Assembly (NCBI GenBank): GCA_029860345.1
Contig: JAOUBJ010000017.1
Location: forward strand, 67,501-131,500
Length of the DNA stretch: 64,000 bases
Origin: Candidatus Zixiibacteriota bacterium
GTDB taxonomy: Bacteria > Zixibacteria > MSB-5A5 > GN15 > FEB-12
Direction of reading: 5' to 3'
Shown here piece by piece: positions 1 to 64,000 of the stretch; position 1 is the first letter of the stretch, and each line of letters opens with the position of its first letter. The position numbers and the translations under genes are program-made. The notes under the pieces were generated by a model, which was given only the letters and a program-made list of their open reading frames with translations, was not told the origin of the DNA and ran no database searches.

Positions 1-16
1 ACTGAGCTATAGGCCC
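1..16 (-). tRNA. tRNA-Ile 5' fragment (rRNA spacer)
   Basis: On the minus strand these bases read GGGCCTATAGCTCAGT, the standard beginning of a spacer tRNA-Ile (acceptor strand plus start of the D arm). The gene continues beyond the window, so the anticodon cannot be seen. The identity rests on the start sequence and on its place about 136 bases downstream of 16S, where tRNA-Ile(GAT) commonly sits. tRNA-Ala would normally start GGGGC. Confidence 0.8.
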
Positions 17-152
17 ATTCAACTCGTACCGCCCATAATTGGCGGACGAATTTTTAAAATAGTCGGCTGAGACAAGAGTCTCTAATCGTGTCGGAGAATC
101 GTGTCGCTCGACCTAAGCGTTGCTAAGCAAGCTTAGCACACCGTGCTCCTTA

Positions 153-1707
<1,555 letters not shown>

Positions 1708-1822
1708 TATTCTTATAGATTGTTATCAAATCCTGACGCAAACAAAACGTTTGCATCGTTCATAGATTCACAAAAATTAATAGAGTCTCAAAGTTTATAA
1801 AAAACTATTGGACCCGCGACAC

Positions 1823-1851
1823 GAAGACAAGATTGAGTATCTCTTGTCTTC
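1823..1851 (-). other. Perfect 10-bp hairpin in rRNA leader
   Basis: GAAGACAAGA (1823-1832) is exactly complementary to TCTTGTCTTC (1842-1851), leaving a 9-base loop. It lies between boxA and the 16S 5' end. It may be an RNase III processing or folding element. No U-run follows it. Confidence 0.55.
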
Positions 1852-1865
1852 AGCACGACTATTTA

Positions 1866-1879
1866 GTTGTCAAAGAGCG
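1866..1879 (-). promoter_or_regulatory. boxA-like antitermination site in rRNA leader
   Basis: The minus strand reads CGCTCTTTGACAAC here, close to the bacterial boxA consensus (TGCTCTTTnACA) bound by NusB/NusE. It lies in the leader about 160 bases upstream of 16S, where boxA is expected. Its role in rRNA antitermination is inferred from position and sequence. Confidence 0.7.
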
Positions 1880-1940
1880 TTCGATTCTACGGCCTGCTCT
1901 CGCAGGCAGGCGCCCAAAATACTGATTCGCATTGCTTTGT

Positions 1941-1966
1941 CAAGACATTTCTTTCAAAATGTCTTG
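1941..1966 (-). other. Perfect 10-bp hairpin in rRNA leader
   Basis: CAAGACATTT (1941-1950) pairs exactly with AAATGTCTTG (1957-1966) around a 6-base loop. It is located between the promoter and boxA. The minus strand at this end also contains TTGACA, which could act as a second -35 element, though no good -10 follows it. Confidence 0.5.
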
Positions 1967-2012
1967 TGGGGCCAAACTTTTTTTCGCTTGCGTATTCTGA
2001 GCGACTTTTTAG

Positions 2013-2049
2013 CGACAAAAAGCCCATTTATGGGCGGCCCCTTTTGTCG
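2013..2049 (-). terminator. Nested hairpin with U-tract just after the rRNA start site
   Basis: An inner stem GCCCAT/ATGGGC (2022-2027 and 2030-2035) is followed on the minus strand by TTTTTG, giving the look of a small intrinsic terminator. An outer stem CGACAAAA/TTTTGTCG (2013-2020 and 2042-2049) encloses it. The structure begins about 12 bases after the predicted start of transcription. It could attenuate initiation or stabilise the leader. Function is not shown by sequence alone. Confidence 0.4.
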
Positions 2050-2067
2050 TAATAATATCGACAATAT

Positions 2068-2096
2068 ATTATACGACTTTAGCTTAACTGTGTCAA
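2068..2096 (-). promoter_or_regulatory. Consensus sigma-70 promoter of the rRNA operon
   Basis: The minus strand has TTGACA (complement of 2091-2096), exactly 17 bases, then TATAAT (complement of 2068-2073). Both hexamers match the consensus perfectly at optimal spacing. Transcription would start near 2061 and give a leader of about 355 bases before 16S. Confidence 0.88.
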
Positions 2097-2388
2097 GCGA
2101 ATGCGGCGGGATTTTGGGGTTGGCTGGCTCTCGGATGAGTCTCCGTAGGGCGGGTCCGTCTTCGCCTGCGCGCCGCGGCGTGAATCCGCCAAACAGTGCT
2201 TGGCAGATGTCCACATCTGCCGATGTCGCAGTGGGCGGCAAGACATACTGCAAACGGCACTAGCCCGACCTGTACAACCAATAACCGCAAACCTCATTTC
2301 CCTGCCGGCAATCGGATACTACCCTGTACATCAATCTTGGGTCTGTTGTCCTTCTTCGCTTTAGGCTTCTAAGTCGCAACCGCCTTTC

Positions 2389-3199
2389 TTAAGCGTATTC
2401 ATTGTTGCCTATTACGGTGTTCGGATCCGGTTCAGGGTGGCAGCCGATCGTGTCCACATTGGAGATACTGGAATAGACATGGTGAATTCCGCGTGATTTG
2501 ATAGCTAGCTGCACACGAAAAACCAAGCCCTCGTCGGTGGTTCCAGCGAAGGATTCGGAGCTTGTCTCAGGCACTGGAATCAACAGAGCCGAGACCACTT
2601 CCGACACAGGCAGCGCGCCTATCACAGTCTCCAAGGTCTTGTCGTCTACTGTCGCCTCAACTTTGTTCAACGTGCCGTCGGCCATCAAATCTACACTGGC
2701 GTCAGCGTTCCCGATAACCGGTCTTTTGGAATTGATGTAATATTTGTTAGTGTAATCGACCCTTGCTTCCTCTCGGAAGTCATTGGACACTACAATGAGG
2801 CCGGAATTGTCCTGCGGCCTGACTTGAGGATCGTAGCCTTGAATTGAATCAAAGAACCTGATTAGGGTTTCCAACTGCACCGATGGTATCGTCTGGTATC
2901 CGATAGCGTTCAAGTTGTCACGCAGACTGTTGAATTCGGTCGAGTGTAAAGCAAGTGTTGGCACTGTCTTCTTAAGTCTGTCAACCTCTATTGGCTCTTT
3001 GCTCGACAATACCGTAATTATGAGTTGCGAATCATACAAGGATTCGAGGAAAGTAACCTCCCTAACACACCCCCTTCTTGACATAGAAAGGAATGCCGGG
3101 CACCCCTTTGTAGTCAGATTTCCCTCTTTTCACAGTGAACACATGTCCACAGCCTACCGTCAAGAAGCACAAACAGATAAGCCAAACACTCTTGGTCAT
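2389..3199 (-). pseudogene. Exported lipoprotein-like gene interrupted by one frameshift
   Basis: A start at 3199 with a strong ribosome site (AGGAGGTC, complement of 3204-3211) opens a 45-residue frame. It begins MTKSVWLICLCFLTVGCG, a signal peptide ending in a possible lipobox (TVGC), runs to VKKGVC and stops at TAG (3062-3064). Shifting one base just before this stop continues directly into a frame of about 225 residues ending at 2389. The two parts join smoothly as VKKGVC-REVTFLES. The 231-residue frame alone has no ribosome site of its own. I do not recognise the family. The break is next to a run of five G bases. It may be a sequencing error, a decayed gene or recoding. Confidence 0.65.
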
Positions 3200-3370
3200 C
3201 ACTGACCTCCTTCGATAAAGTTCATCGTTAACTCCCCTATGATATCAACGCGCAAACCGCCGTGCACTGTGGGCAGGCAGAGACCCACACCTACCCCTGG
3301 ATGAAGGACCCAACAGGCTACCCTTTCACCATCGACCCGTTGAGCCAAACCGGTTTATGAGCACACCGGG

Positions 3371-4450
3371 CTATGTTAGGAGTGTTACGTTGAGATATTC
3401 GAGCACCTTATTGACATTGATTGCATACGTCCAGTTCTCCTGTTCGTACCCTTTGCGTAGCCTCTCCTGCCATCCACCCCATAGAAGAGCGACGGGATGA
3501 TTCCCCTCTGTCGTCGCAATGAGCTTTCCACTGTCACCGTGATCCGAAAAAGCTCCTCCGGGATCTTCTCCGATGATGAGAAAATCGGTGTAGACGGACC
3601 ACTTTTCGTCGTCGAGCCATTCGTATGCAAAGGCTGCAATGACTCCATGCTGTTTGCCTCTGGTACGACCCACGCCTGTCACTTCGGTACCTATTATATC
3701 CATTGAATCGTAGTCTACAGCCAGCGGTTCACCCAGCTTGTCGATGGAATGAACACCCGCCTTAATTGCGTTCTTAGCGTCATCGTTGACTTTGACAAAC
3801 CCACAATCCACTCGCACCAACGCAAAGGCTTCGTCGATAATGTCGTCGTAATGTACTTCGTCCGGTTGGTACTCCAATTCCTTGGCTGTGCGGCCAATGG
3901 CAAACTGTCCCGGCAGGGGATGCGAAATCTGCCTACCGAAGCCGCCGGATACATGTTGGTTGGTTAGGAGTCCGACCCTTGTGTCGTCGTCGCGGTCAAC
4001 CACGGCGCAGGCAGCGGTTCCAAGATAACCATCACCAAATTCGTCAAATGCTCCCAGTTGAACGCCGCCTACCAATCCAATGCGGCCTTGTCGAAGGTCT
4101 TGAACAAGTTCTGCGTTTTCGTCGCTCAACGGCGGAGGGGTCTTCTCTTCCTCAGCCTTGCCGCCCCTGACAACATCGGTAGGACAGTAGACCGTGTCTC
4201 CATCAATCGTCGCCTTAAGTTCCTTCGGCGCCTTCTGGTTCTTAGGTATCAGTCCCGGGTTGACCTTATCCGGCACGAATATGATTACCGCTGGTTGGTT
4301 GGTACTAACCCCACCTTTGTACTTGAATCCCAACGCACTCCCGAGATTTTGGTTGATTGAATCGATCTTATCGCGATTCTGGTCACGAATGATCATTAGC
4401 TCTCTCAAAGTGCTGGCTTGTTTTCTGCTACCGGCCTGCTTTTTACCCAT
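3371..4450 (-). CDS. Trypsin-fold serine protease, Nal1-like
   Basis: A 359-residue protein with the trypsin-fold catalytic signatures: LLTNQHV with His166, a candidate Asp206 in IIDEAFALV, and HGDSGKL with Ser307. The layout and the long N-terminal region with VIIFVPDKV resemble bacterial Nal1-type peptidases. There is no signal peptide, so a cytoplasmic location is likely. The start at 4450 is chosen because AAGGAGC sits just upstream; the frame continues 58 codons further upstream without a ribosome site. The substrate is unknown. It faces the frameshifted lipoprotein in the same direction across a gap of about 170 bases. Confidence 0.75.
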   Translation of the reverse strand: MGKKQAGSRKQASTLRELMIIRDQNRDKIDSINQNLGSALGFKYKGGVSTNQPAVIIFVPDKVNPGLIPKNQKAPKELKATIDGDTVYCPTDVVRGGKAEEEKTPPPLSDENAELVQDLRQGRIGLVGGVQLGAFDEFGDGYLGTAACAVVDRDDDTRVGLLTNQHVSGGFGRQISHPLPGQFAIGRTAKELEYQPDEVHYDDIIDEAFALVRVDCGFVKVNDDAKNAIKAGVHSIDKLGEPLAVDYDSMDIIGTEVTGVGRTRGKQHGVIAAFAYEWLDDEKWSVYTDFLIIGEDPGGAFSDHGDSGKLIATTEGNHPVALLWGGWQERLRKGYEQENWTYAINVNKVLEYLNVTLLT

Positions 4451-5199
4451 GAAAAGCTCCTTCGTGATTTTGGTTATTTTAAGCCTCGCAAAAGATACGA
4501 ACAGTGACCGCCGATTGTTGGCAACAAGAACGTCACATGGCAGATCAGGTAGGAGCATCCCTACAATCGTCCCAAAAGCTCCATATAGAGAGGGGAATAC
4601 CTGCCACTCCCCTACACGTCCCAAGCCAAGCGAGTAATCCTGCTAACATGATGCTTCAATATGGCTAAGGGAGTCGTCGTTGTCACGCAAAAAGTTGTTG
4701 GGTGGGTGGCCGTGTCCTCACCCTTCGACTGCGCTCAGGGTGACAATGGGGGCAGATGTGGACGTCTGCCGCGCACAGAAATGAGATTGCCGCGTCGCTA
4801 CGACACACGTGTCTTCGCTCCTCGCAATGACGCGCGAAGCGCGAAGAAGCCATTCATGGCCCCCTCGACTCCGCTCGGGGTGACAGGCTAGGGCAGATGT
4901 GGACGTCTGCCGCCCTTGGAAGACTGGATTCTGGCCTTCGCCAGAATGACTCAGACAGAGAAGATGGATTCCCGCCTGCGCGGGAATGACTAAGGCGGCG
5001 GGATCACAGTCCGCCGCGGCGGACTGCCCTACAAGACTAAGAGTCGGAACCCATTAGGGGGTCCCAACCTACGAAGATAGTTTTAACTTGACAATATCAT
5101 CGATATTGTAGGTCACTTATGCAACAATGACTCTCATTCGTCGATTGTCCACCTTTGATAGAGTTAGTTGTGTCGGCAGTTAATGATAAGGAGGATCGG
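4451..5199. repeat. Intergenic array of short palindromic repeats
   Basis: Several imperfect palindromes follow one another without coding potential. They include TCACCCT/AGGGTGA arms around 4717-4743, GGCAGATGTGGACGTCTGCC at 4751-4770 and again at 4892-4911, a CCCCTCGACTCCGCTCGGGG variant at 4861-4880, ATTCTGGCCTTCGCCAGAAT at 4929-4948, a CCCGCctgcGCGGG stem near 4966-4985, and GTCCGCCGCGGCGGAC at 5009-5024. The same units recur at other gaps in the window. The right end also holds the promoter region of the next operon. Confidence 0.8.
5088..5109 (+). promoter_or_regulatory. -35-like element with operator-like palindrome
   Basis: TTGACA (5088-5093) overlaps a perfect inverted repeat, ACAATATC-ATC-GATATTGT (5091-5109), about 90 bases before the lipoprotein start at 5200. 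A repressor bound here would block a promoter using this -35. No convincing -10 was found at 16-18 bases, so promoter activity is tentative. Confidence 0.4.
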
Positions 5200-5505
5200 A
5201 TGAAGAAGTTTTCCGGCCTGTTTCTGGCCTGTCTCCTGCTAATCTGTCTCGGGATCGCCTGCGAGAAAAATCAGGACGTCCCGTGGGCTGAAGCCCTTCC
5301 CGAAATCCCGGCCAGTTACGGCGAATTGGAGGCTGTGACATCGGTTCCGGAATATCCCGGCTGGTTGCAGTTGTGGTTCCAGGACGATGCGGGTACGATT
5401 CGAATCGTGCGCGTCCATTTGTTTGACAACGTGTTGCTCGACGATGTCAAGACCATTGAACGAACCGGATCGGTGGTAGAGGAGGTTGTCGAAGATGAAG
5501 GATAG
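5200..5505 (+). CDS. Small predicted lipoprotein
   Basis: A 101-residue protein starting MKKFSGLFLACLLLICLGIAC: a basic N-terminus, a hydrophobic stretch and a Cys at residue 21 suited to lipid attachment, though the -3 residue is Gly rather than Leu. The mature part is acidic with no recognised domain. The start at 5200 is preferred over upstream alternatives because AAGGAGGA lies at 5188-5195. The gene overlaps the next one by 11 bases, so the two are probably translated together at the cell envelope. Function unknown. Confidence 0.7.
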   Translation: MKKFSGLFLACLLLICLGIACEKNQDVPWAEALPEIPASYGELEAVTSVPEYPGWLQLWFQDDAGTIRIVRVHLFDNVLLDDVKTIERTGSVVEEVVEDEG

Positions 5506-5716
5506 CCACTACACAATCGTAAACCGCGCGCTGTTTCTGATAGCGGCCGCCATGTTCGTGGTAGCCATGTTGGAATGGGTGTTACGGTGGTTCGGGTATA
5601 CGCTCACCTGGCTGCCCTACGGTCCGGGTCGTCTGCTTGAGTTGGCGGCTATGATGGCGGTCTTTGTCATTATGCTATTGCTGCGGCAGATTCGCGATAT
5701 ACTTAGAAGCAAATAG
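5495..5716 (+). CDS. Small membrane protein, two transmembrane helices
   Basis: A 73-residue protein with two hydrophobic segments, roughly residues 12-31 and 45-64, and a basic C-terminal tail (RQIRDILRSK), typical of a small inner-membrane protein. The ATG at 5495 is favoured because AGGAGG (5479-5484) is about ten bases upstream; a TTG at 5486 lies too close to that site. It overlaps the preceding lipoprotein gene and likely works with it. No family is recognised. Confidence 0.65.
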   Translation: MKDSHYTIVNRALFLIAAAMFVVAMLEWVLRWFGYTLTWLPYGPGRLLELAAMMAVFVIMLLLRQIRDILRSK

Positions 5717-6083
5717 CCGGTAGCCCGAGTAACAATAGGCGTGGAGTTCATGCTTGGACTCCGCTTAGCATGAAGTCGGGTAGCCTGTGGGCTTGCCCCG
5801 GGCTTCAAGCCGTAAGTGAGCGGAAGGCAGGCTGATCGGTTCTTTAGAAATCCACCGCAAGCGGGTTGTTGAAAAAGGCCTGGCTCGCAGGTGGTGTTGG
5901 GCGACCCCGCCCGACACCTGCCGCCCAAACCAATGGCTGTCAGGCGAGTCACCTGACAGCACCTTCATCGCGAAGCACTTCACCTTGCGGTATTGAGGGT
6001 TTAGCAACAAACCGCAGGCAAATAGGCCGCCCAGAGGCAGGATCACAGGGAACCTGCTCTACAGTTCTGAATTGCGCACTCGC
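5717..6083. repeat. Intergenic region with dispersed repeat
   Basis: No credible gene is present. A GC-rich block at about 5880-5960 (including GGCGACCCCGCCCGACACC and CTGTCAGGCGAGTCACCTGACAGC) recurs as an inverted, slightly diverged copy at about 14568-14645, and part of it again at 54571-54600. The smaller palindromes inside could form stems. Confidence 0.7.
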
Positions 6084-6419
6084 TCAAGGTGGAGGCAAAC
6101 CGTCCGGAGTTGGATTGTTAAGTTGCGTCATTCGATGCCGGTGTTCTGCCTCTGTGATCCTACCTTCTGCCAGGGCAAGATTCGCCTCCGACACCGGGCG
6201 CAATTCCTCGTATTGCGCATTCGACAGTTTTATACCTACCTGACAAACCGGGCAGATGAGTAGAACGTCGCTCTCATAGGGAAACACCGGAATGAAAAAC
6301 AGTGTAAACCAGACGGACCTCTTGCATAGGTGCCAGAGGTTTTCATTATTACAATTCTCGCACTTGTGAGCGATTGCGGGTCCGTGGTCCTTAAACTTCG
6401 TGTGCCCCCAGCCAAACAA
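6084..6419 (-). CDS. Zinc-ribbon membrane-associated protein
   Basis: A protein of about 111 residues with a split zinc ribbon: CENC near residue 20 and CPVC near residue 57 enclose the hydrophobic WFTLFFIPVFPYESDVLLI. This arrangement matches the widespread small zinc-ribbon family whose members begin with an aromatic-rich FGWG sequence and continue KDHGP. The C-terminal tail is charged and may be helical. The start is uncertain. No ATG is in frame; TTG at 6419 or CTG at 6446 are possible, with GGAGG at 6435-6439. Role unknown. Confidence 0.75.
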   Translation of the reverse strand: MFGWGHTKFKDHGPAIAHKCENCNNENLWHLCKRSVWFTLFFIPVFPYESDVLLICPVCQVGIKLSNAQYEELRPVSEANLALAEGRITEAEHRHRMTQLNNPTPDGLPPP

Positions 6420-6641
6420 GAAAAAGAAAGCGTACCTCCGTTCCAGGTTCGATCATTCAGAGACAGCGCGGAGATGTCAACCACAGACGCACAAACGTCA
6501 CGAGTCACCTCCACGTTCGCTACTCTTATGTAAACCGACGGTAGTGACCCTCATGCTTATTGTCAAGCTCAAAAGGCTGGAAGAGGCGGACTCTTGATCC
6601 GGTTTCACACCAGGATGCTAAGCACCCACGGAATTGCGGCC

Positions 6642-6669
6642 TTGACGGATTTCGAAGGTGGGTTATCTT
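6642..6669 (+). promoter_or_regulatory. Predicted promoter of the TIM-barrel/dockerin gene
   Basis: TTGACG (6642-6647), a 16-base spacer and TATCTT (6664-6669) give a plausible sigma-70-type promoter, with transcription starting near 6676, only about 15 bases before the ATG at 6691. This is a prediction from sequence only. Confidence 0.45.
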
Positions 6670-6690
6670 GCTGTAGACAAAGGTCTGTCC

Positions 6691-8715
6691 ATGATTAGAA
6701 AGCTTTTCGCAAACAGTTGTATCGTTGTAGCAGTTGTACTCACGTTTTGTTCGCAAGCAGCAGCTCAGGAGTTTGAACTGACGAACAACTTCCTGATGAA
6801 CCTGAGTTTTATCACCGGCACCGATCGGGGCATGCCGCAAAACCTCGACGACAATTTCGGCTGGATGCAGAACCAGGGTTACACCCATCTGCGCTTTTTC
6901 GGTATCTTTCCGGGCGGTGTGCACTGTTTCCCCTCCCCCACCCTCGACGCCAACGGATACCCGAACAGCAGCTACCATGAACCGGTCCTGCAACTTTTGG
7001 TAGCAAAAGCCGCGCAGTACGATATCGTGGTGAATTTCGATGGCTGGGAGATCATCGCCGAGTCCAACTATGACACCACGGCAACGGGCTTCGGATATAT
7101 CACACCCGAAGAGATTGGAGAAGTCGTACAGGACGTTCTGGACCTGGGTGTAACACTGGTAACCGAAGAGCAGTTCGGGAGTGGATATTTGCAGGCAATA
7201 CAAGCAACCACCACAGCCGCAGGTGCGACACACGAGACGACAGCAGGCCTGTGGTATCAATCGTCGTCGGCGTCGTTGATAGCCGATGCTCAATTGGTCA
7301 GCGTTTTCAACTACTTTCCACGCAATGACGTCGAAGCCGATTCGATCATAGCAGCCGGTCAGGGCTTTGATATCCCTGCCACGGTGGGTGGCATCCATGC
7401 ATTCCTGGAAAGCCCTCGGCATTTCGGTGTACCGACATCGTTGGCGATAGGATCGTTCGGGACGATGGAAACAGAGCAGTGGCGGAACGTTCTTCGCTTC
7501 GTTCAACTCCAACATCACCCCGACCGGTTTTCTATAGAAGAGCAGAACCACAGTTTTCTCATTTCGGGCGGCTTCAACTTCGCGGACTATATCGGAACTG
7601 AGGTAACGGCCCTGGGCGAGGAAGCGATCGGTGAGCGCCCAATAGCCAACCTGGTTTTGGATGCGTCGGCGTTGTTTTCAGGGTCGTACATTCCGACCTG
7701 GCATGCTTCACTGGTCAGTAGTCCGGCTGTGGTCGGAACCTTCACCCAGTTGGGTTACAAAGTGATCGCCACGGTTGACTCAGTACTCCCGGAAGCTGAG
7801 ATGGTCTATGTGCTGCTGGCCGGTGGCACCGATATCTCCAATGTAGCCCCATTGCCGGATTATGTTCTGGACCTAATTGCCGACACGCGGCCGGTTTTCA
7901 TCCAACCTACCTACGGCATCCCGGACGACAATGACGCTCCCACCTGGCTGCCGCTGAGGCAACACTTCGGGCTGCCGTCGGGTGAGACACAGACACTCTT
8001 CAACGAGATACCTGACACTGTGATCTTCAACGGTCATCCGACGATGTGGGGAGGCGTTCAACTGTACTTGACTCCCAGCGTGGAGTTGTTGCCCGCGTCG
8101 CAGGTGGACACTTCGGTGGCCACTGTTGTGTTGTCGGGCGATGTCTTGGGTCAGGAGACAGCGCTGGTAATCGAACACGGCAATCACTGGGTTGTTAACA
8201 GCGGTGTGGTTCATCTGGAGGCTTCGTTTGTCTTTTCCAGTCTGCTGGGTGGACCATCGAATGAACCGGCGGGTGCGGACATCATGTTGGCCGACGGAAC
8301 GGGTCTGATCTTTGCCGAATACGCCACGAGTATCGATGTTGATCTGCCTTGGGATGGGGTCTCTCGGGTCAGGAGGTTTGATCCTCTGGGCAATCCAACC
8401 TCCGATATCGAACTCGACCTTTTCGGCAATTACTCTGCGATGATGGCACGCGGCGAGTTGGTGATCTTAAGCAGTTTGTTCGTGCCATGCTGTAACGATG
8501 TACGTGGTAACATCGACAGCGATCCGGCCGAAGTAATTGACATCTCAGACCTAGTCTACCTGGTCGACTTCATGTTCTCAGGTGGCCCGGAACCGTCCTG
8601 CTTTGACGAAAGTGATGTCGACGGCAGCGGGGTTGAGCCGGTTGATATCGCCGACCTGGTGTATCTGGTAGATTACATGTTCAACGACGGCCCACCGCCA
8701 ACGGCGTGCCCATGA
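6691..8715 (+). CDS. Secreted TIM-barrel-like protein with dockerin-like tail
   Basis: A 674-residue exported protein. The signal peptide is MIRKLFANSCIVVAVVLTF followed by CSQAAAQ, with cleavage likely after AAA. The next 300 or so residues (THLRFFGIFPGG, VVNFDGWEI, LVTEEQFG, then a late WRNVLRFVQL) look like a glycoside-hydrolase clan-A type barrel. This is judged from pattern and the family is not identified. The tail from about residue 604 has two EF-hand-like dockerin repeats, each with DISDLVYLVDFMF or DIADLVYLVDYMF and GGPEP/DGPPP, which suggests calcium-dependent attachment outside the cell. Start chosen at 6691 because only this places the signal peptide correctly. The next gene has the same type of tail. 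Confidence 0.8.
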   Translation: MIRKLFANSCIVVAVVLTFCSQAAAQEFELTNNFLMNLSFITGTDRGMPQNLDDNFGWMQNQGYTHLRFFGIFPGGVHCFPSPTLDANGYPNSSYHEPVLQLLVAKAAQYDIVVNFDGWEIIAESNYDTTATGFGYITPEEIGEVVQDVLDLGVTLVTEEQFGSGYLQAIQATTTAAGATHETTAGLWYQSSSASLIADAQLVSVFNYFPRNDVEADSIIAAGQGFDIPATVGGIHAFLESPRHFGVPTSLAIGSFGTMETEQWRNVLRFVQLQHHPDRFSIEEQNHSFLISGGFNFADYIGTEVTALGEEAIGERPIANLVLDASALFSGSYIPTWHASLVSSPAVVGTFTQLGYKVIATVDSVLPEAEMVYVLLAGGTDISNVAPLPDYVLDLIADTRPVFIQPTYGIPDDNDAPTWLPLRQHFGLPSGETQTLFNEIPDTVIFNGHPTMWGGVQLYLTPSVELLPASQVDTSVATVVLSGDVLGQETALVIEHGNHWVVNSGVVHLEASFVFSSLLGGPSNEPAGADIMLADGTGLIFAEYATSIDVDLPWDGVSRVRRFDPLGNPTSDIELDLFGNYSAMMARGELVILSSLFVPCCNDVRGNIDSDPAEVIDISDLVYLVDFMFSGGPEPSCFDESDVDGSGVEPVDIADLVYLVDYMFNDGPPPTACP

Positions 8716-8731
8716 TGCTTCAGTGAAGAGG

Positions 8732-8774
8732 CGGATTCACGCCGCGGCGCGCAGGCGAAGACGGACCCGCCCTA
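8732..8774. repeat. GC-rich dispersed repeat (inverted copy of about 2147-2190)
   Basis: The stretch running from GGCGGATTCACGCCGCGG to GACGGACCCGCCCTAC is the reverse complement of the block at about 2145-2190. Related sequence lies at about 14725-14770. It sits directly after the TIM-barrel gene and could act as a transcription end signal, but has no T-run. Confidence 0.7.
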
Positions 8775-8794
8775 CCTGCAATCTCGTTTTCCCC

Positions 8795-8822
8795 TTGACA
8801 GAGGCGGGAAAAGCACTACTTT
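8795..8822 (+). promoter_or_regulatory. Predicted promoter of the subtilase gene
   Basis: TTGACA (8795-8800), a 16-base spacer and TACTTT (8817-8822), followed by about 48 bases to the ATG at 8871. The perfect -35 makes this one of the better candidates in the window. Confidence 0.55.
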
Positions 8823-8870
8823 GAACGTGGATCACTTTTGATACCAAGAGAGCATACAACCGGAGGTCGC

Positions 8871-11800
8871 ATGAAATCCTCACCGTGCATGCATCGACTC
8901 GCATTGGTGTGCTTCCTTCTTTTTGCAGCAACAACCACGGCCGCCGCAACCTTCAATGGACACGAAATTGTCAAGGGAACATGGCAAGGGCAAGAGGTCG
9001 AGTATGTAGAAGGCGACATTCTTATCGGATTACAATTCGGTAAGGCGGGGGCAGATTTCGCTGTTGAACTTGGTTCCATAGATGCTGAAGTTGTGCGCCC
9101 ACCGGACCGTAGCGGATTCATGAAAGTGCGGATATCGAGCAAGAGCCGGTTTCTTGAGACCATTGAGCAAATCGCCGCTCTGCCGTCGGTAAGATACGCC
9201 GAACCGAATATGATCGACTACGAGTGCGGGGTCCCCGATGACTCGCTGTTCGATCTTCAGTGGCACTATCACAACACCGGCCAGATTCCGCCGGGCGGCA
9301 CCGACGATGCCGACATCGATGCACCTGAAGCCTGGGATATTGCGACCGGTCGAAAGTCGATAAAGGTCGGTGTTCTGGACTCTGGTATCCCGATGCAAAA
9401 CGGTTCGCTCAGTCATCCCGATTTGGATGACACCAGCCGGTTCTTTTTGGGCTATGATTTTATCCATTACGACGTGAAGCCGGTTGATGATCGCGGTCAC
9501 GGTACCCATGTCACCGGGACGATTGCGGCTGAAAGCGATAACGGGGTCGGCGTGGCCGGAGTGGCACCGAACACCAGCGTTCTCGCTGTCAAAGTGTTTA
9601 GCTACGCCGGACTTGGGACTCATGAGACTTTTCGTGACGGGTGCGTCTATGCGGTCGATAACGGATGTCGCATAATGAATTATTCCGGTGGAGGCTCATC
9701 AACATCGGCCACCAAGGAATACGGGGTCGCCTATGCCGACTCGCATCAGGTTCTGTTGGTAGCGGCGGCCGGTAATACCTGGCAGGGTATGTGTATATGG
9801 CCGGCTGCATATTCGACTGTCTATTCCAATGTCGTTTGTGTCTCGGCCACCGACCACAACGACCAGAGTTCGCAGTTCTCAAGTATCGGCCCGGAGGTGA
9901 ACGTCTGCGCGCCCGGAGGGTTTGGTGAAGACAAGGACGAGAATGATGTTTTCTCCACCATGCCCAACTACGAAGTGTTCATGAACATTACTTACGACCT
10001 GCCGCAGGATTACGGACCGATGGCAGGGACTTCGATGTCGGCGCCACATGTGGCCGGTCTGGCGGCCTTGATCCTGGGACGTAACCCCATACTCACGCCG
10101 GATTCGGTCCGGCAGATAATGATGAACACAGCCGACGATCTCGGCGCTATCGGTTTTGACTACAGGTACGGCTGGGGGCGAATCAACGCCGCTGCCGCCC
10201 TGGCCGTAGTGGCCTCTATGGGGATTGCTCACACCCCGATTGAGAACACCATCGACACGGTGAGTGACTTTGAAATTGTCTGTCAGATTCTCGCTCCGGC
10301 GCCGCTGGAGCCGGATTCGCTCAACCTGAAGTACTCGCTGGATTCTATTTGGTATTTCGAGCCCCTGGTAACAACTGGAGTTGAAGATGAGTATCATGCC
10401 TTTATCCCTGCGCAACCGGCTGGTACCGAGGTCAGTTACTACCTGGTCGCTTTTGACACCGACGGCAACAGCGACTCGACCGAAGTGTATACATTTCACA
10501 TAATATCGTACGACTTTGAAATGTGGCCACCGGCTCTAAGCCTGAACGGAACGGTCGGGGACAGTTTGTGGTATCCGCTTTGGGTCCGCAACGACGGCGC
10601 TCTTACCGACAGCTACGACCTGACCGTTGCGGACGACGAATGGGCAACAACGATTTTTGATTCTACCGGGTTGAGCATTGTGTCGACCACGAGCCCTGTC
10701 AACTCCGGCGACTCGATCCAATTGCGGATACTGGATGAAGTACCGGCATCGTCACCGCTGGAGTATGACAGCACGACGGTGCTTGTGGTATCCAACGGTG
10801 ATCCCAGCCTGAGTTCGACTCTCGACCTGAATTCTGTTTCCACCGGATCGACAATAGCATACCCGATCAGTGAATTCTTTGCTACCACGACATTGAATCC
10901 GGATCGTTGGTTCACCAATACCACAGCTGTCATAAACGATTCCGGTTTGCAAGAACTCACCGAGCCGTACTCTCTCAATCTCGACGGCGATCCATCCGGA
11001 GGCGACACTGTGGTTTCCCGAGTTTTCGACCTTTCCGCAGCGCCGGTGCTTCGAATTGTCTTTTACTATCAGCGCAGTGGCGGTGGCGGCTGGCCGGGTT
11101 ACGGCAAGGATCTGATACTTGAGGTCCTGGACAACATCGGCAACTGGATTACGCTGGAGACGATTTTGGGCAGCGGGCCGCACATGTGGTGGTGGGATCG
11201 TGTGGAAGCGACTCTGCCGGCCTCGGCCCATCACAGACATTTCCAGTTTCGATTTGCAACCAGCGGACCGTTCGAAGCAGACAACGATTACTTCCTGGAC
11301 AACATCTACCTCAACCAACCTGACGATTACTCTGTGGCCATCTCGCCGACCGACAACGACCAGATTGTAAACCCCGGTGACACCGCTTTCACCCGCCTCT
11401 GGGTTCACAATTACGGAAGTATGTCCGACATGTATTTGGTTTCGGTCAACAGCTTCCCGTGGGACGGCGACGTCTGGGACAGCTCCGGAACGTTTCTAAT
11501 CGACAGTACGTCGGTCGTGGAGTCGGGCGACTCAGTGTCGATCATGGTGAAGATTCTGGTACCCCCGGGCACACCGCGCGGCTATCGCGACACCAGCGGC
11601 TGCACGGCCGTATCGTTGGGTAATGTCAACGAGTTGGTCACTGAACCACTGATAACAAGATCGGCCGGCGATCCGGTCAGCTTGCGGTTTAGCGAACAAT
11701 TCCTCACGCGGCCTCTTCCGGACACCACTTTCTGGCTTATCAACCATGGCGCCAGAGTGACGCAGTATGTCATGAATCCACCCTCTCCCCCCAATGGGCT

Positions 11801-13421
11801 GGAACTCAACGGCGGCATTGACACAATAATCTCGGTACCGATCGATCTTTCCGGATTGGATCAGGTTTCGTTCATCTACTACTATCAACGCACCGGCCTC
11901 GGTGAATCACCCGATGAAGGTGATGACCTCTGGTTTGACTATCGCAATGACGCCGGGGATTGGCAGAACCTGAGTCACCACCTCGGTAGCGGGCCGGATA
12001 TGAGCGTGTTCGAGGCGGTTCACCTCTGGCTGCCGCCGGATGCGATGCATCGTACTTTCCAGTTCCGAATTCGCAGTACCGGTTCCGGCTCAACGGCTGA
12101 TGACTGGTACGTGGATGATATCGTTATCGACTACGCGTCGGCCATCCATATTGACCCGGCGGAGATTGACGTCGCTCTCGAATGGAAGGACACCAGCCAG
12201 GTCGGTCTTGCCGTAACCAATGTTGGCGCTGGTTTGCTCACCTACGAGGCCCGAGCTGTGCCGCTGTTTGGCGGAGGTTCGGCGTTTGGCCGGTTGTTTA
12301 ATGCCGGACGCGTGAATCCTCCACGTTACGAGATACCTGAGGCAACAACTCCCGATGTTGCCGTCAAGGGTATTACCAACACCAGGCGGGGACCCGAAGT
12401 ACTGTACAACGCCGGTGGCCCCGATGACTTTGGTTATGTCTGGCTGGACTCCGACGAACTGGGTGGTTCTGTGTTCAACTGGGTTGATATCGAATCTACC
12501 GGCATCGAGGTAACCGGACTGGCTGATGACAATGTGGTGGGGCCGTTCCTCATCGGATTCAGTTTTCCATACTATGATGAGGTCTTTAGCGGGTTCTATG
12601 TCGCCAGTAACGGGATGATCGGTTTCGGACCGCCGGAGGGGCTTGATTATCACGACAACGGCACCATTCCCTTCGGTCGTGAACCTAATGACATGCTGGC
12701 CTGGTACTGGGATGATCTAAACATCCTCGACCCATCCAACCCCGGCGGCAAGGTAGTATATCAGAGCGACGGAAACCAGTTGGTGATTCAGTTCATCGAT
12801 TATCCGGCCTACAATGCTTTGCCGGGCGCGGTGATCAACGCCCAGGTAATCATGCGTAAGAACGGCACGATACAATTTCAATACCTGGAGATCGGCGCCG
12901 GATTCGACAGTGAAAGAGGCACCATTGGCATAGAAGACTACAACGGTACGGACGGGTTGATGGTCGCCTACAACACCGAGTATCTGCACGATTCTCTGGC
13001 GATTATCTTCACCAAGTCGGCCGGCTGGATATCCCTTACCGACACTATCGGAGAACTCGGTTCAGGTCTGGCCGACACGCTGTCTGCTCAGTTGGTAACG
13101 ACCGGTCTCGATACCGGCTGGTACTACGCCTCGGTGGTGGTAAGCTCCAACGATCCGGACTCAGCCCACAATCCCTGGACGGTACCGGTCCGGATGAGAG
13201 TCGATTACGGAACCTGGGAGTGTGGTGATATCAATTTCAAGCAGGATGGAGTGAATATTTCGGACCTGATATATCTGCTCCAGTTCATGTTCTTCGGAGG
13301 ACCGCCACCTGTTGTCATGGCCTCGGCCGATGTGGATGGATCAGGGATTCTGGACATTGCCGACTTGGTTTACCTGGTGGACTACATGTTCCGAGGTGGT
13401 CCGGCTCCTCAGTGCTATTAG
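8871..13421 (+). CDS. Secreted subtilisin-like (S8) protease with dockerin-like tail
   Basis: A 1516-residue exported protease. A signal peptide (ending near TTTAAAT) and a propeptide of about 100 residues precede the S8 domain, with Asp170 in GVLDSG, His210 in GHGTHV, Asn in AAGNT and Ser388 in GTSMSAPHVAG. Residues from about 550 to 1087 are two tandem copies of a module of about 268 residues, each ending in a jelly-roll-like FYYQR...FQFR...DNIYL or DDIVI pattern. A further beta-rich region (FGYVWLDSD) follows, then two dockerin-like repeats (DGVNISDLIYLLQFMF and DIADLVYLVDYMF). The start at 8871 has GGAGG at 8862-8866. It probably degrades extracellular protein while anchored to the surface. 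Confidence 0.93.
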   Translation: MKSSPCMHRLALVCFLLFAATTTAAATFNGHEIVKGTWQGQEVEYVEGDILIGLQFGKAGADFAVELGSIDAEVVRPPDRSGFMKVRISSKSRFLETIEQIAALPSVRYAEPNMIDYECGVPDDSLFDLQWHYHNTGQIPPGGTDDADIDAPEAWDIATGRKSIKVGVLDSGIPMQNGSLSHPDLDDTSRFFLGYDFIHYDVKPVDDRGHGTHVTGTIAAESDNGVGVAGVAPNTSVLAVKVFSYAGLGTHETFRDGCVYAVDNGCRIMNYSGGGSSTSATKEYGVAYADSHQVLLVAAAGNTWQGMCIWPAAYSTVYSNVVCVSATDHNDQSSQFSSIGPEVNVCAPGGFGEDKDENDVFSTMPNYEVFMNITYDLPQDYGPMAGTSMSAPHVAGLAALILGRNPILTPDSVRQIMMNTADDLGAIGFDYRYGWGRINAAAALAVVASMGIAHTPIENTIDTVSDFEIVCQILAPAPLEPDSLNLKYSLDSIWYFEPLVTTGVEDEYHAFIPAQPAGTEVSYYLVAFDTDGNSDSTEVYTFHIISYDFEMWPPALSLNGTVGDSLWYPLWVRNDGALTDSYDLTVADDEWATTIFDSTGLSIVSTTSPVNSGDSIQLRILDEVPASSPLEYDSTTVLVVSNGDPSLSSTLDLNSVSTGSTIAYPISEFFATTTLNPDRWFTNTTAVINDSGLQELTEPYSLNLDGDPSGGDTVVSRVFDLSAAPVLRIVFYYQRSGGGGWPGYGKDLILEVLDNIGNWITLETILGSGPHMWWWDRVEATLPASAHHRHFQFRFATSGPFEADNDYFLDNIYLNQPDDYSVAISPTDNDQIVNPGDTAFTRLWVHNYGSMSDMYLVSVNSFPWDGDVWDSSGTFLIDSTSVVESGDSVSIMVKILVPPGTPRGYRDTSGCTAVSLGNVNELVTEPLITRSAGDPVSLRFSEQFLTRPLPDTTFWLINHGARVTQYVMNPPSPPNGLELNGGIDTIISVPIDLSGLDQVSFIYYYQRTGLGESPDEGDDLWFDYRNDAGDWQNLSHHLGSGPDMSVFEAVHLWLPPDAMHRTFQFRIRSTGSGSTADDWYVDDIVIDYASAIHIDPAEIDVALEWKDTSQVGLAVTNVGAGLLTYEARAVPLFGGGSAFGRLFNAGRVNPPRYEIPEATTPDVAVKGITNTRRGPEVLYNAGGPDDFGYVWLDSDELGGSVFNWVDIESTGIEVTGLADDNVVGPFLIGFSFPYYDEVFSGFYVASNGMIGFGPPEGLDYHDNGTIPFGREPNDMLAWYWDDLNILDPSNPGGKVVYQSDGNQLVIQFIDYPAYNALPGAVINAQVIMRKNGTIQFQYLEIGAGFDSERGTIGIEDYNGTDGLMVAYNTEYLHDSLAIIFTKSAGWISLTDTIGELGSGLADTLSAQLVTTGLDTGWYYASVVVSSNDPDSAHNPWTVPVRMRVDYGTWECGDINFKQDGVNISDLIYLLQFMFFGGPPPVVMASADVDGSGILDIADLVYLVDYMFRGGPAPQCY

Positions 13422-13474
13422 TGGTGCCGAGCGTATAAGCTTCGGCTGCTCTCGTTCGTCTGGGAGAGACCGGG

Positions 13475-13969
13475 TCAGAATTTGAGAGTCAACCCGAGGT
13501 AGGGACGATCGGCTCGGTACTCGACCTTAAAGCTTTCCGAAAAATCTACTTTATCCCACGACTTCCACAAAGAACCGACCAACAAACCGGCCAAGCCTCC
13601 GAGAGCGGCGGTACCGGCCACCATGCCCAATCCCTTTTGTTCGTTCTTTTTGTATTCGGTTTTGTCGTCCTTGGCCGTATTGATAATGATACCTGTAAGG
13701 GCGCCAACGGCAATGCCGATGACAAGTCCGTCACCTGAATGGTCTCCGTTGCTTCGGTAAAGCGAATGGATATCATCCAGAGCAAATGCGACCTGAACTC
13801 CTGAAGGGGAATAGGCAGAAAGCTGCACCGAGTCAAGTACTGCGCTGTGACCTACAAACTCCGAGCCATCCAACATCTTCACCTTAAAGTCCGGTAGATA
13901 CAGACTCTCGGCCTGCATCGTCGGAGCCATCAGCACACAAAACATCAACAGTACGATCAATCGAAGCAT
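13475..13969 (-). CDS. Exported protein with glycine-rich membrane segments
   Basis: A 164-residue protein with a clear signal peptide (MLRLIVLLMFCVLMAPTMQA). Residues about 84-97 (GLVIGIAVGALTGI) and 118-133 (GMVAGTAALGGLAGLL) are glycine-rich hydrophobic stretches separated by a highly charged linker (DDKTEYKKNEQK), resembling glycine-zipper segments of envelope proteins. It ends in LTLKF, with a final aromatic residue as in outer-membrane proteins. The start at 13969 has GAGGAGGAG upstream. It converges on the subtilase gene. Family and role not recognised. Confidence 0.65.
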   Translation of the reverse strand: MLRLIVLLMFCVLMAPTMQAESLYLPDFKVKMLDGSEFVGHSAVLDSVQLSAYSPSGVQVAFALDDIHSLYRSNGDHSGDGLVIGIAVGALTGIIINTAKDDKTEYKKNEQKGLGMVAGTAALGGLAGLLVGSLWKSWDKVDFSESFKVEYRADRPYLGLTLKF

Positions 13970-14103
13970 ATTGTCAAAAACTCCTCCTCAAAGTTGCATT
14001 GCAGTAAAGACGTTGTGACTCGAATTATTGTCAAGCGGTTTGTCTCTATCCATACGGTAGAGGCTGGAAAATGCCAAAAGAAAACCACCCGGCGGTGGTC
14101 TAA

Positions 14104-14188
14104 TGGTGGTGGGGGGAGGATTCGAACCTCCGAAGGCGTCGCCGACAGATTTACAGTCTGTTCCCTTTGGCCACTCGGGAACCCCACC
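14104..14188 (-). tRNA. tRNA-Tyr (GTA)
   Basis: On the minus strand a class II tRNA of 85 bases folds cleanly: acceptor GGTGGGG/CCCCACC, an anticodon loop CTGTAAA (anticodon GTA), a long variable arm, and T arm GGAGG-TTCGAAT-CCTCC. The 3' CCA is encoded in the DNA (to 14104), unlike the other complete tRNAs in this window. Confidence 0.96.
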
Positions 14189-14889
14189 ACATACGGGGGC
14201 TATCTGAAAGTATCGGCCTTAAGGCCGATAATCAAGGCCCTAATAAACAGGTCGGTTCAGAAAAATCAACCCCTAATATGCAAATCGTTCAGCTTGGTTT
14301 CTATCTCCTCATGTGGCTTTTTCCGTCACGCAGCGGCGGGCCTTGTGTTCGCCAGCCGCAGGCGAAGACGGCTTACGAAGCTGCGCTCATGCTTCGACTG
14401 CGCTCAGCATGACATATAATGGAGCGTGAGGCACAAGTGAGTGATTTATCACCGGTACAGCGGTTCCCCACCCAGAGGCTTTGCGTCGGATGGGATCAGT
14501 AGTGGTTGCCGGGGAACCCACCTGTCGCAGGGCTATAGGTGGGGTACCGAAGAACTGGATGTGCAGGTGCTGTAAGGCGACTCGCCTGACAGCCAGTGGG
14601 TTGGACGGCAGGTGTCGGGCGGGGTCGCCCAACACCACCCACGATATGGACCTTTTTCAACGTGCCCTTTAGGTGGCGTACTGAAGAACTGGATTCCGGC
14701 CTTCGCCGGAATGACAAGTCAACGAGCGGCGGGTTCACGTCGCCGCGCGCAGGCGAAGACGGCCCCGGCCTACAAGAACTACTATGACGGAGTTCATCTG
14801 ATTTCAGACCGAGGAATGTCATCATCGAAGTAATTGCGAACATATCCGGCACCGGCCGGCCCAGCCCTGCAGAGACCAATCTTGACGTT
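14189..14889. repeat. 700-base intergenic region built of dispersed repeats
   Basis: No gene is credible here. The region contains a CTTCGACTGCGCTCAGCATG unit (about 14393-14412), an inverted copy (about 14568-14645) of the 5880-5960 block, an ATTCCGGCCTTCGCCGGAAT palindrome (about 14693-14712) and a GC-rich block (about 14725-14770) related to those at 2147 and 8732. It separates the tRNA-Tyr gene from the 3' end of the polysaccharide operon. Confidence 0.7.
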
Positions 14890-15960
14890 TTAACCCACCA
14901 GCTCAAGCGGTGAGGTCTCCCGGCTCGGCTGCGGGACGACTACCGGCGGTGCTTCCTGCGGCTTGATGAGCTGCACTTCTCTCACGGCCATCGGGTCGAA
15001 ATCGTATGGCGCCATCTGTTCCCAGTGCTTCAGTGACTCCAGGAAACTGTAGCGGAAGTTGAACCCGGTATCGATCAATCGTTGTGGCACTATATGCGTC
15101 GGAGTTGCTGCTTTCTTTACTCTTACCGGGTGGATCGGGTTCGTGAATCCGGCTATTGCCTGAATCAGTCTTGATGCCGGAAGCAACAGCCACAGCGGAA
15201 TCGGCAGAACCAAGGCACGACATTCCAGGTGGTCCTTGATGGTTGTTACCAGTTCCCCCAGAGGCTGGGTGGGCGACTCCGAGTAATTGTACACTACCAT
15301 ATCCTCGGACGAGTCCAGCCAATAGTCGATGCTGTCGATGAATCCGAAGATATATCCGTATGATTTGAAGATCCTCGGTGAGCCGGGGAAAGCGAAGTAT
15401 CCTTTTTTGATAGCTTTGACCATGCGCAGGATGTTGCCGGGATCGTCGGGACCGTACAGCACGCCCGGTCGCGAGATGATCAAACGTCGACCAGACTTGG
15501 TCCGGTGCCATCGCTGATGTATTACTTCGGCCGGGTACTTGGAACCACCGTAGGGGGTGACCGGTCGTATAGCTGCGGTTTCATCGGTTGCACCAAGGGT
15601 GGGTCCATAGACAGAGATGCTTGAGGTGAAATACATGTTGTCGCATCCCACCACCTCGGCATAGTCACAGACGTTGGCGGCGCCGGCCAGATTTGTCTCG
15701 TAATACTCGTGAGGTTCATGGCCGGGTTCGCGATGTACGGCGGCCAGGTTGAAAATCCAATCCGGCGTGAACGGTGCGTGGGCGATCTCAAGCGGTTGTC
15801 GCACGTCGGTGATACTGGCGGTGACACCCGGGCTGCCTTCGAGCGGGGAACTTTGGATGTCTGCGATGTGCACATGTGTGAAGCGTCCGGTGTTCAGCAA
15901 GTGTTTGGTCAAATGTGTGCCGACATACCCGGCTCCGCCATAAATCACGCAGCGTTTCAT
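14890..15960 (-). CDS. NAD-dependent sugar epimerase/dehydratase (extended SDR)
   Basis: A 356-residue extended short-chain dehydrogenase. The N-terminus has the Rossmann motif GGAGYVGTHL (residues 9-18), and the catalytic pair appears as TPYGGSKYPAE (YxxxK) with a preceding TSSISVYGP. Such enzymes act on nucleotide sugars or on lipid-linked sugars. The sugar cannot be told from sequence. It is the last gene of the long polysaccharide operon, ten bases after a GT2 gene, so it probably provides or modifies a sugar of that glycan. A short Pro/Val-rich tail follows the fold. Confidence 0.85.
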   Translation of the reverse strand: MKRCVIYGGAGYVGTHLTKHLLNTGRFTHVHIADIQSSPLEGSPGVTASITDVRQPLEIAHAPFTPDWIFNLAAVHREPGHEPHEYYETNLAGAANVCDYAEVVGCDNMYFTSSISVYGPTLGATDETAAIRPVTPYGGSKYPAEVIHQRWHRTKSGRRLIISRPGVLYGPDDPGNILRMVKAIKKGYFAFPGSPRIFKSYGYIFGFIDSIDYWLDSSEDMVVYNYSESPTQPLGELVTTIKDHLECRALVLPIPLWLLLPASRLIQAIAGFTNPIHPVRVKKAATPTHIVPQRLIDTGFNFRYSFLESLKHWEQMAPYDFDPMAVREVQLIKPQEAPPVVVPQPSRETSPLELVG

Positions 15961-15969
15961 AGTACTCCT

Positions 15970-17037
15970 TTAGGTCCAGTACTGTTTGTTCACACTCAGC
16001 CAGGGTCGTACTCTCGGCGGTAGTTTGTCTTGCAGTGTGCCCAATTTGTACCCTATCAATTTCAGGCCCGTCCGCACCAGCGCCGATGGGATCAAGGCCG
16101 GATTGGTTCGCAAAAGGTGTTTTATTTCAGATCGGACGAAACGCAGCCCTTCGCCACCGGCATGGCCGAAAGAGTCTCTAATCCATCGCTGGTCGGCGTG
16201 AAACACACCGATATCGAAGTAGCGCCGAAACTCCTGCATAAATCCGTAGCCGTGCGAATGATGCACCGTGGCCGCCGAACAATAGGCTATTTTCCAGCCG
16301 GCCTGGATCAGTTTGGAGGCGGCCCAGGCATCTTCGTTCTGGATCAGGCAGGTCGGGAATCCACCGATCTCGACCAGGGCCGAGCGACGCCAGACGGCAA
16401 ACGAGTTCGACAGGAAGCTTGCCTTTATACCGAATCTGGAGATGTCCGAACGGTCGCGCACATGTGAATCGGTGGGATAATTAAACAGCCGTGCGTGTGC
16501 CTCGATGGAGGAGCTCCGGCGACGCGGCAATTGCCGTCCGTATGCGGCGCCGACCCGTGGATCGCGCATCCCTTTCAAAAGAACTTCCAGCGCATCGGGT
16601 GAGGCCAGCAATGCATCCTGAGTCATGAAGATGATCAACTCGCTGTCGGACAATTCAGCGACGGCCAACTGACGTGTTCCGCCGTGGTTGAAGTCGCGAC
16701 GGTCGATGCTCTTAATCTCAAAACCAGAATCGGCGGCCATCTCAACGGTACTGTCGGTGGAGGCTGAGTCGATCAATAACAGGCGTTGAGGCCGGACGGT
16801 TTGCTTTTTCAGGACGGCCAGCCATTCGACGAAGCCATTTCCGGCATTAAGCGTGGGTACGACGAGTGCTGTCGCCATCGAGTCAGTGATCGGATTGTCG
16901 TCGCTATGTTGCGAACCCGAGGGGTCCATACCTGACGGGAAGGCCATGGTTTTGAGTATATTACTGAAAGAAGCCGCTGTCAAGGTCTGCCCCGTTGCAT
17001 CGTTGGCCACGTTTGGCTGGTTGTGTCCCTTATTCAT
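15970..17037 (-). CDS. Glycosyltransferase family 2 (rhamnosyltransferase-like)
   Basis: A GT-A glycosyltransferase of up to 355 residues. The fold starts at about residue 55 (ALVVPTLNAGNG), with nucleotide-binding acidic residues in IDSASTDST, DFNHGGTRQLA, FMTQDAL, and an acceptor-side EDAWAASKL. The DFNHGGTR and SNSFAVWRR motifs resemble RfbN-type rhamnosyltransferases, which fits the rml genes upstream. The annotated start at 17037 overlaps the wzz-like stop by 8 bases. The first 54 residues are not conserved in the family, so an internal start is possible. Acts at the cytoplasmic face of the membrane on lipid-linked glycan. Confidence 0.85.
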   Translation of the reverse strand: MNKGHNQPNVANDATGQTLTAASFSNILKTMAFPSGMDPSGSQHSDDNPITDSMATALVVPTLNAGNGFVEWLAVLKKQTVRPQRLLLIDSASTDSTVEMAADSGFEIKSIDRRDFNHGGTRQLAVAELSDSELIIFMTQDALLASPDALEVLLKGMRDPRVGAAYGRQLPRRRSSSIEAHARLFNYPTDSHVRDRSDISRFGIKASFLSNSFAVWRRSALVEIGGFPTCLIQNEDAWAASKLIQAGWKIAYCSAATVHHSHGYGFMQEFRRYFDIGVFHADQRWIRDSFGHAGGEGLRFVRSEIKHLLRTNPALIPSALVRTGLKLIGYKLGTLQDKLPPRVRPWLSVNKQYWT

Positions 17038-18181
17038 TGGCTATCGGCTGTTTGACCGCTCTGCTTGAGTTCGTCTCTGAGCCCGCACGGTTTTTGAGTG
17101 TTAACGGTCGAGATGTACCGATCCGGGTATTAAGATTGCCGGACAACCGACCAGCTGAGGTTTCGTGACCTTCCGAAGAGATCATTTGCCTAAAGATATC
17201 TCGCACAAACAGACAAGTGACGAAGAAAAGCAGCGTCAAGCATCCCACCAGTAGAGTGGTAAACGTGCGTCGTGGTCCCGACTTCACGGTGGGTCTGGAT
17301 GGTTCATCAAGTATGCGGACAATGGGAATGTCTTTCTGTACTTCCAGGCGAGCCAGTTCGAGTTGTTGGGTGAGCAGCAGGTAAGTCTTGGCGCGCACCT
17401 CTACTTCGCGTTTGAAACGGGCCAGTTCGGTCTGTAGTTGGGGATCGCTGGAGGAGTTCCAGTTGCGATTCACTTGCATAAACTGTTGGAGACTATCTTC
17501 TGCTTGAGTCAGTTCCCGGCCGCGGGCTTTCTGTTGCCGAACCAAGTAAGCTTCGTTCTCCCGCGCCTGGGAACGTCGCTTGAATCTGAGATATGTTTCG
17601 AGTTGCGTTAGGTTCTCGCGCAGTACAGCCTGAGATAGGTCCGGATAGGTCGTCTCAACACTGAGATTTATGATACCCAATTTCTTGTCTTCTGAAATCG
17701 ATGTGATCCTGGATAAGGCGGCTCGTAATTCGCTGGGGTCCTCGGTTTCGAAGTAATCATCGAGCCTGATCGAACGACTGTCACGGCCATCTTCGATCTG
17801 GTATTTCCTCTGCCACACACCGTCGCGCACCAGATCGGAACGTAGAATGCTCGGATACAGCGACGAAGAATTTTCGTCGGCCGCACCCATGGCTCCCACA
17901 CCGAACTGTCCGGCCATCTCCATCAAGCCGGATAGCTGGTCTCGACCGCCTGATGGCAGAATCGAGGCGTGCGAACGGTAGCGATTGGGTGTCAACACCA
18001 TCACCACGGCGGTGATAGTCATGGCGCCAAGCACCACGGCGGCTATTAGCAGCCGTTGCCGCTTGAGTTGGCGCAAAAAGGCCATCGGGTTGATTTCAAT
18101 ATCACCTTGGAAGGGTTGGTCATTTGACCGGTGGTGACCGCGGTTTGTTTCTCGATCTCCGGCGTTGGCGGCATGGTCCAT
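17030..18181 (-). CDS. Wzz-type polysaccharide chain-length/co-polymerase protein
   Basis: About 383 residues, with a transmembrane helix near the N-terminus (LLIAAVVLGAMTITAVVMVL) just after a Pro-rich approach, a long periplasmic region with coiled-coil character (RRSQARENEAYLVRQQKARG), the family-typical Pro-rich DEPSRPTVKSGPRR, and a second helix (LLVGCLTLLFFVTCLFV). No kinase domain is attached. This is the Wzz/GNVR layout controlling glycan length together with Wzy. Start set at 18181 (ATG with AAGGA upstream; an ATG at 18190 is also possible); the frame runs 65 codons further without support. Unusually, about 60 polar residues follow the second helix. Confidence 0.85.
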   Translation of the reverse strand: MDHAANAGDRETNRGHHRSNDQPFQGDIEINPMAFLRQLKRQRLLIAAVVLGAMTITAVVMVLTPNRYRSHASILPSGGRDQLSGLMEMAGQFGVGAMGAADENSSSLYPSILRSDLVRDGVWQRKYQIEDGRDSRSIRLDDYFETEDPSELRAALSRITSISEDKKLGIINLSVETTYPDLSQAVLRENLTQLETYLRFKRRSQARENEAYLVRQQKARGRELTQAEDSLQQFMQVNRNWNSSSDPQLQTELARFKREVEVRAKTYLLLTQQLELARLEVQKDIPIVRILDEPSRPTVKSGPRRTFTTLLVGCLTLLFFVTCLFVRDIFRQMISSEGHETSAGRLSGNLNTRIGTSRPLTLKNRAGSETNSSRAVKQPIANE

Positions 18182-18480
18182 TGCTGTCATCCTTGACGGC
18201 GTATCAGGTTCAATTATACGCTTGTCTACAGAGCAGACAGCATGCCAAACGAGGCCCCGAAGAGCCTGAATCGTCCTGCGTATCATATTGTATAACTGCG
18301 AGTTACAATAGTCGGATTGCGTCCGGGCCGACCCCGCCCCAGGCGCTGGGAAATGGTTTCCGGTTAGGTGAGTCATTTGCGCCATTGCCCATCGCAGCAG
18401 CACAGTTCCGCTGATCCAGGGACCTCTTTGCCGCCGGAAGTCAGTGGCGGTGACGCGGTAGGTTATGCGGAAGAGTCAGA

Positions 18481-19749
18481 TCAGATGGCGTTGTCGGCGT
18501 TGCGCCGGCGTCGAATGGACTTTTTCAGAAACGAGACGGCGACCGCTACCAACATGAGACCCAGCCCAAACGAGATAAGCAGAGCATAAGCAATGCCGTG
18601 CATCTGCCATCGGTCAAAACAGTAACCGCTGATGCTTACGAAGAGGGCCAATACACCCAGCCAAATGTAGCCGACCGTCCTGGTCCGTTCGAACACCGCG
18701 AACAGCGTAGTTAGCATGGCGCTCACGCTGACCAACATGTTTACCAGGACCAACAACAACATGAGGTCGTAAGAGTGAACGTATTCCACCGTGGATACCA
18801 GCGCAATGACATCCTTGCCGAACAGATACATAAACAGAAGAAGCGGCAGGGCCAACAGGAGATAGATGCTCAGGAATATCAGAAAGGTGCGTCGGACGGC
18901 TGAGCCATTGGCCGATGACCGGCTCTTTTTGAGGTACTGTGCATATACATTGTTCACTATCGCGGTCGGAATGGTGGCTACCAACGCAACTTTCTGCGCA
19001 ATACTGTAAAAAGCCACGCTCTCAAAACTGTCGTATAGTTTCAGCAATAGGGGCACCAGGGAATTGACTATCAGATCCGAAAAGGCAAAAGGAAGCAGTG
19101 GCAAGCCCAGGGCCAGGTACTTCTTCACGACCCGTAAGTCGTATCGCGTAACTTCCAGGTAATCTCTCAACAAATACATGCCCAGCGTCGTGGCCAGAAA
19201 CTCGGCGGCGATGAATCCATACAACGCTCCTTCCAGTCCACCCTCGAAGTAGTAACAGCCAACCAGAATCGCTGCGATAATCAGTGCCGACTCCACAAAC
19301 AGAAACAGAACCTGGCGACCAATCAACAACAGGGCACGGCACAATCCGAAGCATAAGTCATTGACAGTTCGACACACTAGAGCGGCGAACATCAACGCCA
19401 GCACCGTGGGCGTGAAAACATCGTTGTACAAGAGATAGCAGGCGAAGCATGCATACACCAGAAGAGTTACACATCCCTTGGTAACGCTGACCGAAAAGAT
19501 ATCTTGCTTTTGTTGTTTACGATCTTTGCCCGTAAGCAACACATTGGATGCATACATCAGATTCATGGATGAGAATGTTAGGATCAACCCGATCATGCTG
19601 ATAAACAGCGACCAGTTTCCGTAGGACTCCACGGTCAACTGTTTGGACAAAAGGGCAGCCAGACAGAAGCCATAGCCAAACCGGATTACGGGCAGCAGAC
19701 CTGAGATTGTCAGGTGACTGAGAACAGTTTTTTGTACAGGCAGTCCCAT
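18481..19749 (-). CDS. Wzx-like polysaccharide flippase
   Basis: A 422-residue protein with about twelve hydrophobic helices spread over its whole length, starting with LTISGLLPVIRFGYGFCLAALLSKQLTVESYGNWSLF broken into the usual short loops of the MATE/MOP flippase fold. This type moves undecaprenyl-linked repeat units from the inner to the outer face of the membrane. It overlaps the preceding asparagine-synthase-like gene by 40 bases. A Wzx identity is supported by the neighbouring Wzy-like and Wzz-like genes. Substrate specificity cannot be read from sequence. Confidence 0.85.
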   Translation of the reverse strand: MGLPVQKTVLSHLTISGLLPVIRFGYGFCLAALLSKQLTVESYGNWSLFISMIGLILTFSSMNLMYASNVLLTGKDRKQQKQDIFSVSVTKGCVTLLVYACFACYLLYNDVFTPTVLALMFAALVCRTVNDLCFGLCRALLLIGRQVLFLFVESALIIAAILVGCYYFEGGLEGALYGFIAAEFLATTLGMYLLRDYLEVTRYDLRVVKKYLALGLPLLPFAFSDLIVNSLVPLLLKLYDSFESVAFYSIAQKVALVATIPTAIVNNVYAQYLKKSRSSANGSAVRRTFLIFLSIYLLLALPLLLFMYLFGKDVIALVSTVEYVHSYDLMLLLVLVNMLVSVSAMLTTLFAVFERTRTVGYIWLGVLALFVSISGYCFDRWQMHGIAYALLISFGLGLMLVAVAVSFLKKSIRRRRNADNAI

Positions 19750-21287
19750 TGTTGGTAGACCTCGCCCAGAACCTTTTGATAGTCAGCGTGCGCTTCACTG
19801 TCCCCCCGGACTCGGCGGCCTCTCTCGATGAGGCCGGTATCAATCTTGTAACGACGCTGCAGAGTTTCTTCCAACACATACCGGGGGTGGCGAAGATTTC
19901 GGCTTTCGTCTTGCATCGACATTTTAAGGTAAACCAAACGTGCATCTACGAACGGCATAACCAGATTGTGACCATAGGCCCGAGTCGATTCGATTACGAA
20001 AATGTTCGACGTGCCCTGTAGATACATCATTTTCATGTACATGATGATCGCTTCGAGGTCGCCGTCAAGCTCGGTGACTATTCGTTCGGCGATTGAGCTG
20101 AGATATCGGGAGTAATCACCATCTGTCTTGGCCGAATGAACGACAGGCAGGTAACCGGCAGGGTCCAGGAGTCCCGTCCAGTAATCCGCAAAGCTCACCG
20201 GGACAAATTGGTTGCGTCCCATCTTTCCTCGGCGACGATAGAGCAGTCCGGCCATGGCCGCTATGATCCAGCGTTGGTAGGTTGGGCGGTCGACATATTG
20301 TCGGGAAGTTAACAGCCGTTGGATTCTGCCGCCCATGGTCTTGCTCGATGCGCTCCAGCAGTAGATACTGTCGGACGATTGCCCGTTAAAGATATTGCAG
20401 CACCCAAACTCCTCACCGAGCAGCCGGAGCGCCTCATAGAAAGGTACGGCCAGCGTCTTATCGAAGGGATGTCGCCGAACCGCGGTTTCAAGCAGATGAT
20501 AGTTGTCTTTGATCGGCACTTCGATGGTTCTCACGCCGTGGGGCAACCATTGCGCAGCCGCTTGGGTCTTCGTTTCATCGATGAAGTTATCATTGTCCTG
20601 GGGACGGTACTTGACGAATACCGGGAGAAAGTCGATCTCTTGTTGCTTGAGAACCATGGCCAAATAGGTTGAGTCTATTCCGCCGGTAAAGAAGAGAATG
20701 TTTTTGCAATTCGGGCGTCTGCCTGAGGAGACGCTGTCCGCTATCAGTTGGTGGTTTTTCTCAGCGTAGAGCCTGTCGTTGCTTTTCCTGGCGATTCTGG
20801 TTCGGAAATAGATCTTCTCGACTAAGCCCTCGGGTCTGCTGATCAGCATGGTTGCAGGCATTAGTTTTTGGATATGACTGAACAGCGTGGCGCCGCCGGT
20901 GGTGTAACGGTGACGTTGAAAATAGAATCGTTCGTGGGCATCCTCGACCAGTGGCCTCCCTCCGTTCCTGGCTCCATCGCGTGCTACCAGTACATCATCA
21001 CTAAGAAGAAGCCCTTCGGGGACCTCAACGCGATAGGTCCGAAAGTTGCCGAAAATGTCGTTGGCAACGACGTGCAAGCCGCGCCGGTGATCGACATACT
21101 CCATCAAGAAGAAACCGCCCAGCCTGTTCAGTAGTTCGGCCAATGGCCCGGCATTGGTCTCTTTGAACTGGAATGTTTCCAGTTCGTACCGGTTGTAAAC
21201 CTGGCCGTAAAAGTTGACCTCAAAACCGTCCTTGCTCAGGCTGAAGACAGGCGAGTGCGACAGAGATACTTTGAGGGCTTTAGTCAC
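19710..21287 (-). CDS. Asparagine-synthase-like amidotransferase of the glycan locus
   Basis: A 525-residue protein with a C-terminal asparagine synthase (ATP pyrophosphatase) domain: the PP-loop is FFTGGIDSTYLA (residues 199-210), followed by DNDNFIDETK and late FVDARLVYL. The N-terminal 190 residues resemble the Ntn glutaminase fold in outline (FFLMEYVDHRRG, LHVVANDIFG) but the chain starts MTKALKVSLS, so the catalytic Cys2 is missing. Glutamine-derived ammonia is therefore unlikely to be made here. AsnB-like proteins in surface-glycan clusters may amidate sugar carboxylates. That role is inferred. GTG start at 21287, overlapping the upstream gene by 8 bases. Confidence 0.82.
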   Translation of the reverse strand: MTKALKVSLSHSPVFSLSKDGFEVNFYGQVYNRYELETFQFKETNAGPLAELLNRLGGFFLMEYVDHRRGLHVVANDIFGNFRTYRVEVPEGLLLSDDVLVARDGARNGGRPLVEDAHERFYFQRHRYTTGGATLFSHIQKLMPATMLISRPEGLVEKIYFRTRIARKSNDRLYAEKNHQLIADSVSSGRRPNCKNILFFTGGIDSTYLAMVLKQQEIDFLPVFVKYRPQDNDNFIDETKTQAAAQWLPHGVRTIEVPIKDNYHLLETAVRRHPFDKTLAVPFYEALRLLGEEFGCCNIFNGQSSDSIYCWSASSKTMGGRIQRLLTSRQYVDRPTYQRWIIAAMAGLLYRRRGKMGRNQFVPVSFADYWTGLLDPAGYLPVVHSAKTDGDYSRYLSSIAERIVTELDGDLEAIIMYMKMMYLQGTSNIFVIESTRAYGHNLVMPFVDARLVYLKMSMQDESRNLRHPRYVLEETLQRRYKIDTGLIERGRRVRGDSEAHADYQKVLGEVYQQWDCLYKKLFSVT

Positions 21288-22644
21288 TTATGTGACCCCG
21301 GATTTTCTCTTGAACCAGACGGCTGGACTCTTTGAGATCGTGCTGTACCGTGTCGAGTCGCATCACTTCGATGCCATGCTCTTCGATATAGACAAGGGCA
21401 TCATTCAGGGCTGCTTGCATTTTGGAAAGCACCGGCACTTCAAACTCGCGGGCCCGCTTGTAGAAAACGGTGAGATCGCCGTGCAGGGCAATGACGAGAT
21501 CAGGTTTCGGCAGGAGATGGAAGGACAGTCTGTTCCCCCACCGTTCGGCCGCCATCAGTTTGTCCAGCCACGTCCGATCGACGATAATCAGATCGTTGTG
21601 ATTCCGAATAGGAGCAAGCGCAAACAGACACTTCGCATTGTATTCCAGGATATAGAACAGACTGAGCAGGAGGTTGAACATATTGGCCAGTAGGGTCCAG
21701 CGTTTGGCCAGACTATCGGCAATTCCGCGCTGTCCAACATAGCGTTCACGCGGGTCGCCACCGGGTCTTAGGAGTCTGCGGAAACGCTGCACCAACGAAA
21801 GCTTTAACCCCATGTAACGGTATTGACAGAAGAGTCCTCCGCCATCGTGTTGAGCCGCCACCTGCTGCGCCAGGGTCGTCTTGCCGCTGCCGTCGATGCC
21901 CATTATCACCACCAACAAACCTCGGCGCCGCCAAAAGAAGCACCAGTCGAGTCGCACCAGAATCCTGTGCGTCATGTAGGCCGACGCTCCACCGATACTG
22001 CCCGGTTGACCGAACACGAGGCGCAGGCGTCGCCACAGGGTAGGATGCGCCTGCGATCGGTTTAGCCGCTCCAATCGTTCAATCATCACATAGCTTCGCC
22101 CGAACAGCCTCTTCCCCATTGCGATCAGGTTTGGCCGGTCACACCGCGCCGCCACTTCATCGATGCGCCTGGGGTAGTCCATCTTGCCTCTGAAAAACCA
22201 CTCCACGTGTAACACAAAGTAATCGAGCCATGCCTCGGCCACACGGAAACCACTGACTTCATAAGTGGCATTCACGGCTTTTTCAAAGGTCAACCAGGTG
22301 ACTCCGAAAAAACGGAGATGCTCATGCAGATGCAGACGCACAAGACCTTTGGCGCTATCGTAGCCAACATAGACAACCTGAGAGCTCCCCGGGCTTCGAT
22401 CAAGCCTGAACCAACCGTGTGCTTCCAGATAGTGCCGTGCGCGCCGGTATCCTTCGGTATCACAAATAAGATCGAGATCGCTGGGGGTTTTTTGCATCTG
22501 AAAGTGGAAGGGCAGGTTTATCAGAATGAAGTCTATCCCGGCTTGTTTGAGCCCCACGAGAGCCTCAAGATAGGTATCCGCCCGGCGACCGAAACAAGCG
22601 CCGAGAATCGGCTCGATCTGTCGTTGTTTAACAGACGTGCTCAT
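21280..22644 (-). CDS. Nucleotidyltransferase-like / thymidylate-kinase-like fusion
   Basis: A 454-residue two-part protein. The first half has a nucleotidyltransferase-type signature (TPSDLDLICD, residues 54-62) of the kind seen in PF14907-like proteins. The second half has a Walker A P-loop GIDGSGKTT (249-257), an IIVDRTWLDKL segment and an ALHGDL segment as in thymidylate-kinase-like enzymes. A kinase for a nucleotide or a sugar or lipid carrier of the glycan pathway is possible. The reaction is unknown. The start at 22644 (ATG) is chosen because it overlaps the GT4 stop by 17 bases; the frame extends 53 codons upstream but inside the GT4 gene. Confidence 0.75.
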   Translation of the reverse strand: MSTSVKQRQIEPILGACFGRRADTYLEALVGLKQAGIDFILINLPFHFQMQKTPSDLDLICDTEGYRRARHYLEAHGWFRLDRSPGSSQVVYVGYDSAKGLVRLHLHEHLRFFGVTWLTFEKAVNATYEVSGFRVAEAWLDYFVLHVEWFFRGKMDYPRRIDEVAARCDRPNLIAMGKRLFGRSYVMIERLERLNRSQAHPTLWRRLRLVFGQPGSIGGASAYMTHRILVRLDWCFFWRRRGLLVVIMGIDGSGKTTLAQQVAAQHDGGGLFCQYRYMGLKLSLVQRFRRLLRPGGDPRERYVGQRGIADSLAKRWTLLANMFNLLLSLFYILEYNAKCLFALAPIRNHNDLIIVDRTWLDKLMAAERWGNRLSFHLLPKPDLVIALHGDLTVFYKRAREFEVPVLSKMQAALNDALVYIEEHGIEVMRLDTVQHDLKESSRLVQEKIRGHISD

Positions 22645-23668
22645 ACTGCGCGCAGGCCCTTTTGATGCGACTGAGATTCTGTTCGATACGCATGGGTATC
22701 TCGCCTGGAGAGGCAAGGAACCGCCGCGCCTTCTCAATGAACTGATCGGCGTTACCCGGTGGACACAGAAAGTAGTCGTCAAAATACTCGGCCACACCTT
22801 CAAGCCGCGACGACAAAAAGGGCGTACCGCAACAGAGGCTTTCGTACAAAGACAAAGGCACCGCGAAAGTTCCGCTGTGCGCTCTAATAGGATATATCAG
22901 CAGGTGCGACCGTCCGATTTCGGCAAAAACATCCACTTTGCCTTTCAATGTCACTCGTGTTGGATACTCATCGACCAAGTGGTGCACTGAATGCTCCAGA
23001 TTGTCGTCGTAGGTCAGCCCGTTGCAGGCCAGCGTTAGATTGAGATTCGGCAACTCATGGGCAAGGGCGCGAAAGACCTTCATCACAATGTCGACACCTT
23101 TGAATTTGCTCAGATGTCCCATGTACAAAATAGTGGGCTGTTTAGCTTTTTCAGTCGGCGTAACCGGTGGCTCCATGAGGATCGGCCTGACTGTCTTCAG
23201 CTTGGTCTTGAAGCAGGGCGACAAGGCCAGCAACAGTTCTCGTTGGTATTCGGTGTAGGTATGAAACTGCTGGTAACATCGGTGGAACCGGCGGGCCAAC
23301 CATCGGCGCAAGCCGACACGCCCCCCGGTCGAGAACAGGCCTCCATCGGTTGCCGTGAGAGTGCGGGTCCGGGATCGCATCAGCAAGGCAACTATCAGCG
23401 CAATCCAACCAACGGTGCCAAAGTAATGTACGCCGTCGGAAAGGCGGCACCACGGTCCCAGACGCATCAGGTTCCGCTTCGTGGTCAACCGAATCGGAAT
23501 GCCCTCCTCAACGAACTCCCGGTTGAGGTTGCCGGTGACAATCAGAATCCGGACGTCGTGCCCATCGGCTCTGTGACACCGGGCGGTCTCGAACAACTGC
23601 TTGCGAGCGGCTTCCGCCAGCGGAAACTCGAAATCCTCCTGTGCACTGGCCAACAATATTCTCGACAA
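22628..23668 (-). CDS. Glycosyltransferase family 4
   Basis: A 346-residue GT-B glycosyltransferase. The C-terminal nucleotide-sugar half is well preserved: TILYMGHLSKFKGVDIV, then VPLSLYESLCCGTPFLSS with the donor-binding glutamate and EGVAEYF. The N-terminal acceptor half contains GNLNREFVEEGIPI. It starts with TTG at 23668, preceded by AGGAG with a 7-base gap, and follows the Capsule_synth-like gene after nine bases. Expected to add one sugar of the surface glycan at the cytoplasmic membrane face. Confidence 0.87.
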   Translation of the reverse strand: MSRILLASAQEDFEFPLAEAARKQLFETARCHRADGHDVRILIVTGNLNREFVEEGIPIRLTTKRNLMRLGPWCRLSDGVHYFGTVGWIALIVALLMRSRTRTLTATDGGLFSTGGRVGLRRWLARRFHRCYQQFHTYTEYQRELLLALSPCFKTKLKTVRPILMEPPVTPTEKAKQPTILYMGHLSKFKGVDIVMKVFRALAHELPNLNLTLACNGLTYDDNLEHSVHHLVDEYPTRVTLKGKVDVFAEIGRSHLLIYPIRAHSGTFAVPLSLYESLCCGTPFLSSRLEGVAEYFDDYFLCPPGNADQFIEKARRFLASPGEIPMRIEQNLSRIKRACAQYEHVC

Positions 23669-23677
23669 CTTCTGCTC

Positions 23678-25390
23678 CTACCTTTCGTCTTGACGCCAAT
23701 AGTCCTGAAAGTACTCACGTTCGCCGGCCATCACCCCAACCACATGCTCCAGGTTACGATCGCCCCATATTTCATCGGTCGGACACTCGTAGTTGGGCGT
23801 ACCGGCGCGAAGAGGCGACATGAATTTCATCGGTACGCCGTGAAGGAAGAAGTACTCGTATGCAAACAGAAGGGCCGACTCAAGGTTTGAGTCCTGACGC
23901 TGCAATATCTGCTCGGTAGTATCAAAGGCTGCAAAATACTCGTTGCGATCATGTATGTCGTGCGTGAAGCCTGAGTCGGAATAGGCAGCCCGTGCGCCGA
24001 TGATCAGCGCTATGTGCCCGAAAACAAGCTCAAGCCCGATCGTACCGTTGTACACGATGCCTGCCTTCATGAAGTCAAACAGGGCGTAGCTCGAGAGAGG
24101 TTCCTCAGGCGCCACGATGATGATGTTTTCTCGCCGGAGAACCTGCTCGCCCAGATGAAAGGTCAGTATGTCGCTAACGCTTTTTCTGACGGTCATGAAA
24201 CTGCGCTCCGCCGGGTGGACGCGAATAACGAGCACCTTGTCCGGTGAGCGATCAAAATAACGTACCGTCTCCACCAGCCACTCGACCGGCGAGTCAAAGA
24301 CCCGGTTGGACTCTTCGAAGGTAGTGGCGTTGTCCCACATCACGTTGGGGAACAGCGCAAAGATATCCCGACCGGCCGCCCGATGGGTGTCCAAACGTTG
24401 CAGCAACGGTGACCGCGAGGCTGTCTCGGTCCCGCCCAGTCTGGCAATATCGGCGCTGCCGTGATTGAAGCGTTCATTCATCAGGTGTCCGACCCGCTGG
24501 GCAACATCGATCCGTGAAATCGTCCGGTCCACAACCTGTTCGGCCAGATGTTTGAGATAGCCACCGTCGCTTTTGTTGGCCGCAATGTCGTCGGTGGCCA
24601 GGTCGAGGCTGGCGGCGCCGTAGCCGTTCAATCCATAGGTGATCGTGCGCACACCCTGCTGCATCATGAAGCTCATGAAGGTTCCCCAACTTGAGTAGAT
24701 ACCATGCGACGTGACCACCATGGTCGGTTTGAATTCTGCGTAGACCTGTTGAGCCGCACTTATGCTGACAATAGCGTTGCGCACAAACATGGCCCTGGCC
24801 TTCTGGTAATCGCGTTCACTTTCCAGCATGGGGCGGTCGGGCGCCGACAGATAAAATCGTACCAGCGAAGCTCGGACAAACGGTTCGAGTTCGATTGAAC
24901 GAAAAGATTTTAGCTCCCCTACCTTCGGATCATCCAGCAGCGTGAGCTGGGCACGATCTACGAAACGCGAGTATGGCTCCATCATGCCGCCGACCAGCGG
25001 CAGGCGTCGCAGCAGGGCCAACGACAAGAGACGCCTCAACCGATAGTAGGTCTGCATCGGCGCCAGATCGTTTTTGGTAAGTGTCTCGTGGTGGTAGAGC
25101 GGGCCGTCATCATATAACATGCGGACGTCAAAACCGCGGGCCTTGAGCTTGAGGGCCAGCATTACCTCGATAACCAACTGGACGGACACATAAGTGCGGA
25201 CAGTGTTGAACAGCACCACGCCGCGGTGCTCCACTCGCTGCGTCCCCTCGGCGTCGACATGCTTTTCCAGTCGGGATAGCATGTCTACCACCCGAGGCAT
25301 TTCCCAAAGAAATCGAGCGGTCGAGAATATCCAACTGAGCAGCGGTGATCTCTTTTTCAAAGCGACTTTTAGATCGGACGCATTCACCAT
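23678..25390 (-). CDS. Capsule-polysaccharide-synthesis-like protein
   Basis: A 570-residue protein. The C-terminal half contains VLVIRVHPAE, NIIIVAPEEPLSSYALFDF, GIVYNGTIGLELVF and VVGARAAYSDSGF-like sequence, the pattern of GT-B fold proteins of the Capsule_synth (PF05159) and CDP-glycerol transferase type. The N-terminal half (VVLFNTVRTYVSVQLVIEV, LYDDGPLYHHET) resembles the same group. It probably transfers Kdo-like or other residues onto the glycan or its lipid anchor, which would fit a locus that makes nonulosonic acid. The family assignment is by pattern only. It is preceded by a gap of about 300 bases. Confidence 0.65.
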   Translation of the reverse strand: MVNASDLKVALKKRSPLLSWIFSTARFLWEMPRVVDMLSRLEKHVDAEGTQRVEHRGVVLFNTVRTYVSVQLVIEVMLALKLKARGFDVRMLYDDGPLYHHETLTKNDLAPMQTYYRLRRLLSLALLRRLPLVGGMMEPYSRFVDRAQLTLLDDPKVGELKSFRSIELEPFVRASLVRFYLSAPDRPMLESERDYQKARAMFVRNAIVSISAAQQVYAEFKPTMVVTSHGIYSSWGTFMSFMMQQGVRTITYGLNGYGAASLDLATDDIAANKSDGGYLKHLAEQVVDRTISRIDVAQRVGHLMNERFNHGSADIARLGGTETASRSPLLQRLDTHRAAGRDIFALFPNVMWDNATTFEESNRVFDSPVEWLVETVRYFDRSPDKVLVIRVHPAERSFMTVRKSVSDILTFHLGEQVLRRENIIIVAPEEPLSSYALFDFMKAGIVYNGTIGLELVFGHIALIIGARAAYSDSGFTHDIHDRNEYFAAFDTTEQILQRQDSNLESALLFAYEYFFLHGVPMKFMSPLRAGTPNYECPTDEIWGDRNLEHVVGVMAGEREYFQDYWRQDER

Positions 25391-25688
25391 AGTTCTCGCG
25401 GCACGAGTTGCATCTCAGCGTAACCTCATGAGAGACTGTACGCTGATAAGTTTCCGGCCACCGGGTGGAGTACCCAGGGCGGCCAGTTTTCCTGATTGGA
25501 GAATAATTCAGGGCCACGATGTACGTCAACAATAACGTCTCGGCGACAAAACCCAGATCGGCGGAATACTGTGCTCTGGGAACTCGTTGTTGGTGCGGCA
25601 AGGCGACCGGTTGGTGCGCTCAAAGTCGCTTCGGGGACAACCTATCACGCATCCCGCCGCGGGCACGCGTTCTGGTTTTGATCGGGAA
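25391..25688. other. Gap inside the polysaccharide operon, possible internal promoter
   Basis: This is the only gap over 60 bases between 14.9 and 37.6 kb apart from the break between wzz and wzx. No credible reading frame is present. On the minus strand TTGACG (complement of 25524-25529), 18 bases, then TATTCT (complement of 25500-25505) could be a weak promoter serving the downstream half of the operon. Confidence 0.35.
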
Positions 25689-26738
25689 TCAATCAGGGTG
25701 CGCTGCCACGTGGCCAATGCCTAACATATCCAGAGCGGCGATGATGGCCTCAGCAACTTCGGCCGGGCCGACCTGCTGCATGCAGACAGCGTGGTCAAAA
25801 GGGCAAGTGTGAAGATTGCACGGTTGGCAGGGCAATACCTGGCGGTACAGCATGGTCGACCTGTCCGGCCTTGGCGGGTAGGCACTGGGATCGGTCGAAC
25901 CGAAGAGTGCAAAATGCCTGACGCCGAGAAATGCCGCCACGTGCGAGAAACCTGAGTCCATGGTCAAGACCACAGGGGCCCGGGCCACCACCCGAACAGC
26001 ATCGGTAACAGATCCGGAGAGGTAAGCCACATTGGCCCGTTGCCCTAACGCATCTTCAATAGGTGACAGTTCAGCAGGAACTCCCAGAAAAGCTATTCGC
26101 AGATCGGTGTCCAGGCTCTCGATAAGCTCACGATGAAGGGCAATCGGCCACATCTTGATATCACGCGATGCCCCGGGGTGTATCACCAAATCGTAAGTAG
26201 TCTCCCCGTTGCTCGGCGACCTGGTGATAGTGAATATGTTCATGTTGAGCAGACAATTGTCTCTAACTGACCCAGCCGCCTGATGCAACACTCGTTCCCG
26301 GCTTGTTAGGTCAAGCTGTTTGTCCACCGTCATTCGTTGGTCGTACAGTCCGGACAATCTTTCATCAGCCGACCCCACCACTTTCAGCCTGGGACGCGCC
26401 AGATGTTTGACCATCCATAACAAAACCGGCAGCTTCCAACTGGACACCCTTTTCTGAGCGTGTGGAGAAACGACGACATAGTCAGCCTTCAGCCTAATCA
26501 AATCTCGCATCAATGCGAAACCAGCCCCCGGTTTCGATGAAAAAGGGGCGAACTCAATCAGCTTGATATGCTCATTCTCCCATGCCACTAACTCGGCTAA
26601 CTCAAGATTGGTGCGGGAGACTACCATGCTGACTCGATTACCCTGACGTAACAGCTCGTTGGCTACGGGAATGGCCGACAGAAAGTCGCCGATCCCCTGG
26701 TAGAAGCCCATGACAATTGACTTATCCTTCCACGGCAT
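25689..26738 (-). CDS. Glycosyltransferase family 9 (heptosyltransferase-like)
   Basis: A 349-residue GT9 protein with the typical GIGDFLSAIPVANEL N-terminus, a donor-binding VIHPGASRDIKMWP segment, the VLTMDSGFSHVAAFLG signature and ALFGSTDPSAYPP. A Cys-rich loop near the end (LPCQPCNLHTCPFDHAVCM) matches the four-Cys motif of many GT9 members. It likely transfers heptose or another sugar. The start at 26738 follows the stop of the polymerase-like gene by one base and has TTGAGG upstream. Confidence 0.88.
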   Translation of the reverse strand: MPWKDKSIVMGFYQGIGDFLSAIPVANELLRQGNRVSMVVSRTNLELAELVAWENEHIKLIEFAPFSSKPGAGFALMRDLIRLKADYVVVSPHAQKRVSSWKLPVLLWMVKHLARPRLKVVGSADERLSGLYDQRMTVDKQLDLTSRERVLHQAAGSVRDNCLLNMNIFTITRSPSNGETTYDLVIHPGASRDIKMWPIALHRELIESLDTDLRIAFLGVPAELSPIEDALGQRANVAYLSGSVTDAVRVVARAPVVLTMDSGFSHVAAFLGVRHFALFGSTDPSAYPPRPDRSTMLYRQVLPCQPCNLHTCPFDHAVCMQQVGPAEVAEAIIAALDMLGIGHVAAHPD

Positions 26739-26739
26739 A

Positions 26740-27984
26740 TTAGACGGCCTCAAGCTGCGGGTTTTTCAGCAGCGATTCACGATGCCGCCATCTGATTCGA
26801 AGGCGCAACAGGACGGATACCAAAAAGGCCAGCAGCAGATGTTCCGGCAGCGTGTAACCGACACCGCTGGGGATCACGCCGACATTGGCCAGGAACAGGA
26901 CGACGATGAAGTCCGACGGATCGCGATGTTCTCTCAAGCGCACTACGAATATCTTAAGCAGCCCGCCGGTGACCACAGCCCAGAAAATCAGGTACACTAT
27001 GGCAAAATATCCGAAATCGGCGAACGGTACGCCCAGCACACCGAACGACGCCGCACCGATCTTTTTTTCGAACCAAACCGGGTAATATTTTTTGGCTAAG
27101 GCAAAAGTCCCCCAATCGTGCGGTTTGTTTGGATAGAGCACGCGCGGCACCCGACTGAAAACCGCCTGCTCAAGAGTAAGGCGGCCGTACTGCAATTCCG
27201 GGTGGTCTTCGATGAGCATCATGGCGTTGCGATTATAGTCCGAGTAAGTAGACACAGCCGCCATAACATTCAGGTCTCCGTCGCGCATGGACTCCGAGAA
27301 AGCGTAAAACAGGGAACCCAAACCTACCGCGAACGCGACCGAATATGCGCCCACCGTTGATAGTTTCATTTTCTTGTCACGAACGAGGACGCGGTACATC
27401 AACCCTATCAGGATCAGTATCACCACCTGACCTTTACTGCCGTGCGCAAAGCACCACAAGGCGCTCATCGCAAAAAACAAACTCTTCTCTCCCTTGAACG
27501 AACATTTCTTGAACAGGCAGAATATGTAAGCAAGGTAGGCCAACGCGGTCGACGTAAAATACATGTGACCATACCCGATGCGAGTTTTGGCATAAATGGC
27601 GCGCGGCGTGAAAATGAGGTCACGATACTCGACCAGGATCGGCAGGTAGACGAGTATGGCCATGGCGAAAACCACATAGGGCAGGGTTCTGATGTCACTG
27701 TTGATATTGAACGGCAACCTCACACGAATTGCCGGAAAGCGAGTATAGGCCAAAGCCAAAAACAGAAAGGTCAAAGCATAAGTGGCGTAGCAGTACAGAT
27801 AGGTCGATGACTCACCACTATAGCCGAAATAGTGTATGTGCACCAACTCCAGCAGATAGTATCCGGGGATGAAGGTAAAGTAGACCGGCGTGAGTATATG
27901 AAAGAAGCTCTTGTCCTTCACCACGATCATGATATAGGCCGCAATCGCCACAGCTAATGATGACAGGATGATCAGTTCGTTCAT
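26740..27984 (-). CDS. Wzy-like O-antigen/repeat-unit polymerase
   Basis: A 414-residue integral membrane protein with about ten helices, a large loop (residues about 250-320, with LEQAVFSRVPRVLYPNKPHDWGTFALAK) and further helices after it. Polymerases of this type show little sequence conservation but keep this topology and the PxLYPxKP-like loop. It would join repeat units in the periplasm with the Wzz-like protein. It overlaps the pseI stop by 4 bases (ATGA). Confidence 0.75.
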   Translation of the reverse strand: MNELIILSSLAVAIAAYIMIVVKDKSFFHILTPVYFTFIPGYYLLELVHIHYFGYSGESSTYLYCYATYALTFLFLALAYTRFPAIRVRLPFNINSDIRTLPYVVFAMAILVYLPILVEYRDLIFTPRAIYAKTRIGYGHMYFTSTALAYLAYIFCLFKKCSFKGEKSLFFAMSALWCFAHGSKGQVVILILIGLMYRVLVRDKKMKLSTVGAYSVAFAVGLGSLFYAFSESMRDGDLNVMAAVSTYSDYNRNAMMLIEDHPELQYGRLTLEQAVFSRVPRVLYPNKPHDWGTFALAKKYYPVWFEKKIGAASFGVLGVPFADFGYFAIVYLIFWAVVTGGLLKIFVVRLREHRDPSDFIVVLFLANVGVIPSGVGYTLPEHLLLAFLVSVLLRLRIRWRHRESLLKNPQLEAV

Positions 27985-29078
27985 TGACCTTCCATTTCAG
28001 GAACCGAGACCGCCGGCGTCACGGTTGCGATCATATCCCAGTCGGTAGCGGTGCCCTTTTTCAAGGCACGCGCTGCATGTCGGCCCATTATAGCCTTGAG
28101 ATGCTTGGGCGCCAATCCGTGGGCGGGACGCACGATGCGCACATTTTGTTCGGTAAACGGTTCTCCCTCTTCGATATCTTCAGCCACATAGATGGATCGA
28201 CGGAATTTGAGGCTCTTGGTCTCGTCGACGCTTGAGGGCCCATAGTTGACAGTTCCCATGGCTTGCCAGGCGCGCTCGGATTCATCAACAAGTGCTCTGA
28301 GTTCGCTCGGCTCAATGGAGAATGCAGAATCGACACCGCCGTCGGCTCGGGCCAGGGTAAAGTGCTTCTCGACAACCGTTGCCCCCAGGGCGACAGAAGC
28401 AATCGCCGCACCCGTACCCAGCGTGTGATCCGATAGTCCCACCATGACGTTGAACAAATCTCGCAAGTGCGGAATTGTTCGGAGATGTGTGTTCTCAGGC
28501 GTGGCTGGATAGGTACTCGTACACTTGAGCAGAATCAGGTCCGCGCATCCACCAGAGCGAAGTACGCCAACGGCTTCATCCAACTCCGATACAGTCGCCA
28601 TGCCGGTCGACATGATGACCGGTTTACCGGTGGCCGCCACCGTTTCCAAAAGTGGCAGGTCGGTCACCTCGAACGATGCGATTTTGTAACACGGTACGTC
28701 AAGTTGCTCAAGAAACTCGACCGCCGCGGCATCGAACGGCGTGCTGAAACCGACCATACCATGTTGTTTGCAGCGATCGAAAATCGCCTGATGCCACTCC
28801 CACGGCGTGTAGGCTTGTTGATAGAGCTTATGAAGATTGCTTCCGTTCCACAGGCTGTTGGGATCGTCTATGCGAAAGTCCGAGCTATCTACATCGAGCG
28901 TCATGGTATCCGCAGTGTAAGTCTGGATTTTCAAACCATGAGCGCCTGATGCCGCAGCCGCATCGACAATGGCCAGGGCTCGATCAAGTGACTGATTGTG
29001 ATTACCGGACATTTCAGCGATTATAAACGGACGCTGATCTGCGCCGATTCGATATGGCCCAAACGTTATCTCTTTCAT
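27981..29078 (-). CDS. pseI: Pseudaminic acid synthase (NeuB family)
   Basis: A 365-residue NeuB-family enzyme that condenses phosphoenolpyruvate with 6-deoxy-AltdiNAc to make pseudaminic acid. Visible motifs are FIIAEMSGNHNQS, HGLKIQTYTADTMTL, GFSTPFDAAAVEFLE, YKIASFEV, STGMA, LKCTSTYPA, GLSDHTLG and VVEKHFTLAR. The C-terminal SAF (antifreeze-like) domain starts about residue 295 with RRSIYVAEDIEEGE. The NHNQS motif and the other pse genes favour Pse over sialic or legionaminic acid. Confidence 0.92.
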   Translation of the reverse strand: MKEITFGPYRIGADQRPFIIAEMSGNHNQSLDRALAIVDAAAASGAHGLKIQTYTADTMTLDVDSSDFRIDDPNSLWNGSNLHKLYQQAYTPWEWHQAIFDRCKQHGMVGFSTPFDAAAVEFLEQLDVPCYKIASFEVTDLPLLETVAATGKPVIMSTGMATVSELDEAVGVLRSGGCADLILLKCTSTYPATPENTHLRTIPHLRDLFNVMVGLSDHTLGTGAAIASVALGATVVEKHFTLARADGGVDSAFSIEPSELRALVDESERAWQAMGTVNYGPSSVDETKSLKFRRSIYVAEDIEEGEPFTEQNVRIVRPAHGLAPKHLKAIMGRHAARALKKGTATDWDMIATVTPAVSVPEMEGQ

Positions 29079-29090
29079 AGCAAACCTACC

Positions 29091-29786
29091 TTACCCGACT
29101 ATTCTGCGGCCCAGTATGAACGCTTCGGCAGCCTCGACGCCAATACCGGCACCGCGCCAGTGAGCCAGATGAGCCACCGCCTTAATCGAACGGGCATGTG
29201 GCCACGGCCGCATCTCCGACTGATAAGCTTCCAGCGCTTGTTTCTTGAGCCCGAGCGTCTCAGAGATGTCCAGGTACCAGTTCGGATGGAAGGGCGGCGC
29301 CGAGCCCGCTGTCTGCCACTCGGTACTTGAGGCTACTTCAAAAAACAACAGTGTGTCTACCTGGTGATTCCCCGGCATCGGCCGACAGGCGGTGACGACA
29401 GCTTCATGGATGCAACGGTGGTCGATGTTTACGTCACCGCTGTGATGCGTGTACAGAATGTTTGGACGGAATCGGTCTACCAGGTTTTCCACTTGTTTGA
29501 CAATATCCAACCTTGGAACACTGTCCATCCGGTTGTCCGGAAAATCGTACAGCTCAACATCAGTGACACCCAGGATTTTATTTGCCTGTCGAGCTGCTTT
29601 ACCAAGCTCAGATATCTCTTCCCGCCGCCGTTCGCGGTCGCGTTGTGAATCGCGACTGGTCAAGCCTTCGGCAAGGATGGCCAGACTTACATGGTCGCCC
29701 GCTTTCACGTGCCTGGCCATGGCTCCTCCGCAGCCGAGGATTTCGTCATCAGGATGAGCTGCTACCACCAATACTCTGTTACTCAT
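29091..29786 (-). CDS. PIG-L/LmbE-family N-deacetylase
   Basis: A 231-residue zinc-dependent deacetylase. The metal and catalytic motif AAHPDDEILGCGG (residues 9-21) and the later THHSGDVNIDHR match the LmbE/PIG-L family, which removes acetyl groups from amino sugars. It overlaps the upstream formyltransferase gene by 8 bases, so the two are likely co-translated. This pairing suggests an acetyl group is removed and a formyl group added on the nonulosonic acid or a precursor. That sequence of steps is an inference. Confidence 0.88.
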   Translation of the reverse strand: MSNRVLVVAAHPDDEILGCGGAMARHVKAGDHVSLAILAEGLTSRDSQRDRERRREEISELGKAARQANKILGVTDVELYDFPDNRMDSVPRLDIVKQVENLVDRFRPNILYTHHSGDVNIDHRCIHEAVVTACRPMPGNHQVDTLLFFEVASSTEWQTAGSAPPFHPNWYLDISETLGLKKQALEAYQSEMRPWPHARSIKAVAHLAHWRGAGIGVEAAEAFILGRRIVG

Positions 29787-30459
29787 CGCTCACCTCAGTG
29801 ATAGCGACGTCGGCCACAAGTCGTCCGTCTTTGGGTACGGCACGGCTGAACTCGAGGCGAAAGCGTCCGCTCCGAAGGAAGGCCCTGGGATACCCATCGG
29901 CATCAAGCATGCGAATGTGGTCATACAGTTTGGAAATATCCGAGATGTCACACATGTCGCTTTCCTCGGGGCGACGGCGTCTGAAAGTCACTGCCTTTCC
30001 CACTTGTGGGTGTGGAGAAGGTTCGGTGTGGACGATCTCTTCGATCATCTCCTCAACCACCCTGCCCGCTCTCAAGTATATTTCTTCAGCGGTGCCGTGC
30101 AGAGGCAAGGGGCGTTTCATGTAGACGGGACCGGCGTCGACTTGCTCTGCGCAACGAAGGGCTGTGACCTTTGTGTCGGTAATGCCCCGCACGATAAGGT
30201 TCTGCAAGGGACTGCCGCCGCGGCCGAAGGGTACGTCGGTCATGTGGAAGATGACACACTCAAATCTGTTATGGATATCCGCCGGAATTATGTGCGACCA
30301 GTGTGGGAAAAAGACGTAGCGTGGCGCCAGTTCCATCAATCGTTCAGGGGTAAGGTCTTTCTTGCGCGTGATGAGATGAAACGGCATACCGCACTTTTCC
30401 TTCAGGCGTTCGGCCATCGGTTCATGCCAGGTGCGACTGGTAGCAATCACGTAGTTCAT
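29779..30459 (-). CDS. Formyltransferase-like protein of the pse cluster
   Basis: A 226-residue protein related to methionyl-tRNA/sugar formyltransferases. FFPHWSHIIP, the FHMTDVPFGRGGSPLQNLI segment (with the family's HxxxPxGRGGxP-like acceptor loop) and a VDAGPVYMKRPLPL strand are visible. The usual catalytic Asn-His-Asp triad is only partly matched (His, later Asp). Proteins of this size occur in other nonulosonic-acid clusters. N-10-formyl-THF would be the donor. It overlaps pseH by 4 bases and the deacetylase by 8. Confidence 0.75.
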   Translation of the reverse strand: MNYVIATSRTWHEPMAERLKEKCGMPFHLITRKKDLTPERLMELAPRYVFFPHWSHIIPADIHNRFECVIFHMTDVPFGRGGSPLQNLIVRGITDTKVTALRCAEQVDAGPVYMKRPLPLHGTAEEIYLRAGRVVEEMIEEIVHTEPSPHPQVGKAVTFRRRRPEESDMCDISDISKLYDHIRMLDADGYPRAFLRSGRFRLEFSRAVPKDGRLVADVAITEVSDE

Positions 30460-31022
30460 ACCTTGACTTTCCGGTTCGCAATCAGGTCGCGCACTCTTGA
30501 CGCATCTGCGTTAAGCCATTGGTTTCTCTGCAGCGAAAACATAATCACCTCGGTGTCTGAACCGTTCTTCACAACAGGCTTGGATCGACAGCCATTGTTG
30601 CTGAAGCCCAGACGATTAAACAGCTTTTGACTGGGCACATTGAAGGCCAGGGCTTCGCCACCCACTTCGCGCAACTGCTCCCGGACAAAGATGAAATTCA
30701 TACTGAGAAAACCCAACACCGTCCCGGTGCCACGAGGCGCCTCCTCGTCACCCACGTAGAACCCCCACATGCAGGTGCCGTTCACGCGGTCTATGTTCGT
30801 GAAGTATGAAAGCCCCATCGGTTGGCCTTTGTATTCGATGATCGGATACCGCGAATGGTCATCGTTCGCCGTCTGTCTATACCAATCCCGATGTTCATGG
30901 TTGGTTATGATATGATCGGTGTACATGTTTGCCCGGATGCGCTGTGAGTTACGCCAAGTCAGCACCGTAGGAAGATCGTCCTCGCGCAGCCGACGTAATT
31001 TGTAGTCTTCAAGCTGTGGCAT
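30456..31022 (-). CDS. pseH: UDP-4-amino-sugar N-acetyltransferase (PseH)
   Basis: A 188-residue GNAT acetyltransferase. The YKLRRLREDDLPTVLTWRN start, the YPIIEYKGQPMGLSYF strand, the acetyl-CoA loop EAPRGTGTVLGFL and the closing FNVPSQKLFNRLGF are the pattern of PseH, which acetylates the C4 amine of UDP-4-amino-4,6-dideoxy-AltNAc. It overlaps pseG by 14 bases. In this pathway it acts after PseC and before PseG. Confidence 0.88.
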   Translation of the reverse strand: MPQLEDYKLRRLREDDLPTVLTWRNSQRIRANMYTDHIITNHEHRDWYRQTANDDHSRYPIIEYKGQPMGLSYFTNIDRVNGTCMWGFYVGDEEAPRGTGTVLGFLSMNFIFVREQLREVGGEALAFNVPSQKLFNRLGFSNNGCRSKPVVKNGSDTEVIMFSLQRNQWLNADASRVRDLIANRKVKV

Positions 31023-32142
31023 GTACTATCTCCGTCATGGCATTTACCAGCGGGTGACAAACACCGGTGTCACGCTCACCCATAATCTCCAGTGAGGCCG
31101 TTTGCATTTTGGTCAGGCTCCCCTGATCACGCAACAGTTCAACCAATTGCGCATTCAAGGCGGCCACCGACAGGTCGCTGTACCACCCGGCATTGATGGT
31201 AGCACCGCGCTCAGCCAACGCTTCGATCATGTCACGCTGATTGTCGGCGATCAATATGGTGATTGTCGGCAGCCCGAGGAAGCACCGCTCCCAAGTGGTA
31301 GTGCCGCCCGCTCCGACAGCGAGGTCGGCTTGCGACATTAGTTCGGCCATCTGCACGGCGTTTTCGTGAACAACAAACTGAGAGTGGCGGGAACAGACTT
31401 TTCGGATTTCGTCCTTGTGAGGATTACGACTTCCAATGACCACATCTAATTGAATGTCGTCGCGTTCCAAAGCAATAATCGCATCAATCGCTTTGCGGGT
31501 CTGGTTGGAGGGATCTACACCACCCAGGAATACTAGTATACGCTCGACATGACCGCCGCGCCTGCGGAGCTTGTGGCGAGCCTGGAGAAACTCCGGTCGA
31601 AGCAGCGCATACTGTGGTCCCAGGTAGACTCGGCAGGAATCGGGAACCAGCGAACGGTAGCGATGTTCGTAGTCCTCGACATAGCTCTGATCCAGAAGCA
31701 GGTCGCAGTTGTGGCATCTGTTGGCCAGGTCATCGATCACCATAACGGCCTTGACGGTCGCCCGCATCTCTTGCTCCCACCTGGCGTCCAGGCCATAATG
31801 ATCGACTATCAGCCAGTCGATGCCGCCAGGCAGGCTTCTCAGAGCATCGAGGCTCTCAGATGCGTCAATCATGTCCGGCACAGCCAGCCAACGTGCGTAT
31901 TCTGTTCCACCAAAGTTAGCGGCGTCGCTATCCGGGGACGGCAGTTCGCAAATCGCATATCCGAGTTCTTTGATGTAATCGTTAAGATGTCCCGGATGAT
32001 TCCGGCAGATGAATGTGACCTCGGCGCTATGCGTCGTCAGTTGATCGGCCAGCGTGGCGCAGCGCATTACATGGCCGGTGCCTATGGCGTTGGAAGCATC
32101 ACAGCGTATTGCAACTTTCATTGCCGAATCCATCCACCTCAT
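31009..32142 (-). CDS. pseG: UDP-6-deoxy-AltdiNAc hydrolase (PseG)
   Basis: A GT-B-fold hydrolase of 370-377 residues that removes UDP before PseI acts. The start MKVAIRCDASNAIGTGHVMR carries the PseG signature (DAS..IGTGHxxR), and later AVGAGGTTTWERCFLGLP binds the nucleotide. Two starts are plausible: ATG at 32142, which overlaps the previous stop as ATGA, or ATG at 32121, which gives the usual family N-terminus. The longer form is recorded. Confidence 0.9.
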   Translation of the reverse strand: MRWMDSAMKVAIRCDASNAIGTGHVMRCATLADQLTTHSAEVTFICRNHPGHLNDYIKELGYAICELPSPDSDAANFGGTEYARWLAVPDMIDASESLDALRSLPGGIDWLIVDHYGLDARWEQEMRATVKAVMVIDDLANRCHNCDLLLDQSYVEDYEHRYRSLVPDSCRVYLGPQYALLRPEFLQARHKLRRRGGHVERILVFLGGVDPSNQTRKAIDAIIALERDDIQLDVVIGSRNPHKDEIRKVCSRHSQFVVHENAVQMAELMSQADLAVGAGGTTTWERCFLGLPTITILIADNQRDMIEALAERGATINAGWYSDLSVAALNAQLVELLRDQGSLTKMQTASLEIMGERDTGVCHPLVNAMTEIVHATA

Positions 32143-33479
32143 GTCAGCCGCGTGAATCCCGCCACGGCCGGCGGTCCCACAAGGCTGTGCATCAATTCAC
32201 CGTTGTTCAACAATTCGGACATCCTGCCGAAGCTTCGATCCACAGCTTCGAGATACCTGCTTACATGCTCATCGGTATGCGCCGCCATGGCATAGAACGA
32301 CGTCGAGGCGAGGTATCCTTCATCAAGCATAAGTTGAACAAACTTCGCTTTGAGGGCATTTGCATTTTCGTTTTCGAAACTGTAATGACTGAGCGGCGGC
32401 AAACCTCCCACCTTAATGGACAGTTGGTGCCGGGTGGCGGTTTGCTTCCAGCCTTCCTGAACCGCTTGGCCGATCCGCATCAGATGCTCGCCGACGTTCA
32501 ATCTGAGATGTTTTTCTATCGTGGCGATGGCGGCTGTCGGTCCAATTCTTTCAGTCCAGCAAGTGCTGCTTATGAACGTCCGTTGGGCGGCCTGCATGAC
32601 ATCCTCACGACCGATTACGGCAGCGATAGGATAGCCGTTGCCGATGGCTTTTGAGAAGACAGCGATATCCGGGTTGAAGCCCAACTTGAGATGCGCTCCT
32701 CCCGAATTCATGCGAAAGCCGGCCGAGATTTCGTCGATGACCAGCAGCGCACCCGATTGTGTGGCCAGTTTCATCACTCCATCAAAGAAGCCATCATCCG
32801 GCCACTCCGAACGAATAGGTTCCATCACGATTGCGGCCAGATCGGCGCCGTGCTCGGAGACAATAGCTTCGAGTTCGCTCAATCGGTTATACCTGAACGG
32901 CAGGCTGGTTCCTTTGAGTCCTTGCGGCACACCGTTGGGGCTCAATCCGCGAAGCAGATGCTCACCGAGGGCGTCCTCGGTACCGAGGTTGGCCGCCAGG
33001 TACCAGTCATGCCAGCCGTGGTATCCACAGAAAGCAATTTTGTCACGTCCGGTGCAGGCACGAGCCAGGCGAACCGCCACGGCCATAGCTTCACCGCCGG
33101 TGCGGGCAAAGCGAACCATCTGCGCCCACGGATGCAGGCTGCAAAGTAGCTCGGCCAGTTGGACGTCCTCCGGACAGTTCAACGAGCTACTACTGCCACT
33201 GTCGACAGCTTTGTGCACGGCTGCATCCACATCGGGATCGGCGTAGCCGAGAACATTGGCGCCAATGCCACCGATACTCATGTCGACATAGCAATTACCA
33301 TCCAGGTCCCACACTTCTACACCGGCCGCCTTACTGAAATATCCGGGCCAGACATCCGGCGCGAATTGATCGGGACGTTTCGACAATAGTTGGCTAAGGC
33401 CCGGTATGAGTTTCCCGGCCTTTTTCTGGAGGTCCAGACTCTTGCTTCGATCAGCAGTTCTTTTACAGGCCGTGTTCAT
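32139..33479 (-). CDS. Class III (glutamate-1-semialdehyde aminomutase-like) aminotransferase
   Basis: A 446-residue PLP enzyme. ARTGGEAMAVAVRLARA, GYHGWHDWY, LVIDEISAGFR and the PLP lysine in FSKAIGNGYPIAAV match HemL-type class III aminotransferases. Haem synthesis is an unlikely role in this setting: the gene overlaps spsF-like and pseG genes by 4 bases each. It is not PseC, which is a DegT-type enzyme encoded separately at 35165-36412. It may add a further amine to the sugar, perhaps with the nearby aldo/keto reductase. Confidence 0.85.
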   Translation of the reverse strand: MNTACKRTADRSKSLDLQKKAGKLIPGLSQLLSKRPDQFAPDVWPGYFSKAAGVEVWDLDGNCYVDMSIGGIGANVLGYADPDVDAAVHKAVDSGSSSSLNCPEDVQLAELLCSLHPWAQMVRFARTGGEAMAVAVRLARACTGRDKIAFCGYHGWHDWYLAANLGTEDALGEHLLRGLSPNGVPQGLKGTSLPFRYNRLSELEAIVSEHGADLAAIVMEPIRSEWPDDGFFDGVMKLATQSGALLVIDEISAGFRMNSGGAHLKLGFNPDIAVFSKAIGNGYPIAAVIGREDVMQAAQRTFISSTCWTERIGPTAAIATIEKHLRLNVGEHLMRIGQAVQEGWKQTATRHQLSIKVGGLPPLSHYSFENENANALKAKFVQLMLDEGYLASTSFYAMAAHTDEHVSRYLEAVDRSFGRMSELLNNGELMHSLVGPPAVAGFTRLT

Positions 33480-34240
33480 AGGCAGCCTTTGGTTTTGTCA
33501 TGCGTGAGTGATTTGTTCAGTCCCTCGTTGCGTCGGAAACCGGAGTTCAGTTTTGATAATTGAGGATGGTCCTCCAGATACTCGACGACATCGGCCATCG
33601 AGAAGGTTGGTTTTTTCGGGTACAGCCCTTCGAAAATTCTTGTTATCAAATCAAAATCTTCAGGTTCATCCACCGTCCAGCGCAGGTGAGACAAGTCGGC
33701 CTCATTGGTGCAATTGGTTATTCCGAATCGTTCAGGTCGGTTGCGGATGAAGGGTGTGACATGCTCTCGTTCCGAGATCAGCTTTGCCTCGCGCCAGGCC
33801 GTCTCCAGACAATCGATACCCATTACTTCAACATCGAGTCCGTCCGGATAAGTGGGCGGATTGGTGTTGGTGGCATAGTCGCACGCACTCTTTTGGAACT
33901 GATCTATAACAATGTCAACAACCTCGGCGTCGATGATGGGACAGTCTCCGGTGAGACGTACAATCGTATCGGCGCCGACACTCTGCGCCGCCCGGTAGAT
34001 GCGATCCAGAACATCGTCCAGGCTACCGCAGAAACAGGGCACATCGAAGTCTGCACAGATAGCCAACAACTGCCGGTCATCAGGCTGGTCACTGGTAGCA
34101 ACCATCAGTCGATCGATTCGCGAGGCATGCTGAAGACGCTCCAACTGACGCCATAACATAGGGCGACCCAGGATCGGTTTGAGAACCTTTCCGGGCAATC
34201 GTGTCGACGACACGCGAGCTTGTACCACAGCCAACACCAT
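33476..34240 (-). CDS. SpsF-like cytidylyltransferase
   Basis: A 254-residue nucleotidyltransferase starting MVLAVVQARVSSTRLPGKVL, the SpsF form of the pyrophosphorylase loop. LTGDCPIID provides metal-binding Asp residues, and HVTPFIRNRPERF with LRWTVDEPEDF follow. No classic PseF (with the RGGSKRIPRKN loop) is seen in the window, so this is the best candidate for activating the nonulosonic acid to its CMP form. Start at 34240 because the reductase stop and this ATG share TGATG and AGGAG lies upstream. Confidence 0.85.
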   Translation of the reverse strand: MVLAVVQARVSSTRLPGKVLKPILGRPMLWRQLERLQHASRIDRLMVATSDQPDDRQLLAICADFDVPCFCGSLDDVLDRIYRAAQSVGADTIVRLTGDCPIIDAEVVDIVIDQFQKSACDYATNTNPPTYPDGLDVEVMGIDCLETAWREAKLISEREHVTPFIRNRPERFGITNCTNEADLSHLRWTVDEPEDFDLITRIFEGLYPKKPTFSMADVVEYLEDHPQLSKLNSGFRRNEGLNKSLTHDKTKGCL

Positions 34241-35175
34241 CAGGCTGTTCTCCTGTCCGCGGCACCGCCGTGTAAACGCCACTTGGACGGATCGATAAAG
34301 CGCGGATCATTGAAGGCCCAACGACTGAAGTCTATATCGGCAGAGGCCGGATGTATCTCTGCCGTGCGAATCTCTTCCAGTTCACTACGCGAACAAACTC
34401 CGACCAATACGGTATCCACTTCGACTCGACTTAGAGCAAATTGTAAGGCTCCCTGCAAGGGCGTGGTATCCATGGCCGTCATGTCGTTGTGAAAGCTCTC
34501 AAGTCGGATGCGCATCGGCTCAAAGTACGAATCCACCGCCTGCGGTTTCATCAGGAGCAGACCCTGCAGGAATACCGAACGAGCATGGATCTCTACCCCG
34601 CCGCGGCGCAATCGTTTTAGATGACCGCCGGAGATCAAACGCTGGTCGAGCACATTGAGCGGCAGTTGAATCAGATCAGGTGTGAAAAGCGCAAGTACGT
34701 TGTCGATTTGTTTGGGTGTATAAACCGAGACTCCGATTTTGGTCACCCGCCCGTCCCTCTTGAGTCCATGCAGAGCGTCAAGCAGTCGTGCCCCACCCGG
34801 TTTCAACAGATCGTTTGCGTCGTGAAGCAGAAGACCGTATATGGAAGCCTGATTCAAGCGAGTCAAGGATCGATCAAAGGTGCGCGCGAGTTCCGCCGCA
34901 TCACTATCGGACACGATGTCCGAAGCTACCTTGCTCGTCTTAGTAACAATTCGGAAAGGATGTTCCGGTCCCAGGATACTCCCCAATGTTTCCTCACTGA
35001 GCCCGTACAAAGCGGCCGTGTCCAGCACTTTGATGCCGAGCGTAGCTGCCCGCCCAAGAATCCGTTCCACCTCCTGGAACGAGACTTGCCCGGACGGATT
35101 GGTGATACCGTAGTCGCACCCGAACTGCACCGTGCCCAGACCGAGAGCGGTTAATGTTGACCCGTTACAACTCAT
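34240..35175 (-). CDS. Aldo/keto reductase of the pse cluster
   Basis: A 311-residue TIM-barrel NADPH-dependent reductase: LGLGTVQFGCDYG, the catalytic region LDTAALYGLSEETLG (Asp and Tyr), IYGLLLHDANDL with the family His, and IGVSVYTPKQI. It overlaps pseC by 11 bases and meets the SpsF-like gene at a shared TGATG. No reductase is needed in the standard Pse pathway, so it probably changes the sugar further. Confidence 0.88.
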   Translation of the reverse strand: MSCNGSTLTALGLGTVQFGCDYGITNPSGQVSFQEVERILGRAATLGIKVLDTAALYGLSEETLGSILGPEHPFRIVTKTSKVASDIVSDSDAAELARTFDRSLTRLNQASIYGLLLHDANDLLKPGGARLLDALHGLKRDGRVTKIGVSVYTPKQIDNVLALFTPDLIQLPLNVLDQRLISGGHLKRLRRGGVEIHARSVFLQGLLLMKPQAVDSYFEPMRIRLESFHNDMTAMDTTPLQGALQFALSRVEVDTVLVGVCSRSELEEIRTAEIHPASADIDFSRWAFNDPRFIDPSKWRLHGGAADRRTA

Positions 35176-36412
35176 GACCGTCTGTTTCCCTTTTTAGGAT
35201 TCGATCGAGTTGATCTACCACGCGTTCACAGTCGGATTCGTTTAGGTTGGGATACATCGGCAGACTCAGCGCCTGGGTGTAGTACCTGTCCGTTTGTGGC
35301 AGATCGCCGGGATGTCCGTCGTAAAGCCGCCTATAATACGGCTGCAGGTAAATCGGAATGTAGTGCACCTGGGTACCGATACCATGGCGGCGAAGTTGCA
35401 TCATTACCGAAGCTCGCTCTATCTGATACCGTTCAAAGTCTATCCGCACAACGAACAGATGATATGCATTGGTTACATGCGGCCGTTGTTCCAGCGGGCA
35501 GACCAATGTTCGGTCGAAGCGCTCCGCAATGAGACGGTGGTAGACATGGGCCAGTTCATTGCGACGTTTGACCGACCTGTCAAGCCGTCCCAATTGAGAG
35601 ACACCGAGCGTTGCCTGCAAGTCCGTCAAACGGTAGTTGTACCCCATTTCCTGCATCTCGTAATACCATGGGTTAAGCTCACCCGTGGCCGATGTTGCCA
35701 TCTGGTCGTTGGTGAAATCTTCTTTTTGCATGCCGTGATTTCGGAAGCTTCGCAATCGCTCGGCCAACTCGTGGTTGTCGGTGGTGATGGCGCCCCCTTC
35801 ACCGGTAGCAACATGCTTGACCGGGTGAAACGAGAAGACTGAGGCATCGTTGTGGGCACCGGACCCTAGAGAATATGTACTCCCATTCACTTTGTAGGTT
35901 GCCCCCAGAGCATGGCAGCTGTCACTCACGACAAATGCGCCATGTGCGTGAACGATCCGATACAACCGTGGAATATCCAGAGGTTGTCCGGCAAAGTGTA
36001 CCGGTACCACAGCCTTGATTCTGTGATCAGCGTCCGCCGCGAGGACCGATTCAAGCTGATCCACATCCATCAGACCGGTTGATGCATTGATGTCCACAAA
36101 GCGTACATCGGCGCCGACATAGCGCGCGCAATTGGCCGAGGCAAGGAAACTGTTGGCCGAAGTAACCACAATGTCACCGGGACCGACGCCCAGGGACAAC
36201 ATGGTCAGGTGCAGAGCAGCGGTGCCGTTGGCACAAGCGACCGCCTCGACAGTACCCACCCGAACAGCCAGTTTCTGCTCAAATTCGTTCACGGCCGGGC
36301 CCTGGGTCCACCATTCGGAGCGCAAGACCTTCACCACGGCCTGAATGTCTTCTTCTGCCAGGTGCTGGCGTCCGTAAGGCAGGAATTGTACTGAACCGGT
36401 TGCCGTGGTCAC
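35165..36412 (-). CDS. pseC: UDP-4-keto-sugar aminotransferase (PseC)
   Basis: A 415-residue DegT/DnrJ/EryC1-type PLP enzyme. VACANGTAALHLTML, TSANSFLASANCARYVGA, DSCHALGATYK and the PLP lysine in FSFHPVKHVATGEGG (followed by FRNHGM) match PseC closely. It makes UDP-4-amino-4,6-dideoxy-AltNAc from the PseB product. The GTG start at 36412 has GGGAG upstream. It lies 22 bases after pseB. Confidence 0.93.
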   Translation of the reverse strand: MTTATGSVQFLPYGRQHLAEEDIQAVVKVLRSEWWTQGPAVNEFEQKLAVRVGTVEAVACANGTAALHLTMLSLGVGPGDIVVTSANSFLASANCARYVGADVRFVDINASTGLMDVDQLESVLAADADHRIKAVVPVHFAGQPLDIPRLYRIVHAHGAFVVSDSCHALGATYKVNGSTYSLGSGAHNDASVFSFHPVKHVATGEGGAITTDNHELAERLRSFRNHGMQKEDFTNDQMATSATGELNPWYYEMQEMGYNYRLTDLQATLGVSQLGRLDRSVKRRNELAHVYHRLIAERFDRTLVCPLEQRPHVTNAYHLFVVRIDFERYQIERASVMMQLRRHGIGTQVHYIPIYLQPYYRRLYDGHPGDLPQTDRYYTQALSLPMYPNLNESDCERVVDQLDRILKRETDGHEL

Positions 36413-36434
36413 GGGTTGTTGCTCCCTTGAGGGA

Positions 36435-37568
36435 TCACTGCCTCACCAATGTGCTCATGGACCGTTGTTTCGCGCCGGATGCGGCCACCGAGTTCAGGTC
36501 CTCGCGCATGCTCTTCAGCGAGAGTGTGCGCCTCCCCTCCGGTCTCGCCGGTGGCACAGGAATGGCCAACGTTGGATCGATGTCGGCTTTGATTAATCGC
36601 CGCAACTGGTCCACGCTTAGCCAGCGGTCGTTGGTACCACTGGAATATGAGAAGCCTGCCGCGCAGCGTCGTCCCTTGAACGTCTCCATGTATTTCGGAA
36701 CATCCCATAGGTTCATCGAAGGAAGAATCACGAAGTAATGCTCGAACTCAAGACTGTTGATAGCGTCGGTTTCTGTGATCATTTCTTCGTGCAGTTTTTC
36801 ACCCGGCCTTATGCCGACTGTTTTTTGACGGCAGTGTGGCGCTATAGCTTTGGCCAGGTCGGTGATGTGGTAGCTTGGTATCTTCGGCACGTATATTTCT
36901 CCACCCCACATATTGGCAAAGGCATAAAGCACCAGATTGACGCCTTCTGTGAGAGTGATGTTAAACCGGGTCATTCTTGCATCAGTGATCGGCAAGACGC
37001 CGTCGGCACGCTTTTTCAGGAAGAACGGAACGACGCTGCCTCGGCTGCCCATGACATTACCGTAGCGGACGACCGATAATTTCAAAAGGCGATCCCCTTT
37101 GAAATTGTTGGCCGCGACAAACATCTTGTCCGAACACAATTTCGTAGCACCGTACAGATTGATCGGCGCCGCCGCTTTATCGGTGCTCAGAGCCACGACC
37201 TTCTCAATATTGCGGTCAATACTGCACTCGATCACGTTTTGGGCGCCAATGATGTTGGTCTTCACAGCCTCAAACGGATTATACTCCGCCGCGGGCACCT
37301 GTTTCAAAGCGGCAGCGTGCACGACCATGTCGATACCCTCAAGGGCACGATACAAACGTTCCTTGTCACGCACGTCACCGATGAAGTAGCGCAGTTGCGG
37401 GTATTCCGTCTCGGAAAACTGCTGGCCCATCTCAAACTGCTTCAACTCATCCCGAGAGTAGATGACCAGCCGCTTGATGCCCGGATACTTCGTTAGAACT
37501 GTACGAGTGAATTCCTTACCGAAGGAGCCGGTACCACCCGTTACAAGTATTGACTTCCCTGTCAACAT
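36435..37568 (-). CDS. pseB: UDP-GlcNAc 4,6-dehydratase/5-epimerase (PseB)
   Basis: A 377-residue extended SDR. TGGTGSFGKEFTRTVL at the N-terminus binds NADP, YSRDELKQFEM is highly specific to PseB, ALKQVPAAEYNPFEAVKTN follows, and LSTDKAAAPINLYGATKLCSD carries the catalytic YxxxK. The enzyme begins pseudaminic acid synthesis. The chain is about 45 residues longer than Campylobacter PseB, with a basic C-terminal tail rich in Pro and Arg. It is the first gene of the pse segment. Confidence 0.94.
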   Translation of the reverse strand: MLTGKSILVTGGTGSFGKEFTRTVLTKYPGIKRLVIYSRDELKQFEMGQQFSETEYPQLRYFIGDVRDKERLYRALEGIDMVVHAAALKQVPAAEYNPFEAVKTNIIGAQNVIECSIDRNIEKVVALSTDKAAAPINLYGATKLCSDKMFVAANNFKGDRLLKLSVVRYGNVMGSRGSVVPFFLKKRADGVLPITDARMTRFNITLTEGVNLVLYAFANMWGGEIYVPKIPSYHITDLAKAIAPHCRQKTVGIRPGEKLHEEMITETDAINSLEFEHYFVILPSMNLWDVPKYMETFKGRRCAAGFSYSSGTNDRWLSVDQLRRLIKADIDPTLAIPVPPARPEGRRTLSLKSMREDLNSVAASGAKQRSMSTLVRQ

Positions 37569-38222
37569 AAGTACGCATTCCTATTGCGGAGCCGAGGACG
37601 TACCGCCGACTCTCATTTGGTACACATTGGGTCGGTAAGCCAAAACCACCGACACTCAGTCACCATTACATGTAACAAGAGCCGTGCCGGACACACTAAG
37701 TCATTAGACGATTGAGGATTACACCTATCCGCGGGCATTGGTTTATGCGCTACAGGGGAACGAATAACCCGTCCGGGCGATTAAACAGTTCCTCCATTTG
37801 GCTATGTGGGTAGCATTCGCCTGGTTGTTGTTGAGTTTTCGGGCTCGGCAACTCTTCTTGAGACCCGGACGAACGGGCTTGTTGATAAAGCCTGTGTAGC
37901 CTGTTGCGGTGGGTCTTGTCCGCCGCGGCGGACGCAAGCGAATTCGTGCCACCCGCCGCCACTGTGTCACATTGAGTTGGGTGTCGGGTCACACTTCCGT
38001 TGGCACGGAATCAAGACAGAACACAACGGTGCCGAAGTTCTTCAGCAAGCCCTTTAGGTGGGGTACCGGAGTTCACCCTTCGACTCCGCTCAGGGTGAGG
38101 TGGGGACGCTCAGGGTGAGGTTGCCACCCGCCGAGTCTGAAGACTCAGCGGGCACAACGATGGCGCGCGAAGCGCAAAGAAGTGATTTATCACCGCGAAG
38201 CGCAAAGAAGTGGTTTATCACT
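37569..38222. repeat. Gap between the pse and rml segments, with repeats
   Basis: A short TTACATGTAA palindrome (37666-37675) lies upstream of pseB and could be a regulator site. Repeats include GTCCGCCGCGGCGGAC at 37918-37933 (also at 5009-5024), a CTTCGACTCCGCTCAGGG unit (about 38079-38098), a block at about 38102-38180 whose inverted copy lies at about 50965-51060, and a tandem 28-base repeat at the right end. No gene is credible. Confidence 0.7.
38166..38221. repeat. Two tandem copies of a 28-base repeat
   Basis: Units 38166-38193 and 38194-38221 start CGCGAAGCGCAAAGAAGTG and differ at one base (GATTTATCAC versus GGTTTATCAC). The second copy ends one base before the rmlC-like stop codon. 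The GTGATTTATCAC portion is itself palindromic and recurs near 50965 and 61286. Confidence 0.85.
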
Positions 38223-38690
38223 TCAGTCCAGCCGGAACCTCGATTCGGGGTCGTCTTCGTGGCGGATTTCATCAACCGGCTGGCTGCGTCCTTCGCCAGT
38301 GTACAGTCGATTAGGCGCATTGAACACCAAGCCATCGATCCGACCGATATTGCGATAGGCATGCACAACCCCGGGCGGTACGATTACCAAAGTGTGGTTG
38401 TCCCGGCCCACCTCAAAAACAGCATTGGCGCCGGATGTGGCCGACTCCGGTCGATTGTCCCAGAGGTAAACGCGAAAAGTCGAGGGACCGAAAAATGCAA
38501 ATAGATCGGTCTGTTCGACATGTTCGTGCGGGCCACGCGCAACACCCGGTTTGGTCATCGATACATAGGCCATTACCGGGAGAACATCCGGCTCGATTTC
38601 GTCGCTACGGAACAACTCCAAAAGCCAACCGCGCGTGTCGTTGTGTTTGGTGATCGACCGTACTACCACACCTTCGATGTTAACATTCAC
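38223..38690 (-). CDS. rmlC: dTDP-4-dehydrorhamnose 3,5-epimerase-like protein
   Basis: A compact cupin protein of 155 residues, shorter than typical RmlC (about 180). The metal-free cupin core shows RGPHEHVEQTDLFAFF in place of the classical RGLHYQ, and VPPGVVHAYRNIG later. Its position after rmlD supports the rhamnose pathway role, but a related sugar isomerase is possible. The GTG start at 38690 has AAGGAGC upstream and overlaps rmlD by 11 bases; the frame is open for 22 more codons inside rmlD. Confidence 0.8.
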   Translation of the reverse strand: MNVNIEGVVVRSITKHNDTRGWLLELFRSDEIEPDVLPVMAYVSMTKPGVARGPHEHVEQTDLFAFFGPSTFRVYLWDNRPESATSGANAVFEVGRDNHTLVIVPPGVVHAYRNIGRIDGLVFNAPNRLYTGEGRSQPVDEIRHEDDPESRFRLD

Positions 38691-39576
38691 GGATAAGCTC
38701 CTTGCCTTCCTCGTGCAGGAATGATTCCAAGGCCGTCTTCCAGTTACGCATGACATTCAGCCCGGCAGCGGCCAGGCGAGTGTTGTCCAAAGTTGATCGC
38801 ACCGGCCGTTGCGCCGCTCGGACAAACTCGGCTGAAGTGCATGGCTGCAGCAACACATCCATGGCTAAAATTCCGAATACCGCCCGGGCCAGGCCATGCC
38901 ACGTGGTTTCGCCCTCTGATGTAGCGTGAAGCAATCCGCTCAAGTGTCCGGCCAGCACCACGCGAGTTTGACGCGCGATGTCCATAGTCCAGCACGGATT
39001 ACCGACCTGATCATCAACGACCTTCAAAGCTGTTACATCGTTGCCCGCCTCACGCGCCGCCACTTGCTTGAGACCGAGTCTGATCATGGTCTTGACGAAA
39101 TTGTGCCCCTTGCGTCCGTAGACCCAGGATATGCGCATGATGATAGGATCATCCAACACGGCCTGCACGGCTCGTTCGCCCTGAAGCTTTGACTGACCGT
39201 ACACGGTTACCGGGTTTGGTGGATCATCCTCGGTGTAAGGTCGGTCGTACTTGCCATCGAATACGTAATCGGTGGAGTAGTAGACCATTCGGGCGCCGAC
39301 ATCACGGCAGGCCAGAGCCACACTGCCGGCTCCTTCGGCGTTTACAAGCATGGCTTGCTCGCGGTTTGCTTCACACTCATCGACCTCTGCGTAGGCTGCG
39401 GTGTGAAGGACGACCTGCGGGCCGGCCTCGACCACTGCTTTGAGCACGGCCTCACGATCGGTAACATCACAGTCTTCTATGTCAATACCGTGAACAGAGT
39501 GCTCCAGGGCCAAGAGGCTCATCAAATCGCTGCCAAGCTGACCCCGGCAGCCGGTGATCAGAAAATCACAGGCCAC
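38680..39576 (-). CDS. rmlD: dTDP-4-dehydrorhamnose reductase (RmlD)
   Basis: A 298-residue SDR that makes the last step to dTDP-L-rhamnose. [18 protein letters not shown] binds the cofactor, [18 protein letters not shown] is family-specific, and [20 protein letters not shown] with [10 protein letters not shown] holds the catalytic Tyr and Lys. The GTG at 39576 is preferred because GAGG is six bases upstream; TTG at 39582 abuts that site. It overlaps rmlA by 11 bases. Confidence 0.93.
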
Positions 39577-40456
39577 GATCAACCTCAGCGATGACCTCGC
39601 TCAGGTACCGCTTGTACTCGTTGTCGACCATGTTGCCCAGCAGCGACTGCACCTGCGTTTTGTTGATGAACCGCATACGATAAGCTATCTCTTCAATGCA
39701 TGCGATCTTCTGACCTTGCCGCCGTTCGATAGTGGCGATGAAGTTGCCGGCATCGAGCATGCTGCCGTAGGTGCCGGTATCCAGCCAGGCGATTCCGCGT
39801 CCCAACTGTACCACCTGCAGGGAGCCTCGTTTCAGGTACTCGCGATTGACATCTGTGATTTCCAGTTCGCCGCGTGCCGACGGCTTCAGTGACCGGGCAA
39901 CCGATACCACTTCCGAATCGTACAGGTACAGCCCGGTGACGGCGTAATTCGACTTTGGGTTTTCGGGTTTCTCTTCGATTGATACGACCTTACCCGAGGC
40001 ATCGAACTCGACCACACCATACCGCTCGGGATCGCTGACGTTATACCCAAAAACAACCGCCCCTGCATCGAACGAACGCGCCGCCCGCAAGAAATCGTAG
40101 GCGCCGTAGAAGATATTGTCGCCCAAGATCAAAGCCACCGGGTCTCCCGCAATGAATTGTTCGCCTATGAGAAAGGCCTGGGCAATCCCGGCCGGCTTCG
40201 GCTGTACCTGATAGCTGATGTTCAGTCCGAGAGGTCGACCGTCACCGAGCAATTCTTCAAAACGTGGCGTGTCTTCGGGTGTCGAGATCAAGAGGATTTC
40301 CGTAATGCCAAACAGCATCAAGGTCGACAGCGGATAGTAGATCATCGGTTTGTCGTACACCGGCAAGAGTTGCTTGCACACAACATGGGTGGCCGGATAA
40401 AGGCGGGTGCCGCTACCGCCGGCCAGGATGATCCCCTTGGACAGTTGGCTGGTCAT
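39566..40456 (-). CDS. rmlA: Glucose-1-phosphate thymidylyltransferase (RmlA)
   Basis: A 296-residue nucleotidyltransferase with the hallmark [20 protein letters not shown] (GGxGTRxxP at 13-21), [30 protein letters not shown] with the metal Asp, and [20 protein letters not shown]. It makes dTDP-glucose. Strong ribosome site GGAGG precedes the ATG. It lies 12 bases downstream of rmlB. Confidence 0.96.
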
Positions 40457-40468
40457 CTGAACCTCCGA

Positions 40469-41524
40469 CTAACGATTGGCATACATCTTGGCATAGTAGT
40501 TCTTGTACTCGCCACTGATACATTCTTCAAGCCACACTTGGTGGTCAAGATACCATTTGATAGTGGCATCAAGTCCCTCTTCAAAAGAGACACTGGGCAT
40601 CCAGCCAAGCTCTCTTTTGATTTTTGAGGCGTCGATGGCGTACCTGCGATCGTGTCCGGGACGATCCGTCACGAATTCGATCAACCGCTCACGTGGACCT
40701 CCCCCCAATTTGTCATCCAATGACTCGCAGACGAGTTTCACGAGTTCTATGTTGGTAAGCTCACTGTCGCCACCGATATTGTATGTTTCACCCGCCTTTC
40801 CCTTGTGGAATGCGATATCCAGCGCTCGGCAGTGGTCTTCTACGTAGAGCCAATCACGGACATGCAGACCGTCGCCATAGACCGGTAGTTTTAGTCCTTC
40901 ACGAGCATTACGTATCATCAACGGGATGAGCTTCTCCGGAAACTGGTAGCGTCCGTAATTGTTCGAGCAGTTGGTGGTCACCGTGTCCATACCATACGTC
41001 TTGTGGTAGGCACGCACCAGATGATCGGCCGCTGCTTTCGATGCCGAGTATGGAGAGTTGGGATTGTACGGAGTTGTCTCGGCAAAGAAACCGCTCTGTC
41101 CAAGCGAACCATACACTTCATCGGTGGAAACGTGGAGAAAACGAAACCGTCCCGACTGGCGATGCCGGGCCAGAGCCGCCTCAAGCAGGTTGGCCGTGCC
41201 GACGACATTGGTCAGAACAAAAACCATGGGGCCGTCGATTGAACGATCGACATGCGATTCAGCCGCCAGATGTAAGACGCTGTCGATTTGGTGTCGCTCG
41301 AAACAATGCAGAACAGCCGATTGTTCGCAGATGTCCAGTTTCTCGAACCGGTAGTTCTTGCAGTCTTCAAGTGAACTGAGGTTTCTCAGATTCCCTGCGT
41401 AAGTCAGACTGTCGATGTTAACGAAAAGATATTCGGGATACCTGGGCACCAGGTGCAACAGCAAATTCGAGCCGATGAAACCTGCGCCACCTGTAACCGC
41501 CACTCGTCGCCTAAGCTCACTCAC
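40469..41524 (-). CDS. rmlB: dTDP-glucose 4,6-dehydratase (RmlB)
   Basis: A 351-residue extended SDR: TGGAGFIGSNLLLHLV, NIDSLTYAGNLRNL, LHLAAESHVDRSIDGP, STDEVYGSLG and SPYSASKAAADHLVRAYHKT, followed by NCSNNYGRYQFPEKLIP. These are all signatures of RmlB. The GTG start at 41524 has GAGGAG upstream. First gene of the rmlBADC set. Confidence 0.96.
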   Translation of the reverse strand: MSELRRRVAVTGGAGFIGSNLLLHLVPRYPEYLFVNIDSLTYAGNLRNLSSLEDCKNYRFEKLDICEQSAVLHCFERHQIDSVLHLAAESHVDRSIDGPMVFVLTNVVGTANLLEAALARHRQSGRFRFLHVSTDEVYGSLGQSGFFAETTPYNPNSPYSASKAAADHLVRAYHKTYGMDTVTTNCSNNYGRYQFPEKLIPLMIRNAREGLKLPVYGDGLHVRDWLYVEDHCRALDIAFHKGKAGETYNIGGDSELTNIELVKLVCESLDDKLGGGPRERLIEFVTDRPGHDRRYAIDASKIKRELGWMPSVSFEEGLDATIKWYLDHQVWLEECISGEYKNYYAKMYANR

Positions 41525-41660
41525 GGGTTTTTGTACTCCTCACTCATCGCCGGTGAGATACTGAAGCGCGAGGACCTTTTCAACTAAAACTTGATCGCGT
41601 GTGATGAGTCGGTTGACAAGCGTGGCTCGGCAACCGCCAGTGATAACGGCGGGGGCGTTT

Positions 41661-42614
41661 CTATTTGTCGCCGCGCAGCATGGGATGCGAGTCGGCCGTG
41701 ATGCCGGTCGGTTGGGCGTTACGGATGTCGTGGACTAACTCAATCGATGGTCGGGCATCATCCAGGGTGAAACCATGCCCGCTCAACACTTCGCGGTATA
41801 CCATGGTGTGCAAGTCGGTGAATCCGCCGGAGAACTCGACCTCTTCCCCGTCTATTGTAATAGAGCGATAGGTCGGTTGGTCTTTTTGCACAGCCACTTC
41901 CGGCAGGTCGTTTGAGTCGATTGACAGGAACCACTGCACGTCGGCGTTGTCGAGTTCGATGGATCCCCCTACACGATTGGGAGTGGCCAGATGCACCTTG
42001 TTGTTCTGGACATCTCCGAACAGCCACATGAGCAGATCGAAAAAATGCACGCCGATATTCGTAGCCAGACCGCCCGAACGCTCCGGCTGACCTTTCCACG
42101 ACACCAGGTACCATGGTCCGCGCGAGGTAATATAGGTCAGCCGCACGTTATGTTTGCTCTTTGTCTTGACAGTTTTCAGCTTCTCGCGCAAGGCAACCAG
42201 AGCTGGATGCACTCGCAATTGCAACACCGTATAGATATTGCGATCACTCTCTTGCTCCAATTCCTGCAGGGCGTCGATGTTCCATGGATTCAACACCAGC
42301 GGCTTTTCACAAATCGCGTGCGCCCCGACCCTCAACGCAAACCGAGCGTGAGCATCGTGCAGGTAGTTAGGCGAACAGATGCTTACATACTGCACTGCCT
42401 TATTGGAATTCTGGCGGCGCAGCCGCTCGATGTGCCGATCAAATCGTTCGAATTCGGTAAAGAAGGCCACATCCCTGAAATAGCCGTCCAGGACACCCAC
42501 CGAATCGTGGGGATCGACAGCGGCGATCAATCTGTTGTCGGTCTCTTTTATCGCCTTCAGGTGGCGCGGGGCTATGTATCCGGATGCTCCGGTAAGGGCG
42601 AAATTGCTTGGCAT
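41661..42614 (-). CDS. wlbA: UDP-N-acetylglucosaminuronate 3-dehydrogenase-like (WlbA/WbpB)
   Basis: A 317-residue Gfo/Idh/MocA oxidoreductase. FALTGASGYIAPRHLKAI at the N-terminus, the catalytic-site EKPLVLN, TYITSRGPWYLVSWKG, and ERSGGLATNIGVHFFDLLMW are specific to the WlbA/WbpB group, which oxidises UDP-GlcNAcA at C3 on the way to diacetamido-uronic acid. Its partner aminotransferase and acetyltransferase are not in this window. GAGGAG precedes the ATG at 42614. It is the first gene of the glycan locus in transcription order. Confidence 0.9.
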   Translation of the reverse strand: MPSNFALTGASGYIAPRHLKAIKETDNRLIAAVDPHDSVGVLDGYFRDVAFFTEFERFDRHIERLRRQNSNKAVQYVSICSPNYLHDAHARFALRVGAHAICEKPLVLNPWNIDALQELEQESDRNIYTVLQLRVHPALVALREKLKTVKTKSKHNVRLTYITSRGPWYLVSWKGQPERSGGLATNIGVHFFDLLMWLFGDVQNNKVHLATPNRVGGSIELDNADVQWFLSIDSNDLPEVAVQKDQPTYRSITIDGEEVEFSGGFTDLHTMVYREVLSGHGFTLDDARPSIELVHDIRNAQPTGITADSHPMLRGDK

Positions 42615-42905
42615 TTACTCTCCTCAAACTGCGGCAGGTCTGGCCGCCGATTCTAATCTATGTCGCAGAGATTATACCGACAGAGAGGCGCTGGGCAAAG
42701 AGCTTTTTGCTCAGCTCAGAATTTATCCGTCGGCCGGCACTCTCAAGCGAGTTTCAGGAAGAGCGCGCGAAGCGCGAATACCGCGGCCTGACCGTGTCAC
42801 CCTGGGCACCCCTCCACCTCACCCTGGGCACCCCTCCACCTCACCCTGAGCGGAGTCGAAGGGCCCACGAGGACCTAGACCACCCACACCCCGAGTGAGG
42901 TCTTC
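42615..42905. repeat. Intergenic repeats including a 22-base tandem
   Basis: At 42797-42848 the unit TCACCCTGGGCACCCCTCCA plus CC is repeated twice in full (42797-42818, 42819-42840) and partly a third time, leading into a CCCTGAGCGGAGTCGAAGGG arm of the common palindromic repeat. The rest shows no gene. Confidence 0.8.
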
Positions 42906-43847
42906 CTAGAACTGTTTGACCACTTTCAGCACCGAGCGGACATCATCCAGGACATACAAATGAATACAAGGGGCGCCTTGGTTGAACAGTTCCTCACACT
43001 GTTTTACCGCCCATTCCACGCCAATCGTCTTGGCATGTTTTGGATTCTCAGTGATCTCATCTACCAGTGCATCCGGCAGATTTATATGAAAATTCCGAGG
43101 TAAGCTGGCTAGTTGCCGCGCGCTTTTCATTACCTTGAGACCGGGTATGATCGGGACGGTAATCCCGGCCTCTCGACAGTCGGCCACGAAATCAAAATAC
43201 TTCCGGTTGTCGAAAAACATCTGTGTCACGATATAGTCCGCCCCGGCTTCAACCTTTTTGACCAGACGCTCAATGTCCGTCTTGGGGTTGGGCGCTTCGA
43301 CATGTTTCTCCGGATAGCCGCATACTCCGATACAATGCTCAATAGGATCCGAGTTCTCGACATCTTCCAAATACTTTCCCGCCCGCAAATCGTTGAGTTG
43401 CGCCACTAATTCGTTAGCGAATGCATTAACGGTTCGACTGCCACCGACGTTCTTATCGTAGTTTCTCTCGTCGCCGCGCACGGCGAGAACATTTTGGATA
43501 CCCAGGAAACTAAGCTCAATCATAACATCTTCGGTTTCTTCGCGCGTGAATCCCCGGCAGAGTATATGCGGGACGGTGTCGATATTGTACCGGTTCTGAA
43601 TGATCGCGCACATGCCCATAGTACCCGGTCTTTTGCGGCTGACTCGACGCCGGATAGTGCCGTCATCAAGTTCGTCGTATTGAGCCACGGCGCTGTGGCT
43701 GGTCACGTCAATGAATGGCGGATCGAACGGCAGAATCTGCTCGACCACATCAAGAATATCCCGCGCCGATTTCCCCCGCGGCGGCGGGATGATTTCGTAG
43801 CTGAACATCGGGCCACTGCTTCGATAGACTCGTTCGGTTACAAACAT
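42906..43847 (-). CDS. metF: Methylenetetrahydrofolate reductase
   Basis: A 313-residue flavin-dependent TIM-barrel reductase making 5-methyl-THF. FSYEIIPPPRG carries the catalytic Glu, FIDVTSHSAVAQYDEL and VLAVRGDERNYD bind folate and FAD, and ADYIVTQMFFDNRKYFDFV and IIPGLKVM are conserved. It lies 66 bases downstream of metH in the same direction, so it supplies the methyl donor for MetH. Start ATG at 43847. Confidence 0.95.
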   Translation of the reverse strand: MFVTERVYRSSGPMFSYEIIPPPRGKSARDILDVVEQILPFDPPFIDVTSHSAVAQYDELDDGTIRRRVSRKRPGTMGMCAIIQNRYNIDTVPHILCRGFTREETEDVMIELSFLGIQNVLAVRGDERNYDKNVGGSRTVNAFANELVAQLNDLRAGKYLEDVENSDPIEHCIGVCGYPEKHVEAPNPKTDIERLVKKVEAGADYIVTQMFFDNRKYFDFVADCREAGITVPIIPGLKVMKSARQLASLPRNFHINLPDALVDEITENPKHAKTIGVEWAVKQCEELFNQGAPCIHLYVLDDVRSVLKVVKQF

Positions 43848-43913
43848 CGTATCATGATTCCATTCTTCTCATCGGACGTTACACCGCCCAAACCAAAAAG
43901 CTCACAAAAAGTT

Positions 43914-46900
43914 TCATTCGTCAATCAGGTTCGGCGCCAGCCAACGCCTGGCCTGGTCCAGAGGCATTGACTTACGTTCGGCATATTGCTGTAACTGCAC
44001 CATGTCAATCTTTCCCAGCGGGAAATAATGCGACTGCGGATGGCCGAAATAATATCCGCAAACGGTGGCAGCCGGCGACAATGCAAAGCTCTCCGTTGCA
44101 ACAACTCCGATCCGGCGTTCGGCATCCAGCAAGGTCAGTAGTGTCTTCTTCTCAGTGTGATCGGGACAACTCGGATAGCCCGGCGCCGGTCGGATTCCAT
44201 AGTACTTTTCCTGGATCAACTCCTCATTGTCCAGCATCTCATCGCGCGCGTAGCCCCAGAATTCCCGGCGCACGCGCTCGTGCAGCCTTTCGGTCAAGGC
44301 CTCGGCCAACCTATCGGCCAACGCCTTGGTCAGGATGGCGCTGTAGTCATCGTGGTCGCGGTCGAACTCTTGAACAAGTTGCTCGACACCGAATCCTGCG
44401 CTGGTCACAAAAGCACCCATGTAATCGGCAACTCCCATCTCTTTGGGGGCGACGAAATCGGCCAGGCTTACACTGCCCCCTTCCTTGAGCGGCTGTTGAC
44501 GTCTTAGCATGTGAAAGACGGTCAGAACTTCTCGCCGTGAGTCGTCGGTGTAAAGCTCGATATCCTCACCAGTCGAGTTGGCCGGGAAAAGACCAAGCAC
44601 CGCCTTCGCGGTAAGCAACTTCTCACCTACCAAACGTGCCATTAGGCACTCGGCATCGTCCATCAGTTTGCGCGCGTCGGCGCCGTACTTTTCACTGCTT
44701 AGAATATTCGGGTAGCGCCCCGGAAGTTTCCAGACATTGAAGAAAGGCGTCCAGTCGATATAGGGCACGACTTCTGCAATCGGATAATCTTCAAAAAGAG
44801 TAATACCCGGCGAAGCGACCTCAGCCGGTGTGAACTCCTCCCAATCAAGTATCGGCCTTCGCTCATAAGCCTCCGACGGTGACATCAGTTCGATTGTCTT
44901 GGTCTTGGCGGCTCGGTTCTCACGCAGGTAGGCATAGTCACTCTTGGTAGTCCGCACGAAGTCGTCGCGCCCACTGCTATCCAGAAGATCGGCGACGACA
45001 CCGGGGCAGCGAGAAGCATCGGCCACATAGTTGACCGGACCGTTATAAGCCGGATCGATTCTGAGGGCGGTATGCAGTCGTGAAGTTGTGGCGCCGCCGA
45101 TCAAGAGCGGCATCTCCATCCCGCGTCGATCCATCTCCCGTGCCACCTCGACCATCTCCTGAAGCGAGGGCGTGATCAGACCGCTCAACCCGACGATATC
45201 GTACTCGCCCTCAATCGCAGTATCCAGTATTTTATCACCCGGCACCATCACACCCAGATCGTCTACCCGGTAGCCATGGCAACCCATAACCACGGCGACC
45301 AAATTCTTGCCGATATCGTGCACGTCCCCTTTGACCGTGGCCACCAGAATCTTCCCGCGCGAAGACTCCCCGCTCTCTTTTTTTTCGGCTTCCAGATAAG
45401 GCGTCAGGACAGCCACTGCCTTTTTCATTACACGCGCCGTCTTCACTACCTGCGGCAGGAACATCTTCCCGGACCCGAACAGCTCCCCCACTTTGTCCAT
45501 TCCGTCCATAAGGGGTCCCTCGATCACCAGTAGTGCGTCGCCCATCTCGCGCCGTGCCGCTTCGGCATCTTCCTCGATAAAGTCGGCAATCCCGGCCACC
45601 AGAGCATAAGACAATCGCTGAGTCACCGCCCAGCCTCGCCAGTCGTCGTCTTTAGCAAGTTTGGATTTCTTGCGCGAGGTCCCTTCGGCCAGTTCGGCCA
45701 TCCGAGCGGTGGCCTCGGGGTGATGGTTCAGGATTACATCTTCGGCCACCTGCCTCAGTTTTGGTTCGATGTCCTCGTAGCCGATCAACTGACCGGCGTT
45801 GACAATGCCCATGTCCATCCCGGCCTGGACAGCGTGATAAAGAAAGACGGAGTGCATGGCCTCCCGCACCACGTCATGACCTCGGAACGAGAACGACAAG
45901 TTGCTCACGCCGCCACTGACCAGACAATGCGGTAGTGTCTCTTTGATCGTGCGACAGGCCTTGAGAAAACCGACGGCATAATCGTTGTGCTCATCCATCC
46001 CGGTGGCGATGGTGAGTATGGCCGGGTCTATGATAATATCTTCGGGAGGGAAACCGTTCTCGACTAACAGATGATAACAGCGCGTACAGATATCGATCTT
46101 GCGCTGATAGCTGTCCGCCTGCCCTTGTTCATCGAAAGCCATCAGCACAACCGCAGCACCGTACTTTCGCACCAACTTAGCCCGTCTTAGAAACTCTTCC
46201 TGGCCGTCCTTCAGGCTGATCGAGTTTACCACACCTTTCCCCTGTACGCATTTCAGACCGGCCTCGATTACGGACCAATCGGAAGAATCAATCATGACGG
46301 GAACGCGACTGATCTGCGGGTCCGAGGCCACCATATTGAGAAAGCGGGTCATGGCCGCCACCGCGTCCAAAAGCGGGGCGTCCATGTTGACATCTATGAT
46401 TTGCGCACCGCCGATGACCTGGCCACGGGCGATCTTTAACGCCTCTTCATACTTGTCTTCGCGGATTAGTCGTGCAAACTTCGCCGAACCGGCCACGTTG
46501 GTGCGTTCACCGACATTGATGAACAACGAGTCGGGACGAATCTCCAACGCTTCCAGCCCGGACAAGCGACAGCGCGTCGGAACAACCGGCACCCGACGCG
46601 GGGCGATACCGGCGACGGCCTCTGCTATGGCTTTGATGTGTTCGGGTGTCGTGCCGCAGCATCCGCCAACGATATTGACCAGCCCTGCCTCGGCGAACTC
46701 TTTTAACATTGATGCGATTTGCTCGGGCCTTTCGTCGTAGCCGCCCAGTTCGTTGGGTAGCCCGGCGTTGGGATGAACGGTCACGAAAGTGTCGGCCACT
46801 TTCGACAGCGCTTTCAGGTGCGGGCGTAATGCCTCGGCGCCCAGTGCGCAGTTCAAACCGACCAGAAGCGGCGCGGCATGGGCCACCGAAATCCAGAAGG

Positions 46901-47591
46901 CTTCGGTGGTCTGGCCCGACAAAGTGCGCCCGGATGCATCGGTAATCGTTCCGGAGACCCAAACCGGCACCTCGCGCGCGCCGGCCTCGAACAGTTCAGC
47001 GATGGCAAACAGGGCTGCCTTGCCGTTGAGCGTGTCGAAGATCGTTTCGACCATCAGAACGTCAACACCGCCTTCAAGCAGCGCCGCCGCTTGCTCTTTG
47101 TAGACAGTGACCAGTTGATCGAACGTGACGTTACGAGAGGCCGGGTCTTCAACGTTGGGTGAGATTGAGCAGGTGCGGTTTGTCGGTCCCAGCGATCCGG
47201 CCACGAAACGCGGCTTTGATGGGTCCTTCTCAGCAGCACGATCTGCTGCTGCGCGGGCCAGACGAGCTGCGGCCACGTTCATGTCGTGCACAAACGGTTC
47301 GGTTTGGTAGTCGGCTTGTGAGATACTATTGGCGATGAAACTGTTGGTGGTGAGAATGTCGGCGCCGGCTTTCAGGTAGGCTTCGTAGATGCCGGTGATT
47401 ACATCCGGGCGGGTCAGACTCAGGATGTCGCCGTTGCCGCGCAGGTCAACCGGGTGATCGGCGAATTGTTCACCACGATAGTCCGCTTCGGCCAGCTCGT
47501 GCGACTGGATCAGCGACCCGTACCCTCCGTCGAGCACAAGGATGCGCTTTTCAAGCTGTTCGGCGATTGAATTGTCCGACCTTGCCGACAT
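43914..47591 (-). CDS. metH: Cobalamin-dependent methionine synthase
   Basis: A 1225-residue full-length MetH with all domains in order. The homocysteine domain has zinc ligands in GLNCALG and [12 protein letters not shown]. The folate domain has [14 protein letters not shown]. The cap domain follows, then the B12 domain with [15 protein letters not shown] (the His that coordinates cobalt) and the [10 protein letters not shown] segment. The C-terminal reactivation domain has [14 protein letters not shown], which binds AdoMet. Start at 47591 with GCGAGG upstream; the frame is open for 19 further codons without support. No known riboswitch is recognisable upstream. Confidence 0.96.
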
Positions 47592-48323
47592 TCGAGCCTC
47601 GCTGTGATTTCGTCTACGCCTGTAACCTGCCAACCACCCCTTCCCCACTTCATCGGATCAGCGCAAGAAGGGGTTAGGAATAATACGGGAGAAACGGATG
47701 ATTGCACAGCGAAAAGTGGACCGTTGATGATTATCTTTGTAGAGCAGAACCGCTTCTGGTTCTGCCGCACTTCAGCTCCGACCCAAAAGACGAACCCCTC
47801 TTAACAGTAGGTCGAAACCCCTGTGGTTTCGACATCACGCGCCTTGAAAGCCATTTATGGCCGCGTGACTCTTTGGCTTTGTCTTTGTGACCCAAGATGT
47901 CGAAACCCGTCCTTCGCCTACGCTCAGGACGCCCCTTCGGGTCAGGGGTTTCGACCTACAAGAGGACGACAGCGTTCATGCTTCGACTCCGCTCAGCATG
48001 AGGTTAGGTTTGCCGCGTAGGGTGGGGGCTTGTCTCCCACCGCTGACACAAGGCCCGCCACTACGCACTGTGATGTGAGCGGCAGGTCACACGAATCCGC
48101 TAGCGCGTGATTCGCAAGACCTGCCGTAACGTGTTATACTCCGCCTAATTCTTCCTTGACCGATTTGTCCGCATTCGGTACTATTTGAAGGCAGTTTACC
48201 TTGAGACGACAGGTGGCCAGTAGTTGAACGCCCAAGAAGTAGCTGGCAGCAACAGGTCAGTGGCTTCAGTCAACATATTGATTTGAACCTCTGAACCAAA
48301 CCTCGTCAAAGGAGACCTCCATA
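47592..48323. repeat. Intergenic region between metH and the next gene
   Basis: Non-coding. A perfect stem GTCGAAACC/GGTTTCGAC lies near 47810-47832 and the same words recur near 47898 and 47948. A CTTCGACTCCGCTCAGCATG unit is at about 47982-48001. The right end carries a promoter for the gene at 48324. Confidence 0.65.
48156..48184 (+). promoter_or_regulatory. Predicted promoter for the gene at 48324
   Basis: TTGACC (48156-48161), a 17-base spacer and TACTAT (48179-48184). Both elements differ from consensus at one base each and the spacing is optimal. It would give a leader of about 130 bases. Confidence 0.6.
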
Positions 48324-49259
48324 GTGTCAGACAATGAAAGCAGACCTTTTTACGCAAACCCAATGATAATGGTCCCCGCGGTGGTTGCTATCATTGGCGT
48401 GATACTGGGCGCTTGGTTGATTCCATCTGCAGCCGACTTCGAGATTTCGGTTAGTCCTGTTCAGGGCACAGCCCAACAGGGTGGCGAAAACCAGGCGACG
48501 ATCACAGTACGAAGTATGCACGGATACAGTCATTCGGTCAGGCTCAGTACCGGTGAAAACCCATCCGGTGTGGCCATTGACTTCTCTCCCCCATTCGAGC
48601 AACCTGCACCAGAATACACATCAACTATGAAGATAGTGGCGGGGCCGGACGCACCTACCGGGGTTCATAGTATAGAGATAAAGGGCACCGGCGGAGATGG
48701 CGAAATACGAAGTTGCAGCTACTCTTTGACCATCATAGCTCCGCCACCGCCACCACCAGACACTTTCGTGGTCTATAGTGACCTCGACCTTGCCGGCCAT
48801 GTTTGGACGTGGAATGGCACCAATGGCCTAATGTCAGATGGCAACTATGTATCAGGGGATGCTCCGGAGGGTGTGGAGTGCTATGCGGTTACGGTCGGAG
48901 ATGGCCGGACTAACTTTTCGGGTTGGGGTGTGTTTCTTGGCGCTTTTACCGAGTCGCATGTGCTAATAGCAGCACACACTATTGACCTTTCAAATCATGG
49001 GAGTCTTGAGTTCTGGGTAAAGACACCGGTCGATCTGAAGGTGGAAGTTCAGCAAGATGATACGACCGGCGGCAAATCTCCTGTACTAATTGGGAAGCAC
49101 GGCTGGGATTCCGATTCGCCCGAAACATGGCAGCGAGTAGTCATACCCGGCAACACATTCAGCCGCGTGGATCGATCTAAGATATTCTGCCCTTTTATGA
49201 TCACTGGTAAGGGTGGCGGAATCAGCTTCTACGTGGACGACGTTATGTGGGTTCCATAG
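48324..49259 (+). CDS. Membrane-anchored exported protein with beta-sandwich domains
   Basis: A 311-residue protein. One transmembrane helix at about residues 14-34 (MIMVPAVVAIIGVILGAWLI) anchors it, leaving the rest outside. Residues about 38-140 look like an immunoglobulin-like beta domain (FEISVSPVQGTAQQGG...), then a linker of six Pro residues, then a jelly-roll-like domain (WTWNGTNGLMSDGNY, ending SFYVDDVMWV) as in carbohydrate-binding modules. GTG start at 48324 with AAGGAG at 48308-48313. No enzyme motif is seen. It may bind glycans at the surface. Confidence 0.65.
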   Translation: MSDNESRPFYANPMIMVPAVVAIIGVILGAWLIPSAADFEISVSPVQGTAQQGGENQATITVRSMHGYSHSVRLSTGENPSGVAIDFSPPFEQPAPEYTSTMKIVAGPDAPTGVHSIEIKGTGGDGEIRSCSYSLTIIAPPPPPPDTFVVYSDLDLAGHVWTWNGTNGLMSDGNYVSGDAPEGVECYAVTVGDGRTNFSGWGVFLGAFTESHVLIAAHTIDLSNHGSLEFWVKTPVDLKVEVQQDDTTGGKSPVLIGKHGWDSDSPETWQRVVIPGNTFSRVDRSKIFCPFMITGKGGGISFYVDDVMWVP

Positions 49260-49349
49260 ACGTGCGCGGGTCCACGCCACGTCGTGCACGCGATGACGGG
49301 CCCGCCCTGCAAGAGAACTCTGAATCGGAATTGGTCTGACAAAAAAAAG

Positions 49350-49422
<73 letters not shown>

Positions 49423-49499
49423 AACTTAATGCGTCACTTAAACGTGACCAATTTGGAAATGGCAATTTATTGCTTTGTCGGATGTTGTCAAATGAAATC

Positions 49500-49898
49500 T
49501 TAGCGATGTTTGGTCAAAAACTCCCTGGTCGATGGCGCAAACAGTGTGTACAGAGCCGCTCCCGAAAGAACCAATAATACCAGGTTTTCATACTGCTCAT
49601 AGCCGATGGCGGCCAGAATGACCACCGCCGCGTTAATACAGACCAAGCCCCAGTAGCCCCATCGCTTATACTCCCTGAAAGCAAATGCGGGTACCAGCAG
49701 TCCCAGCCCGATGATCACAAAAATGATCGGCTGCGCCAAATCATCGTAGCTGTGATCGAGAAAACTCAAAACCACTTTCACCCCGCCATAAAGCAGGAAC
49801 AGCCCGGCGAACATAAACGCATAAAACCCGGCCAGGGTGATGGTAAGAGGATGGCGGTCAACAGGGCGGGTTGGTTGATTTGCAGCAGTGTCATTCAT
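49500..49898 (-). CDS. Small integral membrane protein, four helices
   Basis: A 132-residue protein with four hydrophobic segments (about residues 20-42, 55-76, 82-102 and 105-122), polar ends and no recognised motif. It overlaps the upstream ROK kinase gene by 4 bases (ATGA), so the two are co-translated. A role linked to sugar uptake or use is possible but not shown. Confidence 0.65.
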   Translation of the reverse strand: MNDTAANQPTRPVDRHPLTITLAGFYAFMFAGLFLLYGGVKVVLSFLDHSYDDLAQPIIFVIIGLGLLVPAFAFREYKRWGYWGLVCINAAVVILAAIGYEQYENLVLLVLSGAALYTLFAPSTREFLTKHR

Positions 49899-50872
49899 CT
49901 TTTGATTTCTCCTAAAAGTCCGGCGCCGATAAAACCGGCGTCGTTGCCCAGGCTGGCTTTAACCACTCTGAGATCTTGTACGGCCGAAGCGAAGGCGCGT
50001 TCTTTTATTTCTCGGGCCACGGCGTCGACAAAACCACCGCCACCGTCGGCCATTCCACCACCTATGACTACGGTCTGCGGGTTGAGAAGATTCACTACCC
50101 CGGCCAATCCAGTGCCGAGATACTTGGCTGTTTCATCCAGAGTTTCCCGCGCCACGCTGTCGTGTTTTTTGATGGCCTTGAACAGTTTCTTGATGGTCAA
50201 TTTATCGAGGTCGCCATCCAATAACGAGTCGAAGACCGGTGTCGGTGTCTTTTTCAGTTTGGACCGGGCCCGCTTGATTATGGCATCACAGGAACAGTAG
50301 GCTTCAATACACCCGGCCCGTCCACAGGAACACCGAACGCCGTCATAACAGATTGACATGTGCCCCAACTCGGCCGCCGAATGACTTGAGCCGCGCCACA
50401 AACTGCCGTCAATCACGATACCGCCGCCGATCCCGGTGCCGACCGTAACACAGACTATCGATCTGGAACCGACCGCCGCCCCGAAACGTGACTCGGCCAG
50501 AGCCACGACATTGGCGTCATTGTCGACGTGCACCGGCATGTTCAATCGTTCACCCAGAACCGAACCGATCTCAGTTCCCTGCCAACCGTCGATGTTCGGA
50601 CAGGGGCCGATAACCTTGCCGGTCTCGGCATCGACCGCCCCGGGACTGCCGACACCAAGCCACTTGACCTGGTGGTCCTCCTCGGCGGCATGCAGAAGCA
50701 ACTCCTCGGCGATGTTTGTAACCAGATGCATAAGCACCTTGGGGCCTTTGTCAGCCATGGTCGGACGCTGTTGGCGGTGAACGACCAGGCCGTCTTCATC
50801 GACGAGCCCGAACTTGATGTTTGTGCCGCCGATATCGATTCCGGCGTAGATATTCTTCACAGGCTCGGCCAA
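49895..50872 (-). CDS. ROK-family sugar kinase (glucokinase-like)
   Basis: A 325-residue ROK kinase. DIGGTNIKFGLVDEDG binds phosphate, GVGSPGAVDAETG and VDNDANVVALAE line the sugar site (Asp acts as base), VTVGTGIGGGIVIDG follows, and the zinc motif CSCGRAGCIEAYCS with an upstream His (ELGHMS) is intact. Glucose or a similar hexose is the likely substrate. It starts with TTG at 50872, with AAGGAG upstream. Confidence 0.9.
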   Translation of the reverse strand: MAEPVKNIYAGIDIGGTNIKFGLVDEDGLVVHRQQRPTMADKGPKVLMHLVTNIAEELLLHAAEEDHQVKWLGVGSPGAVDAETGKVIGPCPNIDGWQGTEIGSVLGERLNMPVHVDNDANVVALAESRFGAAVGSRSIVCVTVGTGIGGGIVIDGSLWRGSSHSAAELGHMSICYDGVRCSCGRAGCIEAYCSCDAIIKRARSKLKKTPTPVFDSLLDGDLDKLTIKKLFKAIKKHDSVARETLDETAKYLGTGLAGVVNLLNPQTVVIGGGMADGGGGFVDAVAREIKERAFASAVQDLRVVKASLGNDAGFIGAGLLGEIKR

Positions 50873-51150
50873 CGACCTACTCCTTGCACAGATGTTATGA
50901 GCACATCTTTAGTCCTCGGCCATTATAAGAGGGTAGTTTCAATCCTGTCAAGGCAAAACCGGGGTGTGATAAATCACTCTTGCGCTACGCGGCTTGTGAT
51001 TCCACAGATTGTGCCCGCTGAGTCTTCAGACTCGGCGGGTGGAAACCTCACCCTGAGCGGAATCGCAGGGTGCATGGTCAAGCCGTGTCTTGGCAGCTCC
51101 ACCTTTTTCAGAGACAGGCGCGAAGGGCCAAGAACCCATTTAGGGGTCGT
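50873..51150. repeat. Intergenic repeat block
   Basis: GTGATAAATCAC (about 50967-50978) and the adjoining CCCGCTGAGTCTTCAGACTC... block up to the CCTCACCCTGAGCGG unit at about 51060 form an inverted copy of about 38100-38180. No gene. Confidence 0.75.
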
Positions 51151-52071
51151 TCACCCCTTCACACCAAAATCAAAGACGTCCGGCCGTGAATAATGACCGG
51201 CCACATCGAACATCCACTTTTGCGTTGGAATCGTCGACAGGTCAACCTCGGCGTAGAGAATCTCAGCAACCGAGTTGGCCGGTCCGGCGATAATCGCACC
51301 GGTCGGATCGACGATCAGACTATTCCCCTGGTTTACCCAGACTTTGTCTTCCGGGTAAAGATTCTTGTAGTCATATTTGTCCGGGATGTCATCCTTGTGC
51401 ATACCCGGTGCGACACTGATTACGTACATGCCACCCTCGCGTGCAATATGACGCATGGCCACCTGCCAGGCCTCAGACTGATCCCAGGTGGGGGCTACGT
51501 AAAGTTGCACACCTGCCTGATACATAGCCATTCGAGGCAACGGCATGAAATTCTCCCAGCAGATCAGCCCGCCCAACTTGCCCAAACTTGTATCGAAACT
51601 GACCAGGGTACTGCCGTCGCCGGGCGCCCACATCAGACGCTCTCCCCCGGTCGGAATCAGTTTGCGGTGGCGTCCCATGATTTCGCCGGATGGACTGAGA
51701 TACAGGATCGTGTTGTAGACACTTGAGTTGCTGTCGGCGCTGTTTCGTTCGTTGATCCCGATAGCGACATAGATACCGGCGCTCTTGGCGGCTTTGCAAA
51801 GTTGCGCGGTTGACTCATCCGGAATAGTCACGGCCGAGGCGAGAAAGTCTGCATACAGATCGCTTATCGCCGCCTTGTTACCGGCCGGCAGGACCCACAC
51901 CCAGTCGGGGTAGCCGGAGATAAAGGCTTCGGGAAAGACGGCCAGCGATGCGCCGTTCTTACCCACTTCAACGATTAGTTGACAAGCCTTCTCGACCGAT
52001 GCCTCTTTATTGAGGAACACTGGACTGGCTTGCACGGCGGCTACTTTGAATGGTGTCGGTGTACTGCTCAC
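51151..52071 (-). CDS. Nitrilase-family carbon-nitrogen hydrolase
   Basis: A 306-residue nitrilase superfamily enzyme with the complete triad: Glu48 in FPEAFISGYP, Lys137 in GRHRKLIPT and Cys171 in GGLICWENFMPL. The FPEAFxxGYP and CWENxMPL forms are those of true nitrilases and cyanide-type hydratases rather than amidases such as omega-amidase. It probably hydrolyses an organic nitrile to its acid. It stands alone between repeat-filled gaps. Confidence 0.9.
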   Translation of the reverse strand: MSSTPTPFKVAAVQASPVFLNKEASVEKACQLIVEVGKNGASLAVFPEAFISGYPDWVWVLPAGNKAAISDLYADFLASAVTIPDESTAQLCKAAKSAGIYVAIGINERNSADSNSSVYNTILYLSPSGEIMGRHRKLIPTGGERLMWAPGDGSTLVSFDTSLGKLGGLICWENFMPLPRMAMYQAGVQLYVAPTWDQSEAWQVAMRHIAREGGMYVISVAPGMHKDDIPDKYDYKNLYPEDKVWVNQGNSLIVDPTGAIIAGPANSVAEILYAEVDLSTIPTQKWMFDVAGHYSRPDVFDFGVKG

Positions 52072-52748
52072 ATTGGCTCCTGAGGATTACAATTAACTTA
52101 TCATGCCTAAACACGGTAACTATAGAAGTGTTCAAATGAAACCGAAATGTCAATGGATGGTGTGGGGATTGACTTCGTGATCCCCGGGTGGCCGTCTCAA
52201 ACCTTGTTTGGGGCGGCGGGCCAGCAGGCAAGCCTGTTCCTTCGTGCTACGCACCCATCTCTGGAGAGTGTCGAAGACACAAAGATACGGCTTGACCGTG
52301 CACCCTTCGACTCCGCTCAGGGTGAGGTTGAAAGGTGCTAAGCGCGTGATAATGAGGCAACACCGCGGAGCTTTGGGACAGTTACCTCTGTGTCATTCTG
52401 GCGAAGGCCAGAATCCAGTCTTGGGACTGCAAGTCTGGGACCCTGTTTTAACAAGAATTACAATCGCAAATCGACGAGCGAAGCCCAAAAAACCGATTTA
52501 TCAGTGTCATGCCGAGCGCAGTCGAGGCATGAACAATCTTGATATCCGGACTGAAGTCAGGTCGGCACGGCAGTCAGGCGGAGACAAGCCCCGCCGCTAC
52601 GCGATCAGACAACAACCTCATGCTGAGCGGAGTCGAAGCATGAATGAGATTGCCGCGCTCATTCGCCTCTGGCACACACGACGGATGGCCGCCTCAACCT
52701 TGTATGGGGCGGAGAGGTAAAGCACCACCTACCATCTGTCGACACCGC
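52072..52748. repeat. Intergenic repeat-rich region
   Basis: No gene is credible. The stretch holds a CTTCGACTCCGCTCAGGGTG unit (about 52308-52327), TCATTCTGGCGAAGGCCAGAAT (about 52392-52413) related to the 4929 palindrome, and several TCATGCcGAGCGcAGTCGAgGCATGA variants (about 52505-52640). Confidence 0.7.
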
Positions 52749-53552
52749 CTAAAGCCCGCATCGTTGCTCCATTGTCGTCAGGTACTCCATCGCCGCTTTC
52801 TCGGCCTGGTCTCCAAGCTTCGTCTCGCCATCTGAGGAGCGCAAAGATCGGTAAAGCTCAACACAGACTCGCAAGGCACGAAAGCAATCGGCGGCATCGT
52901 AGCTCGCAAGCGTACCGCGAAGCCTGTGCGCGAACTCCGGCGCCACAGTCTCGATTCTTCGCACCCCCGATGGACAACCTCCCGCACGATGAAGACACAG
53001 AGGTCCCAGCACCTTTCCACGCAGAAAAGAAAAGCCGTCGATGGCCTCAAACAGCTCACCCCTGCCTATCTTCACCGCAATATAGTGCACCCAGACCCAG
53101 AAACGGTCTTCTATCCACTGGGCATCGGGTGATGGAAACTCCGCCTTGCCGTGCTTTAGCGCTTGAGACATGCGTCCCACGCGCTCCCAAAGTATGGCCG
53201 GGTTCTCGACCCGTTTCGCGATATCATCAAGAGCCACGAATTTCAGATCGACGTGCACCAGCGGCTCATCGTACAGACAAATGAGCAGGCGCGGTTCACC
53301 GACATGCTCACCGGTGAAGGCGGCCAGGAGAACTCCGAATGAAGCGGCAATCTCTCGGCGATTATCCATCACCTCATCGTAATCGCGAGACTCAACGGCA
53401 ATCACGAGGTCCAGGTCACTGAATTCGTCCATGGAATCGTTAAGGTACGATCCACCGATAGCGACACCGACGATTCGAGTATCGTGGCATATTGACTTGA
53501 CCATGTTTTGGAGAAACTGTCGATGGACTGCGGGAACCGACGCTGGGAACAT
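52749..53552 (-). CDS. Nucleotidyltransferase-domain protein
   Basis: A 267-residue protein whose N-terminus has the polymerase-beta-type nucleotidyltransferase signature GGSYLNDSMDEFSDLDLVI (GS plus DLDL at about residues 33-51) and a later VHVDLKFV strand with the third acidic residue. The C-terminal half is helical (DRFWVWVHYIAVKIGRGELF). It resembles aminoglycoside-adenylyltransferase-like proteins of unknown substrate. It may modify a small molecule or an RNA/protein. Stand-alone gene. Confidence 0.75.
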   Translation of the reverse strand: MFPASVPAVHRQFLQNMVKSICHDTRIVGVAIGGSYLNDSMDEFSDLDLVIAVESRDYDEVMDNRREIAASFGVLLAAFTGEHVGEPRLLICLYDEPLVHVDLKFVALDDIAKRVENPAILWERVGRMSQALKHGKAEFPSPDAQWIEDRFWVWVHYIAVKIGRGELFEAIDGFSFLRGKVLGPLCLHRAGGCPSGVRRIETVAPEFAHRLRGTLASYDAADCFRALRVCVELYRSLRSSDGETKLGDQAEKAAMEYLTTMEQRCGL

Positions 53553-53959
53553 CCACCAGGATAGATGATTGGGAAGGAGCAGGCAAGCCCATAAATGGGA
53601 TTCTTGCGCTATGCACGTATTTCATGTAACCCTTCGACTCTCAGGCTGTGTCGCAATCATGTGTTCCACCGGTTCCTGCGTTCGCCGAAAGCGAGCGTGT
53701 GAACCGGTGGTTCCTGAGGTTGCTCTCTCACAACACGATGCCGAGCATCGCAGGGTCACAACCACGCCTGGGGCGTGGTCAGGACCCTGCGAAACCCTAT
53801 TATGACACAGCCTGTCTGCTCAGGATGAGGTTGTTGGCATTCAAAGCCATAAATGTACTCAAAAAAGTGACACACCGGCGAACTCTTGATGCGTATTTCT
53901 GGTTAGATTAGCAAAGTTAGTCGTCAGACACCGGGACCACCGGTGAAAGGAGAACTCAG
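53553..53959. repeat. Intergenic region with nested repeats
   Basis: Mostly the interrupted palindromic repeat and the MITE-like element described separately. The final 60 bases lead into the DUF899 gene, with AAAGGAG about ten bases before its ATG. No other gene. Confidence 0.7.
53642..53814. mobile_element. MITE-like element inserted into a dispersed repeat
   Basis: A 173-base element bounded by perfect 11-base inverted ends CAGGCTGTGTC (53642-53652) and GACACAGCCTG (53804-53814), flanked on both sides by TCT, a possible 3-base target duplication. It contains inner stems CCACCGGTTC/GAACCGGTGG (53666-53675, 53701-53710) and GCAGGGTC/GACCCTGC. It splits a copy of the common CCCTTCGACTC...GCTCAGG repeat. 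It is too small to encode a transposase, so it would need one in trans. Confidence 0.65.
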
Positions 53960-54550
53960 ATGACCAGGATAGCCGAAGCTCAACCGACCGAGTTAGCCAA
54001 AATCCAGGAACTACAAAACAAGATACTGGAAGACAAGAAGAAACTGGCCGAGATGCGCCGAAATGCCCCGAATGAAGAAGTGTCGGATTATACATTCACC
54101 TCACACGATGGCTCTGAAATCAAACTGTCCGACATGTTCGGTACCCATCAGGACCTGATTCTGATTCACAACATGGGCAGAGGATGTGCCTACTGTACTC
54201 TTTGGGCGGACGGTTTCATCGGTTTCACCGAGCATCTTGAGAACCGGGCAGGTTTTGTTGTGATCTCCAAAGATGAGTACACCATTCAGCGTAATTTCCA
54301 CAAGAGCCGCGGATGGAATTTCAAGATGCACTCAAGCCACAACTCGACGTTCAACAGAGACATGGGCTATGAAGACGACAAGGGTTCGCAAATGCCCGGC
54401 ATCTCTGCTTTTCACAAGGACGCCAACGGCAAGATCTGGCGGACCGGCTCGACCTGGTTTGGACCCGGCGATGATTTTTGTGCCGTGTGGCCGATGTTTG
54501 ACCTGTTGAAGGATGGCCCCAACGGCTGGGCGCCCAAGTTCTCGTATTAG
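53960..54550 (+). CDS. DUF899-family thioredoxin-fold protein
   Basis: A 196-residue cytoplasmic protein. After a charged helical N-terminus (residues 1-35), the thioredoxin-like fold has LILIHNMGRGCAYCTLWADGF with a CxxC-type pair, GFVVISKDEYTIQRNFHKSRGW, MPGISAFHKDANGKIW and the family's GPGDDFCAVWPMFDLL. DUF899 proteins are related to peroxiredoxin/thioredoxin folds but their reaction is unsettled. A strong ribosome site (AAAGGAG) precedes the ATG. Confidence 0.88.
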   Translation: MTRIAEAQPTELAKIQELQNKILEDKKKLAEMRRNAPNEEVSDYTFTSHDGSEIKLSDMFGTHQDLILIHNMGRGCAYCTLWADGFIGFTEHLENRAGFVVISKDEYTIQRNFHKSRGWNFKMHSSHNSTFNRDMGYEDDKGSQMPGISAFHKDANGKIWRTGSTWFGPGDDFCAVWPMFDLLKDGPNGWAPKFSY

Positions 54551-54727
54551 TTATAGCCTGGGCTGATTAGGTGGTGTCGGGCGACCCCGCCCGACGCAGG
54601 CAAGCCTGTTTTTCGCGCTACGCGCGGTCACTCTCTGTCCTATTGCGTGCCCGGCAGATGTCCACATCTGCCGCTCGGCTCGCAGATCATCCGGCGGTGC
54701 ATGAGGACATACGCCGACCACGTGAAG
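54551..54727. repeat. Short intergenic repeat cluster
   Basis: Contains a GGTGGTGTCGGGCGACCCCGCCCGACG unit start (about 54571) shared with 5880 and 14640 (only the first part is quoted here), and the palindrome GGCAGATGTCCACATCTGCC at 54653-54672, identical to 2202-2221. Confidence 0.8.
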
Positions 54728-55438
54728 TTACTTACCGATAGCTTCCGTCACCTTCGTCGTTGCCGATTTGTCGAGCTTGTTGTAAGGAAAGTCGGAGGCC
54801 ACAGCCTTGACCTCATCCTGTGAGACGTGTTGGTTTCCCTCAACCTGGACGAGGATACGCTCAGACACCAAAACCATGAACTGGGTTTGCTCGACATCCA
54901 TGTCGTCATTAAACTGTAACATTACCTTAGCGGGATAACCACTAATCTCCGTGGACTTTAACATGCCTTCAGGCGTGTCGTACTCTACTGCCGAAAAGAA
55001 GGCCGCCAGCATCATCTTGACCATCCCAGAGTCCATTACGCGAAGGGTGATCTTCTTCTGACCTTTGTCGAGTTGCTTGGTATAGCTGCGCTCGACTGTG
55101 GAGTAGCTCATTGAAGGCGTCTCGGCCGATTGCGCTGTCTTGTCATCGGTCCCACCGTACCCGGCCATCCCAGCAGCGGCTCCGTCGAAGTTGAACGTGC
55201 CGCCGTCGATCTTTCCGGCCTCCAAGTCGCCTATGGATTTCGGAAGGAGCTTGGCCAACTCGCGCCAGTTTAGGGCCTCGACTTGTTCTCCTGTCCCACC
55301 TCCGGGCAGTCCCATGGACTTCATCATCTCCATCGCCTTAACTTGCGCCTCGGCTTTTTTGTCTTGAGCCTGAGCGTGTACTTCACCCGTGAAGAATAAG
55401 CCCAGCACTAACAGGACCAAACTTAGCTTTACAATCAT
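54728..55438 (-). CDS. Exported periplasmic protein of unknown function
   Basis: A 236-residue protein with a signal peptide (MIVKLSLVLLVLGLFFTGE then VHAQAQ). Residues 60-90 contain LLPKSIGDLEAGKIDGG, and the C-terminal part has a repeated strand pattern (YTKQLDKGQKKITLRVMDSG and ISGYPAKVMLQFNDD, VLVSERILVQVEGNQ). This looks like a two-strand-repeat substrate-binding or lipoprotein-like fold found in related bacteria, but I do not recognise the family. GGAGG lies upstream of the ATG at 55438. It is divergent from the fibre gene. Confidence 0.65.
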   Translation of the reverse strand: MIVKLSLVLLVLGLFFTGEVHAQAQDKKAEAQVKAMEMMKSMGLPGGGTGEQVEALNWRELAKLLPKSIGDLEAGKIDGGTFNFDGAAAGMAGYGGTDDKTAQSAETPSMSYSTVERSYTKQLDKGQKKITLRVMDSGMVKMMLAAFFSAVEYDTPEGMLKSTEISGYPAKVMLQFNDDMDVEQTQFMVLVSERILVQVEGNQHVSQDEVKAVASDFPYNKLDKSATTKVTEAIGK

Positions 55439-55534
55439 ACCCCAGCACCTCCTTCGGTTACAAACCGGTTAATACAGCTTCATATCTATTGATACGCTTC
55501 TACCAGGGGGATTGTGGGACTGACAGCGCCGGAA

Positions 55535-55550
55535 GGCCAAAGGTTTGGCC
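55535..55550. promoter_or_regulatory. Perfect palindrome in the divergent promoter region
   Basis: GGCCAAA-GG-TTTGGCC (55535-55550), between the divergent genes at 55438 and 55684. A transcription factor site controlling both is possible. A terminator is unlikely because no T-run follows. Confidence 0.4.
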
Positions 55551-55683
55551 GAAAATGCCGTATATATCTATTATGGAGTGTTTTAGCCCACGCTTATCGT
55601 CGGCCGGACCTACTCGATTACAATTTCTGCACAGCTTGTGCCCTGAATCTAAGAACTGACCCTCAATCCCACGGAGGAATACA

Positions 55684-57843
55684 ATGCGAAGTCTAACAGT
55701 TATCATTCTGTTCACGATCCTTGTCACATCGGTGGCTGCTTCGGCACCATCAATAATCAACTATCAGGGTCGATTGACCGACAACGGTGTACCCGTACCG
55801 GATGCTGACTTGTCTGTAACGTTTACCATCTACGATGCCAAGGTTGGCGGTAATCCGTTGTGGACCAGGACGCAGACTGTCAGTGTCAAAGACGGTCTGT
55901 TTTCTGTGTTGCTTGGCATCCCTGCACCGATTCCGGACAGCGTCTTCGACGGCTCAACGCGCTATATGGCCTTCGCAGTTGACGGCGGGCCGGAGATGGA
56001 CGGTCGTGTGGCACTCGTATCCGTCCCCTATGCGATAAAGGTAGGCAGTGTCGACGGCGCCAGTGGCGGGAATATCACCAGCAAACTGTCGATTGGACCC
56101 TCGCACACAAACACTGGGGATCATTCTTTCATTACCGGGTCTAGCAACACCGCATCGGGTGACCATTCGGTTGTCGGCGGTGAAGGAAATACCGCTTCCG
56201 GAGCCTGGGCTGTGATTGGTGGCGGTCAGAACAACTCAAACGCGTCTCTTTTTGGTACAATCGGCGGTGGTCAGGACAACATTATTCTTGGCGGCAACCA
56301 TGTAACTATCTCTGGCGGCAAAACGAACTCGGTCGACGGGTTGTACGGCACGGTGGGAGGAGGGTTTAGCAACCAAGGGGATGCCGGCTCCACCGTTGCC
56401 GGTGGCTATGACAGTGAGGCCGTAGGCGCGTCTACGGTAGGCGGTGGTTTACGAAATACTGCGACCACCTTTCAGTCGACCATCTCCGGCGGGATCTATA
56501 ACAGAGCGGAAGACACTCTGTCGACAGTTAGTGGTGGTGGATACAATTTCGCACGGGGCGCCTTTTCGGTGGTGGCGGGAGGTGGAGGAATGTCGGACGC
56601 AGATTCCAACTCGGCAACCGGTATATATGCAGCAATCTCGGGCGGGACACGCAACGTGGCCTCGGGAGGTAAGTCGGTTGTCGGTGGTGGAGATTTTAAC
56701 ACGGCGTCAAATACATTCGCCACCGTAGCAGGTGGCTGGGCCTGCCTGGCCGGGGCTGACTTTGCGACTGTTGGCGGAGGATTTGACAACGATGCGATCG
56801 GTAACCGTTCCGTTGCATCCGGCGGTAAGTGGAACCGGGCCAACTCGGACGCTTCCACCATTGCAGGCGGTCACGGAAACCAAACACACGCCACAGGGGC
56901 AACAGTCGGTGGAGGGGGGCGCAACAGAGCGTCCGGTGACTTCTCAGTTATAGCCGGAGGTGGTGGCTACTCAGTGTCTGACTCGAATACGACCACCGGC
57001 TTTAACTCGGCGATAGGGGGTGGTCGCAAGAATCTGGCAGGCGGAGATTGGTCCGTCGTCTCTGGTGGCTCAAACAATGTAGCCGAAGGGTGGGGCGCAA
57101 CTGTTTCCGGAGGAGCATACAACTCTGCGAACGGCGATTTCGCTGTCGTGGGTGGAGGGGGGTCCGATTCTCCAGCCGATTCCAACTCCGCTTCGGGAGG
57201 CGGCGCGACCGTTCCGGGGGGATTGCGAAACGTGGCATCAGGGTTCGGATCGTTTGCCGCCGGTGTCGGTGCCCATGCGATATCGAATTTTAGTTTTGCC
57301 TGGGCGGACAATCCGGGAGTGAGCACTCCCTTCGAGGCGGTCGTCCCGCGGTCCTTCATAATTCGGGCCAGTGGCGGTGTTGGAATCGGAACCAATGAGC
57401 CGCTGGCTGATCTCCACGTCAACGGCAATATCTGTTACACAGGTTCTATTGGAGCCTGCTCCGACAAACGCTATAAGAAAAACATCTCCAATCTGAGCGG
57501 CAGTCTGGACAAGGTCCTCAAAATGCGGGGGGTTAGTTACGACTGGAATCAAGTGGATTATCCGAAGCACGACTTTGACGACCAAAAACATCTCGGATTC
57601 ATCGCGCAGGAAGTTGAAGAACTGTATCCTGAGATGGTGATGACTGACAAGAACGGTTACAAGTCTGTCGATTACTCCCGCCTCACCCCTGTGCTGGTCG
57701 AAGCTATCAAAGAACAGCAAGAGCAGATCAAGTCACAAAACGCACAAATCGAAACACAGCAGGCCCAGCTTGATAAACTCCAGGTCCTGGTCAATAATCT
57801 GGTGTCAATGACCCAATCGAGCATGACACTATCAAAAAAGTAA
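55684..57843 (+). CDS. Secreted fibre with YadA-head-like repeats and S74 chaperone domain
   Basis: A 719-residue exported protein. After the signal peptide (MRSLTVIILFTILVTSVAAS), residues about 22-125 form a module starting INYQGRLTDNG and ending VPYAIKVG. Residues about 140-560 hold some twenty imperfect repeats with GGG or GG then N-x-A-S-G (for example VVGGEGNTASGAW), as in trimeric adhesin heads. The GVGIGTNEPLADLHVNG stalk leads into an S74 intramolecular chaperone: Ser593 in CSDKRYKKNI, GFIAQEVEELYPEMV and YSRLTPVLVEAIKEQQEQI, then a coiled coil. The chaperone normally trims itself off after trimer folding. GGAGG precedes the ATG. Likely a trimeric cell-surface fibre. Confidence 0.88.
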   Translation: MRSLTVIILFTILVTSVAASAPSIINYQGRLTDNGVPVPDADLSVTFTIYDAKVGGNPLWTRTQTVSVKDGLFSVLLGIPAPIPDSVFDGSTRYMAFAVDGGPEMDGRVALVSVPYAIKVGSVDGASGGNITSKLSIGPSHTNTGDHSFITGSSNTASGDHSVVGGEGNTASGAWAVIGGGQNNSNASLFGTIGGGQDNIILGGNHVTISGGKTNSVDGLYGTVGGGFSNQGDAGSTVAGGYDSEAVGASTVGGGLRNTATTFQSTISGGIYNRAEDTLSTVSGGGYNFARGAFSVVAGGGGMSDADSNSATGIYAAISGGTRNVASGGKSVVGGGDFNTASNTFATVAGGWACLAGADFATVGGGFDNDAIGNRSVASGGKWNRANSDASTIAGGHGNQTHATGATVGGGGRNRASGDFSVIAGGGGYSVSDSNTTTGFNSAIGGGRKNLAGGDWSVVSGGSNNVAEGWGATVSGGAYNSANGDFAVVGGGGSDSPADSNSASGGGATVPGGLRNVASGFGSFAAGVGAHAISNFSFAWADNPGVSTPFEAVVPRSFIIRASGGVGIGTNEPLADLHVNGNICYTGSIGACSDKRYKKNISNLSGSLDKVLKMRGVSYDWNQVDYPKHDFDDQKHLGFIAQEVEELYPEMVMTDKNGYKSVDYSRLTPVLVEAIKEQQEQIKSQNAQIETQQAQLDKLQVLVNNLVSMTQSSMTLSKK

Positions 57844-57865
57844 AGTCTGCTACCTGATTGATGGC

Positions 57866-57882
57866 TATTCCATAATGGAATA
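57866..57882. promoter_or_regulatory. Perfect palindrome upstream of the sister surface gene
   Basis: TATTCCAT-A-ATGGAATA (57866-57882) lies 24 bases after the fibre stop codon. It may be an operator for the gene at 58017 or the stem of a weak terminator. The A/T-rich arms and lack of a T-run favour a protein-binding site. Confidence 0.35.
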
Positions 57883-58016
57883 TGTGGACCTATTAAGAAA
57901 TATCTCCTCGTATTAGGTACTATCCTGCGTATCTTCTACACGTCAGGTACTAATCACGTGCTCGCGATGGTCACACAAGCTATTGTTGATCACAAGAACC
58001 CATTGGGAGGGACCCT

Positions 58017-59138
58017 ATGTCTCCGAAGATTCTGTTTTCAATCATCTGTATCTCACTCCTTTCTGCCAACATTCCAGCTGATGTTCCAAACGTGGTTAAC
58101 TATCAGGGACGCCTGACGGAGGCATCGGGTGATCCAGTGGCCGACGATGCTTATCTGGTTAAGTTCATTATCTATGATGACCCGATTGCGGGCGCCGAAA
58201 TCTGGAACTCGAATTTTCAGACCATAAACACTTCCAATGGCCTATTCACTTACCTGTTGGGAAGCAACGAAACATTGCCGGTCGGAATCTTTTCGGACAC
58301 AAACAGATACCTCGCCCTTACTCTCGGCACCAACCCTGAATCAACCCCCCGTTCGCAGTTCAATACAGTTTCATATGCCTTTGAAGCACAAAACGCGTCT
58401 GATGCCGATTCACTCGGTGGACTTGATCCTTCGTTCTATCTTGACTGGGATAACCTGACAAATGTCCCGCCCGCTTTCGACGATGACACCCTTGACAGTT
58501 GGGAAATCCTTGATGAACCTGGGATCGCAGCCAACAGGTGGGGCGGCACTATAGTTCTTAGTCAGACTACCACGGTTATGACCGATCTTCGAACCGTGAC
58601 TATTAGCATACCAGCACCCGGATATATAGTGGTAAACGGACACACCGATCTCCACCTTCGAGGGACCACTGGTAGGAATCAAGTCAAACTTCAAATCGAT
58701 GAGACTATTGGCGGCAGCGCTGTGGGGTCGTACGATTCTCATACGGGGTTTGAAGCTGCTCCCAATACCTCGACGATCTACTATTCCGCAGACGTTAGCA
58801 GGATCTATTTCAAGTTCGAGGGACAGTATACATTTAGGTTGGAGGCTGTGGCGCATCATTTGAACAATGGGGATGCTGTTTCAGAGTGTGGTGGGCCTAC
58901 AATAGTGGCAACTTATTTCCCAACCTCCTATGGATTTGTGTCTACCGTCGGCCAGGATCCCCCGGCTGATATAGAGAGTCAGTTGATTGAGATAACCAAC
59001 CCGGACGGCTCGACCGAACAGACATATCAGTACGACCTTCGCGATCTGGAGCTTAGAGCAAAGGAAGCACGGCTCAAGGCTCAAGAAGCTGAGTTGGAGC
59101 TTCTAAAAGCGAAGCAGCAGGGCGCTTCAGGCAGGTGA
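58017..59138 (+). CDS. Secreted protein sharing the fibre's N-terminal module
   Basis: A 373-residue exported protein. The signal peptide (MSPKILFSIICISLLSANIPA) is followed by the same module as the fibre (VNYQGRLTEASGDPV, then FIIYDDPIAGAEIWN, ending VSYAFEAQNASDADSLGG). Residues about 180-310 form a beta-rich jelly-roll-like region (TVTISIPAPGYIVVNGHTD), and the last 45 residues are a charged coiled coil (YDLRDLELRAKEARLKAQEA). It has no S74 domain. GGGAGGG lies before the ATG. Probably a multimeric surface protein built on the same base. Confidence 0.75.
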   Translation: MSPKILFSIICISLLSANIPADVPNVVNYQGRLTEASGDPVADDAYLVKFIIYDDPIAGAEIWNSNFQTINTSNGLFTYLLGSNETLPVGIFSDTNRYLALTLGTNPESTPRSQFNTVSYAFEAQNASDADSLGGLDPSFYLDWDNLTNVPPAFDDDTLDSWEILDEPGIAANRWGGTIVLSQTTTVMTDLRTVTISIPAPGYIVVNGHTDLHLRGTTGRNQVKLQIDETIGGSAVGSYDSHTGFEAAPNTSTIYYSADVSRIYFKFEGQYTFRLEAVAHHLNNGDAVSECGGPTIVATYFPTSYGFVSTVGQDPPADIESQLIEITNPDGSTEQTYQYDLRDLELRAKEARLKAQEAELELLKAKQQGASGR

Positions 59139-59262
59139 TTTCTCGGATGTGTGCAATTACAGCATATACAAGAAGATGTGTCAAATCGGTCGTTAATGAA
59201 ACAGCCGACGACCCTTCGAAAGTAAGAACCAAAACTGCCCCCAGGGGCGGAAGGAAACGATC

Positions 59263-59688
59263 ATGAAACGACTAATTACTTTGTCACTTGCTTTGATACT
59301 AGGAGTCGCCGTCGGTACTACGATGTTGATGCCAAGGAATGCCGAAGCGGTGGGTGGTCTGCTCTTTGGCCAGGCGGAACTTATTGAATTCAGTAATGAT
59401 CAGGTTGTGAACCGGGTAGTAGTACGAATCAATAAAGGATGGCTCAACTCAGATAACTTCACTTTGGGCATTACAATCACAGGACTCAACGACGGTCCTC
59501 ACGAACATGGATATCAGGAGGTCCATTTGAGAACCACCGAAGTCCTAGGCACTGAAAACAATACTGCTTATGTTGGTATCGATTGGAACACAGACATCGC
59601 ACCGACTCACAGTTCGGAGACTTATACTGTTTGCGTTAAGATCATGAACAACGGAGCCGAGACGTGTAATGACTTTGGACCTTACTAA
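59263..59688 (+). CDS. Small secreted protein, tandem paralogue 1
   Basis: A 141-residue exported protein (signal MKRLITLSLALILGVAVGTT, cleaved near AEAV). The mature part is beta-rich with RINKGWLNSDNFTLGITITG, then YVGIDWNTD and SETYTVCVKI, two Cys late in the chain. It is the first of three paralogues with matching signal peptides, and its leader carries GCCC-CCAG-GGGC (59237-59248) before AAGGA. Family not recognised. Confidence 0.8.
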   Translation: MKRLITLSLALILGVAVGTTMLMPRNAEAVGGLLFGQAELIEFSNDQVVNRVVVRINKGWLNSDNFTLGITITGLNDGPHEHGYQEVHLRTTEVLGTENNTAYVGIDWNTDIAPTHSSETYTVCVKIMNNGAETCNDFGPY

Positions 59689-59821
59689 GCATCAAAGTAT
59701 ACACCCGAAAAAGTCATAGAACTTGCCGGCAGAGCAGGTGAAGAAACCGGCATACACTTCTGCCTGAAATAACCAAGACGAAACGTAACAAAACTGCCCC
59801 CAGGGGCGGAAGGAAACGATC

Positions 59822-60262
59822 ATGAAACGACTAATCACTCTATCACTCGCTTTGATACTAGGAGTCGCCGTCGGCACTACGATGATGATGCCGAACGATG
59901 CCGAAGCTATCGATGCTAAACTAACGGGGCTTCCTGTATCTCTTAATGCTGATGGGTTAGAGGTATTCTCTCTCGTTGTGGAAGTCAAAAAAGGCTGGGT
60001 AAATACTGACAATATCGCGTTAGACATAACAATTGAAGGTTTCAACAACACGGTTTCATTCCGTGGGCGTCAGGTAGTTCCCATGTCAATGACGAGCATC
60101 TTCCCTGATACGGATGAGAGAGACTTAGTCCACGTGTTAGTTGAATGGAATGATGCCGCTCGTAATGTCCATGCCGAAGTATATGAAGTGTGTGTTCAGG
60201 TTCTGGCAGGAGGGATACCACTGGGTGGAAACGAATGTGATATTTTCAGCGTGGTTCAATAG
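59822..60262 (+). CDS. Small secreted protein, tandem paralogue 2
   Basis: A 146-residue paralogue. Its signal peptide is nearly identical to that of copy 1, while the mature sequence has diverged, keeping the frame EVKKGWVNTDNIALDITIEG, VHVLVEWND and YEVCVQVLAGG. The leader (59778-59821) matches that of copy 1 almost exactly, including the GCCC/GGGC stem (59796-59807). Two Cys residues are kept. Confidence 0.8.
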   Translation: MKRLITLSLALILGVAVGTTMMMPNDAEAIDAKLTGLPVSLNADGLEVFSLVVEVKKGWVNTDNIALDITIEGFNNTVSFRGRQVVPMSMTSIFPDTDERDLVHVLVEWNDAARNVHAEVYEVCVQVLAGGIPLGGNECDIFSVVQ

Positions 60263-60393
60263 ACTACCACCGGGAGACAAAGTGCTCCCCAACATCTATA
60301 TGATTCCCCAACGAGGAAACTGAGGCTCAGTTCTGCCAGCAATAGGCAAGACGAAACGTAACAAACTGCCCTCAGGGGCGGAAGGAAACGATC

Positions 60394-60822
60394 ATGAAAC
60401 GACTAATCACTCTATCACTTGCTTTGGTTCTGGTGTTTGCGCTGGCGACGTCATTGTTGGTGCCGAAGGAGGCTGAAGCGGTCGCAGCTACGCTAACGGG
60501 TATTCCTCTGGCGATTGAATTTGGTGGCACCCTCCAAATTCAGTACGTATTGATTGAAGTAAAAAGAGGCTGGTTAAATGGTGCAGCCTTTGAATTAGAT
60601 ATCGAGATCACTGGTGTAAACGGTGTGCCTCAAGACCATGGGCATAGGAGGGTTCCTCTTTCCTCTGGTACTGTCTTTTCTGCCGATAGAGACATCGCCC
60701 ACGTCGTGATTCCGTGGGATGATCCAGGCTCACAGAACACCGATGAGACTTACACTGTAACCGTTCAGGTGCTGGCACAAGGGACACCACTGGGCTTTCC
60801 TATTTCTAGACCATTCGAATAG
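60394..60822 (+). CDS. Small secreted protein, tandem paralogue 3
   Basis: A 142-residue paralogue. The signal peptide departs after residue 11 (MKRLITLSLALVLVFALATS). The mature part retains VLIEVKRGWLNGAAFELDIE, HVVIPWDD and YTVTVQVLAQGTPLG but has no Cys, unlike copies 1 and 2. The leader hairpin (60368-60379) keeps the stem and changes one loop base (TCAG for CCAG). Confidence 0.8.
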   Translation: MKRLITLSLALVLVFALATSLLVPKEAEAVAATLTGIPLAIEFGGTLQIQYVLIEVKRGWLNGAAFELDIEITGVNGVPQDHGHRRVPLSSGTVFSADRDIAHVVIPWDDPGSQNTDETYTVTVQVLAQGTPLGFPISRPFE

Positions 60823-60967
60823 CTGTCCATAGTAATTACATAGCATTGTGCCAGCCCATCAGTTGTATATCTGCTCAGGGAAAAAGCTGATGCTCATTTT
60901 CAGTAGAAAGAACTAATGACGAGTTTAGGCAAGAGCCCTTTAATGTAATTGAGGGTGCCCTTAAAAA

Positions 60968-61039
<72 letters not shown>

Positions 61040-61041
61040 AA

Positions 61042-61119
<78 letters not shown>

Positions 61120-61336
61120 TTAGCGAATTTGGTCACAGATTATACTATCGGCATACCACCTTGTCAACTTCTTTCGATTTGGAAATTAACCAAATTCACC
61201 CTTCGACTGCGCTCAGGACGACACGGTCAAGCCGTGTTCTTGTGGCTTCGCCACGTGACGCGTGGTGCGCATGAAGTGCGAGAAAGTGATTTATCACCGC
61301 GTCGCGCATGAGACCCATTTATGGGCCATGTATGGG
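61120..61336. repeat. Intergenic repeats
   Basis: A CACCCTTCGACTGCGCTCAGG unit begins near 61198 and a GTGATTTATCAC palindrome is near 61287. The rest, including GGCTTCGCCACGTGACGCG, is typical of the other repeat blocks. No gene. Confidence 0.7.
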
Positions 61337-63211
61337 TCAGGGGTTGATCTCAGCTTTGGTCTTGGCGGCATCGGCCTGGATTTTTGGCCAGTACCAGGGC
61401 GTCAGCTTCTTTATCCAACGCTCATGCACGTTGGCTCTGGCCGTGTCGCCTGAGACAGCCGAGTAGAAATACAGATCTTTGTGCGCCTCAAAAACCAGAG
61501 AATCCTGAGCCAGGACCCTATCCAGCAAGCGCACGGCCATCTCATGCTCACCCACGAGCAGGTGGCTGAAAGCCTTCTGATAGATGACATACGGATTGTA
61601 CGGCGTCGGCGAAATTTTCAGAGCGCGGGCGTACTGCTCAATAGCCCGTTGTTGCTCACCGGCCACGTAATAGTCCAGACCCTTCTTGTAGTACTGGACA
61701 TACTCGACCGGGTAGGTAGGAATCAACGATCCAGCTATTTCTCTGACCCGTTTGAAAGCCGGGACAAGAGTGCCGCCTCCAACTGAATCGGTCGGGTAAA
61801 ACCAGCCAATCGTTCGATAGGCATTCAAAAACTCAGGGAACAAAAGCAACGCCCGCTCGGCCGGCGCCGATGGTTTCACCCCGGTGGAAAAAACAATGTA
61901 ATCCGGCGCGCGGGTCAGCAGATACTTGGTGTTGTGTTTTTGCTCTTTCCATGTCGTGGTCATTCCCTTGATGGGTGGTTCGGAATGGCGTGCTATAGTG
62001 GAGTCGGTCAGGCCGAGCAAATCGATTATCTCATGACCGAGCAGTTCATAGCCAAAAATGCCGATAGTTGCCACTGCAACCGAAAAATCAGTGCTATCCG
62101 CCTCGATCATCCGTTGACCCATGTATTGCATCTTGCGCATGAACAACTTCTCAGTTCGATTGTAGGTGGTCACGTGGCTCCAGGGTAGACTCACGGTCAG
62201 CACCAGCATGGTGAGAGCGACCAGTGAATAAACAAGGTAGCGTGCTTTGCGTTTCAGTTTTTCCGCGACCATCTGCACCGAGAGGGCAACCAACAATCCG
62301 TAACCGGCCATCAAGGGGATGAAAAAGCGGTAGACTTTCAAAACGTCGCCGCCGACCAGGACCACGTAGGCGGTGTAGAGAAGTACGAACAGATAAACGG
62401 CCCGGAAGGACTTCGATAAGCGGCCCCAGAAAACCAACGGCACCAACATACCAATGCCGTAAAAGCCACAGTCAGCGAAGAACTTACCGGCATATTCTAA
62501 ACCGTTATATAAATAGTCCAGGTGCGGACCGGTCTTGGCAAAAAAAGGATTGGGGAAGATCGAACCGTAGTAGACAAACTTGAAAACTGCGTATGGCAAC
62601 GAAAGTACGAAGGCCACAAGCACCATGCTACCTGAGTAGCGAGGCAGACGGCGTTCACTGACCGCCTCGATCAACATCAAAAGACCCGCCACCAGCGCTC
62701 CCTCCGGACGGACCCAAACGCCCAGTATTATCGGCAGGAGCAGCCAGCGACTGCGCAGGAGGAAACAGTACAGCGAGGCCAGAACACAGAGCGCGAAAAC
62801 AGCCGTCTCAAGACCGGCCGGTGACCAGTAGGCCAGCGCCGGATTGGCTGCGACCAGATAGGTGGGCAGCAGAGCGATGTAAATGTCCTTGTTGTCAAAG
62901 AGACGACGGGCCGTCAGATAGGTCAGAATGATAATCCCTGCACCAGAGAACAATCCGGTGAGCCGTGACACCAGAATAAAGTCCATTTGCAGTGCGCCGG
63001 CCAGCGCCATGTATATCACCCAGCCGAAATTGGTAAAGCCCTCGATCCTCTCCCCTATGTTGTACACCAAGCCGTGCCCGTTGAGCAGATTGGCTACGTA
63101 GCGATACGAGATGTAGGCATCATCCTGGATAAACCAGAACTTGCGGGCCAGCCATCCGAAGATCAGCAAGGCCGGGACTGTGGGTGCAAGCGACCTGAGA
63201 AAATTTATCAA
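61337..63211 (-). CDS. Polytopic GT-C-like membrane protein with C-terminal TPR
   Basis: A 624-residue membrane protein with about ten helices. The early loop IQDDAYISYRYVANLLNGHG contains the acidic DD motif typical of lipid-linked sugar (GT-C, PMT/ArnT-like) transferases, and IEGFTNFGW follows. After the membrane part, residues about 525-600 look like tetratricopeptide helices (GLDYYVAGEQQRAIEQYARA). It likely transfers a sugar from a polyprenyl carrier in the periplasm. TTG start at 63211 shares TTGA with the glgA stop, so it is coupled to glgA. Confidence 0.75.
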   Translation of the reverse strand: MINFLRSLAPTVPALLIFGWLARKFWFIQDDAYISYRYVANLLNGHGLVYNIGERIEGFTNFGWVIYMALAGALQMDFILVSRLTGLFSGAGIIILTYLTARRLFDNKDIYIALLPTYLVAANPALAYWSPAGLETAVFALCVLASLYCFLLRSRWLLLPIILGVWVRPEGALVAGLLMLIEAVSERRLPRYSGSMVLVAFVLSLPYAVFKFVYYGSIFPNPFFAKTGPHLDYLYNGLEYAGKFFADCGFYGIGMLVPLVFWGRLSKSFRAVYLFVLLYTAYVVLVGGDVLKVYRFFIPLMAGYGLLVALSVQMVAEKLKRKARYLVYSLVALTMLVLTVSLPWSHVTTYNRTEKLFMRKMQYMGQRMIEADSTDFSVAVATIGIFGYELLGHEIIDLLGLTDSTIARHSEPPIKGMTTTWKEQKHNTKYLLTRAPDYIVFSTGVKPSAPAERALLLFPEFLNAYRTIGWFYPTDSVGGGTLVPAFKRVREIAGSLIPTYPVEYVQYYKKGLDYYVAGEQQRAIEQYARALKISPTPYNPYVIYQKAFSHLLVGEHEMAVRLLDRVLAQDSLVFEAHKDLYFYSAVSGDTARANVHERWIKKLTPWYWPKIQADAAKTKAEINP

Positions 63212-64000
63212 TCCGGTACCGTCATCCTATGTTGGCCGACGAGTTGCTCGAAAAGACTAAGATATCGTTTGACCGACAGACGCCAAGAGAAATCTTGCTT
63301 CATTCCGGCTTTCATGATTTTCATCCAAAGCCGACGGCGGGCAAAAGACGTGAGGGCTCGGTCCAGGCTTCCAAGAAGAGCTTCGGGCGTCTCTTCGTTA
63401 AACACAAAACCAGTGCCGCTTCCGTCCTCGGGGTCACAATCCACCACCGTGTCGACCAGTCCACCGACTGAGTTTACAATCGGCACCGTTCCGTATTTCA
63501 ACGAATACATCTGGTTGAGTCCACAAGGCTCGAACAACGACGGCATGAGGAAAATATCTGCAGCTCCTTCGATCAAGTGGGCCAGGCGTTCATCGTGGGC
63601 CAGATAGACTTTGAGCTTATCGGGGTACTTATTTTCAAGCATGGTCAGGAGTTTGTGGTACTTTTCCTCCCCCGTGCCCAGAACGACCATCTGCAAATCC
63701 ATGGCAAACATGCGATCAGCAGCATCCCGAATGAGATCGAGACCTTTCTGGTGAACAAGCCGGGTAATCATCCCGACCAGCGGAGTCCCCTGGCGTACCG
63801 GTAGTCCGGCTACTCCCAACAACTCGATCTTGTTCATTCGCTTGCCGCTTAAGTTGGCGGGATGGTATTTGTGGGGCAGCAGGTTGTCGCGCGAGGGTGA
63901 CCACGAGCCGTAATCGACACCATTGAGAATTCCATGTAGGTCCCCGCTTCGTTCTCTCAGGACGCCATCCAGCCCGCATCCGAACTTGCCGGTCTGAATC
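63208..64000 (-). CDS. glgA: Glycogen synthase, 3' part (5' end outside window)
   Basis: About 263 C-terminal residues of a GT5 starch/glycogen synthase. The partial frame runs from the right edge with GLDGVLRERSGDLHGILNG, the SWSPSRD segment, GMITRLVHQKGLDLI, MVVLGTGEEKYH, and the donor-site IFLMPSLFEPCGLNQMYSL with GTVPIVNSVGGLVDTV. It builds alpha-1,4-glucan from ADP- or UDP-glucose. It is followed directly by the GT-C-like gene. Confidence 0.95.
   Translation of the reverse strand, partial: IQTGKFGCGLDGVLRERSGDLHGILNGVDYGSWSPSRDNLLPHKYHPANLSGKRMNKIELLGVAGLPVRQGTPLVGMITRLVHQKGLDLIRDAADRMFAMDLQMVVLGTGEEKYHKLLTMLENKYPDKLKVYLAHDERLAHLIEGAADIFLMPSLFEPCGLNQMYSLKYGTVPIVNSVGGLVDTVVDCDPEDGSGTGFVFNEETPEALLGSLDRALTSFARRRLWMKIMKAGMKQDFSWRLSVKRYLSLFEQLVGQHRMTVPD

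Follow-up and report, generated by a model that had tools for sequence, protein, structure and literature searches.

The fibre gene and its neighbours

The window, which is the whole 64,000-nucleotide stretch of Candidatus Zixiibacteriota DNA that was analysed, contains an intact open reading frame on the forward strand (55684–57843) that begins with ATG, has no internal stop codon and encodes a fibre protein of 719 amino acids. A GGAGG sequence lies just 5′ of the ATG (55673–55677). The sequence-only reading had proposed that a Sec signal, an INYQGRLT module, head repeats and an intact S74 domain occur in a single chain, and all of these are indeed encoded by this one frame. The Sec signal peptide (amino acids 1–19; 55684–55740), recognized by inspection, lacks a lipobox cysteine. 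It is followed by an N-terminal domain (hereafter N-domain; amino acids 22–124; 55747–56055), which is predicted to form a β-sandwich and is proposed to be the cell-side docking module. The INYQGRLT sequence itself (amino acids 25–32) is present as described, although it marks only the start of a domain some 100 residues long and does not constitute a module of its own. The next region (amino acids 145–530; 56116–57273) consists of about 21–24 head repeats of 15 residues that conform to GGGxNxAxG. A stalk (amino acids 562–592; 57367–57459; GGVGIGTNEPLADLHVNG) that aligns with the stalk and S74 domain of myelin regulatory factor (MyRF; PDB 7DC3) precedes the predicted cleavage site. The remainder of the protein (amino acids 593–719; 57460–57840) comprises a Peptidase_S74 intramolecular chaperone and a long C-terminal helix, with the cut predicted to fall before Ser593. 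Apart from S74, a Pfam scan of the 719-residue protein detected no domain, neither a YadA anchor nor a T9SS tail, which agrees with the earlier statement that a YadA-type membrane anchor is absent.

A second gene on the same strand (58017–59138) encodes a 373-residue N-domain protein that lacks S74 and ends in EILDEPG...YFPTSYG. Directly downstream, again on the same strand, three small secreted paralogues of 141, 146 and 142 amino acids are arranged in tandem (59263–60822). Their G+C content is lower (about 0.48), and a search of the rest of the genome and of 131 further genomes from the phylum gave no other copies. The neighbouring genes encode MetH, MTHFR, a ROK kinase, a nitrilase, a nucleotidyltransferase, a DUF899 protein and a group-1 glycosyltransferase.

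Domains of the fibre protein

The S74 domain (PF13884) matches at amino acids 593–652 with an E-value of 2.1e-17 and a score of 63.6 bits against a cut-off of 22. Ser593, Asp594 and Lys598 form an SDxxxK motif in which the catalytic pair is intact, as the sequence-only reading had maintained for Ser593, and the stalk motif GGVGIGTNEPLADL lies ahead of Ser593. The catalytic serine is retained in 50 of 53 aligned S74 rows (the others have threonine twice and cysteine once), and the lysine in all 51 rows that have a letter at that position. One of the seven S74 domains in the same genome, that of the paralogue at G000:C5:227511-229394 (L009:5512-7392), carries threonine in place of the catalytic serine (TDTKVKTN); two relatives have threonine or cysteine there.

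The repeat region was reported to contain about twenty GGGxN-type units. A simple pattern identifies 21 copies, some long repeats having 21 residues, and the period of 15 residues is evident from an identity autocorrelation of 0.28 at lag 15, compared with a maximum of 0.178 in 500 shuffled sequences. By sequence, the region matches the head of UspA1 (PDB 3PR7) with an E-value of 2e-18. A search of phages with the head region gave no match, a result in which a low-complexity filter may hide matches. The AlphaFold model of the full-length monomer is of moderate quality (pLDDT 66.8, pTM 0.34) and includes the head repeats as regular short β strands, while the stalk (amino acids 562–592) falls in a low-confidence region. 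The top fold matches of this model are the MyRF S74 chains of 7DC3 (probability 1.00, E-value 0.015); the UspA1/YadA head is absent among the fold matches listed for it.

The N-domain of about 100 residues, which is found in 26 proteins of the same genome, was modelled as a β-sandwich with pLDDT above 90 for most of its first ~90 residues. Fold searches of the PDB and a viral library returned no match at E ≤ 0.001, only generic β-sandwiches. Seven N-domains, with signal peptides removed, were compared with the NCBIfam profile Bdello_MAT_N, which has a cut-off of 60 bits. The matches are confined to the profile's first half. The fibre protein scored 15.7 bits (E-value 0.0097); the neighbour encoded at 58017 (E-value 9.9e-7) and the best-scoring paralogue (38.0 bits, 1.3e-9) also fell below the cut-off. 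The genome as a whole yields 23 matches to Bdello_MAT_N at E ≤ 0.01, none of which exceeds the cut-off. Since these scores lie well under it, the N-domain is set outside the curated family, and we conclude from the profile comparisons that it is best regarded as a distant relative of Bdello_MAT_N.

A mosaic family in the genome and the phylum

A sequence search of the genome (4.76 Mb in 35 contigs) identified 26 N-domain proteins. The N-domain always comes first, right behind a hydrophobic leader (26 of 26), and after the signal peptide it is the only part that all of these proteins share. Seven S74 domains occur in the genome, all within N-domain proteins, and 19 of the 26 lack one. The C-termini are of the S74 type in seven proteins, EILDEPG...YFPTSYG in seven, SDLAEPF...VLVNLQ in five and IDHPxDPENRYL in four, and three are singletons; in the iterative search that gave these counts, head repeats common to both made the S74 and SDLAEPF sets match each other, and the two were split by their end sequences. 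Runs of at least ten head repeats are seen in proteins with ends of the S74, SDLAEPF and IDHP types. We describe the pattern as mosaic because a constant N-domain is joined to varied stalks and C-termini. The SDLAEPF and IDHP tips have no sequence relative in the PDB, and the IDHP tip weakly matches a phage tail PHROG. A TNF-like assignment for the EILDEPG...YFPTSYG tip, as in some tips of the MAT (mosaic adhesive trimer) fibres of Bdellovibrio, was dropped after a PDB profile search gave nothing. Among the 22 of the 26 proteins that were scanned with Pfam, none contains a T9SS or autotransporter anchor domain. Six N-domain fibre genes lie within ~25 kb of contig C5 (G000:C5:222800-247400; L009, L010), a possible repertoire locus.

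The closest named relatives of the N-domain belong to Candidatus Zixiibacteriota; further relatives occur in Saganbacteria/WOR-1, Polyangiaceae/Myxococcales, Verrucomicrobia and Phycisphaerales. Of 41 genomes searched, counting the one under study, 39 contain a match to the N-domain profile and 25 contain S74; for the phylum, S74 is found in 71 of 110 genomes. The sequence-only reading had proposed a search for INYQGRLT together with S74 in other genomes, and the combination was found: outside the genome under study, 32 of 42 S74 frames (20 + 12) have an N-domain in the same frame, and several of the remainder are broken or lie at contig ends. N-domain, head repeats and S74 also recur in one chain in other Zixibacterial proteins. 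Among IMG/VR contigs, L106–L113 encode secreted INYQGRLT-domain proteins, and in L107 such a gene (4929–6257) has genes for portal, head protease and major head proteins around it. It therefore seems that the module is present, apparently as cargo, in phages of some bacteria.

In a tree of S74 domains (135 columns, eight phage sequences sampled), the S74 domain of the fibre protein pairs with another from the same family (support 98/91), apart from the eight phage sequences. The protein that contains the partner domain has a different middle region that lacks head repeats. Because the S74 domains pair despite different middle regions, stalks appear to have been exchanged within the lineage. 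It had been suggested that a cellular fibre adopted S74 from a phage. The cellular, non-prophage character of the gene holds up; adoption from phage is not demonstrated, as the tree gives no direction of transfer.

A secreted fibre and its possible anchoring

We consider it likely that the fibre gene belongs to a lineage-wide family of secreted mosaic fibres in Candidatus Zixiibacteriota that work like MAT fibres. The protein would be exported through the Sec pathway, as its signal peptide suggests. Three chains would then fold together from the C-terminus, with S74 acting as an intramolecular chaperone as expected from its family. Through Ser593 and Lys598 of the SDxxxK motif, S74 is predicted to remove itself before Ser593, which would leave a mature fibre of approximately residues 20–592. 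The 15-residue repeats, homologous by sequence to adhesin heads, would form a head-type β-roll that serves as a stalk or as an adhesive surface and may bind. The N-terminal β-sandwich may hold the fibre at the cell surface via a partner, and the modularity of the paralogues is consistent with stalks and tips being swapped between them.

Three other explanations deserve consideration. The gene could be a remnant of a prophage or tailocin, that is, a phage tail fibre whose frame happened to stay open, and its S74 domain and stalk do match phage tail-fibre PHROGs. This origin is very improbable: the protein has a Sec signal, PHROG scans found no phage gene cluster near the gene (as had been noted from the sequence), and the N-domain was not found in 50,697 phage records. 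Moreover, the 26 paralogues are scattered across the genome, and the N-domain and S74 are found across the phylum. Because the surrounding genes are housekeeping genes, we do not regard the fibre gene as a prophage remnant. The UspA1-like head repeats could instead mark a decaying gene for a type Vc trimeric autotransporter that has lost its membrane anchor. We give this little credence too, since no YadA anchor domain appears in the 22 family members scanned with Pfam, and the combination of N-domain, head and S74 is kept in other genomes with Ser and Lys conserved.

A less remote, though still unlikely, alternative is a secreted fibre that is not anchored at all (matrix, ice-binding or sheath), in which the N-domain would be a trimer cap or a secretion element rather than a docking module. 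No anchor is evident in the protein, the fold of the N-domain has no informative relative, and the β-roll of one paralogue weakly matches an ice-binding β-roll family, below the cut-off. However, the N-domain is the sole universally kept part, as it is in surface-displayed MAT fibres.

Beyond the mosaic fibre family favoured here, we put forward more tentatively, and at somewhat less than even odds, that the INYQGRLT/MAT-like N-domain serves diderm bacteria of several phyla as a general docking module, is recognized by one conserved receptor and is carried by some phages as cargo. If so, Zixibacteria, Saganbacteria/WOR-1, Myxococcota, Verrucomicrobia and Bdellovibrio would all use it to display interchangeable phage-like and adhesin-like fibres. 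As the N-domain is the common part, genomes that encode it should also have its partner in conserved form, and the question of how mosaic fibres are anchored becomes approachable.

Bdellovibrio bacteriovorus has 21 MAT fibres, each with a signal peptide, a conserved N-domain of ~130 amino acids and a trimeric fibre (Caulton et al. 2024, PMC10769870). Thirteen of the 21 contain S74, for which serine-dependent autocleavage has been proven; the fibres are displayed on the cell surface and function in prey recognition, and no cell-surface partner of the N-domain is named (PMC10769870). The S74 subgroup (e.g., Bd3182) resembles the Zixibacterial protein in that a signal peptide leads directly into a conserved, β-rich N-domain, followed by a long β fibre and a C-terminal S74 domain with SDxxxK. 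Both systems include many paralogues with exchanged tips, with and without S74 (7 and 19 of 26 here), and in both the N-domain lacks PDB relatives and a named anchor partner. By analogy, the fibre protein probably works like the prey-recognition fibres of Bdellovibrio. It differs in its host, a member of the Zixibacteria, in an N-domain that scores below the NCBIfam cut-off, in a main part built of UspA1/YadA-type head repeats, and in the other non-S74 tips of its family.

The remaining relatives share individual parts. Phage tail fibres and spikes (K1F endosialidase, 3GW6; T5 pb1, 4UW8) have S74 with Ser/Lys and a preceding stalk, whereas the Zixibacterial fibre adds a Sec signal and an N-domain and lacks a phage gene context. 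The ICA domain of MyRF (7DC3) shares the stalk motif and the Ser/Lys of S74 but belongs to a eukaryotic transcription factor. The trimeric autotransporters UspA1 and YadA have the same 15-residue GGGxN-type head repeats (3PR7), and the Zixibacterial fibre ends in S74 instead of a YadA membrane anchor; head repeats of trimeric autotransporters are thereby joined to a phage chaperone in one protein. Because MAT fibres had already established the concept, the novelty of a cellular fibre with S74 is reduced, and the Zixibacterial fibre extends a known kind rather than beginning a new one. The new elements are the phylum, how large the repertoire is, a stalk of autotransporter-type head repeats, and the tips other than S74. 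With them, mosaic fibres of the MAT style reach from a predatory bacterium into an uncultured phylum whose repertoires are large, as the 26 members in a single genome illustrate.
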